DNA from: Candidatus Saccharimonadota bacterium
GTDB taxonomy: Bacteria; Patescibacteriota; Saccharimonadia; Saccharimonadales; Saccharimonadaceae
Reading direction: 5' to 3'
NCBI GenBank assembly: GCA_017404935.1
Contig: JAFRBI010000011.1
Coordinates: 1-64,000, forward strand
Length of the DNA stretch: 64,000 nucleotides
Shown: in pieces, positions 1 to 64,000 of the stretch
Numbering within the stretch: position 1 is the stretch's first letter
Layout of the letters: the number at the start of each line of letters is the position of its first letter
Made by a program: the position numbers and the translations under genes
The notes under the pieces: generated by a model
Told to the model about the DNA's origin: nothing
The model's input: only the letters and a program-made list of their open reading frames with translations
Databases searched by the model: none

Positions 1-303
1 GGTTCAGAACGTCGTGAGACAGTTCGGTTTATATCCGGCATGATCGTTAGGAATTTTGAGGAGATTTGTCTCTAGTACGAGAGGACCGAGATGAACGCAC
101 CTCTAGTGTACCGGTTGTGGCCACCTGCTGCATCGCCGGGTAGCTATGTGCGGAAGAGATAAGCGCTGAAAGCATATTAAGCGCGAAGCCCACTCCAAGA
201 TAAGAATTCCCTAGGAGATCCCTAATAGATGATTAGGTTGATAGGCGCAAGGTGGAAGTATGGCAACATATGGAGCCGAAGCGTACTAAGGAGTCCATCG
301 CCT
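1..303 (+). rRNA. rrl: 23S ribosomal RNA, 3' end (partial)
   Basis: This is the 3' portion of the large-subunit rRNA, and the gene starts before the window. The universally conserved sarcin-ricin region (AGTACGAGAGGACC) lies at about 75-88, and the domain VI 3' segment follows. The exact 3' end is estimated near 300-305, because the closing helix partner lies outside the window. The 5S gene follows about 120 nt downstream. Confidence 0.95.
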
Positions 304-423
304 TTTTATGTCTTGAACATAACTAGCAATCGGTGTTTAATTATTAAGCACCGCGGTGTCTAAAATCTATAACTTTGGCTCTTTATGGACATCAATAGTA
401 ATAATAGACATCTCTGTTATTAC

Positions 424-535
424 AATTTGGTGCCCATAGCGCTGGGGAAATACCTGTTCTCATTCCGAACACAGAAGTCAAGCCCAGTAGCGCCGATTAT
501 ACTGCGAAAGCGGGAAACTAGGAAGGTGCCAAATT
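424..535 (+). rRNA. rrf: 5S ribosomal RNA
   Basis: About 112 nt. The 5' end (AATTTGGTGCC) and the 3' end (GGTGCCAAATT) form the closing helix. The conserved core CATTCCGAACACAGAAGTCAAGC and the AGCGCCGATTATACTGC segment sit between them. It lies in normal 23S-5S order and is followed at once by two terminator hairpins, so the rRNA operon ends here, facing nusA. Confidence 0.95.
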
Positions 536-540
536 AAGGC

Positions 541-617
541 TTGGCCTTTCTTTAAAAGAAAGGCCAGCAAAGAACTTATTATGGAAAAAAGTCAGGCGCA
601 TGTCCTGACTTTTTTCA
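541..617 (+). terminator. tandem terminator element after the rRNA operon
   Basis: There are two hairpins. The first is GGCCTTTCTT/AAGAAAGGCC at 543-565. The second is GTCAGG-CGCATGT-CCTGAC at about 591-610, with A-runs before it and T-runs after it, so it can act in both directions and also end nusA on the minus strand. The two-hairpin unit with the linker CAGCAAAGAA recurs in diverged form after rpsH at 32583-32662. Confidence 0.8.
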
Positions 618-629
618 TGTTTTTAATTT

Positions 630-1736
630 TTATTCGTCTTCCGTTTCCTCTAATGCAGACAATAGAGCATCTTCGACATTCTTCTTTTTCTTCTTGGCAG
701 TTGCCTTTACTAGTTCAATATCGATGTCGTAGCCGGTAAGTTTAGAGGCCAGGCGGACGTTTTGACCTTGTTTACCGATGGCAATAGATTGCATTTCTTC
801 GGAAACGAGAACTTTGGCTTTTTTGCCGTCGATTTCTACTTTATTGATTTCGGCAGGGCTTAAAGCCTCTCTGATATATTCGGAAGCGTTGTCGCTCCAG
901 GTGATAACGTCGATTTTTTCTTTGTCGCCAATTTCGTTCATAACGGCTTGAACGCGGACACCACGACCACCTACGAAGGTGCCAACTGGGTCTACACCAG
1001 GGGTAGTAGAGGTTACAGCGATTTTGGTGCGACGACCGGCCTCTCTGGCGATGCCTTTGATTTCTACGGTGCCATTTTCGATTTCTGGAACTTCCTGACG
1101 GAAGAGACATTCGATAAATTCGGCAGAACCACGAGAGAGAATAAGTTGTGCGCCCTTCTCGTTTTTCTCGATGTTTTTGATATAAACTTTGATACGAGAG
1201 CCAACAGAGTAGTATTCGCCGTCGATTTGCTCGGAACGTGGCATAATGCCAGTGGCGCGACCGAGGTCGATACGGACGATTTTTGGCTCTACGCGGGAAA
1301 TTACCCCTGTAACGATGGTGCCAACTTTATCTTCGTATTCGGCGAGAACGGCGTCATTTTCGGCTTCTCTGAGCCTTTGAATTACTACCTGCTTAGCAGT
1401 CATAGCAGCGACACGGCCGAAAGTGGTGACTTTTTGCTTTTCTTCTATAATGTCGCCAATTTTGGCACCCTTGCCGGCCTTTTTTAGAGGAACTTCGGTA
1501 GATGGGTTGTAAGCTACGTCGTCTTCGATAACTTCGCGAGCGATATAAACATCAGCTTCACCGGTGTTGGTATTTAAGACAGCGCGAACATTCATATCTT
1601 TGTCGCCGTTGTCTTTACGCCAAGCGGCAGCGATAGCTTGCTCGATTACGCTGAGGACGGTTTCTTTAGGTAAGCCTTTTTCTTCGGCGATGATATCTAC
1701 CATTGCAGACATCTGTTTTAGGTCTAAACCTTCCAT
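630..1736 (-). CDS. nusA: transcription termination/antitermination factor NusA
   Basis: 368 aa. NusA binds RNA polymerase and nascent RNA and modulates pausing, termination and rRNA antitermination. The N-terminal polymerase-binding domain spans about residues 1-125. An S1 domain follows (GTIVTGVISRVEPK, about 135-205), then two KH domains to about residue 345 with the motif IGKQGQNVRLA. The protein ends in a lysine run and a short acidic tail and lacks the C-terminal acidic repeats of proteobacterial NusA. An AAAGGA Shine-Dalgarno precedes the ATG. Its promoter (TTGCAT-17-TATAAT on the minus strand) lies back to back with that of RNase J. It stands alone here, without rimP or infB next to it. 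Confidence 0.95.
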   Translation of the reverse strand: MEGLDLKQMSAMVDIIAEEKGLPKETVLSVIEQAIAAAWRKDNGDKDMNVRAVLNTNTGEADVYIAREVIEDDVAYNPSTEVPLKKAGKGAKIGDIIEEKQKVTTFGRVAAMTAKQVVIQRLREAENDAVLAEYEDKVGTIVTGVISRVEPKIVRIDLGRATGIMPRSEQIDGEYYSVGSRIKVYIKNIEKNEKGAQLILSRGSAEFIECLFRQEVPEIENGTVEIKGIAREAGRRTKIAVTSTTPGVDPVGTFVGGRGVRVQAVMNEIGDKEKIDVITWSDNASEYIREALSPAEINKVEIDGKKAKVLVSEEMQSIAIGKQGQNVRLASKLTGYDIDIELVKATAKKKKKNVEDALLSALEETEDE

Positions 1737-1798
1737 TTTTTCCTTTCTTTAAATTAAAACAGCCGGCCCTGGTGGGTCGGTCTCTTTGGTATAGTCTT

Positions 1799-1841
1799 AT
1801 TATAGCAAAGGGCTTGAAAAAATGCAAGTTTTTGATATAAT
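1799..1841. promoter_or_regulatory. overlapping divergent promoters of nusA and rnj
   Basis: On the minus strand the -35 TTGCAT (1822-1827) and -10 TATAAT (1799-1804) are 17 bp apart and drive nusA. On the plus strand the -35 TTGAAA (1814-1819) and -10 TATAAT (1836-1841) are 16 bp apart and drive RNase J. The two -35 regions interleave, so polymerase binding at one probably excludes the other. Confidence 0.75.
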
Positions 1842-1878
1842 AGAGGTAACACATTTTACTTGTAATAAAAAGGAAATT

Positions 1879-4020
1879 ATGAATTTAAAAGAAGAAGAGC
1901 GTCGTGCTCGCTTGCTACAATCTAGAGCTGAGCGAATCGGCGACATCAAAAAACAGTTTGAAGAGGCGCAAAAACGCAATTTTAACGCAAATTTTGCCCC
2001 TGGGGGTAAAGATGCGGCGTTAGTGGCGGGTAAGCCTATTTCGGGCAAAAAGGCCTCTAAGGGGGCAAAAAATGCCGTTAAAAGCAAAAAAGCTGTAGAT
2101 AACGTGAAAAAAGTAGAAAATCCAGCAGAAGCTAGAAAAGTGAAGCTCTCTGTTTCAGCTAAAAAAGGCGACATGGTGCATCATCAGAGAATGCTCTCTC
2201 AAGATGTAAATGCTCAGGCCACTCAGCATATCATTGGGGTGCCGGTAGATAAATCTCGTTACAATGGCTATAACGGTGAACAGATTACCAATGCTAAGCT
2301 CAAACAGATGCGTCCAGACCCTGAAGCGGTGAAAATCATCCCGATTGGGGGTGTAGGCGAGTTTGGTATTGGTAAAAATATGACCATTGTTGAATATAAA
2401 TCAGAGATGATTTTGATTGATATGGGTGTTTTGTTTGCCGGTGATGATTACCCTGGTGTAAACTATATGATTCCAGATATCAAATACCTTGAAGATAACA
2501 TTTCTAAGGTAAAAGCTATCTGTTTTACGCACGCACATCTAGACCATATTGGGGCGTGTAAGCATTTACTTCCTCATTTTTCGACTTTGACCCCTATTTA
2601 TGGGACTGATTTTACCATTGGAATGATTAAGAAACAGATGAGCGAGCTTGATGAGGCTCCAGAGATGAATTATATCTCGGTAGATCCATTTAAACACGAA
2701 AAAATTAAGGTTTCTGAGAATTTTTCGGTGGAATTTATTCATACGCTTCACTCTATCCCTGGGAATACGGCGATTGTGGTTCGTACCCCTAATGGGCTGA
2801 TTTATTTCTCTGGGGACTGGCGTTATGAGGCTAACCCAATGGGGACGCAAACAGATTACGAGAGAATTGATGAAATCGTCAAAACTGAGGGGATTGATTT
2901 GATGGTGAATGAGTCTACAAATATTGACTCCCCTGGGCGGCACCCGCATTCAGAGTATGATGTGGGCGAGAATTTGGGCAAGGTGATGGATCATTATGCT
3001 GGTGGCAGAGTGATTATTTCTTGTTTTTCTTCGCAGATTGCGAGAATTGAATTGGTGCTAAATGAGGCCGCTAAAAGAGGTAGAAAAGTGGCATTTTCGG
3101 GCTTCTCGATGATTAATAACGTGGAAGTGGCGCTTCGAGCCAAAGAAATCAAGGTGCCAAAAGATACAATTATTAAGATGGAAGATACCTTGAAGCTTCC
3201 AGATGAGAAAGTTTGTATTGTTTGTACGGGTTCTCAGGGTGAGCTAAATGCCGTGCTTAACAGGATGATTACAGGGGCGCATAAATACATTAAAATTAAG
3301 CCAACAGATACAATTGTATTTTCTTCTAACCCGATTCCAGGGAATGAGCCACACGTAGTTTCTACCGTAGATGGGCTCCTTCGTGAAGGTGCACAGGTGA
3401 TTCAAAATGGCAAAACCCATCTTACCAATATTGGGCCTTTGCATTTGTCTGGCCATGCTTACTATGAAGACCACGTAGAGTTTGTGACGAGACTCCATCC
3501 TTTGAATTACGTGCCATATCACGGTGAGTTTTATATGCTTCAACATAACGCCGAGATGGCGGAAAATGTGGTGGGGATTCCGCGTGATAGAATTATTCTT
3601 CCGGATGATGGCGATATTATTGAGCTTCTCCCTGATAAAAAGATCAAAAAATGTGGCAGAATTCCAGTGGGGAATAAACTTTATGATGATGCCGATAAGC
3701 CAGTGCACGAAGCAGTGGTGAAAGATAGAATTCACATTTCGCGCGAGGGGATTTTTATAATTGTTTTGACGCTCAATAAGAAAACTGGGCATCTGATGAA
3801 GACACCAGATATAGTGTCTAGGGCGTTTATTTACCTTGATAATTCGGAAGAGCTAATTGGTAAAATTCGGCATTATCTGAGGCAAAAAACTGACAAATCG
3901 ATTGCATCGGACCCAGAAATGAAGGTTTTAAAAGAAGAAATTAAGACCGATATCACCCATATTCTCTTTGATGCTACGGGGCATACGCCAATTGTGATTC
4001 CGGTGATTAACAAAGTTTAA
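1879..4020 (+). CDS. rnj: ribonuclease J (metallo-beta-lactamase RNase)
   Basis: 713 aa from ATG 1879, which is preceded by AAAGGA; the reading frame is open further upstream but the promoter lies there. RNase J is a 5'-3' exo- and endoribonuclease for mRNA decay and rRNA maturation. About 150 lysine- and alanine-rich residues precede the catalytic domain, making it clearly longer than the usual ~555 aa. Zinc-binding motifs are HAHLDHIGA (about residue 218), SGDWRY and the later HLSGHAYYEDH. The beta-CASP and C-terminal domains follow. Its last four bases overlap the convergent rarA gene. The basic extension may be an RNA- or ribosome-binding tail (inference). Confidence 0.95.
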   Translation: MNLKEEERRARLLQSRAERIGDIKKQFEEAQKRNFNANFAPGGKDAALVAGKPISGKKASKGAKNAVKSKKAVDNVKKVENPAEARKVKLSVSAKKGDMVHHQRMLSQDVNAQATQHIIGVPVDKSRYNGYNGEQITNAKLKQMRPDPEAVKIIPIGGVGEFGIGKNMTIVEYKSEMILIDMGVLFAGDDYPGVNYMIPDIKYLEDNISKVKAICFTHAHLDHIGACKHLLPHFSTLTPIYGTDFTIGMIKKQMSELDEAPEMNYISVDPFKHEKIKVSENFSVEFIHTLHSIPGNTAIVVRTPNGLIYFSGDWRYEANPMGTQTDYERIDEIVKTEGIDLMVNESTNIDSPGRHPHSEYDVGENLGKVMDHYAGGRVIISCFSSQIARIELVLNEAAKRGRKVAFSGFSMINNVEVALRAKEIKVPKDTIIKMEDTLKLPDEKVCIVCTGSQGELNAVLNRMITGAHKYIKIKPTDTIVFSSNPIPGNEPHVVSTVDGLLREGAQVIQNGKTHLTNIGPLHLSGHAYYEDHVEFVTRLHPLNYVPYHGEFYMLQHNAEMAENVVGIPRDRIILPDDGDIIELLPDKKIKKCGRIPVGNKLYDDADKPVHEAVVKDRIHISREGIFIIVLTLNKKTGHLMKTPDIVSRAFIYLDNSEELIGKIRHYLRQKTDKSIASDPEMKVLKEEIKTDITHILFDATGHTPIVIPVINKV

Positions 4021-5189
4021 TTTTTCCAGATTTTTTCGTTTTTGATGGCATCTGGTAGATAGTTTTTATCGAGGTGGAAGCCGGCTTCCCATTTTTGGCC
4101 TTTGCCAAAGCCTAGGTCTTTCATGAGTTTGGTTGGGGCGTTTCGAAGCCAGGTGGGGACGGGTTCGTTCATGGATTTTCTGGCTAAATCTTGGGCTTTG
4201 TACCAGGCGTCGGTGGTTTGTCGGGATTTTTTGCTTAAAGTGAGGGCGACGGTGGTGTGAGCAAGCATAAGGCCAGACTCTGGCATACCAACACGTTCTA
4301 CGGCTTGAAAACAGGCGGTAGCAAGAGATAATGCGCCGTTTCCGGCCAAGCCGATGTCTTCGGAAGCGAAAATTACCATTCTTCTTGCAATAAATTTAGG
4401 ATCTTCGCCGGATTCGACCATTCTGGCTAGATAATAGAGGGCGGCGTCGACGTCGGAGCCGCGCATGGATTTGATAAAGGCCGAGATAGTGTCGTAATGG
4501 TTGTCGCCTTTTTTGTCGTAGCCGGGAAGTTTTTTGCCAGCGGCTTCTTCCACTATATCTTTGGTAATATGTTGGGCTAATGAGGCGGCAAGTTCTAGAT
4601 CGCCCAAGGCTGAGCGAGCGTCGCCACCAGATAATTCGGCGAGATAATCTAGAGCGTCTTTATCTATATTAATTTTTTCAGTTTTGATGGCTTTTTTAAG
4701 GACTTTTAAGATGTCGGCCTTTTTGAGTGGCGCGACTATCACCACGCGGGAGCGGGATAAAAGTGGGGAAATAACTTCAAATGAAGGGTTTTCGGTGGTG
4801 GCGCCGATAAGAGTGATGAGGCCGGACTCTACGTGGGGCAAAAAGGCGTCCTGTTGAGCCTTATTAAAGCGGTGAATTTCATCTACAAAAAGGACGGTTC
4901 TAAGGTTTAGGTTCCAGTTTTGTTTGGCGCGTTCTACTACCGCTTCTACGTCTTTTTTGCCAGCAGTAACGGCGGAAATTTCGACAAAATCGGATTTAAA
5001 TTCGTGAGCTAAAATTCTAGCTAGAGTGGTTTTGCCAGTGCCTGGAGGCCCCCAAAAAATTAGATTGACGGGCTCTTTTTTCTTGACGATTTCGGTTAAG
5101 ATTTTGCCCTCACCTATAATTTTTTCTTGGCCCACGACCTCTTTTAGGGTTTTTGGGCGCATTCTCTCCGCTAGGGGTACTCTATTCAT
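4017..5189 (-). CDS. rarA: replication-associated recombination protein RarA (MgsA) AAA+ ATPase
   Basis: 390 aa. A clamp-loader-like AAA+ ATPase acting at stalled replication forks. Walker A GPPGTGKT is at residues 47-54, Walker B and the DExH-like LFVDEIHRFNKAQQD at about 97-111, sensor 1 GATTENPSF follows, and the RarA C-terminal tetramerisation domain completes the protein. It is convergent with rnj (4-nt overlap). Its start lies 7 nt after a minus-strand -10 (TACAAT, 5197-5202), so the mRNA is probably leaderless. This -10 overlaps that of the divergent DUF167 gene. Confidence 0.93.
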   Translation of the reverse strand: MNRVPLAERMRPKTLKEVVGQEKIIGEGKILTEIVKKKEPVNLIFWGPPGTGKTTLARILAHEFKSDFVEISAVTAGKKDVEAVVERAKQNWNLNLRTVLFVDEIHRFNKAQQDAFLPHVESGLITLIGATTENPSFEVISPLLSRSRVVIVAPLKKADILKVLKKAIKTEKINIDKDALDYLAELSGGDARSALGDLELAASLAQHITKDIVEEAAGKKLPGYDKKGDNHYDTISAFIKSMRGSDVDAALYYLARMVESGEDPKFIARRMVIFASEDIGLAGNGALSLATACFQAVERVGMPESGLMLAHTTVALTLSKKSRQTTDAWYKAQDLARKSMNEPVPTWLRNAPTKLMKDLGFGKGQKWEAGFHLDKNYLPDAIKNEKIWKN

Positions 5190-5196
5190 TAAATAT

Positions 5197-5206
5197 ATTG
5201 TATAAT
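5197..5206. promoter_or_regulatory. overlapping divergent -10 boxes for rarA and the DUF167 gene
   Basis: TACAAT on the minus strand (5197-5202) and TATAAT on the plus strand (5201-5206) share two bases. Each lies exactly 7 nt before a start codon, so both transcripts should begin at or next to their ATG. The two promoters cannot be occupied together. Confidence 0.65.
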
Positions 5207-5213
5207 ATTATGT

Positions 5214-5429
5214 ATGATTGTTCAAGTAAAAGTGAAACCCGGTTCTAAGGTGGAGAAAGTGGTTTCTTCTGATGATGGTCTTACGGTGTATTTACACGCG
5301 AGGGCGCACGATGGGGAGGCAAACACCGCTCTTGTTAAGGCTTTAGCGGATTATTATGGGGTTTCTAAATCTCAAGTGGAGATTATTCGGGGACAAAAAA
5401 GCCACCAGAAGGTGGTGGAAATAATCTAG
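5214..5429 (+). CDS. DUF167 (YggU/UPF0235) family protein
   Basis: 71 aa, a full-length small alpha/beta protein of the DUF167 family. The family signature runs VKVKPGSK near the N-terminus, then DGEAN and the C-terminal IIRGQKSHQKVVEI. Its biochemical function is unknown. The start lies 7 nt after TATAAT, with no Shine-Dalgarno, so it is probably leaderless. Its TAG stop is the first codon of a 26-bp copy of the neighbouring tRNA-Val 3' end, so the duplication may have set the present C-terminus. Confidence 0.85.
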   Translation: MIVQVKVKPGSKVEKVVSSDDGLTVYLHARAHDGEANTALVKALADYYGVSKSQVEIIRGQKSHQKVVEII

Positions 5430-5452
5430 GTGGTGGGCGATACAGGAGTTGA
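5427..5452 (-). pseudogene. tRNA-Val 3'-end remnant (duplicated acceptor/T-arm half)
   Basis: 26 bp identical to 5492-5517, the 3' end of the intact tRNA-Val including CCA. On the minus strand it is preceded by TTCTTCGAA and by a GCGATAC block (near 5490) that can pair with GTATCGC of the remnant. It is too incomplete to be a tRNA. A second remnant with the same junction lies at 5593-5622. Confidence 0.8.
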
Positions 5453-5495
5453 TTCGAAGAACAATCTCCATTGTTGTTGAGTATCGCTAGATAGG

Positions 5496-5572
5496 TGGTG
5501 GGCGATACAGGAGTTGAACCTGTGACCTCGTCTACGTCAAAGACGCGCTCTAGCCAGCTGAGCTAACCGCCC
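5496..5572 (-). tRNA. tRNA-Val (anticodon GAC)
   Basis: 77 nt including an encoded CCA. The acceptor stem is GGGCGGT/ATCGCCC. The anticodon loop TTGACGT is closed by CGTCT/AGACG and gives GAC. The T-arm is ACAGG-TTCAACT-CCTGT. It is third in the minus-strand order Phe, Lys, Val. Confidence 0.95.
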
Positions 5573-5592
5573 AGAGACCATAGTTTGGGAAT

Positions 5593-5622
5593 TGGTGAGC
5601 CGGGAGGGGCTCGAACCCTCGA
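5593..5622 (-). pseudogene. tRNA-Lys 3'-end remnant
   Basis: 30 bp identical to 5664-5693, the CCA, 3' acceptor strand and T-arm of the intact tRNA-Lys. On the minus strand it is preceded by TTCTTCGAA, the same junction found at the tRNA-Val remnant. CCCTCG just before it can pair with CGAGGG at its start. Confidence 0.8.
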
Positions 5623-5663
5623 TTCGAAGAACGAGGGTGAGAGCGCCGTGGGCTTCTCACATG

Positions 5664-5740
5664 TGGTGAGCCGGGAGGGGCTCGAACCCTCGACACCGGG
5701 CTTAAAAGGCCCGTGCTCTAACCAGCTGAGCTACCGGCCC
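5664..5740 (-). tRNA. tRNA-Lys (anticodon TTT)
   Basis: 77 nt with encoded CCA. The acceptor stem is GGGCCGG/CCGGCTC with one wobble pair. The anticodon loop CTTTTAA is closed by CGGGC/GCCCG. The T-loop is GAGGGTTCGAGCCCCTC. Confidence 0.95.
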
Positions 5741-5760
5741 AAACGTTATGATCTGTTAAG

Positions 5761-5836
5761 TGGTGGCTCCGGTCGGACTTGAACCAACGACACAAGGCTC
5801 TTCAGGCCTCTGCTCTACCAACTGAGCTACAGAGCC
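5761..5836 (-). tRNA. tRNA-Phe (anticodon GAA)
   Basis: 76 nt with encoded CCA. The acceptor stem is GGCTCTG/CGGAGCC. The anticodon loop CTGAAGA gives GAA. It is the first tRNA of the minus-strand cluster, 10 nt after a TATAAT box. Confidence 0.95.
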
Positions 5837-5844
5837 GTGTATTT

Positions 5845-5868
5845 ATTATATCACATTTGTGATATAAT
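5845..5868. promoter_or_regulatory. 24-bp palindrome holding the divergent -10 boxes of the tRNA cluster and hisS
   Basis: ATTATATCACA and TGTGATATAAT form a perfect inverted repeat with a 2-bp centre. Each end is a TATAAT box: minus strand 5845-5850 for tRNA-Phe/Lys/Val and plus strand 5863-5868 for hisS. Both have TG one base upstream (extended -10). Occupancy must be mutually exclusive. Confidence 0.75.
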
Positions 5869-5874
5869 GGGAAT

Positions 5875-7143
5875 ATGAAAAAAATAAATACTTCACCAAT
5901 TTCTGGGACACAGGAACTTCTTCCAGAAATTCAAGCCGTCTTTGATAAACTAAAAACAGGGGTAGCGGAAAAATACAGGGCGCATGGATTTATGAATATT
6001 GAAACCCCAATTTTGGAAAGATGTGAGATACTTTTTGCTAAGGCTGGTGGAGATACTGAGAAACAGATATATAAAGTTGCTAAAACTAACGAAACGATGG
6101 AAGATGCCACTGAGGCTCTTCGCTTTGACCACACGGTGCCACTAGCGCGCTACATCGTAGAACACGAGAGCGACCTTAGTTTTCCTCTTAAAGTTTCGCA
6201 AATGGGCGAAAATTTTCGTGGCGAGAGAGCGCAGCGGGGGAGATTTCGTGAGTTTTACCAATGTGATGTGGATGTGATTTCAAGGAACGACTTGCCACTG
6301 TTTTATGATGCAGATGTGATTTCTACGCTACTTGATGCTTTTTCTACTTTTGGTTTAAAAACTCCGGTGCTTGCTAGAATCTCTAATCGCAAGATTTTGA
6401 AAGGGTTGCTTTCTGGTCTTAATTTGCAAGAAAAATCTACTGATATTTACAGCATTATCGACCATTCTGAAAAGGTGCCGCTTGAAAAAACTGCAGCAGC
6501 GCTTGACGAAATTGGTTTAACCCCAGATGAAAAAGCCAAGATTTTGGGCTTTATTGAGCTTAATGGGAAGCCAGAAGAAGTGGCTGAAAAAATTCGTGAA
6601 ATGGGGGTAGAAAATACTATTCTTAAAGAGGGCCTAAAAGAGCTTACAGAGGTGGCGGAATATTTGACGGCGGGTGGATTAAACAATTTTGTGGCTGATA
6701 TGAAGATTGTGAGGGGGCTTGATTATTACACTGGTACGGTGTTTGAATTTGTGCTTCCGGAATACAGAGATATTGGCTCGGTTTGTGGCGGTGGCAGATA
6801 CGAAAACTTGGCAGAATACTTTACCGATCAGAAATTCCCAGGGGTAGGTGGCTCGATTGGGCTAAATCGGCTGTTTTTCGTGTTAAATGAGAAAAAATTA
6901 ATTGATCTTGAGAGCAAAAAGCCACTAGATATTGCAGTGGTGCCAATCTCTGACAAAGAGAATGCGTATGCCCTTAAAGTGGCCGCTGAGGTGCGCGAAA
7001 AAGGCTCATCTGTGACGGTGGTGGCAGGCGACAAAAAACTTGGCGACAAGATGAAATATGCCTCTAAAATTGCTAAGAGTGCGATTGTGATTGGTGATGC
7101 CGAGGTGGCGTCAGGCAAATACCGAATTAAAGAATTTCAGTAG
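5875..7143 (+). CDS. hisS: histidyl-tRNA synthetase
   Basis: 422 aa, full length. A class II synthetase that charges tRNA-His in the cytoplasm. The N-terminal GTQELLPE start and motif 2 region (FRGERAQRGRFREFYQCDVD) are clear. The HisRS signature appears as RGLDYYTGTVFEF, and motif 3 as GGSIGLNRL. A C-terminal anticodon-binding domain follows (IAVVPISDKE to the end). The ATG lies 6 nt after TATAAT, so the mRNA is leaderless. Confidence 0.97.
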   Translation: MKKINTSPISGTQELLPEIQAVFDKLKTGVAEKYRAHGFMNIETPILERCEILFAKAGGDTEKQIYKVAKTNETMEDATEALRFDHTVPLARYIVEHESDLSFPLKVSQMGENFRGERAQRGRFREFYQCDVDVISRNDLPLFYDADVISTLLDAFSTFGLKTPVLARISNRKILKGLLSGLNLQEKSTDIYSIIDHSEKVPLEKTAAALDEIGLTPDEKAKILGFIELNGKPEEVAEKIREMGVENTILKEGLKELTEVAEYLTAGGLNNFVADMKIVRGLDYYTGTVFEFVLPEYRDIGSVCGGGRYENLAEYFTDQKFPGVGGSIGLNRLFFVLNEKKLIDLESKKPLDIAVVPISDKENAYALKVAAEVREKGSSVTVVAGDKKLGDKMKYASKIAKSAIVIGDAEVASGKYRIKEFQ

Positions 7144-7145
7144 AG

Positions 7146-7838
7146 TTATTTAGATTTTAGCCCTTGGGCGAAGTGCATTTTGACGTGCTCCCAACCTTGG
7201 TCTAGGGAGAAGCCAGAGAAAATATATTTGTTGAACTTAAAATATGGCATACCGTCGATATTTTGGACGGTTTTCTTGGCGATTTCCATGATTTCGGGGA
7301 GAGTCTCGTCGTTTTTGACACAGTTCTCGAAATCGTCGCCAAGGCCGGTTTCTTTGCCGATATTAATCCAAAAATCTTTCTTTTTGGCGTTTAGCTCCAT
7401 AAAGGCGTTTTTGCCAGAGATTTTGAAATAATTGTTCCAGACGTAAGGGATGACGTAGTTGTAATAGTCCCAGAATTTACCCTCTTTTTTGGCGCAATAA
7501 ACTGCCTCGGCGCTGTATCTAGAGGAAATCGGGTTGGATTGACCATACTCATAAAGGAAGTCCGAGAGGCGAACCTCTACCAAAATGTCGTTTTCTTTGA
7601 TGTATTTTTGGAATTCGTCTTCGTTTTCGATGATGGCGTTTTCGAAGGCGACACAATAAGGGCAGACGATGTCAGAGTAAATGATAAAGTAGTTCTCGGC
7701 TTCCATATTACCGACGGTGGTGTCTTTGTCCCAGACTTTTTCGGAATTTGGGGTTTTTTGGTTGAAACTGATGATTATGGCGGCAAAAATTACTACTGCG
7801 ATAGCAATAAGCCCGAGAATTCTAGCTACTTTTTGCAT
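7146..7838 (-). CDS. membrane-anchored DsbA-like thiol-disulfide oxidoreductase
   Basis: 230 aa from the ATG at 7838, chosen because AGGAG lies 5 nt upstream; an earlier ATG lacks such a site. An N-terminal membrane anchor (IAIAVVIFAAIIISF) is followed by a thioredoxin-fold DsbA domain. The catalytic motif CPYC follows IIYSDIV, and the cis-proline region appears as DGMPYFKFNKYIFSG. It probably forms or breaks disulfides in exported proteins. It overlaps the upstream CPTC membrane gene by 17 nt, which suggests co-translation and a redox partnership (inference). Confidence 0.85.
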   Translation of the reverse strand: MQKVARILGLIAIAVVIFAAIIISFNQKTPNSEKVWDKDTTVGNMEAENYFIIYSDIVCPYCVAFENAIIENEDEFQKYIKENDILVEVRLSDFLYEYGQSNPISSRYSAEAVYCAKKEGKFWDYYNYVIPYVWNNYFKISGKNAFMELNAKKKDFWINIGKETGLGDDFENCVKNDETLPEIMEIAKKTVQNIDGMPYFKFNKYIFSGFSLDQGWEHVKMHFAQGLKSK

Positions 7839-8424
7839 GTTTACTCCTGTATCTTTCATCTATTATTATAACATAGGTTTCTACACCGAGGCGTTTTAAG
7901 GATAAAATTGCGATGACGACAGCTAAAATAGTGACAATGGTGGAGATGGCGCCGGCGATGGCGAGAGAGCCGGTAGAAAAAATCGCGCCAAGTAGTGGGG
8001 CTAAAAGAGTGGTGCCACAGGTAGGACAGCCGGCGCCAAGAGCGATGAGGCCGGTGATAATGCCAGCTTTTTCGACGCCGGCAGAATTCGCACCCTTTTT
8101 TTCGCGTTTTTTGTGCCAGAGGAAGACGATGAGACCTACCAATGTTCCTTGTAATAAACAGAGTAAAAACACCGGTAGCCAATCTAGAAAAACTTGATTA
8201 ACGCCAAAAACGCTCAAAAATGCGTCTCTTATAATCATTCCGAAGGCCTCAAAGCTCGAAAACATCAGTTGAAACTTAGAAAAGCCGGAGCTTAGTAAAT
8301 TTATCAGCATCGCAAAAAGTATAAAAGTCGGTACAAAGCCATACCAAAAACGTTTTTTCTTGGTGGCCATTAAAATGCCTTTGCCTGCCAAAACAAAGTC
8401 ATCACACCATTTCCTCCAATTCAT
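7822..8424 (-). CDS. polytopic membrane protein with a GCPTCG motif, possible redox partner of the DsbA-like protein
   Basis: 200 aa. Hydrophobic segments lie at about residues 27-47, 78-103, 120-140 and 150-177. A CPTC motif sits in a membrane segment (ALGAGCPTCGTTLLAPLL). I do not recognise the family with certainty. The CxxC next to a DsbA-like gene makes a quinone- or electron-relay partner plausible, like DsbB or VKOR in role but not in sequence; a transporter role is also possible. The start lies 6 nt after a minus-strand TATAAT (8431-8436), so it is probably leaderless. Confidence 0.65.
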   Translation of the reverse strand: MNWRKWCDDFVLAGKGILMATKKKRFWYGFVPTFILFAMLINLLSSGFSKFQLMFSSFEAFGMIIRDAFLSVFGVNQVFLDWLPVFLLCLLQGTLVGLIVFLWHKKREKKGANSAGVEKAGIITGLIALGAGCPTCGTTLLAPLLGAIFSTGSLAIAGAISTIVTILAVVIAILSLKRLGVETYVIIIDERYRSKHAKSS

Positions 8425-8445
8425 AGAACCATTATACCATAGCTA

Positions 8446-8607
8446 GTGTTTTATTTATCCTTCTTTCATCGGACTTAAATTTTTGGAAATGTCATACGCA
8501 GGACAGCCGAGAGAACCGTCCTTCGGACGAACCTCTCGGTGTCGTCTGGAATATACATTTCTAAAAATTTAAATCAGTATATGATTCAAGAAAGATAAAT
8601 AAAACAC
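8446..8607. repeat. 162-bp imperfect palindrome, candidate structured RNA
   Basis: Nested complementary arms run from GTGTTTTATTTAT (8446 on) paired with ATAAATAAAACAC (ending 8607). Inside are CTTTC/GAAAG, an 18-bp AT-rich arm around AAATTTTTGGAAATGT, then CCGAGAG/CTCTCGG and the apex GTCC-TTCG-GGAC. Two asymmetric internal loops interrupt the rod. No convincing promoter or U-run was found on either strand. It could be a 6S-like RNA, a double-stranded terminator or a palindromic repeat. Confidence 0.5.
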
Positions 8608-8713
8608 CCCTGTAAAAATTAAAATAAATTCGTGTTTTGTCAAGTATAATTAGAACATAAACTTTTTGAAAAATCAATATTGACAATGATTCTGGCTATG
8701 CTAAAATAGAGTT

Positions 8714-8840
8714 AGGTTCAGATCGATCTGACGTTGAGAGAGGCCTGAATCGATTGGGAAGTGTAGTGAGAGTGTTGAGTTACTTTGGCTATATTTTCAC
8801 CTAGAAATTGAGATAAACCCCAGCTAGGGGTTTATTTTTA
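8714..8840 (+). ncRNA. candidate small RNA upstream of the G5/3D protein gene
   Basis: A promoter TTGACA (8680-8685), 16 bp, TAAAAT (8702-8707) predicts a start near 8714. An intrinsic terminator AAACCCC-AGCT-AGGGGTTT followed by ATTTTT ends it near 8840, giving about 126 nt. GGTTCAG can pair with CTGAATC, in competition with the local hairpin TCAGA-TCGA-TCTGA. No ORF with a ribosome site is present. The next gene has its own promoter after the terminator. I do not recognise the RNA class; a regulatory leader is the alternative. Confidence 0.55.
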
Positions 8841-8865
8841 AGCAAAAGTGTGATATAATTAAGGT

Positions 8866-9954
8866 ATGAGAGTATCTCATAAAACAGATAAGATATTATT
8901 TCTTGCTACAATATTTTTGTTAGCTTTTGTTTTTGGGGTAACTTTTGCCAAAAATACACTTGTTAATACTTACGCTGAGGCCGAAGAGGGTATTTACGAG
9001 GAAGCCGAAGAGCATTTTGTGACTTTTTATGATGACGGTAAGAAATTAACCGTTAAGACCACTGCAAAGACCGTAAAAGAGGCGCTAGATAAGGCCGGTT
9101 ATAAGGTGGCGACTACCGATAAGGTGGAGCCTGCGCTTGATACTAAGATTGACAGAGACAATTTCTTTATTAATATTTATCGTTCGCGCCCTGCACTCGT
9201 GAAGGTTGGTTTGAACGAAAAATACATTATGACGGCTAGCTCCGACCCTAAAACCATCTTAAAAGAGGCGGGAATTACCGTTTATGATGGCGATGAGATA
9301 AGAGTAGTAGAAAACGCTTACTTCCTTGAAACAGGGGTGGCGATGGTTTATGAGGTGGTTAGAAACGGGGCAAATGCGATTACCGTAGAAACTGAGATTC
9401 CATTTGAAATCGAAGAGGTGAACGATTATAATTTGGCGCCGGGTCAGAGAGAAGTTAGACAGCTTGGTGAGGTGGGTATGAAGGTTTCTACCTATGAGGT
9501 TTTGTATGTTGATGGTGAGGAAGTGTCGCGCACGCTTATCTCCGAAAACACCGTCAGAGAGCCGGTGAAAAAGATTGTAGCAGTGGGTGCTTCCCGGATT
9601 GGAATGCAAACTTTGACGGCTTCTAGGGGTGCGGTGATTTATACTGCGACTAAGGCTGATGGTTCGATGGTAGAGAGAAAAGAGACCTACTATGATCTCA
9701 ATATGCAAAGAGTAATGGAAAATGCTGCAAGACTTTGTGGCGTGGCGGCTTCTTACTCTGTTCGCGAAGACGGCGTAAAGGTTGATGCCGACGGCTATGT
9801 ACTTGTGGCAGCTAACCTTTCTAAATACCCTAGATGTTCAGTAGTGCAAACTTCGGTGGGCGCTGGCAAAGTTTATGATACCGGCGATTTTGCCTCTAAA
9901 AACACCGAGCAATTTGATATTGCCACAGACTGGACCAACCATAATGGCAGATAA
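8866..9954 (+). CDS. YabE/Rpf-like cell-wall protein (DUF348 repeats, G5 and 3D-like domain)
   Basis: 362 aa. An N-terminal signal anchor (ILFLATIFLLAFVFGVTFA) is followed by DUF348 ubiquitin-like repeats at about residues 45-155 and a G5 domain at about 175-255. A C-terminal 3D-like double-psi barrel has VYDTGDF and EQFDIATDW, where family members bind or cleave glycan. Probably a secreted peptidoglycan-remodelling enzyme. It precedes rsmA as yabE does in Bacillus and rpfB does in Actinobacteria. The start is 6 nt after TATAAT (8854-8859), so it is leaderless. Whether it has lytic activity is not shown by sequence alone. Confidence 0.85.
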   Translation: MRVSHKTDKILFLATIFLLAFVFGVTFAKNTLVNTYAEAEEGIYEEAEEHFVTFYDDGKKLTVKTTAKTVKEALDKAGYKVATTDKVEPALDTKIDRDNFFINIYRSRPALVKVGLNEKYIMTASSDPKTILKEAGITVYDGDEIRVVENAYFLETGVAMVYEVVRNGANAITVETEIPFEIEEVNDYNLAPGQREVRQLGEVGMKVSTYEVLYVDGEEVSRTLISENTVREPVKKIVAVGASRIGMQTLTASRGAVIYTATKADGSMVERKETYYDLNMQRVMENAARLCGVAASYSVREDGVKVDADGYVLVAANLSKYPRCSVVQTSVGAGKVYDTGDFASKNTEQFDIATDWTNHNGR

Positions 9955-10684
9955 ATCTCTGGGGCAACATTGGCTAAAAAACCGCCAAATTTTGGACGAA
10001 ATTGCTGATTTAGCGGGCCGTGGAAGCCTCTGTGTGGAGATAGGGCCGGGTCTAGGCACTTTGACGTCATCGCTTCTTAAACGCTTTGACAAGGTCTTAG
10101 CGGTGGAATTTGATGCAAAATTGGCCGAAAATTTGCCAAAAAGCTTTCCGGGGACTAATTTAGAGGTGGTAAATGGCGATATCTTGAAATTTGACTTTTC
10201 CACAGTTCCTACCCCTTATACAGTGGCAGGAAACATCCCTTATTACATTACTAGCCCAATTATTGAAAAACTCTTAACCGCTGAGAATCTACCAGAGAGA
10301 ATTGTTTTGTTGATGCAAAAAGAGGTGGCAGAAAGAGTTTGCTCAGATAAAGAGTCGGTTTTGTCTCTGTTTGTGAAAAACCGTTCAGAATGCTCTCTTG
10401 GGCCGGTAGTCCCTCGCGAAGAATTTGAGCCAGCACCGAAGGTGGATTCGCAGGTTCTCATCTTGGAGCCGTTTAAAAATGGGCTAAAATATGATGAAAA
10501 GTTGCTGAAATTCGTCAAAATTGCGTTTTCCAGCCCTAGAAAGAAATTATTACACAATATTAGCGGTTTAAAGTCAAAAGACGCGCTAGTGGCTATTTTT
10601 GAAGAATTAGGCATAAGTTTGGACGCTCGGCCGGCAGATTTACATTTAGACGATTACTATAAATTATTTTGTGCTATAATGTAA
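9944..10684 (+). CDS. rsmA: 16S rRNA dimethyladenosine transferase RsmA (KsgA)
   Basis: 246 aa from ATG 9944, which overlaps the upstream gene by 11 nt and is the first Met before the conserved SLGQHWL start. It dimethylates the two adjacent adenines of 16S helix 45. SAM motif I appears as VEIGPGLGTLT, and the catalytic N-IPYY motif as GNIPYYITSP. The C-terminal helical domain is present. It is translationally coupled to the cell-wall gene before it. Confidence 0.95.
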   Translation: MADKSLGQHWLKNRQILDEIADLAGRGSLCVEIGPGLGTLTSSLLKRFDKVLAVEFDAKLAENLPKSFPGTNLEVVNGDILKFDFSTVPTPYTVAGNIPYYITSPIIEKLLTAENLPERIVLLMQKEVAERVCSDKESVLSLFVKNRSECSLGPVVPREEFEPAPKVDSQVLILEPFKNGLKYDEKLLKFVKIAFSSPRKKLLHNISGLKSKDALVAIFEELGISLDARPADLHLDDYYKLFCAIM

Positions 10685-10686
10685 AT

Positions 10687-11931
10687 ATGTTAGATGTGAA
10701 GTTTATCCGAGAAAACCTTGAACTAGTAGAAAAATCAGCAAAAGAAAAAGGCTATAAAATCAACGTATCAGAGGTGATTTCGCTTGATGACAAGAGAAAA
10801 GAGATTTTGGCTGAGGTAGAAAAATTACGCGCCAAGAGGAACGAAATTGCTGGTCAGATGAAGGGTGGCAAGCCTGCGCCAGAGCTAATTGAAGAAGGTA
10901 AAAAAATCAAAACAGAGGTGGCGGAAAAGGAACAGGCGCTATCAAAAGTTGAAACCGAACTAAAAGACCTCTTAAAACGTATTCCAAATGTGATTTTTGA
11001 TGATGTGCCACTAGGTGGCGAAGAATGTTCCGTGGAAGTCAAAAAATGGGGCGAAAACCACAAAACAGGGGTGGACCACTTAGATTATGCTACTTCGCGT
11101 GGCTGGCTTGATTTTGAAAGAGGCGCTAAGGTTGCAGGTGCTAAGTTTTACTATCTCAAGGGTGATTTGGCGCTGCTTGAAAATGCGCTTTATCAATATG
11201 GGCTTTCAAAAGTTTTGGAACACGGTTTTACTTTTATGACGGTGCCAGATATGGTGTCTTCACGCGTTCTCGAGGGCTGTGGCTTTAACCCGAGAACCTC
11301 TGATCAATCTGATGAGTATTACATTGAGGGCGAAGATTTAGCGATGATTGCGACTGCCGAGATGCCTCTTACCGGTTATCATATGGACGAGATTTTGGAA
11401 GAGTCAGAGTTGCCACTGCTTTATGCCGGCTATTCGGCTTGTTTTAGGAAAGAGGCAGGGGCATACGGCAAATACACCAGAGGTTTGTTTAGAGTCCATC
11501 AGTTTAATAAGCTCGAAATGTATGTATTTTGTCTGCCTGAGCAATCTAAAGAGATTCACGAGAAGATTTTAGAGGTTGAAGAAGATATTTGGCAAGGTCT
11601 TCAAATCCCATATCACGTAATCAACATCGCGGCGGGCGATCTTGGCGCGCCAGCGGCCAAAAAATACGATATGGAGTATTGGTCCCCGGTAAATCAGAAA
11701 TATCAAGAGATTACGAGTTGTTCTAACTGTACCGATTTTCAGGCAAGAGCAGTAAATTGTCGGGTGAGAAGAAAAGATGGAACGCTTGAATTTGTGCATA
11801 CTTTAAATGGCACAGCGATACCTCTTGCTCGTGCTCTGGTGGTGATTTTGGAAAATTATGCCAAAGAGGGCGGTAAATTAGAGGTGCCAGAGGTGCTAAG
11901 ACCTTATTTAGGTGGCAAAACAGAATTATAA
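10687..11931 (+). CDS. serS: seryl-tRNA synthetase
   Basis: 414 aa. ATG 10687 lies 6 nt after TATAAT (10675-10680), so the few upstream in-frame codons are not used. An N-terminal coiled-coil tRNA-binding arm covers about residues 25-105. The class II core follows with motif 2 (FRKEAGAYGKYTRGLFRVHQF) and motif 3 (TLNGTAIPLARALVVILENY). It charges tRNA-Ser. The promoter overlaps the end of rsmA. Confidence 0.96.
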   Translation: MLDVKFIRENLELVEKSAKEKGYKINVSEVISLDDKRKEILAEVEKLRAKRNEIAGQMKGGKPAPELIEEGKKIKTEVAEKEQALSKVETELKDLLKRIPNVIFDDVPLGGEECSVEVKKWGENHKTGVDHLDYATSRGWLDFERGAKVAGAKFYYLKGDLALLENALYQYGLSKVLEHGFTFMTVPDMVSSRVLEGCGFNPRTSDQSDEYYIEGEDLAMIATAEMPLTGYHMDEILEESELPLLYAGYSACFRKEAGAYGKYTRGLFRVHQFNKLEMYVFCLPEQSKEIHEKILEVEEDIWQGLQIPYHVINIAAGDLGAPAAKKYDMEYWSPVNQKYQEITSCSNCTDFQARAVNCRVRRKDGTLEFVHTLNGTAIPLARALVVILENYAKEGGKLEVPEVLRPYLGGKTEL

Positions 11932-11942
11932 AAGGAGGAAAA

Positions 11943-12305
11943 ATGATTGAAAAAATCGAAATTACTGGTAATGGTTATAAAGTAGAAGAAAGCCTTAAAA
12001 AATACATCGAAAAGCGTATCGGTAAATTAGATCGGTATATGCCGCGTGGCTTTAAAAAAGATATTGTGGCCAAGGTGATTGTATCGGAAATCGGTAAGGG
12101 CAAATCTGATAAATACGAAATTACGGTGGCGATGGAGATTCCTGGTGGTAAGGTAATTGCCGCTAAAGATGAATGTTCTAACATTTTTGCTGGGGTGGAT
12201 CTCTTGGAGGCTAAGGTGACGGGGCAAATTCGTCGTTACAAGTTAGAAATGCAACCACATCGCCAAAAAAGAAGCCTCAAAAATCTCTTTATTAAGAGAA
12301 GTTAG
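11943..12305 (+). CDS. hpf: ribosome hibernation promoting factor HPF/RaiA
   Basis: 120 aa, short-form HPF. The beta-alpha-beta fold binds the 30S decoding region and inactivates ribosomes in starvation. The opening MIEKIEITGNGYKVEESLKKYI and the central DLLEAKVTGQIRRYK segment match the family. The long-form C-terminal dimerisation domain is missing. A strong AAAGGAGG lies just upstream. It follows serS by 11 nt and is probably co-transcribed. Confidence 0.93.
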   Translation: MIEKIEITGNGYKVEESLKKYIEKRIGKLDRYMPRGFKKDIVAKVIVSEIGKGKSDKYEITVAMEIPGGKVIAAKDECSNIFAGVDLLEAKVTGQIRRYKLEMQPHRQKRSLKNLFIKRS

Positions 12306-12338
12306 TGTGTTATAATGGGGGTAGATTAGGAGTTATAA

Positions 12339-14987
12339 ATGGCAAAAGAGAAAAAGCCTAGTGATAAATTGGCCGACAAAACTGCACTGACTAAGTTCTT
12401 GCAGGGTGTATTTGGTGACGCGCAGAAAAAAGTTTTGAAAAAACTTTGGAAAAAGGCGCAGATTATTAACGATTTAGAGCCGAAATACGAAAAAATGAGC
12501 GTAAAAGATTTGAAGGCTCAGACCGAAAAATTTAAAAAACGCTTGGAAAAAGAATCGCTTGATAAGATTCTTCCTGAGGCTTTTGCCGTGGCCCGCGAGG
12601 CATCAAAACGCGTTCTAAAGATGCGCCCATATGATGTGCAGTTAATTGGTGGTATGGTGCTTCACGAAGGTGCAGTAGCCGAAATGAAAACAGGTGAAGG
12701 TAAAACCTTGGTCGCAATGCTTCCGGCTTATCTTAATGCTCTTACTGGCCACGGTGTACACGTGGTGACGGTAAATGATTATCTAGCTCAGCGTGATGCG
12801 GGTTGGAATGGTCCGGTTTATGATTTTCTTGGGGTATCGGTAGGGGTAATTATCAACGATGCTTCGTTTATTTATGATGCAAAATACGAAAATGACGCAC
12901 ACGATGACGAGAGATTTAGACACCTTAAGCCTTGCACCAGAAAAGAGGCTTATAATGCTGATATTACCTATGGCACTAACAACGAATTTGGCTTTGATTA
13001 TCTTAGAGATAATATGACGAGCGAGGTGCAGAATTTGAGACAACGTGAGCTGAATTTTGCCATTGTAGATGAGGTAGATTCGATTTTGATTGATGAGGCT
13101 AGAACACCTCTTATTATTAGCGCGCCAGCTGGTGATAACCCAGAATCTTACTACCAATTTGCTAAGATTTGTGCCAGACTTACCCCTGAAGATTACATTC
13201 TAGACGAAAAACGCCGTTCGGTTACTCTTACTGATGAAGGTATCGACAAAATTCAAAAGATGCTAGGGGTAGATAATCTTTATTCTACCAAGCATACACC
13301 TCTAGTTTATCACTTGGAACAGGCTTTAAGAGCCGAGGTATTGTTCAAGAGAGATAAAGATTACGTGGTGACGAACTCTGGCGAGGTGATTATTGTAGAT
13401 GAGCATACTGGGCGTTTGATGCAAGGTCGTCGCTATAACGAGGGGCTACATCAGGCAATTGAGGCCAAAGAAGGTGTAGCAGTAAAGCAAGAATCGATGA
13501 CGCTTGCTACAATTTCGTTTCAGAACTTTTTCCGTTTGTACAAAAAGCTTTCTGGTATGACCGGTACAGCCTTTACTGAGGCAGAGGAATTCCAACAGAT
13601 TTATGCTCTCGATGTAATTCAAATTCCACCAAATAAGCCAATTATTCGTGTAGATAAAGATGATTTGATTTACAAAACTAAGGCTGGCAAGCTCAAAGCT
13701 ATCGCCGAAGCTATTCAAGAGTATCACAAAAAAGGTCAGCCAGTTTTGGTTGGTTCTGACTCTATCGCTAACAACGAAGAAATTGCAAGATATCTAGATC
13801 AATTCAAACTTCCTTATGAGATTTTGAACGCCAAAAATAACGAGCGTGAAGCAGCAATTATTGCCAAGGCTGGTGAAAAGGGCGCAATTACGCTTGCTAC
13901 CAATATGGCTGGTCGTGGTACCGATATTAAGCTTGGTAAAGGCGTGAGAGAACTTGGCGGTCTGGTAGTGATTGGCTCAGCACGGCACGATTCTCGCCGG
14001 GTAGATAATCAGCTGAGAGGTCGTGGTGGTCGTCAGGGCGATCCTGGCACTACCCAGTTCTTTGTGAGCTGTGAAGATGATTTGATGCGTATTTTCCAGG
14101 GTGATAGAGTAAAAATGTTGATGACGAGGCTTGGTGTAGCCGAAGATCAGCCGATTCAAACTCGGGCAATTTCAAAAACTCTCGAATCTGCCCAAAAGCG
14201 TATCGAAGGTTTTAACTTTGATTCTCGTAAAAATGTGGTGCAATACGATAACGTGATTAATCGTCACCGTAAAGTAGTTTATATGATGCGTCGCAAGATT
14301 CTCGAAGGTGATGATATTTTCCCTGAAATTAAGCGTTTGATGCGTGATGAAGCCAAATCTCTTACCGAATTTTCTTCTAGAGTCAATAAAGATTTTGACG
14401 AGCAGTTTAAAGCGGTATTTAACTTTGACGATGATTTGATTCACGAAATTGGTATCAAGAGAAAAGAAAAAGAGCGCTACGAACTAGCTCTTAAAGCTAT
14501 CGAAGAAGCTTACGAAAAGCAAGAAGAAAAGTTTGGCCCTGAGACAATGCGCAAAGTAGAACGCGAAGTTTATCTTAAAGTGCTCGATATGCTCTGGATG
14601 CAACATCTTGAAAATATGCAGCATCTTCGCGAGGGTATTCATTGGCGCTCAGTTGGGCAAAGAGACCCTTTGGTGGAATATCGTTCGGAGTCGCAAAAGC
14701 TATTTGATGGTTTGCAGAGAAATCTACGCGAAGAAGTGCTCAAAATTCTTCTTACCATTACGCCTACTGAGGCAGCAGAAGATAACGTAACCGATGGCGA
14801 AGAATACGAATCTGAGCTTACCAAGATGGCTTCAGGCAATGACAAAGGCGTAAATGAGATTTCGGCTGGCGAAAAGAATCTAGACGAAGAATTTAAGAAG
14901 AAAACCCTAGGAGCTAGTGGCACAGGGCAAAGAAAAGCTACTAAAAAACAATCTAAAAAGAAGAAATCCAAGAAGAAGAAAAAGTGA
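12339..14987 (+). CDS. secA: preprotein translocase ATPase SecA
   Basis: 882 aa, the motor of the Sec pathway. Walker A is seen in MKTGEGKTLVAMLPAYL. The DEAD-type Walker B is IVDEVDSILIDEARTPLI. The second RecA domain has TNMAGRGTDIKLG and the GRGGRQGDPG motif. Preprotein-binding, wing and scaffold regions follow. The C-terminus ends in a lysine run and lacks the zinc-binding CxC tail. TATAAT (12311-12316) lies 22 nt upstream, and TAGGAG precedes the ATG. The GTG start of the next gene overlaps the stop by 4 nt. Confidence 0.97.
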   Translation: MAKEKKPSDKLADKTALTKFLQGVFGDAQKKVLKKLWKKAQIINDLEPKYEKMSVKDLKAQTEKFKKRLEKESLDKILPEAFAVAREASKRVLKMRPYDVQLIGGMVLHEGAVAEMKTGEGKTLVAMLPAYLNALTGHGVHVVTVNDYLAQRDAGWNGPVYDFLGVSVGVIINDASFIYDAKYENDAHDDERFRHLKPCTRKEAYNADITYGTNNEFGFDYLRDNMTSEVQNLRQRELNFAIVDEVDSILIDEARTPLIISAPAGDNPESYYQFAKICARLTPEDYILDEKRRSVTLTDEGIDKIQKMLGVDNLYSTKHTPLVYHLEQALRAEVLFKRDKDYVVTNSGEVIIVDEHTGRLMQGRRYNEGLHQAIEAKEGVAVKQESMTLATISFQNFFRLYKKLSGMTGTAFTEAEEFQQIYALDVIQIPPNKPIIRVDKDDLIYKTKAGKLKAIAEAIQEYHKKGQPVLVGSDSIANNEEIARYLDQFKLPYEILNAKNNEREAAIIAKAGEKGAITLATNMAGRGTDIKLGKGVRELGGLVVIGSARHDSRRVDNQLRGRGGRQGDPGTTQFFVSCEDDLMRIFQGDRVKMLMTRLGVAEDQPIQTRAISKTLESAQKRIEGFNFDSRKNVVQYDNVINRHRKVVYMMRRKILEGDDIFPEIKRLMRDEAKSLTEFSSRVNKDFDEQFKAVFNFDDDLIHEIGIKRKEKERYELALKAIEEAYEKQEEKFGPETMRKVEREVYLKVLDMLWMQHLENMQHLREGIHWRSVGQRDPLVEYRSESQKLFDGLQRNLREEVLKILLTITPTEAAEDNVTDGEEYESELTKMASGNDKGVNEISAGEKNLDEEFKKKTLGASGTGQRKATKKQSKKKKSKKKKK

Positions 14988-16255
14988 AACACGCAGTAGA
15001 GGAGGTACAGCTTAAAAACGGCGCGCGTGGGCTTCTTGTTGATATTCCTGGTGCTACGGTGATGGCAACCAGAATACAGTTTAGAGCAGGGATGCTTTAC
15101 GCTAAAAGTAAAGATATTTATGAGCTTCCTCACGTGGTAGAGCACCTAGCTTTTGGTGCGAACGCTAAATATAAAGACGAGCAAGATTTTGAGGCAGAAT
15201 TTACCAAAAATGGGGCTTATCATAATGCTTGGACCTCTGATGTGTCGGTTTGTTACGAGACGGAATGTGCAGATTTTGAGTGGGACCGCATTATGGAACT
15301 TCAAAAACTCTCAATTGCCGAGCCGAGATTTAACGAAGAAGAGTTAAAAGCCGAAAAGTCAAACGTGCGTTCGGAACTTACAGGGTATATGAACGATTAT
15401 TATAGGCTACTTTGGCCTCGCGTTCAGCAAGCAGTAGGTGAAGACGTTTTGGATCTTTCGGCAAGGCGCGATACGATTGCCAACATTGAGCTAAAAGATA
15501 TTCGCGAACATTACCGTAGAACTCATACCGCTAAGAATATGATGTTTATTATTGCAGGTAAAATTCACGGTAGAAAGCATAAAATTATTCAGGAACTAGA
15601 GTCCTGGCCTCTTAAAGAGGGTGAAAAATTTGAAATACCAATTGTAGATCTTAAATCTTCCGAGATGGTGGCGATTAGAAGAAAAGATGCTTCTAACATT
15701 ACTTTTGGGTTTTCTTTGGTGACGCCAAGGCATCTGAATTCTAAAGAAGTTTTTGCGATGAACTGTCTTAACCATATCTTAAATGGCACGATGAATTCAA
15801 AGATTTTTGGGGTAGCAAGGAAGCGTGGATTAGTCTATGGGATGGGAAGTGCGATTTGTAGCAACGCGCATAGCACTTATTGGGACTTTGACGGTGAAGT
15901 CAATGAAGAAAATGCCGATAAACTGTTTTCTTTGATTCAAACAGAGATGACGAAGGCTTTAAATGGTGAGATTTCGGATAAAGATTTTGAGTCGGCTAAA
16001 CAATACGCGCTAGGGCGTTTCCAGATGGGGGCACAAACGGTGGGGCAGATTGCTGATTATTATGCCGAGAATTATTTTGCTAACGAAGAAGTGGATAAAT
16101 ATGATAATATGCCGAATATCATCAAAGGTATTGATAAGAGTAAAATGATTGAACTTTCCCGTGAGTTCGCAGGCTCAGGAATTAAAGGATTTGCTACAGT
16201 TTCGAGTGTAGAAAAAGCTGCCTTAACAGAGCTAGAAGCAAAGCTAAACTTCTAG
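14984..16255 (+). CDS. M16 family zinc metallopeptidase
   Basis: 423 aa, starting at a GTG that overlaps the secA stop (GTGA). The inverted zinc motif HxxEH appears as HVVEH near residue 49, and the distal glutamate is in the EEELKAEKSNVRSEL segment. The second M16 half-domain follows (FGFSLVTPRHLNSKE onward). There is no signal peptide, so a cytoplasmic peptide-degrading role or non-classical location is likely. Coupling to secA could mean turnover of signal peptides or exported chains (inference). Confidence 0.88.
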   Translation: MKHAVEEVQLKNGARGLLVDIPGATVMATRIQFRAGMLYAKSKDIYELPHVVEHLAFGANAKYKDEQDFEAEFTKNGAYHNAWTSDVSVCYETECADFEWDRIMELQKLSIAEPRFNEEELKAEKSNVRSELTGYMNDYYRLLWPRVQQAVGEDVLDLSARRDTIANIELKDIREHYRRTHTAKNMMFIIAGKIHGRKHKIIQELESWPLKEGEKFEIPIVDLKSSEMVAIRRKDASNITFGFSLVTPRHLNSKEVFAMNCLNHILNGTMNSKIFGVARKRGLVYGMGSAICSNAHSTYWDFDGEVNEENADKLFSLIQTEMTKALNGEISDKDFESAKQYALGRFQMGAQTVGQIADYYAENYFANEEVDKYDNMPNIIKGIDKSKMIELSREFAGSGIKGFATVSSVEKAALTELEAKLNF

Positions 16256-17425
16256 TTCGCCGTAGCCTGGTAGTTTGTGCTCGTAAGCCCAGCGGAGTTC
16301 GTCGATACTGGCGATGCATTCGAATGGCTTCATTACGCCATCGATGCCGAGGAGACCTTTGAAAATTTCTGTTAATTCTGGGTCTTCAAAGAGGTCGCGA
16401 CCAAAAATTTTGAGCTGCTTTTCGTAAGGCACAAATGGGCAGAATAACAGATACGAATTGGCGCACTTGGCGCATTTTCCGCACCATTTGAGGGTTTTAT
16501 TATTTTCGTCTTGTTTGTAGTTGGCGACGTTGCAAGAGGAAAACTTGCCTTCGTATTTATCCCAACATTTTAAAGCAAATTCTTTGGCGATTTCGAGTTC
16601 GGTGAGGTTTTCGAGATTAGAACCGACAGTAATATCCTTTGCTACGTAAGCTTTAATATAATTCTTAATAAGTTTTTGAGCTTCTTCAGTTTTTGACCAC
16701 TGGTGATTTACTGGAAGATCATCAATCCAGGCGTGAGGCTCTAGGCCTTCTCTTCCGATGCCAAATTCAATGTGATTTGCCTTGATCAAAATAGCTTGAA
16801 TAAGAGAAAGAGCTTCGTTTATCAGGGTAACCGGTACGTGACCATTGAGTCCACCGGCTTTTTTTAGATTCTCTTTGTCGATTGTGCGATTAATAATGAG
16901 AGGAGTTTTTAATTCGTCCAAAATACTAGGGTAAGCGCCGTTTGCAGAAATGTAAGAAACTTCGTAATCTACGCCACTTGCTTTGACTTTTTCGAAACTA
17001 AGTAAAGAATCTTTGCCGCCACTGACCATACAGAGGGTTTTATCAGAGGTATTAACGGTGTTTGTGGTGGAATTTTCGAGTGGTTTATTGGCCTTGAAAT
17101 GAGCCAAATTAGCACGGGTGAGGTGATTTTCGAAGGCATACTGCGAGAGGCCTTCTTGATAAATCTTAGAAAAGAAAGTGGCCTCGGCTTCGTCTAAGTC
17201 TTTTGGCAATTTTACTTCGGTGGTTGGCTCGGCTTTGTAATAAGAGGTGCCGAGAATGATAAAGGCCAAAAAGAGGGCTCTGTCTAAGATTTTTTCGTTA
17301 TAATTTGTGAAGTCAGGGTGTGAAAATTTGACTTTTTCGGAAAATATGATGTTATCTTTGCCTTGATAACGGAAGGTGGCTTCGTAATTATCTCTGTTAA
17401 AGTTATAGTCTAAAAATGTAAACAT
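16244..17425 (-). CDS. murL: UDP-N-acetylmuramoyl-L-alanyl-L-glutamate epimerase (MurL-like)
   Basis: 393 aa. The PP-loop SGGKDS lies near residue 138, consistent with ATP-dependent activation of the terminal glutamate. Further motifs are FGIGREGLEPHAW and a cysteine cluster WCGKCAKCANSYLLFCPF. MurL epimerises L-Glu to D-Glu on the peptidoglycan precursor after MurD2 has added L-Glu. It overlaps the murD2 stop region by one base and is convergent with the M16 gene (12-nt overlap). Assignment rests on the PP-loop architecture and the ligase neighbour; other PP-loop ATPases are the alternative. Confidence 0.8.
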   Translation of the reverse strand: MFTFLDYNFNRDNYEATFRYQGKDNIIFSEKVKFSHPDFTNYNEKILDRALFLAFIILGTSYYKAEPTTEVKLPKDLDEAEATFFSKIYQEGLSQYAFENHLTRANLAHFKANKPLENSTTNTVNTSDKTLCMVSGGKDSLLSFEKVKASGVDYEVSYISANGAYPSILDELKTPLIINRTIDKENLKKAGGLNGHVPVTLINEALSLIQAILIKANHIEFGIGREGLEPHAWIDDLPVNHQWSKTEEAQKLIKNYIKAYVAKDITVGSNLENLTELEIAKEFALKCWDKYEGKFSSCNVANYKQDENNKTLKWCGKCAKCANSYLLFCPFVPYEKQLKIFGRDLFEDPELTEIFKGLLGIDGVMKPFECIASIDELRWAYEHKLPGYGELEV

Positions 17426-18660
17426 TAAAAACCTTTCACAATCTCTTGGAATTTGTCGCCGCGTTCGTAAAAATCTTTAAACATGTCAAAGCTAGCAGCA
17501 CCAGGGCTTAAGAGCACCACGGCATTTTCGCTATCTTCGGCAAGCTCTTTGGCAGTATTAACTGCATCTTCTAGGGTGTCTTTTAGGAGATATTTTTCTG
17601 GGTCTTCATTTTCGGCGAGTTTTTCTTTGGTTTCGCCAATTAAGATAGCCTTTTTAAGGTTTTTGGCAGAGAAAATTGCGTGTTTGATAGGGGTAAGGTT
17701 AAGGCCTCTATCTTTGCCGCCGGCAATTAAGAAGACGTTTTTATCTGGGAAAGATTTGATGGCGACCTCTAGAGATGGGTAAGAGGCAGAGAAACTGTCG
17801 TCGTAGTAGTCTACGCCGTTTAGATTTTTTACAAATTCGATATGATGAGGGAGGCCGGTAAAGCCCTCAAGGCTGGCTTTTAGTTTGTCGAAATTTTGGT
17901 CAATCAAATCGTCGAGGGAAATATTGTAAAAAGCAGCCACGGCAATAAGGGCAGCTTCGGCGTCTTCTTTGTTGTGGTCGCCAGGGACTTTGAGGGAATC
18001 TAGAAGTTCTTTTAACTTTTCTGATTTTTGGTCTAGAGGGTAGGCAAAATGTTGACCTTTGCTTTTATTGGCGATTTTAATTGAATCCTCGTTATCTTTA
18101 AAATAGACGATACTGTCTTTTTCTGTCTGATACTCGGCAATGTGGCCTTTAGCGTTAACGTAATCGTCGTAGCCGTTGTGGACGTTTAGATGGTCGGCCT
18201 CAATTCTTAAAACCACGGCAATGTGGGGGGATTTTTCGAGGTCCCAAAGCTGGAAACTACTCATTTCGAATACTACAACAGAGGTGGGTTTGAGTTCGTC
18301 GAGGACATTGATAGCTGGAATACCGATGTTGCCAACAAGATGCGCGTCTTCGCCAAGGCCGCTTAAGATTGCCTTGATAAAGGAGCAAGTGGTGCCTTTT
18401 CCTTTGGTGCCGGTAACGCCGATAATCGGTGAAGGGCAATGTTCAAAGAAATATCTGGTGGCGCTAAATTCATTTTTTAAGTGTAATGGTGGCACGGAAG
18501 GACTTCTGAAAATTATATCATAGGCTGAATAATCTCTCTGTTTTAATTCTTCGGCGGTGAAATTTTCTAGTATATCAATGGTGACATCTTGGTGGTGGCT
18601 TTTGAAGTAATTTTCAAGAGCCTTTCCTTCTTTGCCATAACCGAGCAGTAAAATTCTCAT
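17425..18660 (-). CDS. murD2: UDP-N-acetylmuramoyl-L-alanine--L-glutamate ligase (MurD2-like)
   Basis: 411 aa Mur ligase. The N-terminal Rossmann-like domain starts ILLLGYGKEGKAL. The ATP-binding loop is GVTGTKGKGTT, the central domain contains FEMSSFQLWDLEKSP, and the C-terminal domain contains DDSFSASYPS and IAGGKDRGLNL. Pairing with murL suggests L-Glu is added first and inverted afterwards, so no free D-Glu is needed. The start is 7 nt after TATAAT on the minus strand (18668-18673), leaderless and divergent from dus. Confidence 0.85.
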   Translation of the reverse strand: MRILLLGYGKEGKALENYFKSHHQDVTIDILENFTAEELKQRDYSAYDIIFRSPSVPPLHLKNEFSATRYFFEHCPSPIIGVTGTKGKGTTCSFIKAILSGLGEDAHLVGNIGIPAINVLDELKPTSVVVFEMSSFQLWDLEKSPHIAVVLRIEADHLNVHNGYDDYVNAKGHIAEYQTEKDSIVYFKDNEDSIKIANKSKGQHFAYPLDQKSEKLKELLDSLKVPGDHNKEDAEAALIAVAAFYNISLDDLIDQNFDKLKASLEGFTGLPHHIEFVKNLNGVDYYDDSFSASYPSLEVAIKSFPDKNVFLIAGGKDRGLNLTPIKHAIFSAKNLKKAILIGETKEKLAENEDPEKYLLKDTLEDAVNTAKELAEDSENAVVLLSPGAASFDMFKDFYERGDKFQEIVKGF

Positions 18661-18697
18661 AGTTTATATTATACCATAAAAGTGTTATAATATAAAA

Positions 18698-19642
18698 ATG
18701 AATATCTGGGAAGAACTTCCTAAACCGTTTTTAATTCTGGCGCCGATGGAAGGCGTAACAGATGTTATTTTTCGGCAGGTGGTGGCAAAAGCTGGAAGAC
18801 CAGATCTCTTTTTTACGGAATTTACCAACGTATCATCTTACGCTTCCGAAAAAGGTCGCGCTAACGCTCTGGAACGGCTAGAAATTGCGCCAACAGATAA
18901 GCCAATTATCGCCCAAATTTGGGGTAAAGAGCCAGAACATTTTAAAGAAACCGTAAAAGCGCTTAAAAATCTTGGTTTTTCAGGGGTAGATATTAATTTT
19001 GGTTGCCCAGACAAAAATGTGAATAAAGCTGGTGGTGGCGCTGCGATGATCAAAACCCCAGAGCTAGCCCTAGAATGTTTAAGAGAAGCTACAAAAAATA
19101 CCGAGCTTCCGGTGTCTGTAAAAACTCGGCTAGGCTGGGCTAAAGTTGAAGAATATAAAGAGTGGTTGCCACTACTTTTGAATGAACACCCAAAGGCCTT
19201 GACGGTACATCTTCGAACCAAAAAAGAAATGAGCAAAGTCCCTGCGCACTATGAAATAATTCCAGAAATTGTCAAATTGAGAAATGAGATTAGCCTAGAA
19301 ACTAAGTTGATCATCAATGGCGACATTAAAAATAAAGAACACGCCCTAAAGCTCCATCAAGAATATAAAGAGGTAGACGGTTTTATGATTGGTCGTGGCG
19401 TTTTTGCTAACCCCTATTGTTTCACCGACCACACCGCCACTCGCGAAGATTTAATGAAACTGCTTTATCTTCATCTTGATTTGTATGAAAAATACAGCAA
19501 AAAACACCAAGTTTCTTACGAACCACTCAAACATTTTTATAAAATTTATATCAATAATTTTCCTGGCGCGTCAGATTTAAGAGCTAAACTAATGGAAACT
19601 CACTCTATAAAAGAAGCTCGTGAAGTTTTAAGAAAAGTTTAG
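18698..19642 (+). CDS. dus: tRNA-dihydrouridine synthase
   Basis: 314 aa flavoenzyme that reduces uridines in tRNA D-loops. Family motifs are LAPMEGVTDVIFRQ at the N-terminus, VDINFGCPDKNVNKAGGGAA with the catalytic cysteine near residue 108, VSVKTRLGW, and the phosphate-binding INGDIKN and IGRGVFANP. TATAAT ends 6 nt before the ATG, so it is leaderless. It ends exactly where the first G-rich promoter box begins. Confidence 0.95.
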   Translation: MNIWEELPKPFLILAPMEGVTDVIFRQVVAKAGRPDLFFTEFTNVSSYASEKGRANALERLEIAPTDKPIIAQIWGKEPEHFKETVKALKNLGFSGVDINFGCPDKNVNKAGGGAAMIKTPELALECLREATKNTELPVSVKTRLGWAKVEEYKEWLPLLLNEHPKALTVHLRTKKEMSKVPAHYEIIPEIVKLRNEISLETKLIINGDIKNKEHALKLHQEYKEVDGFMIGRGVFANPYCFTDHTATREDLMKLLYLHLDLYEKYSKKHQVSYEPLKHFYKIYINNFPGASDLRAKLMETHSIKEAREVLRKV

Positions 19643-19691
19643 CATAAGCAGGGGGTGGGGGGTTGAAATTTTTTGTTGGGTGTGGTAGGGT
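19641..19691 (+). promoter_or_regulatory. G-rich box plus extended -10 promoter, copy A
   Basis: CATAAGCAGGGGGTGGGG (from 19643) is followed by -35 TTGAAA (19663-19668), a 17-bp spacer ending TGTGG, and -10 TAGGGT (19686-19691). The start is predicted near 19698. A 49-bp stretch is identical to copy B at 20255-20304. It drives the first 23-aa peptide module. Confidence 0.65.
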
Positions 19692-19744
19692 AAAAAATAC
19701 GGGGCTGACACTTTAAAAACTTGCGGGGAGAAAGGAGGGAGCTT

Positions 19745-19816
19745 ATGGGTTTAGAAATAAATCTTTTGTTTGGATTATTCCAGATAAAAATTATTCGCTC
19801 TAGAAAGAGCGAATAA
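19745..19816 (+). CDS. 23-aa hydrophobic peptide, candidate type I toxin (copy 1)
   Basis: The sequence begins MGLEINLLFGLFQIKII and ends in a charged tail (RSRKSE). AAGGAGGG lies 6 nt before the ATG. Against copy 2 (52877-52948) the first 17 codons carry four changes, all synonymous. The three amino-acid changes are confined to the last six codons, which double as one half of a hairpin. The peptide is short, apolar and basic at its end, as in type I toxins that act on membranes. Toxicity is inference, and no homologue is named. Confidence 0.65.
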   Translation: MGLEINLLFGLFQIKIIRSRKSE

Positions 19817-19827
19817 CATAAAATCCT
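19786..19827 (-). ncRNA. antisense RNA opposing the 23-aa peptide gene (copy 1)
   Basis: On the minus strand TTGACT (19857-19862), 17 bp, TAGAAT (19834-19839) predicts a start near 19827. The hairpin TTATTCGCTCT/AGAGCGAATAA (19791-19816) followed by TTTTTAT terminates it. The RNA of about 42 nt is complementary to the 3' end of the peptide ORF and its stop codon. Confidence 0.6.
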
Positions 19828-19880
19828 GATACTATTCTACCGTACACTAATTAATAAGTCAACCCCGGTTTAGGTTAAAG

Positions 19881-19918
19881 AGCGCACAAGATACTGAACT
19901 GAATCAAGTGCGCTTTTT
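19881..19918 (+). terminator. terminator of the peptide mRNA (copy 1)
   Basis: AGCGCAC (19881-19887) pairs with GTGCGCT (19908-19914) and is followed by TTTT. The 20-nt loop is large for an intrinsic terminator. Confidence 0.55.
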
Positions 19919-19944
19919 CCATTCTTTGTTTTTTAGGGCTAATA

Positions 19945-19997
19945 ACAAAAATGTGCCCCAATTTTACAATTGGGGGGTTGCGGGTATTCCCGAATAT
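19945..19997 (-). ncRNA. convergent small RNA, copy 1
   Basis: The minus-strand promoter is TTGACA (20027-20032), 17 bp, TAAAAT (20004-20009). The predicted ~53-nt RNA contains the hairpin CGGG-AATA-CCCG and the terminator hairpin CCCCAATT/AATTGGGG followed by T-rich sequence. It is related in layout to the RNAs at 20137-20190 and 33572-33638. Confidence 0.6.
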
Positions 19998-20047
19998 ATC
20001 TTAATTTTAACAAAAATATGGTTGGTTGTCAATTGTTAATTTGAAAT

Positions 20048-20155
20048 ATGAGTGTCTCAAGATTATACAATAAGATAGGAGTTTTGCCAGAATCCGACTT
20101 AGAGAAGATTCGTCGGGCGTTGTCTAGTCTAATTTTGGAAAAAAATACTCCCTAA
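20048..20155 (+). pseudogene. C-terminal remnant of a MazF/PemK-like toxin gene
   Basis: An open stretch of 35 codons encodes MSVSRLYNKIGVLPESD and LEKIRRALSSLILEKN. This aligns with the C-terminus of the intact MazF-like protein at 33176 (MSVYRMHHKFGEVPESD, then YNKVINGLRELLLRKK). A TGA lies just upstream in frame and the beta-barrel part is gone. Its TAA stop lies inside the terminator hairpin of the convergent small RNA copy 2, as the intact gene's stop abuts copy 3. Confidence 0.75.
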
Positions 20156-20190
20156 TCTTGCGATTAGGGTGGACGGGTATCCCCGAATAT
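20137..20190 (-). ncRNA. convergent small RNA, copy 2
   Basis: TTGACA (20220-20225), 17 bp, TAAAAT (20197-20202) on the minus strand. The RNA starts near 20190 and contains CGGG-GATA-CCCG, a CCACC linker and the terminator CCCTAATC-GCAA-GATTAGGG followed by a T-run opposite 20138-20145. It faces the mazF remnant. Confidence 0.65.
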
Positions 20191-20254
20191 ACTTTGATTT
20201 TAGCAAAAATGCGGTGGATTGTCAAGAGGGGTTTTGCAGGAATTTGTAAAATAA

Positions 20255-20304
20255 CCATAAGCAGGGGGTGGGGGGTTGAAATTTTTTGTTGGGTGTGGTA
20301 GGGT
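20255..20304 (+). promoter_or_regulatory. G-rich box plus extended -10 promoter, copy B
   Basis: Same order as copy A: CATAAGCAGGGGGTGGGG, TTGAAA (20276-20281), 17 bp, TAGGGT (20299-20304). Transcription should start at the ATG of the nuclease gene (20311), giving a leaderless mRNA. Confidence 0.65.
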
Positions 20305-20310
20305 TTTGTT

Positions 20311-20706
20311 ATGAAAAATAATTATAAAGTGATAGTAGCGACTTCAGAAAAAGACAGACCTTATGATTTTGAGATGTCAGCAGCAATTTTAGTAGCAAAT
20401 TATTTTAAAACAGATATTACTTTTTTGAGACCTTCGCCACTAAAAAGCCCAGACTTAAAAATAAAAAATCAAATTTGGGAATTAAAAAGCCCAATAGGGG
20501 ATAGTAAAAATACCATTCATAATATTTTTGTAACTGCTAGACATCAGTCATACAATGTAGTGATTGATTTAAGGAGATGCAAGATGAATGAAAATAAGGC
20601 ATACGCAAGAATTCGTTACGTATTTAATAAGAGAAGGCGAGTAAAATGCCAGTTAAAAATCATTAGTAAGAATGGTAGGATTATTGACATTTCTGAAATA
20701 CTTTAG
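20311..20706 (+). CDS. BECR-fold/CdiA-CT-like tRNA nuclease domain protein
   Basis: 131 aa. The pattern EMSAAILVANYFKTDITFL, then IWELKSPIGDSKNTIHN, a QSYNVVIDLRR strand and a final IISKNGRIIDI matches standalone nuclease domains related to CdiA C-terminal tRNases (barnase-EndoU-colicin-RelE fold). No signal peptide, delivery domain or adjacent immunity gene is visible. The ATG is 6 nt after the -10, without a ribosome site. It lies between the mazF remnant and the DGR. Function as a toxin is inferred from the fold; family assignment is by eye. Confidence 0.65.
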   Translation: MKNNYKVIVATSEKDRPYDFEMSAAILVANYFKTDITFLRPSPLKSPDLKIKNQIWELKSPIGDSKNTIHNIFVTARHQSYNVVIDLRRCKMNENKAYARIRYVFNKRRRVKCQLKIISKNGRIIDISEIL

Positions 20707-20767
20707 TATAATTAAAATTAATAAGGTGCTAAAGATACTTCGTTGTATACAATAGACCTTCAAAAAC

Positions 20768-20790
20768 AACCCCGTAAGGGGGGGTTTGTG
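20768..20790. terminator. terminator hairpin after the nuclease gene
   Basis: AACCCC-GTAA-GGGG followed by GGGTTTGTG. On the minus strand the same hairpin is followed by TTGTTTTTG, so it fits a terminator in that direction as well. Confidence 0.5.
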
Positions 20791-20822
20791 TGGGGACAGT
20801 CAAATTGTTGTAATGAAAGTTT

Positions 20823-20890
20823 AGCATAAGCAGGGGGTGGGGGGATAAAAATTATTTTTGTTGCAATTTTGATAATGGTTGTGGTATAAT
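20823..20890 (+). promoter_or_regulatory. G-rich box plus promoter, copy C (DGR target gene)
   Basis: CATAAGCAGGGGGTGGGG is retained. The downstream part has diverged: -35-like TTGCAA (20861-20866), 18 bp ending TGTGG, and a perfect TATAAT (20885-20890). The predicted start is at or next to ATG 20897. Confidence 0.65.
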
Positions 20891-20896
20891 GGGGTC

Positions 20897-22291
20897 ATGA
20901 ATGAGGTGATGCATAATATGAATAGAATAAAAGCTGGCGGTATTTTGGCGGTTGCAGCATTAATAGCAGCAGCGGGCATAGCCTACACAAACCAAGCTCA
21001 CGCCGACAACGTAGATTACACCGTAAACGTCGCAGACAGCCTTAATGTTACGGTATCATCTAGTAGCGTAGTACTAGACTTAAATCCAAACACCAAGACT
21101 TCTGATTCTCAAGATATTACCGTGACGGTTGGCACTAACAATATCACAGGCTATAAACTCAATATGTCTTCTACTGGTGATATTACCAGCTTAACCAGAG
21201 ATAGCTCAGTAGATGGTATAGCAGCTAGCATCCCGACACTTTCTGCCGAGGCTGGTGCTACTGCAAGCTCCCTTTCTGACAACACTTGGGGTTATAGACT
21301 AAATAATACCGGCAATTTTGTCCCGTATGTTTCTGGTGTGCAAATTATGGAAAAGAACGTTGCAACAAATGCAGACACCGCCACACTATCTTTCGCATCC
21401 AAGATTAATTACAACCAATCTGCTGGTTCATACGCAATTAACTTGATCTTTACCGGTACAGTCAACCCACTTTGTGATAACACTATTGATGGTGATATGC
21501 AAACCTTTGATCCTTGCCCAGATATGGCAATTGGTACATCTGGTACACTTAAAGACCTAAGAGATAATAAAGTTTATACCGTAGCCAAGCTGGCAGACGG
21601 CCAAATCTGGATGACTTCAAACCTCAACCTTGCTGGTGGCACCAAGCTATACTCAGAAACTTCTAACGTGCCAGCTGGTTACCCGGAATCTGCTGGGGTA
21701 GGTTACTATACCCTCCCAGCTTCTAGCTCTAGCGGCTTCTCATCAGATACCGTAGCCTATGTCTACAACACCGGCAACGAAACCACCACTCAAACTTCAG
21801 CAGCTAATAACTCTTACTATTCCTGGCTCGCAGCTACCGCTGGCGGAAAAGATGCCTCAGGCACTGCCGTCACGGATAATGGCTACAATGCTGCTTACTC
21901 CATTTGTCCAAAAGGCTGGAGACTGCCTACTGCTACTACAGAAGGTGTACCTAGAGATAGTGGCGGATATACTGGTGGTGACTTCTACAAGATGACTCTA
22001 GCCGTAAAAGGCGTAACCAGCCTTCCAAATGGTTACTATGCAGATCCAGATTCTACCCCAACATTTAATACTAACGCAGGTCCAGGTACGCTACCTAATT
22101 TCTTGCTCGCTGGCTTCTACGTCTCTAGCTCGTTCTACTATGGGGGCGCGAACGGCTACTATTGGTCGTCCTCGTCTAACTCGTCTACGGGCGCCTACTA
22201 CTTGCTCTTTCTTAGTTCGTACGTCTATTCCGCCTTCAACAATTACCGCCGCCACGGGTTCTCCGTGCGGTGCGTGTTTGCTGGGAGTTAG
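20897..22291 (+). CDS. DGR target: secreted FISUMP/C-type-lectin-fold surface protein with variable C-terminus
   Basis: 464 aa from ATG 20897 (6 nt after TATAAT). ATG 20918, with GAGGTG upstream, is an alternative start. A signal peptide ends near AYTNQAHA. A Thr/Ser-rich beta domain follows at about residues 30-190. A Fibrobacter-succinogenes-major-paralogous-type domain then contains LRDNKVYTVAKLADGQIWM and CPKGWRLPT. The last ~65 residues are encoded by the variable repeat and contain YYWSSSSNSS and GFSVRC, the ligand-binding face of the lectin fold. Retromutagenesis would change Asn-derived codons here. Probably a cell-surface adhesin or receptor of an episymbiont; the ligand is unknown. 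Confidence 0.88.
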   Translation: MNEVMHNMNRIKAGGILAVAALIAAAGIAYTNQAHADNVDYTVNVADSLNVTVSSSSVVLDLNPNTKTSDSQDITVTVGTNNITGYKLNMSSTGDITSLTRDSSVDGIAASIPTLSAEAGATASSLSDNTWGYRLNNTGNFVPYVSGVQIMEKNVATNADTATLSFASKINYNQSAGSYAINLIFTGTVNPLCDNTIDGDMQTFDPCPDMAIGTSGTLKDLRDNKVYTVAKLADGQIWMTSNLNLAGGTKLYSETSNVPAGYPESAGVGYYTLPASSSSGFSSDTVAYVYNTGNETTTQTSAANNSYYSWLAATAGGKDASGTAVTDNGYNAAYSICPKGWRLPTATTEGVPRDSGGYTGGDFYKMTLAVKGVTSLPNGYYADPDSTPTFNTNAGPGTLPNFLLAGFYVSSSFYYGGANGYYWSSSSNSSTGAYYLLFLSSYVYSAFNNYRRHGFSVRCVFAGS

Positions 22292-22318
22292 CGCTAGGTT
22301 TCCTAGGTTCCTCCCCCA
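22098..22318 (+). repeat. DGR variable repeat (VR)
   Basis: 221 bp matching the inverted template repeat at 24362-24582. The 22 differences fall between about 22115 and 22251, and each replaces a template A (with T, G or C). The final ~65 bp, including the stop codon, are identical to TR and probably serve as the initiation-of-mutagenic-homing region. A short hairpin CTAGG-TTT-CCTAG lies after the stop codon. Confidence 0.95.
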
Positions 22319-22390
22319 CATCTCCCTCGGAATAAGCATATGACAAATTTGAAGAAAAATTCTGGAGCAACCAGCATTCGAGAATAAGGT

Positions 22391-23239
22391 ATGAAAAAAG
22401 AAAAAGAAGAATATCTCAGGCACAAGAGGGCGCTTCTGGAGCTTGAAAAAGACAACTACAGTAAGTTGTATCTCATGAAAACCAATGAGAAGTGGTATAA
22501 AATGTTTGGGCATTCGGCTTTGTTTCTTGCCAAGCATTTGAATGACAGGGTAGGCAAAAATTACACTTTGCATTTTGACAACGACTATGGCGTGCGTGAC
22601 AAAAGTGGTTCGATTTCGATTCCAGGGGACAAACTTTCGGAATTCAAACTGAGGATGAAATACGCCAAAATCAATTTGGTGAGAGAGTGGGGCGAAGGGC
22701 TAGAATTTGAGATTGGCGAGCGACTGACCGAAGAAGATGTGGTGAGAATGGAACAAGAGGACGAGCACATCGCTGCCAAAGCCAACGAATTGGTGCTTCC
22801 GCACGCGATTATGCCCGAACTTCGGGTGCAGGTGAAAGATATGACCAGAATGGTGCATGAGCTCATCAGCAACCAATCTAAACTCGCCAAAACCGCGTTT
22901 TTGTTTGATTTTGAAAAAGAAGCGGTAGAAATGAATATGCTGGTAATTGCGATGGGGCGAGGGGCAATAGAAATAGACATTTGTCTAGAAAAACTTTTAG
23001 AGATGGTAGAGATGATGTATGAATATGCCACCGTGGTGGCAGACCTTGATTTGACACCGCCAAAGAAGTTTTACCGAGTGGTAAAGAAAATACGTTCGGT
23101 AGAAGACCAAATTAAACGTGAAATTAAAAAGCAAACAATTAGAAAGGTGGATAGTGGAAGAAAAAAGGCTAAAAGACCTACGAAAATGGACGCAAAGAGC
23201 AAACGCCTATCAAGCGCCAAAGAAAAAGAAGCTAAATAA
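22391..23239 (+). CDS. DGR accessory protein with MutS-like N-terminal domain
   Basis: 282 aa. Residues about 10-115 resemble the MutS mismatch-recognition domain (EKWYKMFGHSALFLAKHLN, then SISIPGDKLSEFKLRMKYA and a GERLTEE end). Such MutS-like accessory proteins are known from DGRs, especially in CPR genomes. Residues about 130-250 are long helices that could form an Avd-like bundle on which RT acts; this second assignment is speculative. The C-terminus is very basic. It lies between target and RT, and the RT frame overlaps its end. A weak ribosome site (AAGG) precedes the ATG. Confidence 0.7.
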   Translation: MKKEKEEYLRHKRALLELEKDNYSKLYLMKTNEKWYKMFGHSALFLAKHLNDRVGKNYTLHFDNDYGVRDKSGSISIPGDKLSEFKLRMKYAKINLVREWGEGLEFEIGERLTEEDVVRMEQEDEHIAAKANELVLPHAIMPELRVQVKDMTRMVHELISNQSKLAKTAFLFDFEKEAVEMNMLVIAMGRGAIEIDICLEKLLEMVEMMYEYATVVADLDLTPPKKFYRVVKKIRSVEDQIKREIKKQTIRKVDSGRKKAKRPTKMDAKSKRLSSAKEKEAK

Positions 23240-24350
23240 CCGAAACTTTTTGGAACGATTGCCAGAGTGCAACGACGACCTTGAAGATACGCTGTTTGAA
23301 TGTTATATGATGGCAAGGCGAGGAAAACGGCGGACGGTAGATGAGTATAAGTTTGAGGTGTTTTTGGAAGAAAATCTGAGGCAACTTAAAGACGATATTA
23401 TTCACCGAAGGTGGAAACCGAGCCGATCGAAGGCGTTTGTAACTCACACGCCCGTCGATCGAGAGATTTTTGCGGCGCAATTTAACGATAGAATTGTGCA
23501 CCATCTTTTGTATGCGGTAGTGGCGCCGTGGTGGGACAAAAGGTTTATTTACGATTCTTACTCTTGCAGAGTGGGTAAGGGGACAGATTTTGGGGCGGAA
23601 AGAATGCAAACATTTATGCGAAAGGCGTCTTTAAACTGCCAAAAAAGAGCCTATGTTTTAAAGGGCGATATATCGGGGTATTTTATGAGCCTCAAGCGAC
23701 AGATTTTGTATGACAAAGTGATGTGGGGGCTTAAAAAACAATTTCCTGATAAAGGATTTTTGTATAAACTGTGCGAATATTTGTGGCGAGAGGTGATTTT
23801 TGATGACCCGTGCCTGGGGGCGAGAATGGTAGGGCGCAAAAAAGATTGGGAATGTTTGCCCTATAATAAGTCGCTTTTTCATCAGCCCGAGGGGCAAGGC
23901 ATTGTAATTGGAAACCTTACTTCACAACTTCTCTCTAACATTATGCTGAATAATTTTGATTGGTATGTCAAAAAGAAGCTGGGGTTTTCCTATTATGGGC
24001 GATATGTAGATGATTTTTTCGTGGTGGTGCCTTTTGAAGATTTCGAGCGGGCAAAACAGGCATTTCGCACCGAAATACCAGAAAAATTAAAAGAAATGGG
24101 GCTAAAAATGCACCCCAAAAAACTTTATATTCAAGAGGTGAGGAAGGGGTGCCCATTTCTTGGCAAAATGGTGCGACCGTTTGTGATGACGCCAGGTCAG
24201 CGCTACATCAAAAATATGAAAAAAGCATTTAACGGTTACGTAAGAGGTGAAATTAGCTATGAAACCGCTCAATCTTACATCGGAATGGGGCGGCACGTAG
24301 CCGCCTTCAAAGCGATGAATAAGGCTTTGGATCTTGTGGGATACAAATAG
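23154..24350 (+). CDS. DGR reverse transcriptase
   Basis: 398 aa from GTG 23154 (AAAGG upstream); GTG 23118 is the alternative start, and both overlap the accessory gene. RT motifs are present: QFNDRIVHHLLY, YVLKGDISGYF (motif 3 Asp), GIVIGNLTSQLLSNIML (the DGR IGxxxSQ signature), and the catalytic YGRYVDDFFVV (YxDD), followed by the thumb region FLGKMVRPFVMTPG. It copies TR RNA with errors at adenines and delivers the cDNA to VR. It is not a retron or group II intron RT, because the TR/VR pair is visible. Confidence 0.93.
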   Translation: MEEKRLKDLRKWTQRANAYQAPKKKKLNNRNFLERLPECNDDLEDTLFECYMMARRGKRRTVDEYKFEVFLEENLRQLKDDIIHRRWKPSRSKAFVTHTPVDREIFAAQFNDRIVHHLLYAVVAPWWDKRFIYDSYSCRVGKGTDFGAERMQTFMRKASLNCQKRAYVLKGDISGYFMSLKRQILYDKVMWGLKKQFPDKGFLYKLCEYLWREVIFDDPCLGARMVGRKKDWECLPYNKSLFHQPEGQGIVIGNLTSQLLSNIMLNNFDWYVKKKLGFSYYGRYVDDFFVVVPFEDFERAKQAFRTEIPEKLKEMGLKMHPKKLYIQEVRKGCPFLGKMVRPFVMTPGQRYIKNMKKAFNGYVRGEISYETAQSYIGMGRHVAAFKAMNKALDLVGYK

Positions 24351-24361
24351 CTCTTGAGATA

Positions 24362-24582
24362 TGGGGGAGGAACCTAGGAAACCTAGCGCTAACTCCCAGC
24401 AAACACGCACCGCACGGAGAACCCGTTGCGGCGGTTATTGTTGTTGGCGGAATTGACGTTCGAACTATTAAAGTTCAAGTTGTAGGCGTTCGTAGACGAG
24501 TTAGACGAGGACGACCAATAGTTGCCGTTCGTGCCTCCATTGTTGAACGAGCTAGAGTTGTAGTTGCCAGCGAGCAAGAAAT
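24362..24582 (-). repeat. DGR template repeat (TR), inverted relative to VR
   Basis: 221 bp, read on the minus strand. Many AAC and AAT codons occur at the positions that are substituted in VR. The open frame through it (minus 24616-24389) is a by-product of its protein-coding origin and has no start signal. Sense TR RNA must be made from the minus strand, against the RT gene, so its promoter should lie right of 24600. I could not pick one with confidence. Confidence 0.93.
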
Positions 24583-24608
24583 CGGCACTGCCTACCAAGG
24601 GTGCATAA

Positions 24609-24698
24609 AGGGGCACTGTTAGAATTTAGAAAATCATTATTTTTTGGCGATTTTCTAAATAAATATACTCACCCATTTTTTGGTGCGAGGGTGCCCCT
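24609..24698. repeat. inverted-repeat structure next to the DGR template
   Basis: AGGGGCAC (24609-24616) pairs with GTGCCCCT (24691-24698). Inside, TTTAGAAAATC (24625-24635) pairs with GATTTTCTAAA (24649-24659), and CACCC with GGGTG. On the minus strand it lies just upstream of TR, so it may fold at the 5' end of the TR RNA or mark an element border. 24700-24860 holds nothing else that I recognise. Confidence 0.5.
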
Positions 24699-24874
24699 AC
24701 ATCTCCTGAGATATTTTTGCCGAGCGGTGGTTGATTTTATAGATTTTAGCTTGACCCTTTAACTTTGCTCTTGCTCTTTTTCGTTCCGCCGCAGAATTTT
24801 TGGCGCTTGATTACCTTAAAATCTTAGCATCAGCAATATGTATCCCATAATAATGATATGATATAATGAAAGGT

Positions 24875-25948
24875 ATGCAAGAGCTTGAGAAAAGACTTTT
24901 AAATCTTGAGGGTGATTTTTTGCAGGTTTATGAAAAACTTAAAATTGACGAAAAGCTTGATAAAATTGCGGCGCTCGAAAAAGAGGTGGCAGAGCCAGAG
25001 ATTTGGCGTGATGTGGCGCTTGCTACTGCCAAAAATCAAAAACTGGCTAATCTTGCCGACGAAACGCGCCCGTTTTTGCTTCTGAAAACTCAGATTAATG
25101 ATTTGAAGGAGCTGATTTTAATATCTGATGAAGAACTTTTGCCGGAAATTGAGGGGCAAATTTCTGCGATGGAAAAAGATTTTTTGGAACTTAAAAAGGC
25201 ACTTCGATTTACTGGACCGTATGATAGAAAGAATGCGATTATTAGAATTACCTCTGGTGCTGGTGGCACAGAGGCGATGGACTGGGCAGGAATGCTTGAG
25301 AGAATGTATCTCAGATTTTTTGAGAAAAAAGGTTTTAAAGCGACACTTCTTGACAGAAGTGAGGGCGAAGAGGCCGGAATTAAAACTGCAGTTTATGAAA
25401 TTACTGGGCCGAATGCTTACGGCACGCTTAAATCTGAGCACGGGGTGCATCGTTTGGTGCGTTTGTCCCCCTTTAATGCGAATAATCTTCGGCAAACTTC
25501 GTTTTCTCTGGTGGAAATTTTGCCCGTGATTGATACCGATACAGATGTGGTGATAGACGACAAAGATCTTCGTGTTGATACTTATCACTCTGGCGGACAC
25601 GGTGGGCAAGGGGTGAATACCACTAATTCGGCAGTGCGTATTACCCATCTTCCTACGGGAATTGCTGTAGCGATTCAAAATGAGCGGAATTTTCATCAAA
25701 ACAAGGAAAAAGCGATGGAAATTCTTAGGGGTAAATTGGCGCAGATGGCTTTAGAACAAAAGACGGACGAGATTTCTGAACTTCGGGCTGGCGAATCGGC
25801 AAGTTGGGGACAACAGATTAGAAATTACGTTTTGCAACCTTATAGATTGGTAAAAGATACTCGGACGGGATATGAGACTGCTGACACCGATGGTGTCCTT
25901 GATGGCAAAATCGACGAGTTTATTGAGGCTTATTTAGAAAATCTTTGA
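24875..25948 (+). CDS. prfB: peptide chain release factor 2
   Basis: 357 aa from ATG 24875, 7 nt after TATAAT (24862-24867); an upstream ATG lies inside the -10 box. RF2 ends translation at UGA and UAA. The stop-codon-reading SPF tripeptide is in VRLSPFNANNLRQTSF, and the GGQ catalytic loop in SGGHGGQGVNTTNSAVR. There is no in-frame UGA near the start, so the usual autoregulatory frameshift is absent. Its presence supports UGA as a stop codon here. Confidence 0.95.
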   Translation: MQELEKRLLNLEGDFLQVYEKLKIDEKLDKIAALEKEVAEPEIWRDVALATAKNQKLANLADETRPFLLLKTQINDLKELILISDEELLPEIEGQISAMEKDFLELKKALRFTGPYDRKNAIIRITSGAGGTEAMDWAGMLERMYLRFFEKKGFKATLLDRSEGEEAGIKTAVYEITGPNAYGTLKSEHGVHRLVRLSPFNANNLRQTSFSLVEILPVIDTDTDVVIDDKDLRVDTYHSGGHGGQGVNTTNSAVRITHLPTGIAVAIQNERNFHQNKEKAMEILRGKLAQMALEQKTDEISELRAGESASWGQQIRNYVLQPYRLVKDTRTGYETADTDGVLDGKIDEFIEAYLENL

Positions 25949-25965
25949 TTTTTATAAAAAACCTC

Positions 25966-26104
25966 TTTACAAAAGAGAAAAACTGTGCTAGAATTATTGG
26001 TAATAACTAGATATGGGGACAGGTCCTAGCTTCTAAGACACTCTGCTAGGAAACCGGCTCGTAAATCTAGTTTTAAGAGTGTTATAAAATTAAAGGAAAG
26101 GCAA
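25966..26104 (+). promoter_or_regulatory. promoter and structured leader of the L3 ribosomal operon
   Basis: TTTACA (25966-25971), 17 bp, TAGAAT (25989-25994) gives a start near 26001 and a leader of about 104 nt. AACTAGAT (26005-26012) pairs with ATCTAGTT (26065-26072), enclosing TCCTAGC/GCTAGGA (26024-26030/26045-26051). The loop segment ACACTCT (26038-26044) can pair with AGAGTGT (26076-26082), making a pseudoknot about 20 nt before the ribosome site. It is a good candidate for autoregulation by an operon protein. Confidence 0.65.
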
Positions 26105-26719
26105 ATGATGCAAGTCATTCTCGGCACCAAAGTTGGTATGACCCAGATTATCGGTGAAGATGGCATTGTAACTCCTGTTACAATTCTTCAAGCCGGTCCG
26201 TGCACAGTGACTCAGATAAAAACTGTCGAAACCGATGGTTATAATGCTGTGCAAGTGGGCTACGGTCAGGGTAAGAATCTGAGCAAGTCGGTGGCTGGCC
26301 ACGTTAAAAAGGCCGGTGAAAACATTAGCCCAAAAACTCTCAAAGAGTTTAGGGTAGACGAAATCCCAGAAGGGATGAAACTCGGTGATCAAATCACCGT
26401 AGAAAACTTTAACCTTGGCGATAAGGTATCTGCTACAGGTATCTCTAAGGGTAAAGGCTATGCTGGTACGGTGAAGCGCTGGAACTTCAACGAATCTAGA
26501 AATACCCACGGTTTCAAGGGTAATATCAGGAGAGTTGGTTCTATCGGTTCGATGTATCCGCAAAAAGTATTTAAAGGCAAGAAAATGCCAGGTAGAATGG
26601 GCCACGAACAAGTGACCGTCAAGAATTTGGAAGTTGCATATATTGATGCAGCTAACAACCTTATCGGCCTTAAAGGCGCAGTCCCTGGTCCGAAGAAAGG
26701 AGTAGTATGGCTACATTAG
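26105..26719 (+). CDS. rplC: 50S ribosomal protein uL3
   Basis: 204 aa, complete uL3. It begins QVILGTKVGMTQI and contains the central loop with GTVKRWNF and PGRMGHEQ that reaches toward the peptidyl-transferase centre. Two ATG codons in a row (26105, 26108) follow AAAGG. It is the first gene of the operon, so rpsJ (uS10) is not here. Its stop overlaps the rplD start region by 13 nt. Confidence 0.97.
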   Translation: MMQVILGTKVGMTQIIGEDGIVTPVTILQAGPCTVTQIKTVETDGYNAVQVGYGQGKNLSKSVAGHVKKAGENISPKTLKEFRVDEIPEGMKLGDQITVENFNLGDKVSATGISKGKGYAGTVKRWNFNESRNTHGFKGNIRRVGSIGSMYPQKVFKGKKMPGRMGHEQVTVKNLEVAYIDAANNLIGLKGAVPGPKKGVVWLH

Positions 26720-27303
26720 ATAAAGACATCTTCGGTCTAAAGGTCGAAAATTACGAATTAGTGAAATTGGCTTACGATGCCTATCTTGCAAATTCTCGTT
26801 CATCTCACGCTAAAACTTTGAAGCGTGGCGAAGTTCGTGGTGGTGGTAAGAAGCCTTGGAAGCAAAAAGGTACTGGTAGAGCACGTTTCGGTTCTACGAG
26901 AAACCCAATTTGGCGTCACGGTGGTGTAGCCTTTGGTCGCACCGGCGAAGAAAACTTCACCAAGAAGATTTCTAAGCAAGCTAAACGCCAAGCAGTTGCT
27001 CAAGCTTTGTCCATTAAGAACAAAGATAAGGCAGTAATTGTGCTAGAAACCCCAGTAAAACTTACTGGCAAAACCAAAGACGCAGTGAAAGTATTAAAAG
27101 ATCTCAAACTTGAGAATAAGAATGTGCTTGCGGTAGCAGCAGAGAAAACCCCAGAGGTGCTTCGCTCTACTAATAACATTTCCAATCTCAAATTGGTTCG
27201 TGCTCAGTATCTCAACGTATTTGATATTATGAATGCAGATGCGATTGTATTTTCTGAAGCTGGTCTTAAAGCTACCACTGAGTGGTTGAAAGGAGATAAG
27301 TAA
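26707..27303 (+). CDS. rplD: 50S ribosomal protein uL4
   Basis: 198 aa. The exit-tunnel loop carries the conserved GGGKKPWKQKGTGRAR and GSTRNPIWRHGG motifs. In other bacteria L4 represses its own operon, so it is one candidate ligand for the upstream leader. The GGAG for this gene is inside the rplC 3' end. TAATG overlaps rplW. Confidence 0.97.
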   Translation: MATLDKDIFGLKVENYELVKLAYDAYLANSRSSHAKTLKRGEVRGGGKKPWKQKGTGRARFGSTRNPIWRHGGVAFGRTGEENFTKKISKQAKRQAVAQALSIKNKDKAVIVLETPVKLTGKTKDAVKVLKDLKLENKNVLAVAAEKTPEVLRSTNNISNLKLVRAQYLNVFDIMNADAIVFSEAGLKATTEWLKGDK

Positions 27304-27641
27304 TGGCTGATAAGAAAAATGCAGTAGTAAAACTCAATCTCCTGGAGCCACGCGCTACTGAAAAAACTTACAGAGAATCATTTAAGAGAACTTATGTCTT
27401 CCCTGTAAAGAAAAGTATGACTAAGCAAGAAATTGCTAAAATGGTAGAAAACGAATTTAATGTAACCGTAACTGATGTTAGAACATTGATTCGTGATGGC
27501 AAGAAAACCAAATATTCTAAGGGCAAGCACGCTTACCCTGGAATTACCCACCGTCAAGATAAGAAGTTTGCTTATGTTACTTTGAAAGAAGGCAATTCGA
27601 TCAAGGTATTTGAAGAGCAAGACGGGAAGGAGAAGAAGTAA
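27303..27641 (+). CDS. rplW: 50S ribosomal protein uL23
   Basis: 112 aa, slightly longer than usual. It has the L23 core EKTYRESFKRTYVFPVKKSMTK and VENEFNVTVTDVRT. The protein lies at the tunnel exit where SRP and trigger factor dock. It overlaps rplD and rplB by one base each. Confidence 0.96.
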   Translation: MADKKNAVVKLNLLEPRATEKTYRESFKRTYVFPVKKSMTKQEIAKMVENEFNVTVTDVRTLIRDGKKTKYSKGKHAYPGITHRQDKKFAYVTLKEGNSIKVFEEQDGKEKK

Positions 27642-28477
27642 TGAGTATTAAAGCATATCGTCCAATGACCCCAGCTCAACGTCAAAAGACTACTGAGGAC
27701 TATGATCAAATTACGACCAAAAAGCCTCTAAAGTCTCTTGTAAGGGCTAAAAAGCAACAGGCTGGTAAGAATAACCAAGGGCGTATTACCGTCCGTCATC
27801 GTGGTGGTGGCGTAAAAAGACACTATCGTTTGATGACTTACACTTTACCAAAAGATTTGACACTCACTGTAGAAGAAATCGAATACGATCCAAATCGTTC
27901 GGCTCGTATTGCAAGAGTAAAAGACCAAAATGGTGTATTTTACTATGTTCTCGCTGATACAAAAATGAAAAAAGGTGCCACCTTTAAAACTGGTAATGAA
28001 GTAGAAGTGGAAGATTCTAACAGAATGCCACTCGAAAACATCCCAGTAGGTACTTTCGTTTATGCAATTGAGCTTGCTCCTGGTCGTGGCGCACAAATGG
28101 TGCGTGCTGCAGGTGCTTCGGCTCAGCTAATGGCAAAAGAAGATGGCTATGCCACTCTCAAAATGCCATCTGGCGAAGTTCGTAAAGTATTGGCAAGCTG
28201 TGAGGCTTCAATTGGGACGGTGTCTAATATACAACATCAAAACGTAAAAATTGGTGCTGCTGGACGTCGTCGTCGCAAGGGGATTCGCCCGACTGTGAGA
28301 GGTGTTGTAATGAACGCAACTGACCACCCACACGGTGGTGGTGACGGTGGCCGTCACGGTACTGGTAAAGCACCAAGAACCCCTTGGGGCCAGTTGACGC
28401 TCGGTTATCGCACTCGTCACAATAAGAAAACTAATAAAATGATCGTGCGCAGTCGCCACGAAGGAAAGAGGAAATAA
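27641..28477 (+). CDS. rplB: 50S ribosomal protein uL2
   Basis: 278 aa, full length. It contains [17 protein letters not shown] and the peptidyl-transferase-proximal motif near [18 protein letters not shown]. It has a GGGAAGGAG ribosome site within rplW and overlaps rpsS by one base. Confidence 0.97.
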
Positions 28478-28770
28478 TGTCTAGGAGTATGAAGAAAGGT
28501 CCATTTGTGGACTACAAACTCGCCAAGAAGATCGCCGCACTCGACGCCTCCGACCGCACTGTGATTAAAACTTGGGCACGTCAATCTACTATTTCCCCAG
28601 AAATGGTAGGTAGAACCATCGCTGTTCACAACGGCAAAGTTCACGTTCCAGTATTTATCTCAGAAAATATGGTTGGTCATAAGCTTGGTGAATTTGCGCC
28701 GACTCGTAAGTTTAAACGCCACGGTGGTAAAAAAGCTGCTGAGGCTGCTGCAGCAAAGGGGGGTAACTAA
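28477..28770 (+). CDS. rpsS: 30S ribosomal protein uS19
   Basis: 97 aa. The signatures [15 protein letters not shown] and [17 protein letters not shown] are intact. It sits in the 30S head next to S13. A short alanine-rich tail ends the protein. Confidence 0.97.
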
Positions 28771-28772
28771 TT

Positions 28773-29174
28773 ATGGCTACTCTATTTGCACACGCCTATG
28801 AAAAAGGTATTGATATTCAGCCACGTAAGACTAACATCGTAGCTTCACTCGTTCGTGATCGCTATGTGTCAGACGCTATCGTGATTTTGGAAAATACCCC
28901 AAGAAAAGCAGCTACTGCTGTGAAAAAGGCAATTGAATCTGCCAATGCTAATCTACTTAACAATTCTAAAGCTTCGATTGATCCAAAATCTATCAGAATC
29001 TCTAGAATTGTAGTAACTTCAGGCGCTAGGATGCGTCGTTATATGCCAGCATCCCGTGGTAGAGCTTTGCCATTTGAGAAGATTTCAAGCAATATATTCG
29101 TCGAGGTCGCAGGCGAAGAGAAAGTAAAGAAGCCGGAAGCTAAGAAGCCAGAGGCTAAAAAGGAGAAAAAGTAA
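28773..29174 (+). CDS. rplV: 50S ribosomal protein uL22
   Basis: 133 aa. The L22 core covers about residues 1-112, with RMRRYMPASRGRALPF in the tunnel-lining hairpin. A KKPEAKK repeat tail extends the C-terminus, a habit shared by several ribosomal proteins in this window. GGGG lies just before the start. Confidence 0.95.
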   Translation: MATLFAHAYEKGIDIQPRKTNIVASLVRDRYVSDAIVILENTPRKAATAVKKAIESANANLLNNSKASIDPKSIRISRIVVTSGARMRRYMPASRGRALPFEKISSNIFVEVAGEEKVKKPEAKKPEAKKEKK

Positions 29175-29175
29175 T

Positions 29176-29802
29176 ATGGGTCAGAAGGTTAATCCCATCT
29201 CTTACCGTCTCCAGGTCAGCAAAGACTGGTCCTCTAAATGGTTTACCAGAAAGAGTGATTTTCGCCGTTGGCTAGTGGAAGACGACAAGATCCGCAAGAC
29301 CATTGAGGAGAGATTCAAAACTCGTCCTACAATCGCTCGGATCAACATTGAACGCTCCGCCAATCTTACTACTATCACCATTTTAACTGCTAAAGCAGGT
29401 GCGGTGATTGGTAAGCAAGGTGCAGGCATCAATGAATTAAAGAAAGTTTTGGAAAAAATTGTAGAAGGTCCAATTAGGATCAACGTAGAAGAAGTGAAGA
29501 AACCAGAGCTTAATGCTAAACTCGTAGCAGAAAACATCGGTTTCCAACTCGGCAAGCGTATGAATTTCCGCCGCGCCGTAAAAATGGCACTTGCTTCTAC
29601 TATGAATGCTGGTGCTAAAGGTGTGCGTATTGAGGTAGCAGGCCGTCTTAACGGTGCTGAAATGAGCCGTCGTGAAAAATTCATCGAAGGCTCGGTGCCT
29701 CTACATACTTTAAGAGCTGATATCGACTTTTATTGTCATCATGCACCAACTATTGCAGGTATCGTGGGTGTAAAGGTCTGGATTTATAAGGGGGAGAAAT
29801 AA
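29176..29802 (+). CDS. rpsC: 30S ribosomal protein uS3
   Basis: 208 aa. It has the N-terminal MGQKVNPISYRL, the KH domain with GAVIGKQGAGINELKK, and the C-terminal GVKVWIYKGEK. It forms part of the mRNA entry channel. AAAAAGGAG sits in the end of rplV. Confidence 0.97.
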   Translation: MGQKVNPISYRLQVSKDWSSKWFTRKSDFRRWLVEDDKIRKTIEERFKTRPTIARINIERSANLTTITILTAKAGAVIGKQGAGINELKKVLEKIVEGPIRINVEEVKKPELNAKLVAENIGFQLGKRMNFRRAVKMALASTMNAGAKGVRIEVAGRLNGAEMSRREKFIEGSVPLHTLRADIDFYCHHAPTIAGIVGVKVWIYKGEK

Positions 29803-29804
29803 TT

Positions 29805-30224
29805 ATGGCTATTTTACTACCTAGAAAAACTGCACACCGCAAGGTGAAAAAAGGCAAAAATGAAGGTATCGCTACTCGTTGTAACACCGTAGCATTTGGC
29901 GACTATGGTTTGATGTCACTCGACAACGAGCGCGTAACTTCCCGCCAAATTGAGGCAGCCCGTCAGGCAATCAACCGTTACGTTAAGCGTGGTGGTAAAG
30001 TTTGGATTAGAATTTTCCCACACACCCCTGTTACCAAGAAGCCTTTGGACGTAAAAATGGGTTCCGGTAAAGGTGAACCACAGTTCTTCGTAGCAAAGGT
30101 AAAAGCAGGTACTGTGATGTTTGAAATTGCAGACGTGACCGACGAACAGGCAAAAGAAGCTTTGAGACTTGCTTCTCATAAATTGCCAGTGAAATGTAAA
30201 ATAATTAAGAAAGAGGAGTTCTAA
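29805..30224 (+). CDS. rplP: 50S ribosomal protein uL16
   Basis: 139 aa. It starts LLPRKTAHRKVKKGKNEG and includes RKIWIRIFP-like VWIRIFPHTPVTKKP and MGSGKGEP. The next gene is rpsQ only 1 nt away, so rpmC (uL29), which normally lies between them, is missing from this place. Confidence 0.96.
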   Translation: MAILLPRKTAHRKVKKGKNEGIATRCNTVAFGDYGLMSLDNERVTSRQIEAARQAINRYVKRGGKVWIRIFPHTPVTKKPLDVKMGSGKGEPQFFVAKVKAGTVMFEIADVTDEQAKEALRLASHKLPVKCKIIKKEEF

Positions 30225-30225
30225 G

Positions 30226-30621
30226 ATGGCACACACATTAGTAGGAACCGTAACTTCCGATAAGCGTGATAAGACCATTACCGTCTCGATCGTTTCTCGG
30301 GAAACTCACCCACTTTATCGTAAGCAATACACCAAAACTCGTAAATATACTGCTCACGATGAGAAAAATGAAGCCCATAAGGGTGACAAAGTAGAGATTG
30401 CTTCTTGCCGTCCGATTTCCGCTACCAAAGCTTATACTTTGGTAAAAGTAATTGAGAAGGCACGTGGCACAGTGGAACTCAAAGAAGATGTTACGGAAAT
30501 TAAAGAAGAGAAAAAAGTAGGGGCAGACGAAATCGCCCGTGAAAAGAAGGCTAAAGAAGCTGAAAAAGCTGCCAAAAAGGCCGCTAAAGAAGCTGAAAAA
30601 GCTGAGAAGGGGGACAAGTAA
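30226..30621 (+). CDS. rpsQ: 30S ribosomal protein uS17
   Basis: 131 aa. The S17 OB-fold fills about residues 1-83 ([45 protein letters not shown]). The rest is a lysine/alanine/glutamate helix-like tail of about 45 residues that normal S17 lacks. It overlaps rplN by one base. Confidence 0.95.
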
Positions 30622-30989
30622 TGATTCAACAAGAAACTAGACTAAAAGTAGCTGACAACAGCGGTGCCAAGGAACTTGGCGTAATTCGTGTGCTTGGCGG
30701 CACTCGTGCTCGCTATGCTCACGTTGGTGATATCGTAACCTGCTCGGTGAAGGAAGCTTCCCCAACAGGTGGCGTGAAGAAAAAAGCTGTAGTAAAAGCT
30801 GTAATTGTGAGAACTGTTGCGCCAATTCGTCGTCCAGATGGTTCTACTATTCGTTTTGACGAAAATGCCGCAGTTTTGGTAAACGAAGACAAAACCCCTA
30901 GAGGAACTCGTGTATTTGGGCCAATTCCTCGCGAACTTCGCGATCTCGGGTTTAACAAAATTATTAGCCTTGCGCCGGAGGTACTATAA
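30621..30989 (+). CDS. rplN: 50S ribosomal protein uL14
   Basis: 122 aa, canonical length. [18 protein letters not shown] and the C-terminal [13 protein letters not shown] are conserved. It sits at the subunit interface. GAGAAGGGGG upstream provides a strong ribosome site. Confidence 0.97.
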
Positions 30990-31282
30990 TGAAAAGTCTT
31001 AAAGTTAATGATAAAGTTGTAGTAATTTCTGGCTCTTTAAAGGGTACCGAGGCTAAAATCGTCAAGATTGACCGTTTGAATGGTAAAGCTTGCCTCGAGG
31101 GTGTTAGAGTAATTGAGAAGAAAATCAAGCCAACTCAGTATAACCCTCGTGGTGGCAAGAAAACTGTGCATCTTGGAATTGATTTATCAAATTTGAAGCT
31201 CAAAGAAGCATTTGTCTACAAAAAGGCAGATAAAAAGGCTGACAAAAAAGCCGATAAGAAAGCAAAGAAAGGAGCTAAATAA
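30989..31282 (+). CDS. rplX: 50S ribosomal protein uL24
   Basis: 97 aa. The KOW motif is DKVVVISGSLKGTEAKIVK. The C-terminus has a KKADKKADKK repeat tail. It overlaps the stop of rplN and the start of rplE by one base each. Confidence 0.95.
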   Translation: MKSLKVNDKVVVISGSLKGTEAKIVKIDRLNGKACLEGVRVIEKKIKPTQYNPRGGKKTVHLGIDLSNLKLKEAFVYKKADKKADKKADKKAKKGAK

Positions 31283-31887
31283 TGGCGGAAAATAAAACGG
31301 CTGCCAAGACTGCAAAAGCTGCAGTTAAAGCACAACCACGCCTCAAAGAGCTCTATACAAAAGAACTCAAGGCGAAACTTCAAAAAGAACTTGGTCTTGA
31401 TAATATCAATCAAGTACCAGAGCTTTCTAAAGTAGTAGTTTCCTGTGGCGTAGGTAAAAAACGCGAAGATAAGAAATTTACCGAGACGGTAGAGCTTACC
31501 CTCGCTAAAATTACTGGTCAGGCTGCGACCTCTAGACTTGCCAAAAAGTCTATCGCTACCTTTAAAATTCGTAAAGGTATGGGCGCCCCAGTAGGTTATC
31601 TCACCACTCTTAGAAACGACAAAATGTATGAATTTGTGGACAGGCTTATCAACGTAGCTTTGCCACACGTTCGCGACTTTCACGGTGTTTCTAGAACTGC
31701 TTTTGACAAGCAGGGCAACTACAACTTGGGTCTAAAAGAACAAACTGTATTCCCAGAGATTACCTTTGAAGATGCATCTGTTCTCCACGGGCTTGAGATT
31801 ACGTTTATTATTAAAAATGGTTCAAAGGAAGGAAGCTACAAATTGTTAGAATCTTTCGGTATGCCGTTTGAGAAAGGAGAAAAGTAA
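31282..31887 (+). CDS. rplE: 50S ribosomal protein uL5
   Basis: 201 aa. A short alanine/lysine-rich N-terminal extension precedes the L5 fold ([50 protein letters not shown]). It binds 5S rRNA. AAAGGAG precedes the start. Confidence 0.96.
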
Positions 31888-31888
31888 G

Positions 31889-32158
31889 ATGGCTAAAAAA
31901 TCTGCAGTACTCCGCGACGAAAAACGGCGCAAAATGAATGAAAAGTACAAAGCTAAACGCGCAGAGTTAAAGGCAGCTGGAGACCTTGAAGGTTTACAGA
32001 AGCTACCACGAAACGCCAGCCCAACTCGCCTTAAAAATCGCGATATGTTGGATGGTCGTCCACGCGGTTATATGCGCCAATTTGGTTTGTCACGTATTAA
32101 TTTCCGGGAAAAAGCTTCAAAAGGCGAAATTCCTGGTGTAACTAAGAGTAGCTGGTAA
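31889..32158 (+). CDS. rpsN: 30S ribosomal protein uS14, zinc-free type
   Basis: 89 aa from ATG 31889, chosen because AAAGGAGAAAAG lies just upstream. It ends [25 protein letters not shown] as in the long C-minus S14 form; it lacks the CxxC pairs of zinc-binding S14. Confidence 0.95.
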
Positions 32159-32174
32159 GGAGAAAGGAGAAAAT

Positions 32175-32576
32175 ATGTCATTACAATCTACAGATCAAAT
32201 CGCTGACTTCATTTCACGCATTCGTAATGCTGTAATGGTAGGCAAGACTGAAATTCTCGTTCCTACCTCTAAGCTTAAGTTAGCCGTAGCCGAGATTTTA
32301 GTAAAAAATGGTTACCTCGCTTCTTGCGATGTAATTCCTGGTGAACCACGTGGAATGCTTCACGTAGTAATTAACGAACCAGGCACCGTAGCTAAAGTTT
32401 CTGAGATTACCAAGATTTCTAAGCCAGGCCGTAGAGTTTACTCTGCTGCCGCTGATCTTCCAACCGTCAAATCTGGTCGTGGTATGATTATCGTATCTAC
32501 TTCTAAAGGTTTGATGACGGGTAAGGATGCCAAGAAAAACCATCTTGGTGGCGAAATCTTGATTCGCGTGTGGTAA
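32175..32576 (+). CDS. rpsH: 30S ribosomal protein uS8
   Basis: 133 aa. It starts with TDQIADFISRIRNAVM and ends with the rRNA-binding STSKGLMTGKDAKKNHLGGEIL. It is the last gene of this operon: the usual next genes rplF-rplR-rpsE-rplO are 15 kb away, after rpoC. In E. coli S8 represses its operon, so it is a second candidate ligand for the L3 leader. Confidence 0.97.
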   Translation: MSLQSTDQIADFISRIRNAVMVGKTEILVPTSKLKLAVAEILVKNGYLASCDVIPGEPRGMLHVVINEPGTVAKVSEITKISKPGRRVYSAAADLPTVKSGRGMIIVSTSKGLMTGKDAKKNHLGGEILIRVW

Positions 32577-32582
32577 TTGTTT

Positions 32583-32662
32583 GGGCTTTTCTTTAGGAAA
32601 GAAAACCCCAGCAAAAGAAACCAGTATGAAAACAAAGTCAGGCACATGTCCTGACTTTGTTT
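32583..32662 (+). terminator. tandem terminator element after rpsH
   Basis: The first hairpin is GGG-TTTTCTTT/AAAGAAAA-CCC at 32583-32608. The linker CCAGCAAAAGAA follows. The second is CAAAGTCAGG-CACATGT-CCTGACTTTG with a T-run. It has the same design and partial sequence identity as the element after 5S rRNA (541-617). Confidence 0.8.
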
Positions 32663-32688
32663 TTGATTATGATTTCAGGGGTGCTATC

Positions 32689-32790
32689 TTGACAAAATTG
32701 TTATGGTATGATATAATAAAGGTAAGTTTGGCATTTTGGTTGCCAAAAGTTGTTTAAGGTGTGAGTTTTTACCAGATAAGGAGGGTGGAA
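32689..32790 (+). promoter_or_regulatory. consensus promoter and structured leader of a small membrane protein gene
   Basis: TTGACA (32689-32694), 17 bp, TATAAT (32712-32717) match consensus exactly. The ~67-nt leader has TTTGGC/GCCAAA and GGTAA/TTACC complementarities and ends in AAGGAGGGTGG, a near-perfect ribosome site. Confidence 0.65.
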
Positions 32791-33009
32791 ATGGACAGAG
32801 ATATCGAAAGACGCGTGAAAGAAATATCAGTGTATATTTTACAAATACTGATTACTGTAGTGTGCTTCCTTGGATATGGTTATAGTTGCACGGAAGTGTT
32901 TTGTAATGCTTATCCGGTTGCCAGCCGTTATATTCGAATAATTACAGTTTTTGTTATGACGGTCTATATTTGTATTGTGCGCAGACACAACCGTAGTAAA
33001 ATATGGTGA
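32791..33009 (+). CDS. small membrane protein of unknown function
   Basis: 72 aa from ATG 32791 (strong ribosome site; an upstream GTG is less likely). Two hydrophobic stretches are present: VYILQILITVVCFLGYGY and YIRIITVFVMTVYICIV. They flank a short loop with two cysteines, and the C-terminus is basic. I do not recognise it. With its consensus promoter, structured leader, excellent ribosome site and own terminator (33017-33047), it should be highly expressed. Confidence 0.6.
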   Translation: MDRDIERRVKEISVYILQILITVVCFLGYGYSCTEVFCNAYPVASRYIRIITVFVMTVYICIVRRHNRSKIW

Positions 33010-33016
33010 CTCACAT

Positions 33017-33047
33017 ACCTCTAAACTTAGGTTTAGGGGTATTTTTT
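33017..33047 (+). terminator. intrinsic terminator
   Basis: ACCTCTAAAC pairs with GTTTAGGGGT around TTAG, and ATTTTTT follows. Confidence 0.75.
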
Positions 33048-33082
33048 ATTATTCAGTAAGCTTAATCGTTTTTAATTTTAAT

Positions 33083-33131
33083 CATAAGCTAGGGGTGGGG
33101 GGTTGAAATTCTCGATAAGGTGTGATACAAG
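33083..33131 (+). promoter_or_regulatory. G-rich box plus extended -10 promoter, copy D (mazF-like gene)
   Basis: CATAAGCTAGGGGTGGGG, then TTGAAA (33103-33108), 17 bp ending TGTGA, then TACAAG (33126-33131). The start is predicted near 33138, leaving a 38-nt leader with AGGAAGGA before the gene. Confidence 0.6.
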
Positions 33132-33175
33132 ATTTTTACACAAAAATAATTAATTTTGGTGGGTAGGAAGGAATT

Positions 33176-33583
33176 ATGAATAAATTAGGTAAAAAAGATT
33201 TTAAAGGCTGGATTATAATCAAGGAGAAAATCCACTACGAACAGAAGCTTCAATTGTATAAGGAGGGAGAGATTTGGTGGTGCAAAATAGGTGAAAATGT
33301 AGGGAATGAAATATGTGGCAAAGGTAAAAAATTTATACGACCGGTTTTGGTGGCTCGCAAATTGAGTAAAACTAACTTTATTGGTGTACCATTGACATCG
33401 CAACCGCACAAAGGGACCTGGTATGTTGAATTTGATTTTAAAGGCAATAGAGAATATGCAGTTGTCGCACAAGTAGAAAATATGAGTGTATATAGAATGC
33501 ATCACAAATTTGGCGAAGTGCCTGAGTCGGACTACAATAAGGTGATAAATGGGTTACGTGAGCTTTTATTAAGAAAAAAATAG
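33176..33583 (+). CDS. MazF/PemK-like endoribonuclease toxin, no antitoxin gene adjacent
   Basis: 135 aa. The MazF/PemK beta-barrel core runs GEIWWCKIGENVGNEI, KKFIRPVLVARKL, GVPLTSQPHKGTW, then YAVVAQVENMSVYRM and the helix ESDYNKVINGLRELL. About 30 residues precede the core. Such toxins cut single-stranded RNA. No protein antitoxin gene lies on either side. Instead a small RNA gene faces its 3' end (33572-33638), and a G-rich promoter precedes it. A truncated paralogue with the same small-RNA arrangement is at 20048. Confidence 0.85.
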   Translation: MNKLGKKDFKGWIIIKEKIHYEQKLQLYKEGEIWWCKIGENVGNEICGKGKKFIRPVLVARKLSKTNFIGVPLTSQPHKGTWYVEFDFKGNREYAVVAQVENMSVYRMHHKFGEVPESDYNKVINGLRELLLRKK

Positions 33584-33638
33584 CCCCTAACCTTATGATT
33601 AGGGTGGGCGGGTATCCCCGAAAGTGTATCATTGATAC
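33572..33638 (-). ncRNA. convergent small RNA, copy 3
   Basis: TTGATT (33668-33673), 17 bp, TATAAT (33645-33650) on the minus strand. The ~66-nt RNA contains TGTATC-AAT-GATACA, CGGG-GATA-CCCG, a CCCACC linker and the terminator CCCTAATC-ATAA-GGTTAGGG followed by a T-run. The terminator abuts the stop codon of the mazF-like gene. Confidence 0.65.
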
Positions 33639-33699
33639 ATTTTCATTATACTGCATTTTGAGAATAAAATCAAGTAAAATGTGGTATAATATATAAGAT

Positions 33700-36033
33700 A
33701 TGGATAGATATGAACCGCTAAAAATTGAAGAAAAATGGCAAAAAATTTGGGAAGAAACAGAGGCCTTTAAAGTTTCTGAAGAAAAGGGCAAGCCTAAGAT
33801 GATGCTAGCCGAAATGTTCCCATATCCATCCGGCGCTGGGCTTCATGTAGGGCATGTTCGCAACTTTACCATTGTGGATGTTCTTACGCGGTTTTATCAG
33901 CAACAACGCTTAAATGTGATGCGTCCATTTGGCTATGATACTTTTGGGCTTCCAGCAGAGAACTATGCGATTAAAACTGGCACTGCTCCACAGGAAGTCA
34001 CCAAAACTAACATTGATAATTTTAGAAAACAGGCTAAAAAACTAGGTTTTGCGATTGATTGGTCGCGCGAAATTAACACCTCTTCACCTGAATACTACAA
34101 ATGGACCCAGTGGTGTTTTTTGCAACTTTATAAGAAAGGTTTGGCTTATCAAAAAGAATCTTATCAATGGTGGTGTCCAGAAGATAAAACCGTGCTTGCA
34201 AACGAGCAGGTAGAAAACGGTAAATGTTGGCGTTGTGGGCACGAAGTAGAAAAGAAAAAGATGAAACAGTGGTTCTTTAAAATCACTGAGTATGCAGATG
34301 AACTATTGGATGAAATTGATTCACTAGAGTGGCCAGATAAAATTAAAACCATGCAGAAAAATTGGATAGGCCGTTCGACAGGAGCAGAAATCGATTTTAA
34401 AACCGAAGACAATACCAAAATCACTGTATTTACTACTCGTCCAGATACGATTATGGGGGCGACTTTCTTGGTGTTAGCGCCAGAATATCCGGGACTTGAT
34501 TTTATCGTGGCGGATGACTGTAAGGATGCCGTGATGGACTACAAGGCCAAAGCTCTTAAAAAATCTGAGGTGGAGCGCCAAGAAAACAAGGAAAAAACAG
34601 GGGTATTTACAGGTAGTTATGCAATTAACCCAGCCACCAAAGAAAAAATTCCAATTTGGGTGGCGGATTATGTTTTGGCTGGCTATGGCACTGGTGCGAT
34701 TATGGCAGTGCCAGCGATGGATGAAAGAGACCACGAATTTGCCGAAAAATTTGATCTTCCAATCGTAGAGACCGAGCTTGTTGATAGAGACCTTTATGGT
34801 ACACCAAAAACTACCTATAAGATGCGTGATTGGTTGATTTCTCGTCAGCGCTATTGGGGTTGTCCAATTCCGATTGCTTATGATAAAGAAGGCAACCCTC
34901 ATCCAATTCCAGAAGACCAACTTCCGGTGATGATTCCAGAGGTAAAAGATTATCAACCAGATGATTCTGGACGTTCGGCGCTCGCTAAGGCTAAAGATTG
35001 GCTCAAAGTTACCATCGATGGTGAAGAAATGACTCGTGAAACTGATACTCTAGATGGCTACGCTTGCTCTTCTTGGTATCTTTGGCGCTATGCTTCTCCA
35101 CATGACAAAGATGCGGCCTGGGATAAAGAGGCAATTTCTTATTGGGAACCGGTAGATTATTACGTGGGTGCAGATCACGCAGTAGCACACCTTCTTTACA
35201 TTCGTTTTTGGTGTAAATTCTTTGCTGATCAGGGGTACTTGCCGTTTAGAGAGCCAATCAAAAGACTACTTTACAACGGGTATATTAACGCGCCAGATGG
35301 CAAGAAAATGAGTAAATCTAAGGGGAATGTGATTGACCCACTCGATGTGATTAATGATGGTTATGGGGCGGATACTTTGCGCACTTACGAGATGTTTATT
35401 GGGCCGTATGATTTAGATGCGGCGTGGGATCCACGGTCAGTTGGCGGTGTCTATCGCTTTCTCAATAGATGTTATAATTTGGTGAGCGCAAGAGATGTCT
35501 TTTCGAGACCGTCTTGCGACGACGGGAGCAAGAAGAGCGAAGTCTCGCCCGTAACGACGGGCCGAGACGAGCGTGTCGAGGAAAGATCATCTCTTGCGCT
35601 CCGACATAGGACCATCAAGAAGGTGACGGAGGATATTTACAAGTATAATTTCAATACGGCGGTGGCGGCGTTGATGGAGTATGTGAATGAACTTTATAAA
35701 TCTGGGGCGAGTAAAGAAGATTTGGTGGTTTTGGCGAAGCTTTTGAAGCCATTTGCTCCACATCTTGGTTCGGAAATGCTAGAGAGGCTAAATTCTGATG
35801 ACGAATGGCCGGTTTGGGACGAAAAATACCTCGTTTCTGACACTGTAACAGTAGTGGTGCAGATTAACGGTAAACTTCGAGCCAAATTAGAGATGGATGC
35901 TTCTGATTTGGAAGACGAGGAAAAGGTGATGGAAAAAGTTTTGGCAGACAAAAAAGTCCAAAAATACACCGAAAATGGCATCAAAAAGCAGATTTTTGTG
36001 AAAAAAGCCAAGCTGGTAAACTTAGTAGTATAA
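33700..36033 (+). CDS. leuS: leucyl-tRNA synthetase
   Basis: 777 aa class Ia synthetase. The HIGH motif is in PYPSGAGLHVGHVRNF, a zinc-type CPED..CWRCG insert follows, the CP1 editing domain includes TRPDTIMGATFLVLAPEY, and KMSKS appears as KMSKSKGNVIDP. Between LNRCYNLV and RTIKKVTEDIYKYNFNTA it carries about 40 extra or replaced residues, encoded by a palindromic DNA element (35484-35601). The start is 9 nt after TATAAT (33685-33690). It overlaps the next gene by one base. Confidence 0.97.
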   Translation: MDRYEPLKIEEKWQKIWEETEAFKVSEEKGKPKMMLAEMFPYPSGAGLHVGHVRNFTIVDVLTRFYQQQRLNVMRPFGYDTFGLPAENYAIKTGTAPQEVTKTNIDNFRKQAKKLGFAIDWSREINTSSPEYYKWTQWCFLQLYKKGLAYQKESYQWWCPEDKTVLANEQVENGKCWRCGHEVEKKKMKQWFFKITEYADELLDEIDSLEWPDKIKTMQKNWIGRSTGAEIDFKTEDNTKITVFTTRPDTIMGATFLVLAPEYPGLDFIVADDCKDAVMDYKAKALKKSEVERQENKEKTGVFTGSYAINPATKEKIPIWVADYVLAGYGTGAIMAVPAMDERDHEFAEKFDLPIVETELVDRDLYGTPKTTYKMRDWLISRQRYWGCPIPIAYDKEGNPHPIPEDQLPVMIPEVKDYQPDDSGRSALAKAKDWLKVTIDGEEMTRETDTLDGYACSSWYLWRYASPHDKDAAWDKEAISYWEPVDYYVGADHAVAHLLYIRFWCKFFADQGYLPFREPIKRLLYNGYINAPDGKKMSKSKGNVIDPLDVINDGYGADTLRTYEMFIGPYDLDAAWDPRSVGGVYRFLNRCYNLVSARDVFSRPSCDDGSKKSEVSPVTTGRDERVEERSSLALRHRTIKKVTEDIYKYNFNTAVAALMEYVNELYKSGASKEDLVVLAKLLKPFAPHLGSEMLERLNSDDEWPVWDEKYLVSDTVTVVVQINGKLRAKLEMDASDLEDEEKVMEKVLADKKVQKYTENGIKKQIFVKKAKLVNLVV
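35484..35601. repeat. palindromic element inserted in frame in leuS
   Basis: GAGCGCAAGAGATG (35484-35497) and CATCTCTTGCGCTC (35588-35601) are perfect inverted repeats, extended inward with mismatches. Inside are two more hairpins: CTTGC/GCAAG and GTCTCG-CCCGT/ACGGG-CGAGAC. The block is GC-rich against its surroundings and encodes a polar stretch (SRPSCDDGSKKSEVSPVTTG). It lies in a linker before the anticodon-binding domain, where a surface loop is tolerable. Confidence 0.75.
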
Positions 36034-36536
36034 TGGAAGTCGTTTTAGTTTTACACAATATTCGGTCTTGCTATAATGTGGGGGCGATTCTTCGTTCTGC
36101 GGAGGGTTTTGGGGTTTCATCTGTAATTTTGTCTGGTTATACGCCAAGACCACACGATAAAAACCTGTTGCCGCATCTTCGGGAAAAACTAGACAAAGAA
36201 ATTCACAAAACCGCACTTGGCGCAGAGGATATGCTGAAAACAGAGGTGGCGGAAGATTTGCAGGCGCTTCTATCAGACTTAAAATCTCAAAATTACCAAA
36301 TTGTAGGTTTAGAAAACAACATAAAACAAGACGTTTGTCAAATAAATGATCCTGGTTTGAGGAAAAAACTAGGTCAAAAAATCGTGCTGATTTTAGGCGA
36401 AGAGGTAAATGGCATCCCCGAAGAACTCTATGATTTAATTGACCTCTTTGTAGAAATACCGATGAAAGGGCAAAAAGAGTCGTTTAATGTGTCGGTAGCC
36501 GCTGGTATTGCGCTTTATGCTATAATGAATGTATGA
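36033..36536 (+). CDS. SpoU-family RNA 2'-O-methyltransferase
   Basis: 167 aa, SPOUT fold. It begins VVLVLHNIRSCYNVGAILRSAEGFG (motif 1). Motif 2 is IVLILGEEVNGIPEEL, and motif 3 is IPMKGQKESFNVSVAAGIALY, forming the SAM knot. Whether the target is tRNA (TrmH/TrmL type) or rRNA cannot be told. Its start overlaps the leuS stop; its end overlaps the glutaredoxin start. Confidence 0.88.
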   Translation: MEVVLVLHNIRSCYNVGAILRSAEGFGVSSVILSGYTPRPHDKNLLPHLREKLDKEIHKTALGAEDMLKTEVAEDLQALLSDLKSQNYQIVGLENNIKQDVCQINDPGLRKKLGQKIVLILGEEVNGIPEELYDLIDLFVEIPMKGQKESFNVSVAAGIALYAIMNV

Positions 36537-36733
36537 TTAAAATTTACACTACCCCAACTTGTGCCTATTGCCACGCGCTGATGGATTGGCTTGATGGAAT
36601 GGGCGTAAAATATAAAGAGGTGGATGCTACAAAACACCCGGAAATCTCAACAGTGCCGGTAACGGAAATCAATGGAGAGCGTATTGTGGGTTTTGACCGC
36701 CCAGCCATCAAGAAAGCTTTGAAAACCAAATAA
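36533..36733 (+). CDS. glutaredoxin-like protein
   Basis: 66 aa. Thioredoxin fold with the active site CAYC at residues 10-13, TVPVTEINGE holding the cis-proline, and GFDRPAIKKAL. It is shorter than most glutaredoxins. Likely reduces protein disulfides such as in ribonucleotide reductase. TATAAT lies 6 nt before the ATG, inside the upstream gene, so it can also be made from its own leaderless mRNA. Confidence 0.88.
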   Translation: MIKIYTTPTCAYCHALMDWLDGMGVKYKEVDATKHPEISTVPVTEINGERIVGFDRPAIKKALKTK

Positions 36734-36743
36734 AATACCCATC

Positions 36744-36802
36744 TTAGCATTTTTTCGCGCTTGCTCTATCAGTAATAGCGCTTCGCGCGAAGAAAATACT
36801 AA
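36744..36802. terminator. imperfect palindrome, probable terminator
   Basis: TTAG-ATTTTTTCGCGC pairs with GCGCGAAGAAAAT-CTAA, and an inner hairpin forms around AGCGCTTCGCG. It separates the glutaredoxin gene from the L32 promoter (TATAAT 36840-36845). Confidence 0.5.
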
Positions 36803-36876
36803 TCTGGGCACTTTATTTGATTTTCAAAATATTCTATGGTATAATGGTTTAAATTATATATTAAGTAAGGAGCAAA

Positions 36877-37053
36877 ATGCCTGAACCTAAAAAACAGAGT
36901 AGCCCAAGAAAGACGGGGCTTCGAAGAAGTCACCTCCGTCTCAAATTGGCTCGCAGAGTTAACAAGACATCTCCGGTAAAGGTCTTTGAAACCAAGAAAA
37001 AGACCCCAAACCTCAGAGTAAAAACCACTAAAACAGTTAAAAAGAAAGCGTAA
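36877..37053 (+). CDS. rpmF: 50S ribosomal protein bL32
   Basis: 58 aa. The start PEPKKQSSPRKTGLRRSH matches the L32 pattern of a P-K-R rich head and RRSH, followed by a basic tail. The CxxC pairs of zinc-binding L32 are absent. AAGGAG lies 5 nt upstream, and TATAAT 36840-36845 serves as -10. It lies 3 nt before nusB and is probably co-transcribed with it. Confidence 0.85.
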   Translation: MPEPKKQSSPRKTGLRRSHLRLKLARRVNKTSPVKVFETKKKTPNLRVKTTKTVKKKA

Positions 37054-37056
37054 TTT

Positions 37057-37614
37057 ATGGCAAGTAATCGACATTTAGGTAGAGTTATCGTCCTACAAAG
37101 CTTGTATGAATACGAGTGCAGGACTCTCGCAAAGGACCCAGAAGTCGATCTTGACGTAATCATTGCGAAAAATATTGAGCCATATGAAGGAACTTTGGGC
37201 GATACCGAGTTTGTTTATGATCTCACTCATAAGGTAGTAGATAATTTCGAAACTCTTGATACCGCGCTTGCCCCAATGGCGCCAGAATGGCCAATTTCGG
37301 CAATTTCGGCAATTGATCGCAATGTGCTTAGGATGGGACTATACGAACTTTCGGAGTGCCAAGATACGGTGCCACCGAAGGTCGCAATTAATGAAGCAGT
37401 AGAGCTAGCAAAGGCGTTTGGCTCCGATTCTTCATCTAGATTTGTGAATGGAGTACTCGGGACTGCCTTTAAAAAGCTCGGAATTGTAGTAGAAGAAGAT
37501 GAATCAAAACGGACCAAAAAGAAAGATACCAAGAAGGCCGACGAAGCCGAGCGGGGAACCGACGGGGCACAGGGCGCTGAAAGTGCCGGAAGCGCTGCCG
37601 ACGGAAACGATTAA
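37057..37614 (+). CDS. nusB: transcription antitermination protein NusB
   Basis: 185 aa. The all-helical NusB domain covers residues 1-145 ([57 protein letters not shown]). The last ~40 residues are a charged and alanine-rich tail. That tail is encoded by DNA that also encodes, in another frame, the start of the Nudix gene (116-nt overlap). NusB acts with NusA and S10 on rRNA transcription. Confidence 0.92.
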
Positions 37615-38107
37615 AGAATCGCCGCTTAGGAAGATTACCTCGGCTGTCTTTAGGAAAAAGACCGCAATTCAGGAGATTGTGCGCGAGCCGACCTCTGGTG
37701 GTATTGTTTTTCGCTTGACAGCTGATAAAAAAGATGTTGAAATATTATTGATTCAAGATTCTAAGGGGCGCTGGACGATTCCGAAAGGCCATATTGAGCC
37801 AGGTGAAACCGCTAAGATGACTGCGCGTCGTGAAATTGAAGAAGAAACCGGGCTTAAAAATTTTGACGTTTTAACTTGGCTTGGCAAGATTCATTTTAAA
37901 TATCGTCGGGCGGATAAGTTGGTCCTCATGACTACGCAGATTTATCTAGTGCAGGCCTTGGATGCTCGTGAAACGCCAACCGCTGAAAAATGGATGAAAG
38001 GCATCAAGTGGTTTACTTTTACTGATGCTCTTGATGTAATTGAATATGATGATATCGAAAAATTAATGTTAATCGCAAAGCGCAAAATTCGCGCAGGGGA
38101 ATTTTAA
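37499..38107 (+). CDS. Nudix hydrolase
   Basis: 202 aa if translation starts at ATG 37499 inside nusB; the first ~55 residues are low-complexity, and a later start (for example GTG near 37581) is possible. The Nudix box is [23 protein letters not shown] (GX5EX7REUXEEXGU). It hydrolyses a nucleoside diphosphate linked to another group, substrate unknown. It stands between nusB and rnc, 1 nt before rnc, so an RNA-related role is possible (inference). Confidence 0.88.
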
Positions 38108-38108
38108 A

Positions 38109-38864
38109 ATGCAAGAAAAGGTGAATACTACTCCTTACAAGGAATTTGCTAGGGAAAAGTTAGGGTTTGATTTTAATGATATTTCGCTTCTTGTGACAGC
38201 TTTGACGCATAGAAGCTACGTAAATGAGCACCGTTCGCTTGGGGTGGAACATAATGAGCGTTTGGAATACTTGGGTGATGCAGTTTTGGAACTAGTTTCT
38301 TCGGACTTTTTGTATCGCAGATACAACGAATCTGAGGGAATTATGACGGCGCTTCGTTCGGCTTTGGTTCGCACGGAATCTATCGGGGCGGCCGGAATTG
38401 AGCTTGGTTATGCGCCGCTAGTTCGTCTGTCAAAAGGCGAAAAACAGGGGTCTGAACGAGCTCGTGAAGTAATTATGGCAGATTGTTTTGAGGCGGTAAT
38501 TGGGGCGATTTATTTAGACCAAGGGTATGATACGGCTCGCGAGTTTATTGATAAACACATTCTGTCTAAAATTGACACGATTATAGAGGAAGGGACTTGG
38601 CGCGACCCAAAGTCTTACGTGCAAGAACTTTCGCAAAAAGTTGAAGGCGTGACGCCAACTTATCGAACTTTGCGTGAAGATGGCCCTGATCATGATAAAC
38701 ATTTTATGGTGGGAATGTACATAGATGGAGAATTGTTCTCATCTGGTGAAGGGCATTCTAAGCAAGATGCGCAAACTAACGCCGCCAAAGAGGGTGTTCG
38801 GAAATTCCGCAAAAAGCTCGGGCCGGAGATTGATGAGTTTAAGAAAAATATTACAGTAGAATAA
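38109..38864 (+). CDS. rnc: ribonuclease III
   Basis: 251 aa. The catalytic signature NERLEYLGDAVLELVSSDFLY lies near residue 45. A second acidic site is in ADCFEAVIGAIYLDQG. A C-terminal double-stranded-RNA-binding domain follows (SYVQELSQK to QDAQTNAAKEGVRK). It processes rRNA precursors and cuts RNA duplexes, and could act on the long hairpins and antisense pairs noted in this window (inference). Confidence 0.96.
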   Translation: MQEKVNTTPYKEFAREKLGFDFNDISLLVTALTHRSYVNEHRSLGVEHNERLEYLGDAVLELVSSDFLYRRYNESEGIMTALRSALVRTESIGAAGIELGYAPLVRLSKGEKQGSERAREVIMADCFEAVIGAIYLDQGYDTAREFIDKHILSKIDTIIEEGTWRDPKSYVQELSQKVEGVTPTYRTLREDGPDHDKHFMVGMYIDGELFSSGEGHSKQDAQTNAAKEGVRKFRKKLGPEIDEFKKNITVE

Positions 38865-38989
38865 AAAATCTGTAATATCTCGGAAGTTTCGCGTCGTGAT
38901 AATCTTCGATTATATCACGACGCTACACCTCTGCGCGTGCAAAATCGCAGATTTTGCACTTGATGTTCCTCGATATTACAGATTTTTTT
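38865..38989. terminator. three-way palindromic bidirectional terminator between rnc and rpsP
   Basis: The outer arms AAAATCTGTAATATC and GATATTACAGATTTT lie next to the two stop codons and end in A/T runs on both sides. Inside are GCGTCGTGATAATC-TTC-GATTATATCACGACGC and TGCAAAATC-GCA-GATTTTGCA. It ends both convergent genes. Confidence 0.75.
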
Positions 38990-39410
38990 ATTCAGCTGGA
39001 GCAGCTTCTTCAGCTGGGGTTTCTTCAACTGGTGCTTCAGCTGGAGCCTCGGCTTCGGCTGGTGCCTCTGCAGGTGCTTCAGCTGGAGCTTCTTCCTTTG
39101 GTTGGTTTTTGCGAAGCTTGTCTGCGTGCTTGGCAGCCTTGTTCTTCTTAGGGGCTTCTTTATACCATTTAGGAAGTTTGATTCCGTTTTTCTTGAGAAT
39201 CATTGCTACACGGCTACTAGGCTTAGCGCCATTTTTAAGATATTTTTCTACCAATTCTTTGTTGAGATTTAAAGCTTTGGTAGCTGGGTTGTAGTTGCCG
39301 ACCTCAGCCACAACGCGCCCAGAAAGAGGGTGACGCTGGGATTCTTGGACGACTATCCGGTACACTGGTAAGTGTGCGCGGCCATTACGCTGCATACGAA
39401 TCGCTAGCAT
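38988..39410 (-). CDS. rpsP: 30S ribosomal protein bS16 with Ala/Pro/Glu tail
   Basis: 140 aa. The S16 domain covers about residues 1-80 (IRMQRNGRAHLPVYRIVVQ, YNPATK, RVAMILKKNGI). The last ~45 residues are an AEAPAEAPAE-type tail. AAAGGAG precedes the ATG. It is convergent with rnc. Confidence 0.95.
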   Translation of the reverse strand: MLAIRMQRNGRAHLPVYRIVVQESQRHPLSGRVVAEVGNYNPATKALNLNKELVEKYLKNGAKPSSRVAMILKKNGIKLPKWYKEAPKKNKAAKHADKLRKNQPKEEAPAEAPAEAPAEAEAPAEAPVEETPAEEAAPAE

Positions 39411-39529
39411 ATTTTCTCCTTTAAAATTACTATTCTCTATATTTTAGCATATTTTTTTCAAAAATACAAGGTACAAAAGCATTTTGTGTGCTATAATAAA
39501 ACTATATAATTTAATAATTTGGAGAAAAT

Positions 39530-39973
39530 ATGGCTACTATTGACCAGCAATTCGTAGAATATATTGTAAAAACTCTAGTAAATAATCCAGACAAAGTATC
39601 AGTAGAGCGCAAAATTGATGAAAAGGGTGTGCTTCTCTCGCTTACGGTGGATCCAGAAGACGTAGGTCGCGTAATTGGTCGTCGTGGTGCGACTGCACAA
39701 TCTATTCGGGTACTACTTCGGGCTCTTGGCACCAAGCAAGATGCTCGTTACAATCTTAAAATCGTAAATACCGACGAAGAAGGTGCTGAACGTCCAGCTA
39801 GAAAAGCCGAGAAAGCTGAAGAGAAAGAAGTCGAAAAGGATGTAGAAGCTGTAGAAGAAGCCGAAGCTGTAGAAGAAGCTGATGAAGAGCTTGAGGAAGA
39901 AGAGCCAGAAACTTCTGAACTTGCTGAGAAAACTCGCGCAGAACTCGCCGACCTCGACGATCTTGACATATAA
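39530..39973 (+). CDS. khpA: KH-domain RNA-binding protein KhpA with acidic tail
   Basis: 147 aa. The KhpA/YlqC KH domain fills residues 1-80 (FVEYIVKTLVNNPDKVSV, VGRVIGRRGATAQSIRVLLRAL with the GxxG loop GRRG). A highly acidic tail of about 60 residues follows, absent from typical 76-aa KhpA. A GGAG ribosome site is present. The gene's stop codon is the first triplet of the hairpin element at 39971. Confidence 0.88.
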   Translation: MATIDQQFVEYIVKTLVNNPDKVSVERKIDEKGVLLSLTVDPEDVGRVIGRRGATAQSIRVLLRALGTKQDARYNLKIVNTDEEGAERPARKAEKAEEKEVEKDVEAVEEAEAVEEADEELEEEEPETSELAEKTRAELADLDDLDI

Positions 39974-40144
39974 AATTAAAGTGATTTTAGACAGCTTGGA
40001 CTTGTTTGCTTGTAAAATTCACAACATAAAGGCAAGAAAAAATGCTCTTATAATCGGAGCATTTTTTCATTGTCAGGTTGTGAATTCTACGCAAACAAAT
40101 CTGGTCTAAATCTCATTATGCTGTCTAAAATCACTTTAATTTTA
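39971..40144. repeat. hairpin element copy X: 124-bp core between perfect 25-bp inverted arms
   Basis: The left arm 39971-39995 and right arm 40120-40144 are exact reverse complements (AATTAAAGTGATTTTAGAC on the left). The core (39996-40119) is about 93% identical to the core at 57500-57623. It folds on itself, with the apical hairpin AATGCTC/GAGCATT. The arms of the two copies are unrelated in sequence. Confidence 0.85.
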
Positions 40145-40147
40145 GAC

Positions 40148-40178
40148 CCAAAAAACACCCGTAAAAAGGGTGATTTTT
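40148..40178 (+). terminator. intrinsic terminator after khpA and element X
   Basis: AAAAACACCC pairs with GGGTGATTTTT around GTAAAAA. The A- and T-rich flanks suit either direction. The rest of 40179-40289 shows only an AGCACTTTTTT/AAAAAAGTGTGCT inverted repeat. Confidence 0.65.
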
Positions 40179-40289
40179 AGACATATATAAGCTCTCAACT
40201 CTCCCGTAGATTGTTTACAAGCCGACTCGCAGTTAGTTAGCTTAAGAACTATTATATAGCACTTTTTTAAAAATGCAAGTACTTTTTTA

Positions 40290-40479
40290 TGGACTTTTTG
40301 AAAAAAGTGTGCTAGAATAATGGTAAGAAGTAGTGTGCTAAAGCCCAGATTCTTTAGGGGAAATGGCGAATCCCTAGGGGGAGGCTTGTAGCAGTAATCT
40401 TCGGCGCTGAGACAGTTCCGGTTGTGGAGACTTGTGTGCTGTCAAAAAGATACTAATAACACTAAATAAAAGAGGTAAA
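40290..40479 (+). promoter_or_regulatory. rpoBC promoter and structured 155-nt leader
   Basis: TGGACT (40290-40295), 17 bp, TAGAAT (40313-40318) gives a start near 40325. TGCTA-AAGCC (40336-40345) pairs with GGCTT-TAGCA (40383-40393), enclosing TAGGG/CCCTA. A further ~85 nt follow before AGAGG and the ATG. No rplJ or rplL lies upstream. The length and fold suggest regulation. Confidence 0.6.
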
Positions 40480-43400
40480 ATGGCGACAAAACCTACCAAG
40501 GAACGCTTATTCTTCACTGAGGAAGATAAAGCGGTCGAAGTCCCAGATATGGTGATTCACCAGAAAAAATCTTGGGAAGACTTCGTAGAAAACGGTCTAC
40601 AAGAGGTTTTTGACGAGCTTAATCCGATCGACGATTATACTGGCCAAAAGTTCTCGCTCCGTTTTAAAGATTACAAATTTAAAGAGCCACAGGAGAGCGA
40701 ACAGGAAGCAAAATACAACCTTGCTACCTATGAAAAACCTCTCTATGTAACTGTAGAGCTCGAAAACAAGAAAACTAAAACCAAGAAAAAACAAGAGATT
40801 TACTTCGGTAATTACCCTTGTATGACTGATAGAGCTACCTTTGTGATCAACGGCACCGAGCGTGTGATTGTATCTCAGCTCATTCGTTCGGCTGGTGTAT
40901 TTTTTACTGCTGAAAATATCGGTGTTCGCAATTTGTACGGTGCTAAAATCATCCCAGGTCGTGGTGCTTGGCTTGAATTTGAAACTACCGCAAATGGTAC
41001 AATTTCAGTAAAAATCGACCGTCGTCGCAAGATTCCAGTAACAACTTTCTTAAGAGCTCTCGGTATGAAGGAAAGCGAAATCAAGAAAGCATTTGCTAAA
41101 ATCGATAATGGCGAAAAGAAATTTATCGAAACTACTCTCGAAAAAGATCCAACCTCTACTCAAGGTGAGGCACTTCTTGAAGTTTACAGACGGATTCGCC
41201 CAGGCGATCTCGCTACTGTAGAAAACGCTAAATCAATGATCGACAGAATGTTCTTCGATCCAAAGCGTTACGACTATTCTAAAGTTGGTCGTTTTAAGAT
41301 GAATAGAAGACTCGGTTTTGATACTCCAAACGAGCCAGAATACCGCACTCTTCAAATGAAAGATCTCGTGGCAATTATCTCTGAGATTATTCGTCTCAAT
41401 AATACTCAAGAGCCAGCTGACGATATCGACTCTCTTTCAAATCGTAGAGTAAAATTGGTTGGCGAATTGGTACAAAGACAATTCCGTCTCGGTATGCTTC
41501 GTTTGCAACGCAACATTCTAGATAGAATGTCAATGGCAAACCCAGATGATGCAGTGCCACTTCAGTTAATCAACCCACGCCCAGTGGTAGCAGCAGTAAA
41601 AGAGTTCTTTTCCACTTCTCAGCTTTCACAGCTAATGGACGAAGTAAACCCATTTTCTGAACTTGCACACAAGCGTCGTCTATCTTCTATGGGTCCTGGT
41701 GGTCTAACAAGAGAGCGCGCTGGCTTTGATGTGCGCGATGCTCACCCAACCCACTACGGTAGAATCTGTACCGTAGAAACCCCAGAAGGTGGTAACGTAG
41801 GTTTGGTGCTCAACCTTGCTACTTACGCAAAAATCAACGAATATGGCTTTATCGAAGCCCCATATCTCGTAGTTAAAAATGGTAAAATCACCGACGAAGT
41901 CGTTTACATGGACGCCGCCACAGAAGACGACAAAATTATCGCCGATGCATCAGTAAAAGTAGATAAAAACGGTAAATTTAAAGAAGACTGGGTATCTGCC
42001 CGTGTTCACGGGAAGCCAGCTCAGGTAGAAGCCAAGAAAGTCACTCACGTGGACGCCGCACACAAGGAAATTCTTGGTGTATCTGCATCTCTGATTCCAT
42101 TTGTAGAGAAAAACCGTGTTGACCGCTCATTGATGGCCTGCGCCATGCAGAAACAAGCAGTGCCACTTTTAAGAACCGATAATCCAATTGTTGGTACTGG
42201 TATTGAGCGTGAAGTCGCTAAAAACACTTCACAGCTAATTGTGGCCGAAGGTCCTGGTGTGGTAGAAAAAGCTGATGGGCAGTCGGTAGTTGTTAAATAC
42301 GATAAAGGTGGTAAGCACGAATACAAGCTCACTCACTTTGAAAAGACCAACGATGACCGTTGTTACAACCAGCGCACAGTAGTAGCACGTGGTCAAAAGG
42401 TTAAGAAGGGTGATGCTCTTATTGAGGGTGCTTCTATTCACGATAAAGAATTGGCACTAGGTAGAGATCTTCTCGTAGCCTTTATGCCGTGGCGTGGTTA
42501 TAACATGGACGACGCTATCGTAATTTCTAATCGCTTGGTAGAAGACGATAGCCTTACCTCTATCAATATTAAAGATTTCGACGTAGAAGTTCGTGAAACT
42601 AAACTTGGCCCAGAACAAGTTACCCGTGATATCCCAAACGTATCTGAACATTCACTTCGCCACCTCGGTGAAGATGGTATCGTTACCATTGGCTCAGAAG
42701 TTAAAAATGGCGATATCTTGGTAGGCAAGATTACTCCAAAGGGTGAAAGAGAACTCTCTTCTGAGGAAAGACTCCTTCGCGCTATCTTTGGTGAAAAAGC
42801 CAATGACGTTCGTGATACATCTGTCAGGATGAATGGTTCTTCCGTTGGTAAAGTTGTAGATGTTCGTGTTTACGATGCTGAAACTTGCCGCGAACAAGGT
42901 CACGAGCTCAAAGCTGGTGTGCTCAAGCAAATCAAGATTTATGTAGCTGAAATGCGTAAGATTGGCGTAGGCGACAAGCTCGCTGGTCGTCACGGTAACA
43001 AGGGCGTAGTTTCACGCGTTCTTCCAGTAGAAGATATGCCATTTATGGAAGATGGTACTCCAATTGATATCATTCTTTCACCAATGGGTGTGCCTTCTCG
43101 TATGAACCTTGGTCAGCTCTTTGAAATCCACCTTGGTATGGCAGCAAGAGCTCTTGGTTATAAGGTAGCAACTCCACCATTTAACGGTGTGCCAGATGAG
43201 GTTATCTCTGATGAGCTCGAAAAAGCAGGCTTTGCTCGTGATGGTAAAGTTCAGCTCTTTGACGGTCTTACTGGTGAACCATTTGATGAAAGAACTTCTG
43301 TGGGTGTAATGCACATGCTCAAGCTTCACCACATGGTAGAAGATAAGATCCACGCACGTTCCACTGGTCCTTACACCATGGTTACCCAACAACCACTTGG

Positions 43401-43872
43401 TGGTAAAGCTCAGAACGGTGGTCAGAGATTTGGGGAAATGGAGGTATGGGCACTCGAAGCTTATGGTGCTGCCACAACCCTCCAGGAAATGCTCACCATC
43501 AAATCAGATGACGTTTACGGTCGTGCTAAGGCATACGAAGCCATTATCAAACACGAGCCAATTGAAGGTCCAAAACTTCCAGAAGGCTTTAACGTGCTTG
43601 TAAAAGAGCTTCAAGGTTTAGGCCTTAAAGTAGATCTTCTTGATCACGGTGAATCAGCTGACGCTGGTGATGTGATTGAAAAGACCTCAAGAGAAATTGA
43701 AAAGTCTAAAGACGACCAATCAATTTATGATCAACATAAGAAAGATGCCGAGCCAGTCACGCTTGATCTTGACGAAAACGAAGCAGCAGCGATGATGGCC
43801 GAAGAAGGTATCGAAATAAAAGAGGCTGATGAGCTAGACGATGGCACCATCGACCTCGGAGAGGAGTTCTAA
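40480..43872 (+). CDS. rpoB: DNA-directed RNA polymerase subunit beta
   Basis: 1130 aa from ATG 40480 (AGAGG upstream; the frame is open further upstream within the leader). It contains the rifampicin-region sequence MDEVNPFSELAHKRRLSSMGPGGLTRERAGF, the GDKLAGRHGNKG catalytic-face motif, and the C-terminal QPLGGKAQNGGQRFGEMEVWALEAYGA clamp segment. An acidic tail ends the protein. rpoC begins 1 nt after its stop. Confidence 0.98.
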   Translation: MATKPTKERLFFTEEDKAVEVPDMVIHQKKSWEDFVENGLQEVFDELNPIDDYTGQKFSLRFKDYKFKEPQESEQEAKYNLATYEKPLYVTVELENKKTKTKKKQEIYFGNYPCMTDRATFVINGTERVIVSQLIRSAGVFFTAENIGVRNLYGAKIIPGRGAWLEFETTANGTISVKIDRRRKIPVTTFLRALGMKESEIKKAFAKIDNGEKKFIETTLEKDPTSTQGEALLEVYRRIRPGDLATVENAKSMIDRMFFDPKRYDYSKVGRFKMNRRLGFDTPNEPEYRTLQMKDLVAIISEIIRLNNTQEPADDIDSLSNRRVKLVGELVQRQFRLGMLRLQRNILDRMSMANPDDAVPLQLINPRPVVAAVKEFFSTSQLSQLMDEVNPFSELAHKRRLSSMGPGGLTRERAGFDVRDAHPTHYGRICTVETPEGGNVGLVLNLATYAKINEYGFIEAPYLVVKNGKITDEVVYMDAATEDDKIIADASVKVDKNGKFKEDWVSARVHGKPAQVEAKKVTHVDAAHKEILGVSASLIPFVEKNRVDRSLMACAMQKQAVPLLRTDNPIVGTGIEREVAKNTSQLIVAEGPGVVEKADGQSVVVKYDKGGKHEYKLTHFEKTNDDRCYNQRTVVARGQKVKKGDALIEGASIHDKELALGRDLLVAFMPWRGYNMDDAIVISNRLVEDDSLTSINIKDFDVEVRETKLGPEQVTRDIPNVSEHSLRHLGEDGIVTIGSEVKNGDILVGKITPKGERELSSEERLLRAIFGEKANDVRDTSVRMNGSSVGKVVDVRVYDAETCREQGHELKAGVLKQIKIYVAEMRKIGVGDKLAGRHGNKGVVSRVLPVEDMPFMEDGTPIDIILSPMGVPSRMNLGQLFEIHLGMAARALGYKVATPPFNGVPDEVISDELEKAGFARDGKVQLFDGLTGEPFDERTSVGVMHMLKLHHMVEDKIHARSTGPYTMVTQQPLGGKAQNGGQRFGEMEVWALEAYGAATTLQEMLTIKSDDVYGRAKAYEAIIKHEPIEGPKLPEGFNVLVKELQGLGLKVDLLDHGESADAGDVIEKTSREIEKSKDDQSIYDQHKKDAEPVTLDLDENEAAAMMAEEGIEIKEADELDDGTIDLGEEF

Positions 43873-43873
43873 T

Positions 43874-46800
43874 ATGGCTTGGATGGATAATTTCATTTCA
43901 GCATCAGACTTCGATTCGATTAGACTTACGGTGGCTAGCCGTGACGACATCTTGAATTGGAGCTATGGTGAAGTAACCAAACCAGAAACCATTAACTATC
44001 GTACCCAAAAGCCAGAACGTGATGGTCTGTTCTGTGAAAGAATCTTTGGTCCAACCAAAGACATCAACCCACACGATTCTAAGCTTAAAGGTGTTCGCTC
44101 ACGCGAGGCGGCTGTAGATAAGGAAGGTAACCTAGTTACTAAATCTATCACCCGTCGTGAACGTATGGGGCACATCGCCCTCGCTGCACCAGTAGCGCAT
44201 ATCTGGTTTATGCGTGGCGTGCCTTCTGCACTTTCACTTCTTCTTGATATCACCGTTAAAAATATCGAGAAAGTAGTGTATTTTGCAACTTACTTAATTG
44301 TAGATTGTAAAGATGAAGCAGTTTTGGCAGCTTTAGAGCAACTAGAGCAACAAACTGTGGCTGCAAGAGAAGCGATTAACTTACGCTCAAAAGAAGCTGC
44401 TAAGGCTAAAGATGCCGATGTAGACGCTATCGTAAAAGCTCGCGACGAAGAGTTGGCTGAGCTTGAAGAAGATTACAGCGCTCGCAAAAATCTTCTTGAA
44501 TCCTTTAGAAAAGGTGGCGTCATTACAGAGGTAGATTATCGTAACCTTCCTGAAGAATACGAAGATCTTATCACTGTAGAAATGGGCGCAACTGCTATCA
44601 AGAAATTACTTGATGAAATCGATCTTGATAAACTTATCGAAGATCTTCATAAGCAAGCTGAAGAAGCCAAAGGTCAAAAAGAGAAGAAAATTCAAAAACG
44701 TCTCAAAACTTTGGAAGGTATGCAAGCTGCTGGTATTAAACCAGAAGATTTGGTACTTACTGTAGTTCCAGTAATTCCACCAGATCTACGCCCTATGATT
44801 GCACTTCCTGGTGGCCGTTTTGCTACATCTGATCTTAACGACCTTTATCGTCGTGTAATTAACCGTAACAATCGTCTCAAAAAGCTCCTAGATCTTAACG
44901 CTCCAGAGGTGATTTGTAGAAACGAAATGCGTATGCTTCAAGAGGCTGTCGATGCCCTGATCGATAACTCTGCTGCTCACGGTTCTCGTGGTGCTAACTC
45001 TACCAACGGTCGTAGAAAGCTCAAATCTTTGTCTGACCTTCTCAAGGGTAAACAAGGTCGTTTCCGCCAGAATCTTCTTGGTAAACGTGTAGACTACTCT
45101 GGTCGTTCTGTGATCGTGGTAGGTCCAGAACTAAAACTTAACGAATGTGGTCTTCCTAAGCAAATGGCACTTGAACTATTTAAGCCATTCGTAATTTCTT
45201 GGCTGATTGGTCACGATCACGCTAACAACATTCGCGCTGCATCGAGACTTATCGAAGCTAAAGAAACCGTAGTTTGGGATGCTTTGGACGAAGTAATTGA
45301 AGGTAAGTATGTGCTCCTCAACCGTGCACCATCTCTTCACCGTCTATCTGTACAAGCTTTCCAACCTCGGCTTATTGATGGTAAAGCTATCAAGCTTCAC
45401 CCACTCGTAGCATCTGGCTTTAACGCCGACTACGATGGTGACCAGATGGCAGTTCATCTACCTCTATCTGAAGGTGCCCAAAAAGAAGCTAAAGAGCTTA
45501 TGACGGCAGAGAAAAACTTACTCAAGCCAGCTGATGGTTCTCCAGTTCTTGCTATTTATCAGGACGTAGTGCTCGGTGCATATTATCTCACTTACGACAA
45601 ACCAGGTACTGATACCGATAAGCCAAAAGCCTTCTCTTCTGTATATGAGGCAGAAATGGCTTACGAACAAGGAATTATCGCTCTTCAAACCCCAATTCGG
45701 GTGTTCACCAAGAAAGAGGCTCGTAATACTACCCTTGGTCGTGTGATCTTTAACGAGATTTTGCCAAAGGATTATCCATATGACAACTCTGTTCAAACTA
45801 AGAAGCACCTTTCTAAGGTAATGGCAGACATCTTTGATCTTTACGGTGCAGAAGTAACGGTAAAAACTGCCGATGCTCTTAAGGATCTTGCCTTTGAATA
45901 TGAGACAATCGCCTCCATTTCAACCGCAAAAGACGACTACCCAACCTACGACGAAATTGAAGACTTCATCGCCGAAGGTGACGCTAAAACTGCTATGATT
46001 CAGCAAGACTTTGATGACGGTCTTACTACTGAAGAAGAACGTTATCGCCTTACTATCGCTAACTGGCGCGACATCGACAGCAAGATTTCGGACTTCCTCT
46101 CTAACAAACTTTCTGAGATGGATACCGATATCGCTGTAATGGTGAACTCCGGTGCTCGTGGTAACATTTCTAACATTAAGCTTGCTTCCGCCGAGATTGG
46201 TATCATGGTGGATATTAACAACAACGAAATCGAGCTCCCAGTCAAATCTTCTTACAAGAAAGGTTTGAACACTTTGGAGTCCTTTATCGCAACTCGTGGT
46301 GCTCGTCAAGGTCAGGTGTCTACGGCACTTCGTACTGCAGACTCTGGTTACCTCACTCGTCGTCTCGTAGATGTATCTCAAGATGTATTTACTACCGATG
46401 AAGAAGCAGAAGATCCAGGCTTTGCAGTCTACAAGAGCGAAACCGAAGTATCTGGCATCGAATTTGCAGCTAGAATTGCTGGTCGCTACACCGCAGAACC
46501 AGTTCCAGGCTACCTAGAAGCTGACGAACTTATTTCTAAAGACGTAGCAGAACAAATCGAAGCAGACGACAATATTCAATCTGTAAAGATTCAATCTATT
46601 CTTTCTACTACTGCAGTAGAAGGTGTGCCTAGAAAAGCTTACGGTGTAGATATGTCTACCCGTGAACTCGTAGATGCAAACGAACCAGTAGGTGTAATTG
46701 CTGCTCAATCTCTTGGTGAGCCAGGTACGCAGCTTACCCTTGATACCAAACACGGTTCTGGTGTGGCAGGTTCTGGTGCTATCGCAAGAGGCCTTCCTCG

Positions 46801-47707
46801 TGTAGAAGAGCTTCTCGAAGCTCGTTCGCCAAAGGGTCAGGCGTATGTTTCGCCTATCAACGGTGTAGTAACCGTAAAAGATGAGAAAAATCACTATATT
46901 GTGACTATTGAAGCCCAATCTGGCCCGGTAGATAGAATTGAGCTAAATGGTAGAAAGCCTTCGGTAAAAGATGGCGAATCTGTAAAAGCTGGTGCCACTC
47001 TCATTAAAAAGAGCAAAGAAGGCGCTTCAATCAAAGCTTCTAAGGCTGGTATTGTTGAGCTCGTTAAGGATGCTATCATCTTGGTAGCCGAAGGCTCTGA
47101 TAGAACCGAAATGAAGATCCCAGGTGATGCCGAACTTGTCGTTAAGACCGGCGACACCGTAGAAGCAGGTGACAGAATCACCACTGGTTCTCTTAACCTT
47201 CAAGATTTGATGAACTACAAGGGTATTGAAGCCACTGAGCGTTACATTATGAACGATGTTCTCTCGGTGTACTCGGCTCAGGGTCACGAAATTTCACCAA
47301 AACACCTTGAAATCTTGGTTCGCCAAATGTTCTCCAAGGTGGAAATCAAAGATCCAGGCGATTCTCGCTTCGTATCTGGTGAGATTGTCTCTAGAGCTGA
47401 TGCTCTCTCTGAAAACGCTGCTCTTGAAAAGGCCGGCAAAAAACCAGCTGAGTTTATCAACAAGCTTCTTGGTATTACCAAGGTGTCTATCTACTCTGAT
47501 TCATTCTTATCTGCAGCATCATTCCAAGATACCACTCGTGTTCTTATCGGCGCAGCTATCAGAGGCTCAGTAGATCATCTCAAGGGTCTCAAAGAGAACG
47601 TAATTATTGGTCGCAAGATCCCTGTAGGTACAGGGGTAGCCCCAATTGAAGACTTCGAAACACCAGATTCCAAGGTTCCTACAGAGGAAGACCTTGAAAA
47701 TCTTTAA
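43874..47707 (+). CDS. rpoC: DNA-directed RNA polymerase subunit beta-prime
   Basis: 1277 aa from ATG 43874, with GGAGAGGAG in the end of rpoB as ribosome site. The active-site motif is NADYDGDQMA, and the trigger-loop region is present. The N-terminal zinc ribbon that normally follows FGPTKD with four cysteines is replaced by DINPHDSKLKGVRSREAAV, without cysteines. The second zinc site (normally CxxxxGxCxxCYG) reads TTAVEGVPRKAYGVD, also without cysteines. A lysine/glutamate-rich helical insert lies around residues 165-280. Confidence 0.97.
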   Translation: MAWMDNFISASDFDSIRLTVASRDDILNWSYGEVTKPETINYRTQKPERDGLFCERIFGPTKDINPHDSKLKGVRSREAAVDKEGNLVTKSITRRERMGHIALAAPVAHIWFMRGVPSALSLLLDITVKNIEKVVYFATYLIVDCKDEAVLAALEQLEQQTVAAREAINLRSKEAAKAKDADVDAIVKARDEELAELEEDYSARKNLLESFRKGGVITEVDYRNLPEEYEDLITVEMGATAIKKLLDEIDLDKLIEDLHKQAEEAKGQKEKKIQKRLKTLEGMQAAGIKPEDLVLTVVPVIPPDLRPMIALPGGRFATSDLNDLYRRVINRNNRLKKLLDLNAPEVICRNEMRMLQEAVDALIDNSAAHGSRGANSTNGRRKLKSLSDLLKGKQGRFRQNLLGKRVDYSGRSVIVVGPELKLNECGLPKQMALELFKPFVISWLIGHDHANNIRAASRLIEAKETVVWDALDEVIEGKYVLLNRAPSLHRLSVQAFQPRLIDGKAIKLHPLVASGFNADYDGDQMAVHLPLSEGAQKEAKELMTAEKNLLKPADGSPVLAIYQDVVLGAYYLTYDKPGTDTDKPKAFSSVYEAEMAYEQGIIALQTPIRVFTKKEARNTTLGRVIFNEILPKDYPYDNSVQTKKHLSKVMADIFDLYGAEVTVKTADALKDLAFEYETIASISTAKDDYPTYDEIEDFIAEGDAKTAMIQQDFDDGLTTEEERYRLTIANWRDIDSKISDFLSNKLSEMDTDIAVMVNSGARGNISNIKLASAEIGIMVDINNNEIELPVKSSYKKGLNTLESFIATRGARQGQVSTALRTADSGYLTRRLVDVSQDVFTTDEEAEDPGFAVYKSETEVSGIEFAARIAGRYTAEPVPGYLEADELISKDVAEQIEADDNIQSVKIQSILSTTAVEGVPRKAYGVDMSTRELVDANEPVGVIAAQSLGEPGTQLTLDTKHGSGVAGSGAIARGLPRVEELLEARSPKGQAYVSPINGVVTVKDEKNHYIVTIEAQSGPVDRIELNGRKPSVKDGESVKAGATLIKKSKEGASIKASKAGIVELVKDAIILVAEGSDRTEMKIPGDAELVVKTGDTVEAGDRITTGSLNLQDLMNYKGIEATERYIMNDVLSVYSAQGHEISPKHLEILVRQMFSKVEIKDPGDSRFVSGEIVSRADALSENAALEKAGKKPAEFINKLLGITKVSIYSDSFLSAASFQDTTRVLIGAAIRGSVDHLKGLKENVIIGRKIPVGTGVAPIEDFETPDSKVPTEEDLENL

Positions 47708-47716
47708 AAAGTGTGA

Positions 47717-47722
47717 TATAAT
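47717..47722 (+). promoter_or_regulatory. extended -10 promoter of the L6 operon
   Basis: TGATATAAT, 30 nt before the rplF start, just after rpoC. It gives the L6-L18-S5-L15 cluster its own transcript. AAGGAAAG is the ribosome site. Confidence 0.6.
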
Positions 47723-47752
47723 TAAATTAACAATAATAACGTAAGGAAAGAT

Positions 47753-48289
47753 ATGAGTCGTATCGGAAAACAACCCATCGATATTCCGGCGGGAGTGACA
47801 ATTACGGTCGGCGACAAAGAGATTACTGTCGCAGGCCCTAAGGGTCAACTCATCGTCCCGGTTCAAGAGAATACCACTACTAAGGTAGAAGGTACTCAGG
47901 TTATCGTTACCCGTAAGGATGACGAGCCAAAATCTCGGGCCTTCCATGGTCTCCAGAGAGCATTGATTAACAATGCTGTAATTGGGGTCACCAAAGGCTA
48001 CGAGAAAAAACTAGAAGTAAACGGCGTAGGTTTTCGTCTTTCTGGCGGTGGCCAAGAGATTGAAATGGCACTCGGCTTTTCACACCCAGTGAAATACAGA
48101 GCCCCAGAAGGCGTCCAACTTGCTACCAACAAAATGGAGATTACCGTATCGGGGATTGACAAGCAAAAAGTTGGTCAAGTAGCCGCAGAAATTCGTGCGC
48201 TTAAGAAACCAGAACCTTATAAGGGTAAAGGTATAAAGTACGTGGATGAAGTAATCATTCGCAAGGCTGGAAAGGCAGGTAAGAAATAA
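47753..48289 (+). CDS. rplF: 50S ribosomal protein uL6
   Basis: 178 aa. It begins SRIGKQPIDIPAGVTI and carries the C-terminal PEPYKGKGIKYVDEVI motif. It is the head of a displaced second half of the spc operon, here following rpoC rather than rpsH. Confidence 0.97.
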   Translation: MSRIGKQPIDIPAGVTITVGDKEITVAGPKGQLIVPVQENTTTKVEGTQVIVTRKDDEPKSRAFHGLQRALINNAVIGVTKGYEKKLEVNGVGFRLSGGGQEIEMALGFSHPVKYRAPEGVQLATNKMEITVSGIDKQKVGQVAAEIRALKKPEPYKGKGIKYVDEVIIRKAGKAGKK

Positions 48290-48618
48290 TGGATAAGGTA
48301 TTTAGAAAAGCTCGCACTCGTGCTAAAATTCACGGCACTAGCGAGCGCCCAAGACTAACTGTTCATTTTTCTAACTTGCACATTACCGCGCAAGTGATTG
48401 ATGACGACAAAAAGACTACTCTAGCTTATGCTACCACTAAAGGCGCCAAAATGACTGGCACCAAGACCGAAAAGGCCGCTAAAATTGGCGAGGAAATTGC
48501 CAAAAAAGCTAAAGCCGCTAAAGTCAAAAAGGTAGTATTTGACAGAGGTGCAAAACTATATGCAGGCAGAATGAACGCTTTAGCCGACGCTGCTCGCAAG
48601 GAAGGATTGGAGTTCTAA
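48289..48618 (+). CDS. rplR: 50S ribosomal protein uL18
   Basis: 109 aa. It contains RPRLTVHFSNLHITAQVIDD and FDRGAKLYAGRMNALADAAR. It binds 5S rRNA. It overlaps rplF by one base. Confidence 0.96.
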   Translation: MDKVFRKARTRAKIHGTSERPRLTVHFSNLHITAQVIDDDKKTTLAYATTKGAKMTGTKTEKAAKIGEEIAKKAKAAKVKKVVFDRGAKLYAGRMNALADAARKEGLEF

Positions 48619-48619
48619 A

Positions 48620-49345
48620 ATGGCAGAAGATCAGAATAAGGCCCCAAGAGTAATCAACAAATCCGGTACTCTTAAGATGGACGATAAAATCGCCGCTTCT
48701 AAGCAGGTGCGTGATATTTCCGGCAAGAAAATGGACCGCAGAAATCGTCGTGACAGAGTAAAAGCCGAAACCGGGCCAAAAGAATTTGATGAAATTACTA
48801 TTGCAATCGATCGCGTATCTCGTACTGTAGCCGGTGGCCGCAGAATGAGATTTAAAGCTCTCGTTGCAATTGGCAACCACAAGAATAAGGTTGGTATTGG
48901 TGTAGCTAAGGGTAACGATGTTACTACCGCTGTAAATAAAGCTACTGCCAAGGCTAAAAAGACCATGATTACCTTTAATATGGACGGCGAAACTATTTGC
49001 CACGAAACTCGTACCAAGATTACTGGCGCAGACGTTTTGATGAAGCCAGCTGCACCTGGTACTGGTATTATCGCTGGTGGTACCGTGCGTTCCATTATGG
49101 GTCTTACAGGGGTAAAGAACTTAATTTCTAAATCTCTCGGCTCTACTAACAAGGTAAACATCGCTTACGCAGTAATGGAAGGTTTGAAAGCTCAAGTCCC
49201 ACGTAAGGATTGGGTAAGAGGCGAAGGTAAAGCAGAGGTAAAAGCTGCTCCAGCTAAGAAAGCTGAGGTAAAAAAACCTGAAGCCAAGAAACCAGCTGCA
49301 AAGAAAGCCCCAGCTAAAAAAGCTGCTAAGAAGGAGGCTAAGTAA
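48620..49345 (+). CDS. rpsE: 30S ribosomal protein uS5
   Basis: 241 aa. The S5 core covers about residues 45-200 (RVSRTVAGGRRMRFKALV, GNHKNKVGIGVAKGNDV, AGGTVRSIMGLTGVKN). A lysine/alanine/proline tail repeats KKPEAKKPAAKK. rplO follows directly, so uL30 (rpmD), usually between them, is absent. Confidence 0.96.
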   Translation: MAEDQNKAPRVINKSGTLKMDDKIAASKQVRDISGKKMDRRNRRDRVKAETGPKEFDEITIAIDRVSRTVAGGRRMRFKALVAIGNHKNKVGIGVAKGNDVTTAVNKATAKAKKTMITFNMDGETICHETRTKITGADVLMKPAAPGTGIIAGGTVRSIMGLTGVKNLISKSLGSTNKVNIAYAVMEGLKAQVPRKDWVRGEGKAEVKAAPAKKAEVKKPEAKKPAAKKAPAKKAAKKEAK

Positions 49346-49815
49346 TGAAATACAATGATTTAAAGGTAGAAAAAAATACCAGACCAAACCGTAAAGGTCG
49401 TGGTATCTCTGCTGGCCAGGGCAAAACTGCTGGCCGTGGTACCAAAGGTCAAAAATCTCGTGCTGGTCACAACAAGATGCCAGCTGGGTTTATGGGTGGT
49501 CAACGCGCTATTATGCAGGCTATTCCAAAACTCAAAGGTTTTAAATCTTTCCATAAAAAAGCAGAGGTGGTTTACACCGACAGATTAAACGACCTTAAAG
49601 GTAAGGTAGATAACCTAATTTTAGCTGAAAAAGGCCTCATTTCTAGCCCTTACAACAAAGTAAAGGTAATTTCAAGAGGTGAATTAACTGCTAAAATCGA
49701 GTTAGAAACTCAATTTGCTTCTAAGAGTGCGGTAGAAGCTATCAAAAAAGCGGGTGGTTCTTACAAAAAAGTGGAGGTTTTAAAGAGAAATGCAAGAGAA
49801 AGAGCTAAAGACTAG
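49345..49815 (+). CDS. rplO: 50S ribosomal protein uL15
   Basis: 156 aa. It contains NRKGRGISAGQGKTAGRGTKGQKSRAG and GGQRAIMQAIPKLKGF. The C-terminus is shortened and basic. The next gene overlaps its end by 26 nt. secY, the usual neighbour, is not here. Confidence 0.96.
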   Translation: MKYNDLKVEKNTRPNRKGRGISAGQGKTAGRGTKGQKSRAGHNKMPAGFMGGQRAIMQAIPKLKGFKSFHKKAEVVYTDRLNDLKGKVDNLILAEKGLISSPYNKVKVISRGELTAKIELETQFASKSAVEAIKKAGGSYKKVEVLKRNARERAKD

Positions 49816-50557
49816 TGTAGGTCAAAGGGTGGCAATTGCTATTATCGCGTTCTTTATGCTTGGTTCGATAATCGCCTCTTATGCGGCGATTATCGTGGGG
49901 CAAAATTCCAATTCTAGCTCAGAGACACAGACTTTGAGCGAAGAAAGAATGAGCTATTACACTGATAATTACGCTTCTAAATTGGCTCAGTTCAAAGAGA
50001 CTACGGATGCCGATTTTGCGACGTTTGCAGCGTATTTACCAGAGGTAAAAGCCTTTAATGAAACTGCTCTTAACGAGAGTACAACGGTGGAGATAAGAGA
50101 CCTTTTGGTAGGTAATGGTCGCACTATTGGCGCAGAAGATGATGATTATCTCGCCTACTATGTGGGTTGGTGTGCTGATGAAAGTGTGTTTGAATCTTCG
50201 TTAAATACCGATAATGTCTCTAACGCTACTGGTTTTGCTACGATGTTAGACCCGTCTCTTATCAAGGAGATGTATGGTTCTAAGTTGATCGAAGGTTGGT
50301 ATATGGGTATGAACGGCGCCAAAATTGGTGGTGTCAGGGAAGTAGCTATTCCAAGCTCGCTAGCTTACAAGGACCAAAAAGAGCTTTGTGGTGGTTATAA
50401 CAAGCCAATTAAATACTTGATTATGACCAAAGAAAACGAAGGCACTCTAAAGACTGCCCTAGAAGAGCTCAACACCGCCTCTATTATGCTTCAATATGCT
50501 CAATATGGTATAGATTACGAAAAAGAAGCTGCTGCCCAGCAAATAACAGGGGACTAA
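49790..50557 (+). CDS. membrane-anchored FKBP-type peptidyl-prolyl isomerase-like protein
   Basis: 255 aa. The N-terminal anchor is VAIAIIAFFMLGSIIASYAAIIV. A long Ser/Thr/Asp-containing segment leads to a C-terminal region with the FKBP-like run YMGMNGAKIGGVREVAIPSS and LAYKDQ. Two cysteines could form a disulfide. Likely an extracytoplasmic folding factor. It occupies the place normally held by secY and overlaps rplO. Confidence 0.7.
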   Translation: MQEKELKTSVGQRVAIAIIAFFMLGSIIASYAAIIVGQNSNSSSETQTLSEERMSYYTDNYASKLAQFKETTDADFATFAAYLPEVKAFNETALNESTTVEIRDLLVGNGRTIGAEDDDYLAYYVGWCADESVFESSLNTDNVSNATGFATMLDPSLIKEMYGSKLIEGWYMGMNGAKIGGVREVAIPSSLAYKDQKELCGGYNKPIKYLIMTKENEGTLKTALEELNTASIMLQYAQYGIDYEKEAAAQQITGD

Positions 50558-50569
50558 GCACTAGAAGTA

Positions 50570-50685
50570 TTGACTTTTTTGGCTTTTTGTGATATAATGG
50601 TAGATGTAGGCTGTGAACTGGGTGTGGAGTAGCAGTTTAAGCATTCTAGTTCATATGTATGAATAATTTTAAGGGGGTAGTATGT
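50570..50685 (+). promoter_or_regulatory. promoter and leader of a small membrane protein gene
   Basis: TTGACT (50570-50575), 17 bp, TATAAT (50593-50598). The ~80-nt leader contains TGAACT/AGTTCA. AAGGGGGTAG precedes ATG 50686. Confidence 0.6.
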
Positions 50686-51096
50686 ATGAACAGTTTTTAC
50701 CATTCTTTCTCTATCGGATTTAACTATTGGTTTATTTTGTGGCCGTTTCAGATTATTCTGATGGTTGGCTTTGGCTTTTCTAACGCCAAGCTAAACAAAA
50801 AAACCAATAAGATCATGCGCCGAGACAAAGAGGGGAAAATCGCAAATCTTTTTGCGATTTTGATGAGTATCATTCTGATGATAGCGGTGATTATGGAAAG
50901 TACCGCGGGGATTATTCAGACGATAGACAACCATCTTGGTCCGAACGACGACCCGATGTGGTCGCTCGTTTTGTTTGTCTTTGGCATGCTGGCGTTTGCA
51001 GTTCTGTCTTATTATATTTTCTTTGGGGCAGAGGTATTTGGCAAACAAGTAAAGATTGCTATTTTGAGAAAATGGCGTCGCAGCCGAATGAGATGA
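50686..51096 (+). CDS. membrane protein of unknown function (DUF-like, three hydrophobic segments)
   Basis: 136 aa from ATG 50686 (ribosome site AAGGGGGTAG); ATG 50659 would add nine residues. Hydrophobic stretches lie in FNYWFILWPFQIILMVGFGF, NLFAILMSIILMIAVIM and LVLFVFGMLAFAVLSYYIFF. Cytoplasmic sides are basic (KLNKKTNKIMRRDKEGK and RKWRRSRMR). I do not recognise the family. Confidence 0.6.
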   Translation: MNSFYHSFSIGFNYWFILWPFQIILMVGFGFSNAKLNKKTNKIMRRDKEGKIANLFAILMSIILMIAVIMESTAGIIQTIDNHLGPNDDPMWSLVLFVFGMLAFAVLSYYIFFGAEVFGKQVKIAILRKWRRSRMR

Positions 51097-51098
51097 AT

Positions 51099-51131
51099 GA
51101 CTCCCCAGGCTTTAAGTCTGGGGATTTTTTT
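51099..51131 (+). terminator. intrinsic terminator
   Basis: TCCCCAG pairs with CTGGGGA around GCTTTAAGT, followed by seven Ts. Confidence 0.85.
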
Positions 51132-51178
51132 ATGATTTTTCTATTGTTTTTTTATTTTGCTTGTGCTATGATAGGGGT

Positions 51179-52774
51179 ATGAAGGTCAAACATATCATTA
51201 CAACTTGTGGATTTCTTTTAAGTGGTGCGGTTTTTGTGTCTGGTTTTTCTGCCAATGCCAATGCGACGGTGACGATGGAAGGACACTCGGATGTGCAATT
51301 TACCTTTGGGAATACTTTGACGCTGGCGCTTACAGATACGTCCACGGCTTGTCCTTCGCCATATTATAACCCGACTTTTTGTATTGAAAATTTAGTGCCA
51401 AATACTTCGGCGCTCAGTAATACGATTACGGCTACAGTGGCTACCAACAACGCTACCGGCTATACGCTTTCGGCGACGGTGGGCGGCACTGCACTAGATG
51501 GTACGACTACTTATTCTACTACAGATTTGGAGTCCACTTCGGTTTCTGGGGCAAAGTTTACAATGATTGACGACACTTCTTCTACTAGCCTTGTGGCAGG
51601 GGAGTGGGGCTTTACTTTAAATGGCTCGGCGGCGACACCAGCCTATATGACTTTAAGTACTTCAAATAGCAAGGTAATTAATGCTACGATTGACATGGCG
51701 GGGACGGCGGCCACGGGCTATGGTGGCACGTCTAATACTGCGATGCAAATTGGGGCGTATGCAGATAATTTGCAGGCGCCAGGGGCCTATAAAAATGTGA
51801 TTAATTTTGCTGCGCTAGCTAATGTGCTGACACGCACGGTGACGGTGGCTGGCTATGATGCGAACACTACGGCTTATAGCATTACTTCGGTAGATGGCAT
51901 TGCGATTACACCGGTAACGACTGGTTCTTGGGCTGATGGGCAAGTGCTAGGCATTACTGCGACTTGTGCTTCGGGTAATAACTTCCTTGGCTGGGCAAGC
52001 TCCAATGATTTTGGCAAAGTTGCTGATATGAATACGGCTACCACTACCTATACAGTAGGTGGTGGGAATATCACCCTCACAGCGTACTGTGGGGGGGTCT
52101 AGCACTACCTTAAATATGCAAGACGTCACGCGGCGGCGACTTGTCCAATGACACCAACGGTGGCGACTGACGTGCGGGATGGTGAGTAGTACACGATTGT
52201 CAAATTTGATGATGGCAACTGCTGGATGACGCAGAACCTCCGCTACCAAGGCGACACTGTGGGTAGCACTTCTACCACCACCTCCTGGGTTATGAAATCC
52301 GCTACATCCAATATTAGCGAAGACACTACTATGACCATGACAGACTTAACTGCTGGTAATAGCTACGATGTGGCTGAATACCATGTAGCTACCTCAGACC
52401 AAGTCCCATCCGGAGCTAGCTATACTGCAGAAGACATGGGCGTTTGGTATAACTATGCCGCTGCTTCTGCTATGACTATCACTGGTTCAAGCAACGAAAA
52501 CCCACAAACCTACGACATCTGTCCTAAAGGCTGGAGACTACCAACCAATTCAGAACAGTCTGGCATCACCAGTTACTCCAGTGCTTATTCCCCTGTTGCC
52601 GGTGGCACCTACTACAGTGGTACGCTCGGCGGTAGTACCGGGAACGGATACTGGTGGTCGTCTACTTCAGGCGGCATGGCGGCTCGCTACTACCTGTACT
52701 GGAATGGCTCTAGTTTGATTACCGGCAACGCCGGTCTCTTCAGCGGGTTCTACGTGCGCTGTATCCTAAACTAA
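51179..52774 (+). pseudogene. broken FISUMP/C-type-lectin surface protein gene, DGR-target homologue
   Basis: From leaderless ATG 51179 (TATGAT 6 nt upstream) a signal peptide (ending SANANA) and beta-rich domains are read to a TAG at 52100. Downstream, the same frame resumes homology to the DGR target: VATDVRDGE-stop-YTIVKFDDGNCWM, then CPKGWRLPT and GYWWSSTSGG to a stop at 52774. The damage is a GGGGGGG tract at about 52091-52097, where loss of one G reads on for about 20 codons, a second frame change near 52130-52145, and a TAG at 52192. The C-terminal third (from 52226) is still open. Decay is the simplest reading; slippage at the G-run or sequencing error are alternatives. Confidence 0.75.
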
Positions 52775-52795
52775 CCACCTCCATCTCGCTTAACT

Positions 52796-52824
52796 TTTAC
52801 TTCTGATATCTAGTATGTTATGAT
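52796..52824 (+). promoter_or_regulatory. promoter of peptide module copy 2
   Basis: TTTACT (52796-52801), 17 bp, TATGAT (52819-52824). The predicted start near 52831 coincides with the left end of the 11-bp inverted repeat. Confidence 0.6.
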
Positions 52825-52876
52825 TTCTGTATGGGGTTGACACTTTAAAAACTTGCGGGGAGAAAGGAGGTAGTTT

Positions 52877-52948
52877 ATGGGTTTAGAGATAAATCTTTTA
52901 TTTGGGCTATTCCAGATAAAAATTATTTGCTCTAACAAGAGCAAATAA
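52877..52948 (+). CDS. 23-aa hydrophobic peptide, candidate type I toxin (copy 2)
   Basis: MGLEINLLFGLFQIKII followed by CSNKSK. GGAGG lies 6 nt before the ATG. The residues shared with copy 1 are kept despite four silent changes (GAA/GAG, TTG/TTA, GGA/GGG, TTA/CTA). This indicates that the peptide itself is selected. Confidence 0.65.
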   Translation: MGLEINLLFGLFQIKIICSNKSK

Positions 52949-52959
52949 TCACAAACTAT
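52917..52959 (-). ncRNA. antisense RNA opposing the 23-aa peptide gene (copy 2)
   Basis: TTGACT (52989-52994), 17 bp, TAGAAT (52966-52971) on the minus strand. The start is near 52959. The terminator hairpin TTATTTGCTCT/AGAGCAAATAA (52923-52948) plus TTTTT ends it. Relative to copy 1 one stem pair changed from C:G to T:A on both sides. Confidence 0.6.
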
Positions 52960-52992
52960 AATTCTATTCTACCGTACACTAATTAATAAGTC

Positions 52993-53017
52993 AACCCCAT
53001 TTAGGGGTTATTTTTTT
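52993..53017. terminator. terminator shared by the peptide mRNA and exonuclease I
   Basis: AACCCC-ATTTA-GGGGTT followed by ATTTTTTT on the plus strand. AACCCC is also the right inverted repeat of the module, so pairing with the mRNA 5' end and terminator formation compete. Confidence 0.65.
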
Positions 53018-54341
53018 AGGCTAAGCTTTCGAGATAGAGACGGAGTTCTTCTTTTACAAAATCATCTTGGACAGAGTCTAGTTCGGCGAGAAATCTTGGT
53101 AAGAGTCGCTCCAATCTAGCATGGCGGTAAGATTCCCACTTTTCCGCCTCGGATTCAGAGAGGCTTTCGGGGAAATTGCGACCTTTGTAATGCAATAATA
53201 ATTCTGGAAGCCTCACGTCATCAAATTCTGGGTGAAAGTCGGCAAGCTTGTTTTTGTCGGCATTTCTGACTGCTTCCACCTTAACTCTGTCGCGGTCATT
53301 TAAAAACCCGTCATAAATCGCCTGCTCTGGCTCAGGGGATTCAGGCCACTTTGGCGCCTCCTCATTTTCCGACCGCCTCTGTTCTATGAAATCTGGGTGA
53401 TTTGACAAAATCTGTAAATTATTTTTTATTATATCTGGGGTGAGACCGATTTTTTCCCAGCCATCATTTTTCTCTAGCACCGAAAGTGGCGCTACCGCTG
53501 GACATTTATTGTAGCAAAGTTCTTTAACGACAGGGTAAAAACTTTCGTTATTTAAAATATCTTCTGGGTTATAACGAAGATCATATACAAGAACATTTCC
53601 ATTGCGACTTGGCGCGATCGGAAAAGCCACGGTAGTTTTGTTGAATTCATTACTGTATCTACCAGAGGCGTAAACAAAGGGCACGGGGTTTTCTAGATTT
53701 ACATATTTTGCTACATCTTTCTTGCTGCGAGTTTCAAACAAAAATTTAAATAAATCCGGCTGTTTGTTTTTAATCATTTTGGCTACGGCAATTGTGGCGT
53801 AAACATCAGAAAGGGCGTCGTGCGCGTGTTCGTGCGAAAGGCCATTTTCGGCGGTCAAAAGCTCGAGACGGTTAGAAGGTTTGCCATCTTTTTCTGGCCA
53901 ATTGATGCCCTCAGGGCGAAGCGCGCGCGTCATTCTCACGACATCTAAAATGTCCCAGCGTGAACGACCGTCTTTCCATTCCCATTCGTAAGGGTCGTAA
54001 AAATTGCGCCACAAAATTGCGCGCATAAACTCATCATCAAATCGCACCGTATTAAACCCGAGTGCACAAGTTTTTGGCGTAAAAATTTCTTCGGTGATAT
54101 ACTTACAAAATTCGGCTTCTGAAATGCCATCTCTCAAAGTTTGTTGCGGGGTAATACCCGTAACATTGATAGCCTGAGGCGAAGGCAAAGCATCGTCGGT
54201 TATTTTTACCAAAATATTTATCGGCTCACCGATAGGCTCTAAATCTAGCGTGGTTCTTTGCCCGGCGAACTGCATAATGCGATCTTCTCGGGCTTTTAAC
54301 CCAGAAGTTTCTAAATCGTAAAAGAAAAAACTCTCATTCAT
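53016..54341 (-). CDS. sbcB: exodeoxyribonuclease I
   Basis: 441 aa. A DnaQ-like 3'-5' exonuclease: Exo I FFFYDLETSGL (D and E), Exo II GFNTVRFDDEFMR, Exo III HDALSDVYATIAVAK. ExoI SH3-like and helical regions follow, with a C-terminus slightly shorter than in E. coli (475 aa). It degrades single-stranded DNA in recombination and mismatch repair. The start is 6 nt after a minus-strand TATAAT (54348-54353); leaderless. Confidence 0.92.
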   Translation of the reverse strand: MNESFFFYDLETSGLKAREDRIMQFAGQRTTLDLEPIGEPINILVKITDDALPSPQAINVTGITPQQTLRDGISEAEFCKYITEEIFTPKTCALGFNTVRFDDEFMRAILWRNFYDPYEWEWKDGRSRWDILDVVRMTRALRPEGINWPEKDGKPSNRLELLTAENGLSHEHAHDALSDVYATIAVAKMIKNKQPDLFKFLFETRSKKDVAKYVNLENPVPFVYASGRYSNEFNKTTVAFPIAPSRNGNVLVYDLRYNPEDILNNESFYPVVKELCYNKCPAVAPLSVLEKNDGWEKIGLTPDIIKNNLQILSNHPDFIEQRRSENEEAPKWPESPEPEQAIYDGFLNDRDRVKVEAVRNADKNKLADFHPEFDDVRLPELLLHYKGRNFPESLSESEAEKWESYRHARLERLLPRFLAELDSVQDDFVKEELRLYLESLA

Positions 54342-54386
54342 ACCATTATTATATCATTTTAAACCTCTTATGTTATAATATATGGT

Positions 54387-55304
54387 ATGGACAATAATAA
54401 GGTAATGATTGTCGGGACTGGTAATGTGGGCGCTTCGATTGCTTTTGTCGCACTTAATCAGCGGACGGCGATAAACGAAATAATTTTAACAGATATCGTG
54501 GCAGAGGATGCCGAAGGCGAAGCGATGGATCTTCGCGATGCACTCGCTGTTTCCCCTAGCTACGTTAAGATTTCTAATGGCGCCTATAAAGACGCCAAAG
54601 ATTGTGATGTGGTGGTAATCACTGCGGGTATACCACAAAAACCAGGTGAATCTAGAATGGAGCTACTTGACAAAAACGTCAAAATATTGAAAGATATGAT
54701 AACGCAAATTATGGCGAGTGGTTTTGATGGAATTTTTCTTGTTGTATCAAACCCGATGGACGTTCTCACATATTTTACTTTGAAGTTTTCTGGGTTTCCA
54801 GCCGAGCGCGTAATTGGTTCGGGCACAGTGTTAGATTCGGCTAGACTCAAAGAGCGCACGGCAAATTACCTTAATGTTAATCCAAAATCAGTTCACGCCT
54901 ACCAAGTGGGTGAGCACGGCGACAGCGAACTCACGCTTTGGTCGCTAGCTGATGCTGGTGGGCAAAAAATTACTGAGCTTTTAGACGAAGAATCTAGAAA
55001 TAATATTTCAGATTTTGTAAAAAACGAAGCCTACGAAATCATCAACCGTAAAGGCGCCACTTATTATGGTATCGCCACTTGTGTAATTAGAATCTTGAAT
55101 TCGATTTTAAATGACGAACTGAGAATTTTGCCGGTTTCGTCGTATGATTCGTTCTCGGGAACTTGTTTTGGTTGGCCGAGCGTAGTAGGGCGAAAGGGTA
55201 TCATTAGAAGATTAGACCTTCAGATTTCTGAAAAAGAGGGAATGGAACTGCAAAAATCTATCAACGCTCTTACTAAAGCTATAAAAAGTTGCAAAAATAT
55301 ATAA
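54387..55304 (+). CDS. ldh: L-lactate dehydrogenase
   Basis: 305 aa. The NAD-binding GTGNVGASIAF, the substrate loop AGIPQKPGESRMELLDKN with Gln at the position selecting pyruvate, and the catalytic histidine in VGEHGDSE. It regenerates NAD+ in fermentation. It is leaderless (TATAAT 54374-54379, 7 nt before the ATG) and divergent from sbcB. Confidence 0.93.
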   Translation: MDNNKVMIVGTGNVGASIAFVALNQRTAINEIILTDIVAEDAEGEAMDLRDALAVSPSYVKISNGAYKDAKDCDVVVITAGIPQKPGESRMELLDKNVKILKDMITQIMASGFDGIFLVVSNPMDVLTYFTLKFSGFPAERVIGSGTVLDSARLKERTANYLNVNPKSVHAYQVGEHGDSELTLWSLADAGGQKITELLDEESRNNISDFVKNEAYEIINRKGATYYGIATCVIRILNSILNDELRILPVSSYDSFSGTCFGWPSVVGRKGIIRRLDLQISEKEGMELQKSINALTKAIKSCKNI

Positions 55305-55361
55305 AAAAGATTATAATAAGCATAAGTTTTAAGTAGAAACTAATAAATCAAAGGAAAAAAT

Positions 55362-56015
55362 ATGGATCCATTAAATAATAACCCAACACCAAACGAGGTG
55401 CCAGCAACGCCAGCTGCTCCAGCTGCCCCTGTTGCCCCTGCAGCACCAGCAGTAAATCCAGATATTGCCAACGCTGCACTTAACCCACCGGTAAACCCGG
55501 TAGTAGCGCCAACTGCACCGGCTGCTCCAGAAGCCCCAGAAGCTCCTGCCGCACCAATTGTTCCAACTCCAGCTGCTGCTCCAGCTCCAGCTCCAGTAGC
55601 TCCAGGCGCTCCAGCTCAAATGTCTATGAACCAAATGTTCCAACCACAACCCGGGAATCAAGCTGGTGTTTTGGATGAAACTACGGCTATTTCTGTACCA
55701 GAAGGTCCAAAGCCAGTAGATCCAGTAGAAGAAGAATTAAAAGCTCCTCTTAAGGCCGCTGCTCCTGCCCCTGGCTCGATTGGTAGTGCCGTTTCTGGCC
55801 CACAAGATCCAAACGCTCCAGCTCCAGTTGCTCCAGCTGACAATACAATGACCGCAAACGCTGCGCCAGCCGTCCAGAAAAATTCTTTGATGAATAAGTT
55901 GATGGCCAAAACCAAAATGAGCAAAAATACTTTGATTTTACTAGCCTCAGTGGCTGGTTTGATTGTAGTTCTACTTATTGGCGTTCTTGTAATGGTCGCA
56001 ACCGGTGTCCTCTAA
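55362..56015 (+). CDS. Pro/Ala-rich protein with C-terminal membrane anchor
   Basis: 217 aa. Residues 1-175 are low-complexity Pro/Ala/Val with a few acidic patches (DPVEEELKAPL). A basic segment (KNSLMNKLMAKTKMSKN) precedes the single membrane helix LILLASVAGLIVVLLIGVLV. It is probably tail-anchored with the disordered part in the cytoplasm, or a stalk if inserted the other way. AAAGGA precedes the ATG. No family recognised. Confidence 0.65.
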   Translation: MDPLNNNPTPNEVPATPAAPAAPVAPAAPAVNPDIANAALNPPVNPVVAPTAPAAPEAPEAPAAPIVPTPAAAPAPAPVAPGAPAQMSMNQMFQPQPGNQAGVLDETTAISVPEGPKPVDPVEEELKAPLKAAAPAPGSIGSAVSGPQDPNAPAPVAPADNTMTANAAPAVQKNSLMNKLMAKTKMSKNTLILLASVAGLIVVLLIGVLVMVATGVL

Positions 56016-56057
56016 AACTAGATTGAAAATTTTGTAGAATTATTGTAGAATATAAAT

Positions 56058-57473
56058 ATGGGAAAAGTTTATATTACTACTGCTATTCCGTATGTTAATG
56101 GTGTGCCACACGTAGGCCACGCGGTGGACTATCTTTTGGCGGACGTTTGTGCGAGATACCAAAAACAACTTGGTAACGAAGTGAGATTTCAGGCTGGCAC
56201 GGATGAGCACGGTAGTAAAATTTGGCAAAAAGCTAAAGAACAAAATATTCCTGTAGAAGAATATGTAGCAGCGAATTCCAAAAAGTTCCAAGATTTTATT
56301 TCTAAGCTTGGCGTAGAATATACCGATTTTGTGAGAACTACTGATAGTGACCATCAAGAACGTGTACAAAAAATTTGGGAAAAAATTAAAGATCATATTT
56401 ATCTTGCAAAATACGAAGGTTGGTATTGTAGCGGCTGCGAAAGATTTATCACTGACAAAGAATATGAAGAAAATAATGGCGTTTGCCCAGACCATCAAAA
56501 ACCATACGAAAAACTAGAAGAAGAAAATTATTATCTCAAGATTTCTGATTTTAAAGACCAAATAAGAGATGCGATAGAATCTCATAAAATGTTGATTTTG
56601 CCAGAGTTTAGGGAAAAAGAAATTTTGAAGCTTCTAGAGGAATCGCCAGATGTTTCAATTTCTCGCCCACGCTCGCAGCTTACTTGGGGTATTCCGGTTC
56701 CTGGTGATGACAACCAGGTGATGTATGTGTGGATGGATGCGCTTTCTAACTATATTACGGTTCTCAGCTATCCGGATGAAGATATCTCTAATTGGTGGCC
56801 AGCTTATGCACAATTTGTAGGTAAAGATATTTTAAGATTTCACGCTTTAATTTGGCCGGCAATTCTATTAGCTTTGGGGCTTGAGCTTCCAAAAACACTT
56901 TCTTCGCATGGAATGATTTTAGCTAACGGGCAAAAGATGTCTAAGTCTATTGGCAACGTAATAGACCCACTGGAAGTTCTAGAAAAACACGGAACCGAAG
57001 CCTTTAGATATTATTTCTTGCGCCACGTTGATACATTTGCTGATTCTGATTTTACCTGGGAAAAGTTTGAAGATGCTTATAATAACGAGCTTGCTAATGA
57101 CCTTGGAAATCTCGTGCAAAGACTGTCTACTATGTGCAAGAAAAACAATTTTTCGTTAAATCACGTGCCAGAAATTAAATTAGAAAAAGAGTATTGTGAT
57201 TTGATGAACGAATTTAGATTTAAAGATGCATTTGATTTTGCCTGGGAAAAGGTACAAGCGATCAATAAAAAAATTGATGATGAAAAACCTTGGGCTTTAG
57301 CCAAAGAAGGAAATGTAGAAAAATTAAATCAAGTATTGTCTGGTTTAGTTGTGAACCTTCTAGAAGTAAACGAACTTTTGAAACCGTTTTTGCCAGAAAC
57401 TTCCGCAAAAATTGCAGAAATTTTTACAAACGAAATTATGCCGCCAGCAGAACCACTATTTCCAAAAAAATAA
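56058..57473 (+). CDS. metG: methionyl-tRNA synthetase
   Basis: 471 aa class Ia synthetase. HIGH is in PYVNGVPHVGHAVDYLLADV, the zinc knuckle in GWYCSGCERF to VCPDH, and KMSKS in GQKMSKSIGNVIDP. The anticodon-binding helical domain completes it; the C-terminal dimerisation domain is absent. The promoter TTGAAA-17-TAGAAT ends 6 nt before the ATG, so the mRNA is leaderless. Confidence 0.96.
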   Translation: MGKVYITTAIPYVNGVPHVGHAVDYLLADVCARYQKQLGNEVRFQAGTDEHGSKIWQKAKEQNIPVEEYVAANSKKFQDFISKLGVEYTDFVRTTDSDHQERVQKIWEKIKDHIYLAKYEGWYCSGCERFITDKEYEENNGVCPDHQKPYEKLEEENYYLKISDFKDQIRDAIESHKMLILPEFREKEILKLLEESPDVSISRPRSQLTWGIPVPGDDNQVMYVWMDALSNYITVLSYPDEDISNWWPAYAQFVGKDILRFHALIWPAILLALGLELPKTLSSHGMILANGQKMSKSIGNVIDPLEVLEKHGTEAFRYYFLRHVDTFADSDFTWEKFEDAYNNELANDLGNLVQRLSTMCKKNNFSLNHVPEIKLEKEYCDLMNEFRFKDAFDFAWEKVQAINKKIDDEKPWALAKEGNVEKLNQVLSGLVVNLLEVNELLKPFLPETSAKIAEIFTNEIMPPAEPLFPKK

Positions 57474-57475
57474 TT

Positions 57476-57647
57476 AGTTAGGAATGGCATTCTCAAAACT
57501 TGGACTTGTTTGTTTGTAAAACTTACAACATAAAGACAAGAAAAAATGCTCTTATAATCGGAGCATTTTTTCATTGTTAGGTTGTAAGTTTTACACAAAC
57601 AAATCTGGTCTAAATCTCATTATGTTTTGAGAATGCCATTCCTAACT
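57476..57647. repeat. hairpin element copy Y: 124-bp core between perfect 24-bp inverted arms
   Basis: The arms 57476-57499 and 57624-57647 are exact reverse complements (TTAGGAATGGCATTCTCAAA on the left). The core 57500-57623 matches copy X base for base in length. Nine differences occur, most of them paired. The element fills the whole gap between the convergent metG and aquaporin stop codons. Confidence 0.85.
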
Positions 57648-58538
57648 TTAATCTTCTGCAGACAATTTGCCGGCGAAGTCGGAAATATAGAAGCCGATGA
57701 CGCCACCAAGAGCAGGAAGAAGCACATAGATGGAAAGAGCTTGGCAAATGCCGCCAAGAATTTCACCAAAGTTTGCACCTGCGGTTGGGAAGATCTGGAA
57801 CATTAATGCGGTTGCTGGGTTTACGATAAAGTTCGCATTGAGGCCTAGGAAGGCTGCGGAAATTACGTAAGATACAACCATTACAAATGCGAATGCACCT
57901 GCTACAACTGCAGCAAAGGTAAATATGCTCTTTTTGTATTTGAGAGCGCGAGCATATAGAAATGCTACTACGATAGCAGAAAGCATTTCGATCATTGCAA
58001 TTACAAAGAATTTACCTTCAGCAACTTCTGCCATTGCAGGAACTGCATAGGCGGTGTCGCCACCAGCGAGCTGGAATGAGTTGAAAATGAGCCAGCCGAG
58101 CCAGGCACCGACAATCTCTGCCAAGATGTACATAACGCCACGAATGACGGACATACGGCGAGTTGCCATCATACCCACGGTAATAATTGGGTTAAGGCAG
58201 GCGCCAGAAAATGCATATACACCTACGAAAATTGCGATAACTGCAAATGAATATGTAGCGATGCTGGAAAGCCCCATGAGAGACAAAGCAAAGAGAAGCA
58301 ATGTGATAAGCATTGTCCCGATAACTTCGCCGAGTAAGGCTCCGTAAAATTTGTGATTTTTGAAGATAGTGAGAACGCTCTCTTTTTCTTCATATTTTTT
58401 GGAGAAGAAACCGGCTAGACAGGATTTTGATGTAGTCTTGCTTGCGATAACTTCTGCGTGCTCCACCTTTTTGGTTTTTGGTTTGGTCGTTTTGACAGTC
58501 TTAGACTTTGCAGACGACTTAGGCTTTTTGGTTGCCAT
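57648..58538 (-). CDS. MIP-family aquaporin/glycerol channel
   Basis: 296 aa. About 70 lysine-rich N-terminal residues precede six membrane helices. The two pore motifs are CLNPIITVG (NPI in place of NPA) and VNPATALM (NPA). It conducts water or small polyols; selectivity cannot be read without the ar/R residues being aligned. AAGGAGG precedes the ATG. It is convergent with metG across the hairpin element. Confidence 0.9.
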   Translation of the reverse strand: MATKKPKSSAKSKTVKTTKPKTKKVEHAEVIASKTTSKSCLAGFFSKKYEEKESVLTIFKNHKFYGALLGEVIGTMLITLLLFALSLMGLSSIATYSFAVIAIFVGVYAFSGACLNPIITVGMMATRRMSVIRGVMYILAEIVGAWLGWLIFNSFQLAGGDTAYAVPAMAEVAEGKFFVIAMIEMLSAIVVAFLYARALKYKKSIFTFAAVVAGAFAFVMVVSYVISAAFLGLNANFIVNPATALMFQIFPTAGANFGEILGGICQALSIYVLLPALGGVIGFYISDFAGKLSAED

Positions 58539-58625
58539 ATTCCTCCTTTAAATGATATTTAACTTTATTATATCACAAAAACTATGCTATAATTAAAAAA
58601 TACAAAACTTATTTAGGAAAATATT

Positions 58626-58868
58626 ATGGGCATAATGGTAAATAAAGAAGATAATAAAAACGTAGATTTAGAGCGTCGAATTTCCGCAGATTTAAGAAAC
58701 AAGGCTGTAGAAACTTTTGACGATGGCGAGGTAACTGATTTTGCTAGTGATTCAGAATATATCCGTGAAACTACCAAAACCAATCGTTTTGCTTGGGTAT
58801 GGATTGTGCTTATCGTTCTTGCAATTATTTCACTCGTAATTATATTTACGCCAGCATCGCGTGGTTAA
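58626..58868 (+). CDS. small single-pass membrane protein
   Basis: 80 aa (ATG 58626; ATG 58635 also possible). A charged N-terminal half (DLERRISADLRNKAVETF) is followed by one membrane helix FAWVWIVLIVLAIISLVIIF near the C-terminus. AGGAAAA serves as ribosome site, and TGCTATAAT lies upstream. It lies directly before the 925-aa protein gene. Function unknown. Confidence 0.65.
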   Translation: MGIMVNKEDNKNVDLERRISADLRNKAVETFDDGEVTDFASDSEYIRETTKTNRFAWVWIVLIVLAIISLVIIFTPASRG

Positions 58869-58901
58869 TTTTTAGCATAAGTGATATAATATATATTATA
58901 T

Positions 58902-61679
58902 ATGGTGGCTGAAAACGACCCGTATAATGATGTAAAAAAATCTGAGCAGCAAGGTGTTCGGCCAGAATTTTTGGGTGAAAAAGAAGATAAAAAAGAGGGC
59001 GGCAGTAAAGCTGCTGGGGTTTTAGGTGCTGCTGAAACTGCTGCTAGTGTGGCAATGGCTGCAAAGGGTGGTAAAGCTCCGACGGGTGGTTTTTATAATA
59101 AAACTCAAACTAATAACAAGGCTGATGAAGGTGGAAGCAAAGCTGGGTCTAAGGGTGCCAAAATGGCCCTTGCGGCCGGTGCACCAATTTTAATTTTGTT
59201 GCTTGCTATTGGCGGAATTATATTTTTGATTGTTGGACTTCCGGTTTTGATGATCGGAGGGATAGACTTTAATTTGATGGAAGTTTTGGGTTTTGGAGAC
59301 ACGATAGGAATTTTGGAAGAGCAGGGTGAATATGTGACGGCGGAATTTGCCAAAAATGGCGAAATGCCAAATGAATATTTTAAAGATTTGGTAGCAAATG
59401 GTATTGATGTGGGGCAGGTCACCGCAAATGGTGATTTTATTCGGACTGATACTTATATTGCAAATATAGAAGATCGTGATGATTTGGTGGCTTCGGCGAG
59501 TGGGTTTAATTATGTTTCTGATGAAGAAGGGGAGCTCGCGATGCTTTGGGATGGTAAAGTGATTTCGGCTGATGATTTTGTGGTGGCGGTAGAGTCTGAC
59601 CCTAAACTTTATGCGGCTTATTCTGCTGCAGCTGATATTGGAACTAAATATTATTATAGTGATAAAGTGGATGAGATTTATCAAGATATGGGACTTTCTC
59701 GTGGCAATTTTAATGATTGGGAGGTGACAGGAAATTATGGTGAAGATGATGAAAAATTTTATGAGATTTTAAACACGACACTTGATAATGGTTCGGATAT
59801 TGTAGTTGGTGGGGCGCTTGATAATAACAAGGTGAACTCAAATGGTGAAGAAATGATAAAAGATGAAGATGGTGATACTCCTTGTGATAATTCGAGCGAT
59901 GGTGGGACATATTGTAGAGAGGTTTCAGAAATGTCGTCGGGGGATGCGTCTTCGCAAGTTTCAGAAAATACCAAAGAATATATTATACGTTGGGAATGGA
60001 AGAAAAACGAGGAGACTGGTCTCTATTTTTGGGAACCAATTTATAGTGATAATTCTACACAGAGAGCTTCAGAGCTTCTTAATACCGCCGTGTCTTCCAA
60101 CGAACCTTATCTTGCATCGAACGCATTTATTGTAGTGGAAGAAGCGATTCAGAGAGCTAGGGTCCAAGGAGGCGGGCCAGTCAATCACGTGATGAACGCT
60201 CTAACTCGTGGCACAGAAGTTTCGTATCAAAATGTAGAAACCGGAGGTACGGAAACTACAAATCTTTCAATTCTTGAAACTAAGAATTTTAGAGCAGCCG
60301 TGTCTGACAGTAATTATAGCCAAGAAGAGGCCCAGAATTTTGGCAGAGATAGAGTTCTTAAAACTACTGGGCAAGCTGATTCCGATATAATCAAAAAGAC
60401 TACAGTTGGGACTAGTGGTAAATCTAGCGCCAACTCGGTGGTAAGGAATGGTAAGGGTTCTGAAGCAGATTCGGAAGTGGTAGCCAAAGCCAACGAAAAT
60501 ATTGAGCTTTCGCAGTCTCAAAATAATTCAGAAACTTTTCAGAGTGTAATTGGCGGGAATAGAATTATTGAAGGCGGCTCGGTGCTTTCTAATACTATTA
60601 ATATGCACAGAATTGGCGCGATGCCATCTAACGCGGAAACAGTTGCAAAATATCATCAAGAAGTAGAAAAAGTAATGGCAAGAAAAGCTGAAGCTGAAAG
60701 GGCTACTAAAAATCCTTTTGACATTAGCTCGCCATATACCTTCCTTGGTTCTATTGTGCACAATATTGCTACTTCGGCACTTGGTAATTACAATTCGGTT
60801 TCGGGCGCGCTTTCGGCGGTAAGTTCGGTTGGCGACACGGTAGCTAAAGCTAGCGCGAATCTGGCTGGTTCTGCCACAGCAAAAAGTAGCAATGGTGAAT
60901 ATACTACGATGAGTGGATTAGGCTGTGAGACTGTGCAATCGGCTGGGGGAATTGAAGGCGATCTTTATTGCACCTCGCACAATACCGTAAACACTGACAA
61001 TATGGGTAATACTCAGGCAGATTGGGACGCTATTATAGATGAAGATGGTTTTAAAGATTTTACTCTTCTTGCGATGGATAGATATTCTTCGGTAGGGACA
61101 AAAGATGCCAGCGTTTGTGAAAAATATAATCAACTTCACGGCGGTCCATTCAAAAATATTCTTAATTTCTTTAAGGAAATGTTTGATATGTATGAAACGT
61201 GTAAAATTGAAGTTGACGATTATGACAATATCTTAGACTCAGAAAAAGAAAAGTTGGCAATATATACTGGTGGTGCATATAGTTTTGGCTCAGAGGCAAC
61301 TGAAAATATCGATCTTTATTCTGGCTATGCACTTTATTCGGAAGTAAAATCGCTTCTTTCTGGAGAAGAGAGCGCTACGGCTAAAATTCGCGATGAATAT
61401 TATAAAGAACACCCGAAGGATTATTCTGCTGCTGGCGTAATTTCGCGTCGTTCTGGCTTAACTAAAGGTGAAGCCGAAATCGCTTTGGCTTATGCGGATT
61501 ATCTTAATGTTATTGCCACCTATGATCCTTCCACACGTTTAATGACGGCTGAGCCGATTATTACATTTGAAAAACCAATTTTAAATTATCACAGCGACGA
61601 AGTAGCGCTCACGCTTTACGCTTGGTATTCTAAGCAAACCGAATACGATGACCTCAGAACCCGCAATTTTGTGGTATAA
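58902..61679 (+). CDS. large membrane-anchored surface or secretion-related protein, unknown function
   Basis: 925 aa. A charged, alanine/glycine-rich cytoplasmic part (residues 1-90) precedes one or two membrane helices (PILILLLAIGGIIFLIVGLP, about 94-115). About 800 Asn/Ser/Asp-rich residues follow outside, with cysteine pairs around TPCDNSSDGGTYC and later GCETVQSAG, CTSHN, CEKYN and CKIE. The long polar ectodomain after a basic head recalls type IV secretion-associated large proteins of Saccharibacteria, but I see no decisive motif. Its promoter has TATAAT a few bases upstream. The pheS promoter overlaps its stop codon. Confidence 0.7.
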   Translation: MVAENDPYNDVKKSEQQGVRPEFLGEKEDKKEGGSKAAGVLGAAETAASVAMAAKGGKAPTGGFYNKTQTNNKADEGGSKAGSKGAKMALAAGAPILILLLAIGGIIFLIVGLPVLMIGGIDFNLMEVLGFGDTIGILEEQGEYVTAEFAKNGEMPNEYFKDLVANGIDVGQVTANGDFIRTDTYIANIEDRDDLVASASGFNYVSDEEGELAMLWDGKVISADDFVVAVESDPKLYAAYSAAADIGTKYYYSDKVDEIYQDMGLSRGNFNDWEVTGNYGEDDEKFYEILNTTLDNGSDIVVGGALDNNKVNSNGEEMIKDEDGDTPCDNSSDGGTYCREVSEMSSGDASSQVSENTKEYIIRWEWKKNEETGLYFWEPIYSDNSTQRASELLNTAVSSNEPYLASNAFIVVEEAIQRARVQGGGPVNHVMNALTRGTEVSYQNVETGGTETTNLSILETKNFRAAVSDSNYSQEEAQNFGRDRVLKTTGQADSDIIKKTTVGTSGKSSANSVVRNGKGSEADSEVVAKANENIELSQSQNNSETFQSVIGGNRIIEGGSVLSNTINMHRIGAMPSNAETVAKYHQEVEKVMARKAEAERATKNPFDISSPYTFLGSIVHNIATSALGNYNSVSGALSAVSSVGDTVAKASANLAGSATAKSSNGEYTTMSGLGCETVQSAGGIEGDLYCTSHNTVNTDNMGNTQADWDAIIDEDGFKDFTLLAMDRYSSVGTKDASVCEKYNQLHGGPFKNILNFFKEMFDMYETCKIEVDDYDNILDSEKEKLAIYTGGAYSFGSEATENIDLYSGYALYSEVKSLLSGEESATAKIRDEYYKEHPKDYSAAGVISRRSGLTKGEAEIALAYADYLNVIATYDPSTRLMTAEPIITFEKPILNYHSDEVALTLYAWYSKQTEYDDLRTRNFVV

Positions 61680-61690
61680 TAATATATAGT

Positions 61691-62650
61691 ATGGATGAAG
61701 TAGAAAAACTCAAAAAAGAGCTAAAAGATTTGAACGCAGAATATGCGAAAATCAAAGATATTGCGCCAGAAAAGCGCAGTGAATTTGGTAAAGAGCTAAA
61801 TCTAAAAAAGATGGCTTTGATTGATAAAATTATGAAAGCCGAAAATGCTCGCACCGACGCTGAGGTAGAGGCACTTGATATTACAGCACCGTGCGCCCCA
61901 AACGAAGATTTACCTACGCTTTATCCTGCACTTCAAGGTTCATGCCATCCTTTAATGACTGAGCTAGACAGAGTTCGCGAAATTTATCAATTGATGGGCT
62001 TTGACGTAGTAGAAAGCCGTCAGTTAGACGATGAATATCATATGTTTGATTCTCTTAACTTCGCCAAAGAGCACCCAGCTCGTGATGGTTATGATACTTT
62101 TAGAACCGAAGAAGGTTTTATCCCGCCAGCTCATACTTCTACAATGCAAAACCGTGTTTTGAAACAGTTTAAATGCAAACTAGACGAAGGCAAAAATATC
62201 GCCGTGGTAGTGCCGGGCAGAGTTTATCGCAACGAAGATGTAGACGCTACGCACGAGCATACTTTTTATCAGTGTGAGGGTGTGTATGTATCCGAAGATT
62301 GCACAATGGGCCAGATGCTCGGAATTCTTAGAGAGTTCTTTGAAAAATACTATGAGCAAAAGTTAAATATCAGAACTCAGCCAGGGTATTTCCCATTTAC
62401 TGAACCAAGCTTAGAGTTTATGATCGAAAAGCCAAAATCACTTGGTGGCAAAAAAGGCGACTTCCTCGAGATGCTAGGCTGTGGGATGATTCATCCAAAC
62501 GTTCTTAAAATGGCCGGAATTGATCCTAACAAATATCACGGTTTTGCGTGGGGTGGCGGTATCGACAGGCTAGTAATGCTTCGCTACGGCTTGAAAGACG
62601 TACGTTATTTTGAAAGTGGCAATTTAAATTTCTTAAGGAATTTTAGGTAG
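61691..62650 (+). CDS. pheS: phenylalanyl-tRNA synthetase alpha subunit
   Basis: 319 aa. An N-terminal coiled coil (about residues 1-60) binds tRNA. The class II core has HPLMTELDRVREIYQLMGFDVV, FIPPAHTSTMQNRVLKQF, GRVYRNEDVDATHEHTFYQ (motif 2) and GGGIDRLVMLRYG (motif 3). It forms the alpha2beta2 enzyme with pheT. TATAAT 61675-61680 lies 10 nt before the ATG. Confidence 0.96.
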   Translation: MDEVEKLKKELKDLNAEYAKIKDIAPEKRSEFGKELNLKKMALIDKIMKAENARTDAEVEALDITAPCAPNEDLPTLYPALQGSCHPLMTELDRVREIYQLMGFDVVESRQLDDEYHMFDSLNFAKEHPARDGYDTFRTEEGFIPPAHTSTMQNRVLKQFKCKLDEGKNIAVVVPGRVYRNEDVDATHEHTFYQCEGVYVSEDCTMGQMLGILREFFEKYYEQKLNIRTQPGYFPFTEPSLEFMIEKPKSLGGKKGDFLEMLGCGMIHPNVLKMAGIDPNKYHGFAWGGGIDRLVMLRYGLKDVRYFESGNLNFLRNFR

Positions 62651-62660
62651 GGAGGAAGAT

Positions 62661-64000
62661 ATGAAAATTTCGTTAAACTGGATCAAAAAATATGTAAACG
62701 TGCCAATTTCTGATGAAGAGCTAGTTAAGTTGATTGGCGCGAGATTAGTAGAAGTAGAGGGCGTAATTGATGAGTCCGAAAAATACAATAATATATATGT
62801 AGCAAAAGTGGTTTCGGCTGAAAAAATTCCTGACACACATTTGACACTTTGTCAAATAGATGTTGGACAAAAAGAGACGGTGCAAGTGGTTTGTGGTGCG
62901 CCAAATGTGCGTGAAGGTATGCTTGCGGCGTGGATTGCGCCAGGTGCGATGGTGCCAGCATCAGTCAATGAAGATTCGCCATTTATCATTGGCAAGCGCA
63001 AAATGCTAAATAAATACGATTCTAATGGTATGCTAGCTGGTGCTGACGAGCTAGACTTTGGCGATGATCATTCTGGAATTGTAGAAATTGACCCAAATAT
63101 GGCAAAACCAGGCGATCTTCTTAAAGACGTATTTGAATTAAACGACAAAATTTTAGATATTGAAAATAAATCTCTCACCCACCGTCCAGATACTTTTGGC
63201 GTAATTGGTTTTTCCCGCGAGGTAGCAGGAATTTTGGGAGAAAGTTTTAACTTTGAATATCAAGAAACCAAACTCAAACCTTCTTCTGATTTAAAAGTAA
63301 AGATTTTGGACAAAGGAATTTGTGCTAGATACTCAGCCGTAGTTTTAGAAAAACACGGTGAAATTTCTAAAAAATATCTTTCGTGGATGGACACGATTTT
63401 GTCTAAGTCTGGGATGAAGCCAATCTCACCAGTTGTGGATGTAACGAATTTCTTAATGCTTCTTACTGGTCAGCCACTTCACGCATTTGACTATGATAAA
63501 TTTGTAAAAGTTGGTGGTTCTTCTAAGCCAGAAATTAATGTAAGACTAGCAAGAAAAGGCGAAAAGCTTGAACTCCTGGACGATACTGTAGTAGATCTGA
63601 ACGAAAACGACATCGTAATTTGTAGTGGCGACGTGCCAGTAGCGCTTGCTGGCGCAATGGGTGGCAAATCTACAATGATTGATGAAAATACCAAAAATAT
63701 TATCATTGAGTCTGCAACATTTTCACTTTATAATCTTCGCAAAACTCAAATGGCGCATGGTATCTTTTCGGAAGCGATTACGAGATTTACCAAAGGCCAA
63801 CCACCATATCAGACTTTGCGTGTAGCTGAGGCTGCGTCTGAAATGCTCGCTGGTGGTTTTAAAGTAGCTGCTGTGGCTGATACTATGAGTACTCCAGAAG
63901 AATATATAAAAGTTGCTGTAACGGTAGATGAAATCAATAATCTGCTCGGCACTAATTACGATGAAAAATTAATCGCCAAAACTCTAACTAACGTTGGGTT
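62661..64000 (+). CDS. pheT: phenylalanyl-tRNA synthetase beta subunit (5' part, runs off the window)
   Basis: About 446 codons are visible from ATG 62661, which follows GGGAGGAAG. The start MKISLNWIKKYVNV, the EMAP-like tRNA-binding domain (VVCGAPNVREGMLAAWIAPG), the B3/B4 editing domain (LTHRPDTFGVIGFSREVAG, ISPVVDVTNFLMLLTGQPLHAFD) and the B5 start (TVDEINNLLGTNYDEKL) are in order. There is no internal stop up to the window end. Confidence 0.95.
   Translation, partial: MKISLNWIKKYVNVPISDEELVKLIGARLVEVEGVIDESEKYNNIYVAKVVSAEKIPDTHLTLCQIDVGQKETVQVVCGAPNVREGMLAAWIAPGAMVPASVNEDSPFIIGKRKMLNKYDSNGMLAGADELDFGDDHSGIVEIDPNMAKPGDLLKDVFELNDKILDIENKSLTHRPDTFGVIGFSREVAGILGESFNFEYQETKLKPSSDLKVKILDKGICARYSAVVLEKHGEISKKYLSWMDTILSKSGMKPISPVVDVTNFLMLLTGQPLHAFDYDKFVKVGGSSKPEINVRLARKGEKLELLDDTVVDLNENDIVICSGDVPVALAGAMGGKSTMIDENTKNIIIESATFSLYNLRKTQMAHGIFSEAITRFTKGQPPYQTLRVAEAASEMLAGGFKVAAVADTMSTPEEYIKVAVTVDEINNLLGTNYDEKLIAKTLTNVG

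Follow-up and report, generated by a model that had tools for sequence, protein, structure and literature searches.

A family of small structured RNAs convergent with mazF genes that lack mazE: probable antidotes of MazF in Patescibacteria

Introduction

In the type I toxin-antitoxin systems txpA/RatA and bsrG/SR4, a convergent RNA antitoxin overlaps the 3' end of the toxin gene; each toxin is a small hydrophobic peptide, and the antitoxin works by long pairing. Type III systems are organized differently: toxin gene and RNA share one operon, the RNA coming first as tandem repeats and being separated from the toxin gene by a terminator (PMC5086642). For the type II mazEF locus of S. aureus, an antisense RNA called aMEF has been described which is reported to stimulate the synthesis of the complete mazEF system (PMC8749433).

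Here, we have analysed a stretch of 64,000 nucleotides from a Candidatus Saccharimonadota genome (contig JAFRBI010000011.1, positions 1 to 64,000; hereafter the window), in which a small RNA gene faces the 3' end of a mazF gene. This locus resembles the type III systems ToxIN, CptIN and TenpIN in that the only candidate antitoxin of an RNase toxin with the MazF/Kid-like fold is a small structured RNA (PMC5086642). It differs from them in that a single RNA unit with its own promoter is convergent at the toxin 3' end instead of being co-transcribed ahead of the toxin, and no tandem repeats with a period of at least 15 nt were found within 300 nt upstream of the toxin gene at any of 78 loci. Moreover, the toxin is a PF02452 MazF, and the RNA is not homologous to those of type III. 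With the type II systems MazEF and PemIK the locus shares a toxin that belongs to PF02452 and models as MazF, but it has no MazE-like or other conserved upstream ORF, and the toxin carries an extra N-terminal helix and occupies a separate branch of the tree. As in txpA/RatA and bsrG/SR4, the RNA gene and the toxin gene are convergent and their 3' ends overlap; however, the toxin is a MazF of 135 amino acids rather than a small hydrophobic peptide, and the core of the RNA is conserved and covarying. Like aMEF, the RNA is antisense to a mazF locus, but it has not been reported that aMEF is a conserved, structured RNA located at the 3' end of a mazF that lacks an antitoxin (PMC8749433). The literature that could be searched, which did not include most subscription papers and preprints, held nothing matching on RNA antitoxins of MazF or of candidate phyla or on convergent RNA antitoxins. 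The RNA family has no match in Rfam at the gathering score and none in NCBIfam or PADLOC. With no description found in the literature that could be searched, and with no Rfam family, the arrangement is apparently undescribed.

Results

The window contains three copies of the RNA gene, all on the minus strand. The copy u1 (19945-19999; 72.0 bits with the RNA model R1) consists of a leader, the hairpin CGGG-AATA-CCCG (19981-19994, including the preceding TT), a C-rich linker and a terminator, and it is preceded by a promoter at 20004-20032 with TTGACA (20027-20032), a spacer of 17 bp and TAAAAT (20004-20009). The copy u2 (20139-20192; 76.4 bits) has its hairpin at 20174-20187 and its promoter at 20197-20225, again with TTGACA (20220-20225), 17 bp and TAAAAT (20197-20202). 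It is convergent with a plus-strand mazF remnant (20048-20155; E 2e-07) of which only the last approximately 33 codons are left, corresponding to positions 99-131 of the MazF profile, and its terminator lies at the stop codon of this remnant. The copy u3 (33574-33638, hairpin at 33609-33622) is convergent with an intact plus-strand MazF/PemK gene (33176-33583; PF02452 E 4.7e-09) that encodes a protein of 135 amino acids with a clade-specific N-terminal helix; the U-tract of its terminator overlaps the 3' end of mazF, and its promoter (33645-33673) is made up of TTGATT (33668-33673), 17 bp and TATAAT (33645-33650). Each copy folds into two hairpins followed by a U-run, and the conserved hairpin reads TTCGGG(A/G)ATACCCG in all three. 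Thus, the three minus-strand units with promoters and hairpins that the first-pass annotation had proposed were all found in their places. Its statement that two of the three face a mazF gene or a remnant stands for u3, which faces the intact gene, and for u2, which faces the stop codon of the remnant; u1 lies on the 5' side of the remnant. Two details are to be added to that first description: u3 carries a further 5' hairpin, TGTATCAATGATACA, ahead of the conserved one, and the remnant at 20048-20155 sits between u1 and u2.

The exact 14-mer CGGGRATACCCG occurs three times in the window, where 0.16 occurrences are expected, and three were reached by only one of 100 shuffles. The source genome (740 kb in 11 contigs), whose closest named relatives are gut Candidatus Saccharibacteria, contains six occurrences, i. 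e. one each on the contigs C5, C7 and C9 in addition to those in the window, and none of the reversed control pattern. Each of the copies on C5, C7 and C9 is convergent with an intact mazF gene. Two more copies were detected at the remaining mazF genes, on C3 with the covariance model and on C1 by inspection of the 3' flank, so that exact search, covariance model and MazF flanks together give eight RNA copies in the genome. Given the copies on C5, C7, C9, C3 and C1 and the copy u3, all six PF02452 genes of the source genome carry the RNA.

The members of the family have a common layout. A strong extended sigma70 promoter is followed by a predicted transcript of about 54 nt, in which a hairpin of 3-4 bp, a short linker rich in C and a terminator succeed one another; the U-tract of the terminator overlaps the stop codon of the convergent mazF. 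In 72 aligned upstream regions, the promoter logo TTGaca-17 bp-TGnTATAAT stands at a fixed distance of 15 nt ahead of the hairpin, and 50 of these regions have at most two mismatches in the twelve core promoter bases, as compared to less than 1% of shuffles. The conserved AUAUU would be the 5' end of the RNA, judging from the start site that this promoter implies. Among 77 distinct copies from the genus, 97.7% of the cells of the two-hairpin structure are paired, and there are 146 two-sided compensatory cells, whereas shuffles give 31.5 and slid controls no more than 13. Compensatory changes are seen in the terminator stem, which is variable yet paired, as had been suggested, and helix 1, which lies outside the terminator, occurs as CGGG/CCCG, CGAG/CUCG, CGAC/GUCG, CGGC/GCCG and UGGG/CCCA. 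The conserved promoter and this covarying non-terminator hairpin contradict the objection that the sites might be only terminators. Two other roles were rejected: a peptide antitoxin encoded inside the RNA, since the RNA is too short and any ATG is present in only five of 74 copies, and an attenuator or riboswitch, since there is no sense gene downstream and the RNA ends at the mazF stop codon.

In 99 genomes of the same genus, R1 has 81 matches and PF02452 has 62. The 3' end of a PemK/MazF gene is the site of 48 of the 81 RNA matches, and all 48 are convergent; they lie no more than 132 nt beyond the PemK 3' end, and 47 of them no more than 28 nt. The chance expectation for this coupling is far below one. 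Another 16 matches, including u1 and u2, adjoin broken MazF remnants, fragments that are detectable only with a clade-specific profile, 15 have no trace of MazF nearby, and two weak matches look false. Thus, the matches are not scattered, and the proposed link of the RNA to toxin genes holds. The model R2, which was built from genus sequences only and used as a hold-out on other families, found four matches in three distant families of the phylum, each of them convergent with a mazF at its 3' end, so that the covariance-model search of related genomes also bore out the co-occurrence with mazF/pemK.

The search was also carried out starting from the toxin. With the MazF alignment A6, the toxin was found in 32 of 287 genomes of the phylum, and most of the 3' flanks have the same layout with other hairpins, UUUGGCAUUAGCCACG and AAAUGGCUUCGGCCUCG classes being present besides the class of the window; a few of these loci (e. 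g. L166 and L181) show no such layout in the 3' flank. In a set of 80 named loci from Saccharibacteria, Nomura-, Taylor- and Peribacteria and others, picked out through MazF alone, R2 detects the RNA at the toxin 3' end 76 times, and at L240, L243, L257 and L265 a convergent promoter and two hairpins were seen by eye. Since many of the named loci come from the same genomes as the genus set, the independent part of this result consists of the loci from Nomura-, Zambryski-, Taylor- and Peribacteria. The RNA end and the stop codon overlap by a median of 2 nt, and the two touch or overlap in 68 of 76 cases. A motif-free test that asked only for a terminator at the 3' end and a convergent promoter whose -10 box lies 40-90 nt away from the stop codon was passed by 51% of these MazFs and by none of 553 other ORFs. 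No copy of the RNA motif could be recognised at L097, L100, L102, L103 and L106, five MazFs of the genus that have diverged very strongly; apart from these and a few uninspected genes, no intact MazF of the clade without a convergent RNA was found in the genus.

The product of the intact gene in the window is a protein of the PemK/MazF fold: it scores 36.9 bits against PF02452 (curated cut-off 23.1), and its AF2 model (pLDDT 88.3) matches S. aureus MazF in Foldseek with an E value of 2.7e-07. In the MazFs of this group, Arg55 is invariant and Thr/Ser74 is conserved, positions that we take to belong to the catalytic site of MazF. Toxicity as a sequence-specific RNase is inferred. The RNA-coupled MazFs share an N-terminal helix (F..W...K..L) that is absent in canonical MazF. 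A conserved ORF upstream of RNA-coupled mazF genes was not found, the largest homologous group, surface proteins, accounting for six of 77 loci; the earlier observation that the intact MazF has no adjacent protein antitoxin gene is thereby confirmed over 77 loci. In the same phylum, 12 of 14 canonical PemK/MazF genes are overlapped from upstream by an ORF that is MazE-like or otherwise antitoxin-like, and a convergent promoter at the 3' end was found in none of the 14. In the MazF tree, whose internal resolution is poor and which has some long branches, the RNA-coupled MazFs of both phyla, Patescibacteria and Campylobacterota (see below), form one group, which is split from 11 MazE-coupled MazFs by a branch with 100/95 support. 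As far as gene neighbourhoods tell, RNA and MazE are mutually exclusive partners of MazF in the phylum.

The RNAs beside broken mazF genes do not differ from those beside intact ones in model bit score (p 0.13) or promoter (p 0.97), whereas the RNAs without any MazF have somewhat weaker promoters (p 0.03). That toxins die and RNAs persist is the pattern that would be expected of a toxin and its antitoxin. The head of the RNA correlates with the MazF sequence (Mantel r 0.50, and 0.48 among pairs with less than 65% identity) more closely than does the terminator part (r 0.37, and 0.17 among such pairs); this correlation could stem partly from co-inheritance alone.

Homologues of these MazFs are present outside the phylum, on plasmids of Nitratiruptor, Campylobacter and Helicobacter and on CJIE4-type phages, and they also match PF02452. 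A convergent -10 box is seen at these genes too; two or three hairpins come after it and end at or inside the 3' end of mazF, and three Helicobacter copies exhibit compensatory changes (GCTTACC/GGTGAGT, GCTTGTC/GGCAAGT and GCTTGCT/AGCAAGT). The Campylobacterota RNAs are of greater length and have no clear U-run; we regard these structured plasmid and phage RNAs as analogous to the Patescibacteria family. No convergent RNA was seen on two Campylobacter plasmids (L302 and L303) in which mazF is broken or shortened, and viral contigs scanned for the combination of promoter and hairpin gave none. The MazF of the CJIE4 prophage is expressed as a protein in five isolates and has no MazE gene (PMC3995785), and small RNAs on pVir have been reported by differential RNA-seq (PMC3656092).

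Discussion

The genomes reveal an RNA gene with a promoter and a covarying structure that is coupled to one clade of MazF and persists beside dead toxins. Its transcription, the toxicity of the MazF, the neutralisation of one by the other and the binding of the RNA to the protein rather than to the mRNA are inferred, and with this restriction the RNA family is probably the antidote of MazF. We suggest that the small RNA gene and the convergent mazF constitute a two-gene toxin-antitoxin module in which the RNA replaces MazE and most likely binds MazF as in type III, a reading that we hold with some confidence but far from certainty. In such a module, transcription would start about 7 nt past the strong extended -10 box and yield an RNA of about 54 nt, composed of the AUAUU leader, the hairpin of 3-4 bp, a short linker and a rho-independent terminator with its U-tract on the mazF stop codon. 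The RNA would be made in excess, in the place of a protein antitoxin, for a PemK/MazF-fold ribonuclease without MazE. The folded RNA would most likely mimic a substrate and dock non-productively on the MazF dimer, comparable to ToxI RNA on ToxN, and a drop in the transcription of the short RNA would set MazF free. The idea of the first-pass annotation that the RNA controls an antitoxin-less MazF is supported by the coupling to MazF, by the lack of a protein antitoxin and by the MazE-coupled MazFs that have no RNA; the choice of the mechanism is inferred.

Convergent RNAs act by antisense on small hydrophobic toxins in Gram-positive bacteria, and it is conceivable, if rather unlikely, that the RNA described here similarly pairs with the untranslated 3' end of the mazF mRNA and triggers its decay or blocks expression. 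The convergent geometry with its short overlap at the stop codon (median 2 nt, 68 of 76 touching or overlapping) fits this possibility, and there is no space for a separate mazF terminator. Moreover, transcription of mazF necessarily continues into the RNA gene, and full complementarity in the 3'-UTR is therefore always present, so that an antisense action cannot be excluded. However, pairing of this kind requires no conserved sequence, whereas leader, hairpin and loop are near-invariant or covarying despite the divergence of mazF; the overlap with the coding sequence is merely a few nucleotides, and the RNAs beside broken mazF genes remain intact. Nor does the RNA pair any better with the 5' or ribosome-binding region of its cognate mazF than with that of non-cognate ones. 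Recognition by the protein is thus favoured because of the conservation and covariation of hairpin and leader, the correlation with the MazF sequence, the persistence beside broken toxins and the absence of pairing at the start region. By inference, the RNA is an antitoxin that replaces MazE, and binding to MazF is more likely than antisense pairing.

Rather than being an antitoxin, the RNA might be inherited together with mazF as a regulator or decoy, such as a cleavage target of MazF whose fragments signal activation; the conserved single-stranded AUAUU leader and the hairpin loop could serve as a recognition site, and enzymes of the MazF fold do bind short single-stranded RNA, solved MazF-RNA complexes being available. 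We consider this improbable: these MazFs, which are kept in several copies per genome, would then have no antitoxin at all, and the RNA is absent from the MazE-coupled MazFs of the phylum. Even less can be said for transcriptional interference, i. e. a head-on collision from the strong promoter opposite mazF that limits mazF transcription and produces the RNA as a mere by-product, since it leaves the covariation of the non-terminator hairpin and the conserved leader unexplained. That the arrangement is due to chance, or that the sites are just bidirectional terminators downstream of mazF, is barely tenable: the 3' hairpin is indeed a good terminator, but its U-tract is on the strand opposite mazF, the promoter is conserved at a fixed spacing, and the combination was found in none of the 553 control ORFs.

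If binding of the antitoxin RNA to MazF can be demonstrated, the system could merit its own toxin-antitoxin type. We give about even chances to the broader idea that Patescibacteria and Campylobacterota share an undescribed type, in which a single-unit RNA, convergent with the toxin gene and transcribed on its own, would neutralise true MazF ribonucleases by binding to them; the RNAs would fall into at least four structural classes that co-evolve with the toxins. Across the candidate phyla radiation, as well as on plasmids and phages of Campylobacter and Helicobacter, there are PemK/MazF genes for which no antitoxin can be seen, and the RNA is a concrete candidate for the missing partner. With a protein partner in one clade of a toxin family and an RNA in another, the evolutionary relation between type II and type III becomes testable. 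There is also a simple rule for finding antitoxins that annotation has missed: to inspect the opposite strand at the stop codon of the toxin gene.

Several other elements deserve mention. A 169-nt repeat (19698-19866 and 52830-52998 in the window; also G000:C10:16955-17122, and a diverged copy at C3:118013-118170) contains an ORF of 23 codons, MGLEINLLFGLFQIKIIRSRKSE, behind a strong Shine-Dalgarno sequence, and a perfectly conserved convergent promoter (TTGACT-17-TAGAAT) that leads to a covarying terminator hairpin where the ORF ends. It is a candidate type I toxin-antitoxin system with the same geometry as the RNA and mazF. Small solitary proteins with a CdiA_C domain (PF18451) adjoin mazF-less copies of the RNA, at 20311-20706 in the window and at L070, L076, L079 and L092; the distance of their genes to the RNA is looser than that of mazF, and they may possibly represent a second nuclease toxin. 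At one locus (L068, G037:C49), an RNA copy lies 41 nt past the 3' end of a gene for a VapC-like PIN-domain protein that has a small, antitoxin-sized ORF upstream.

Upstream of the intact mazF of the window, on the plus strand (33083-33131), there is a G-rich element with a weak promoter-like core, TTGAAA, which it has in common with other accessory genes. This element, GGGGTGGGGGGTTGAAATT, occurs at 12 sites in the genome, among them 19643, 20256, 20825 and 33083 in the window, upstream of mazF genes, of the CdiA_C-like gene and of the target gene of a diversity-generating retroelement; by its looks, it is a weak promoter that accessory genes have in common. The retroelement itself (20879-24616) comprises a reverse transcriptase (23118-24350), a target protein with a Fib_succ_major domain (20879-22291) and a pair of 227-nt inverted repeats at 22098 and 24356 that are 90% alike. 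Finally, two copies of an element of about 126 nt, 93% alike, are found at 39971-40144 and 57476-57647, each bounded by a perfect inverted repeat of 24-25 nt that differs between the two copies.
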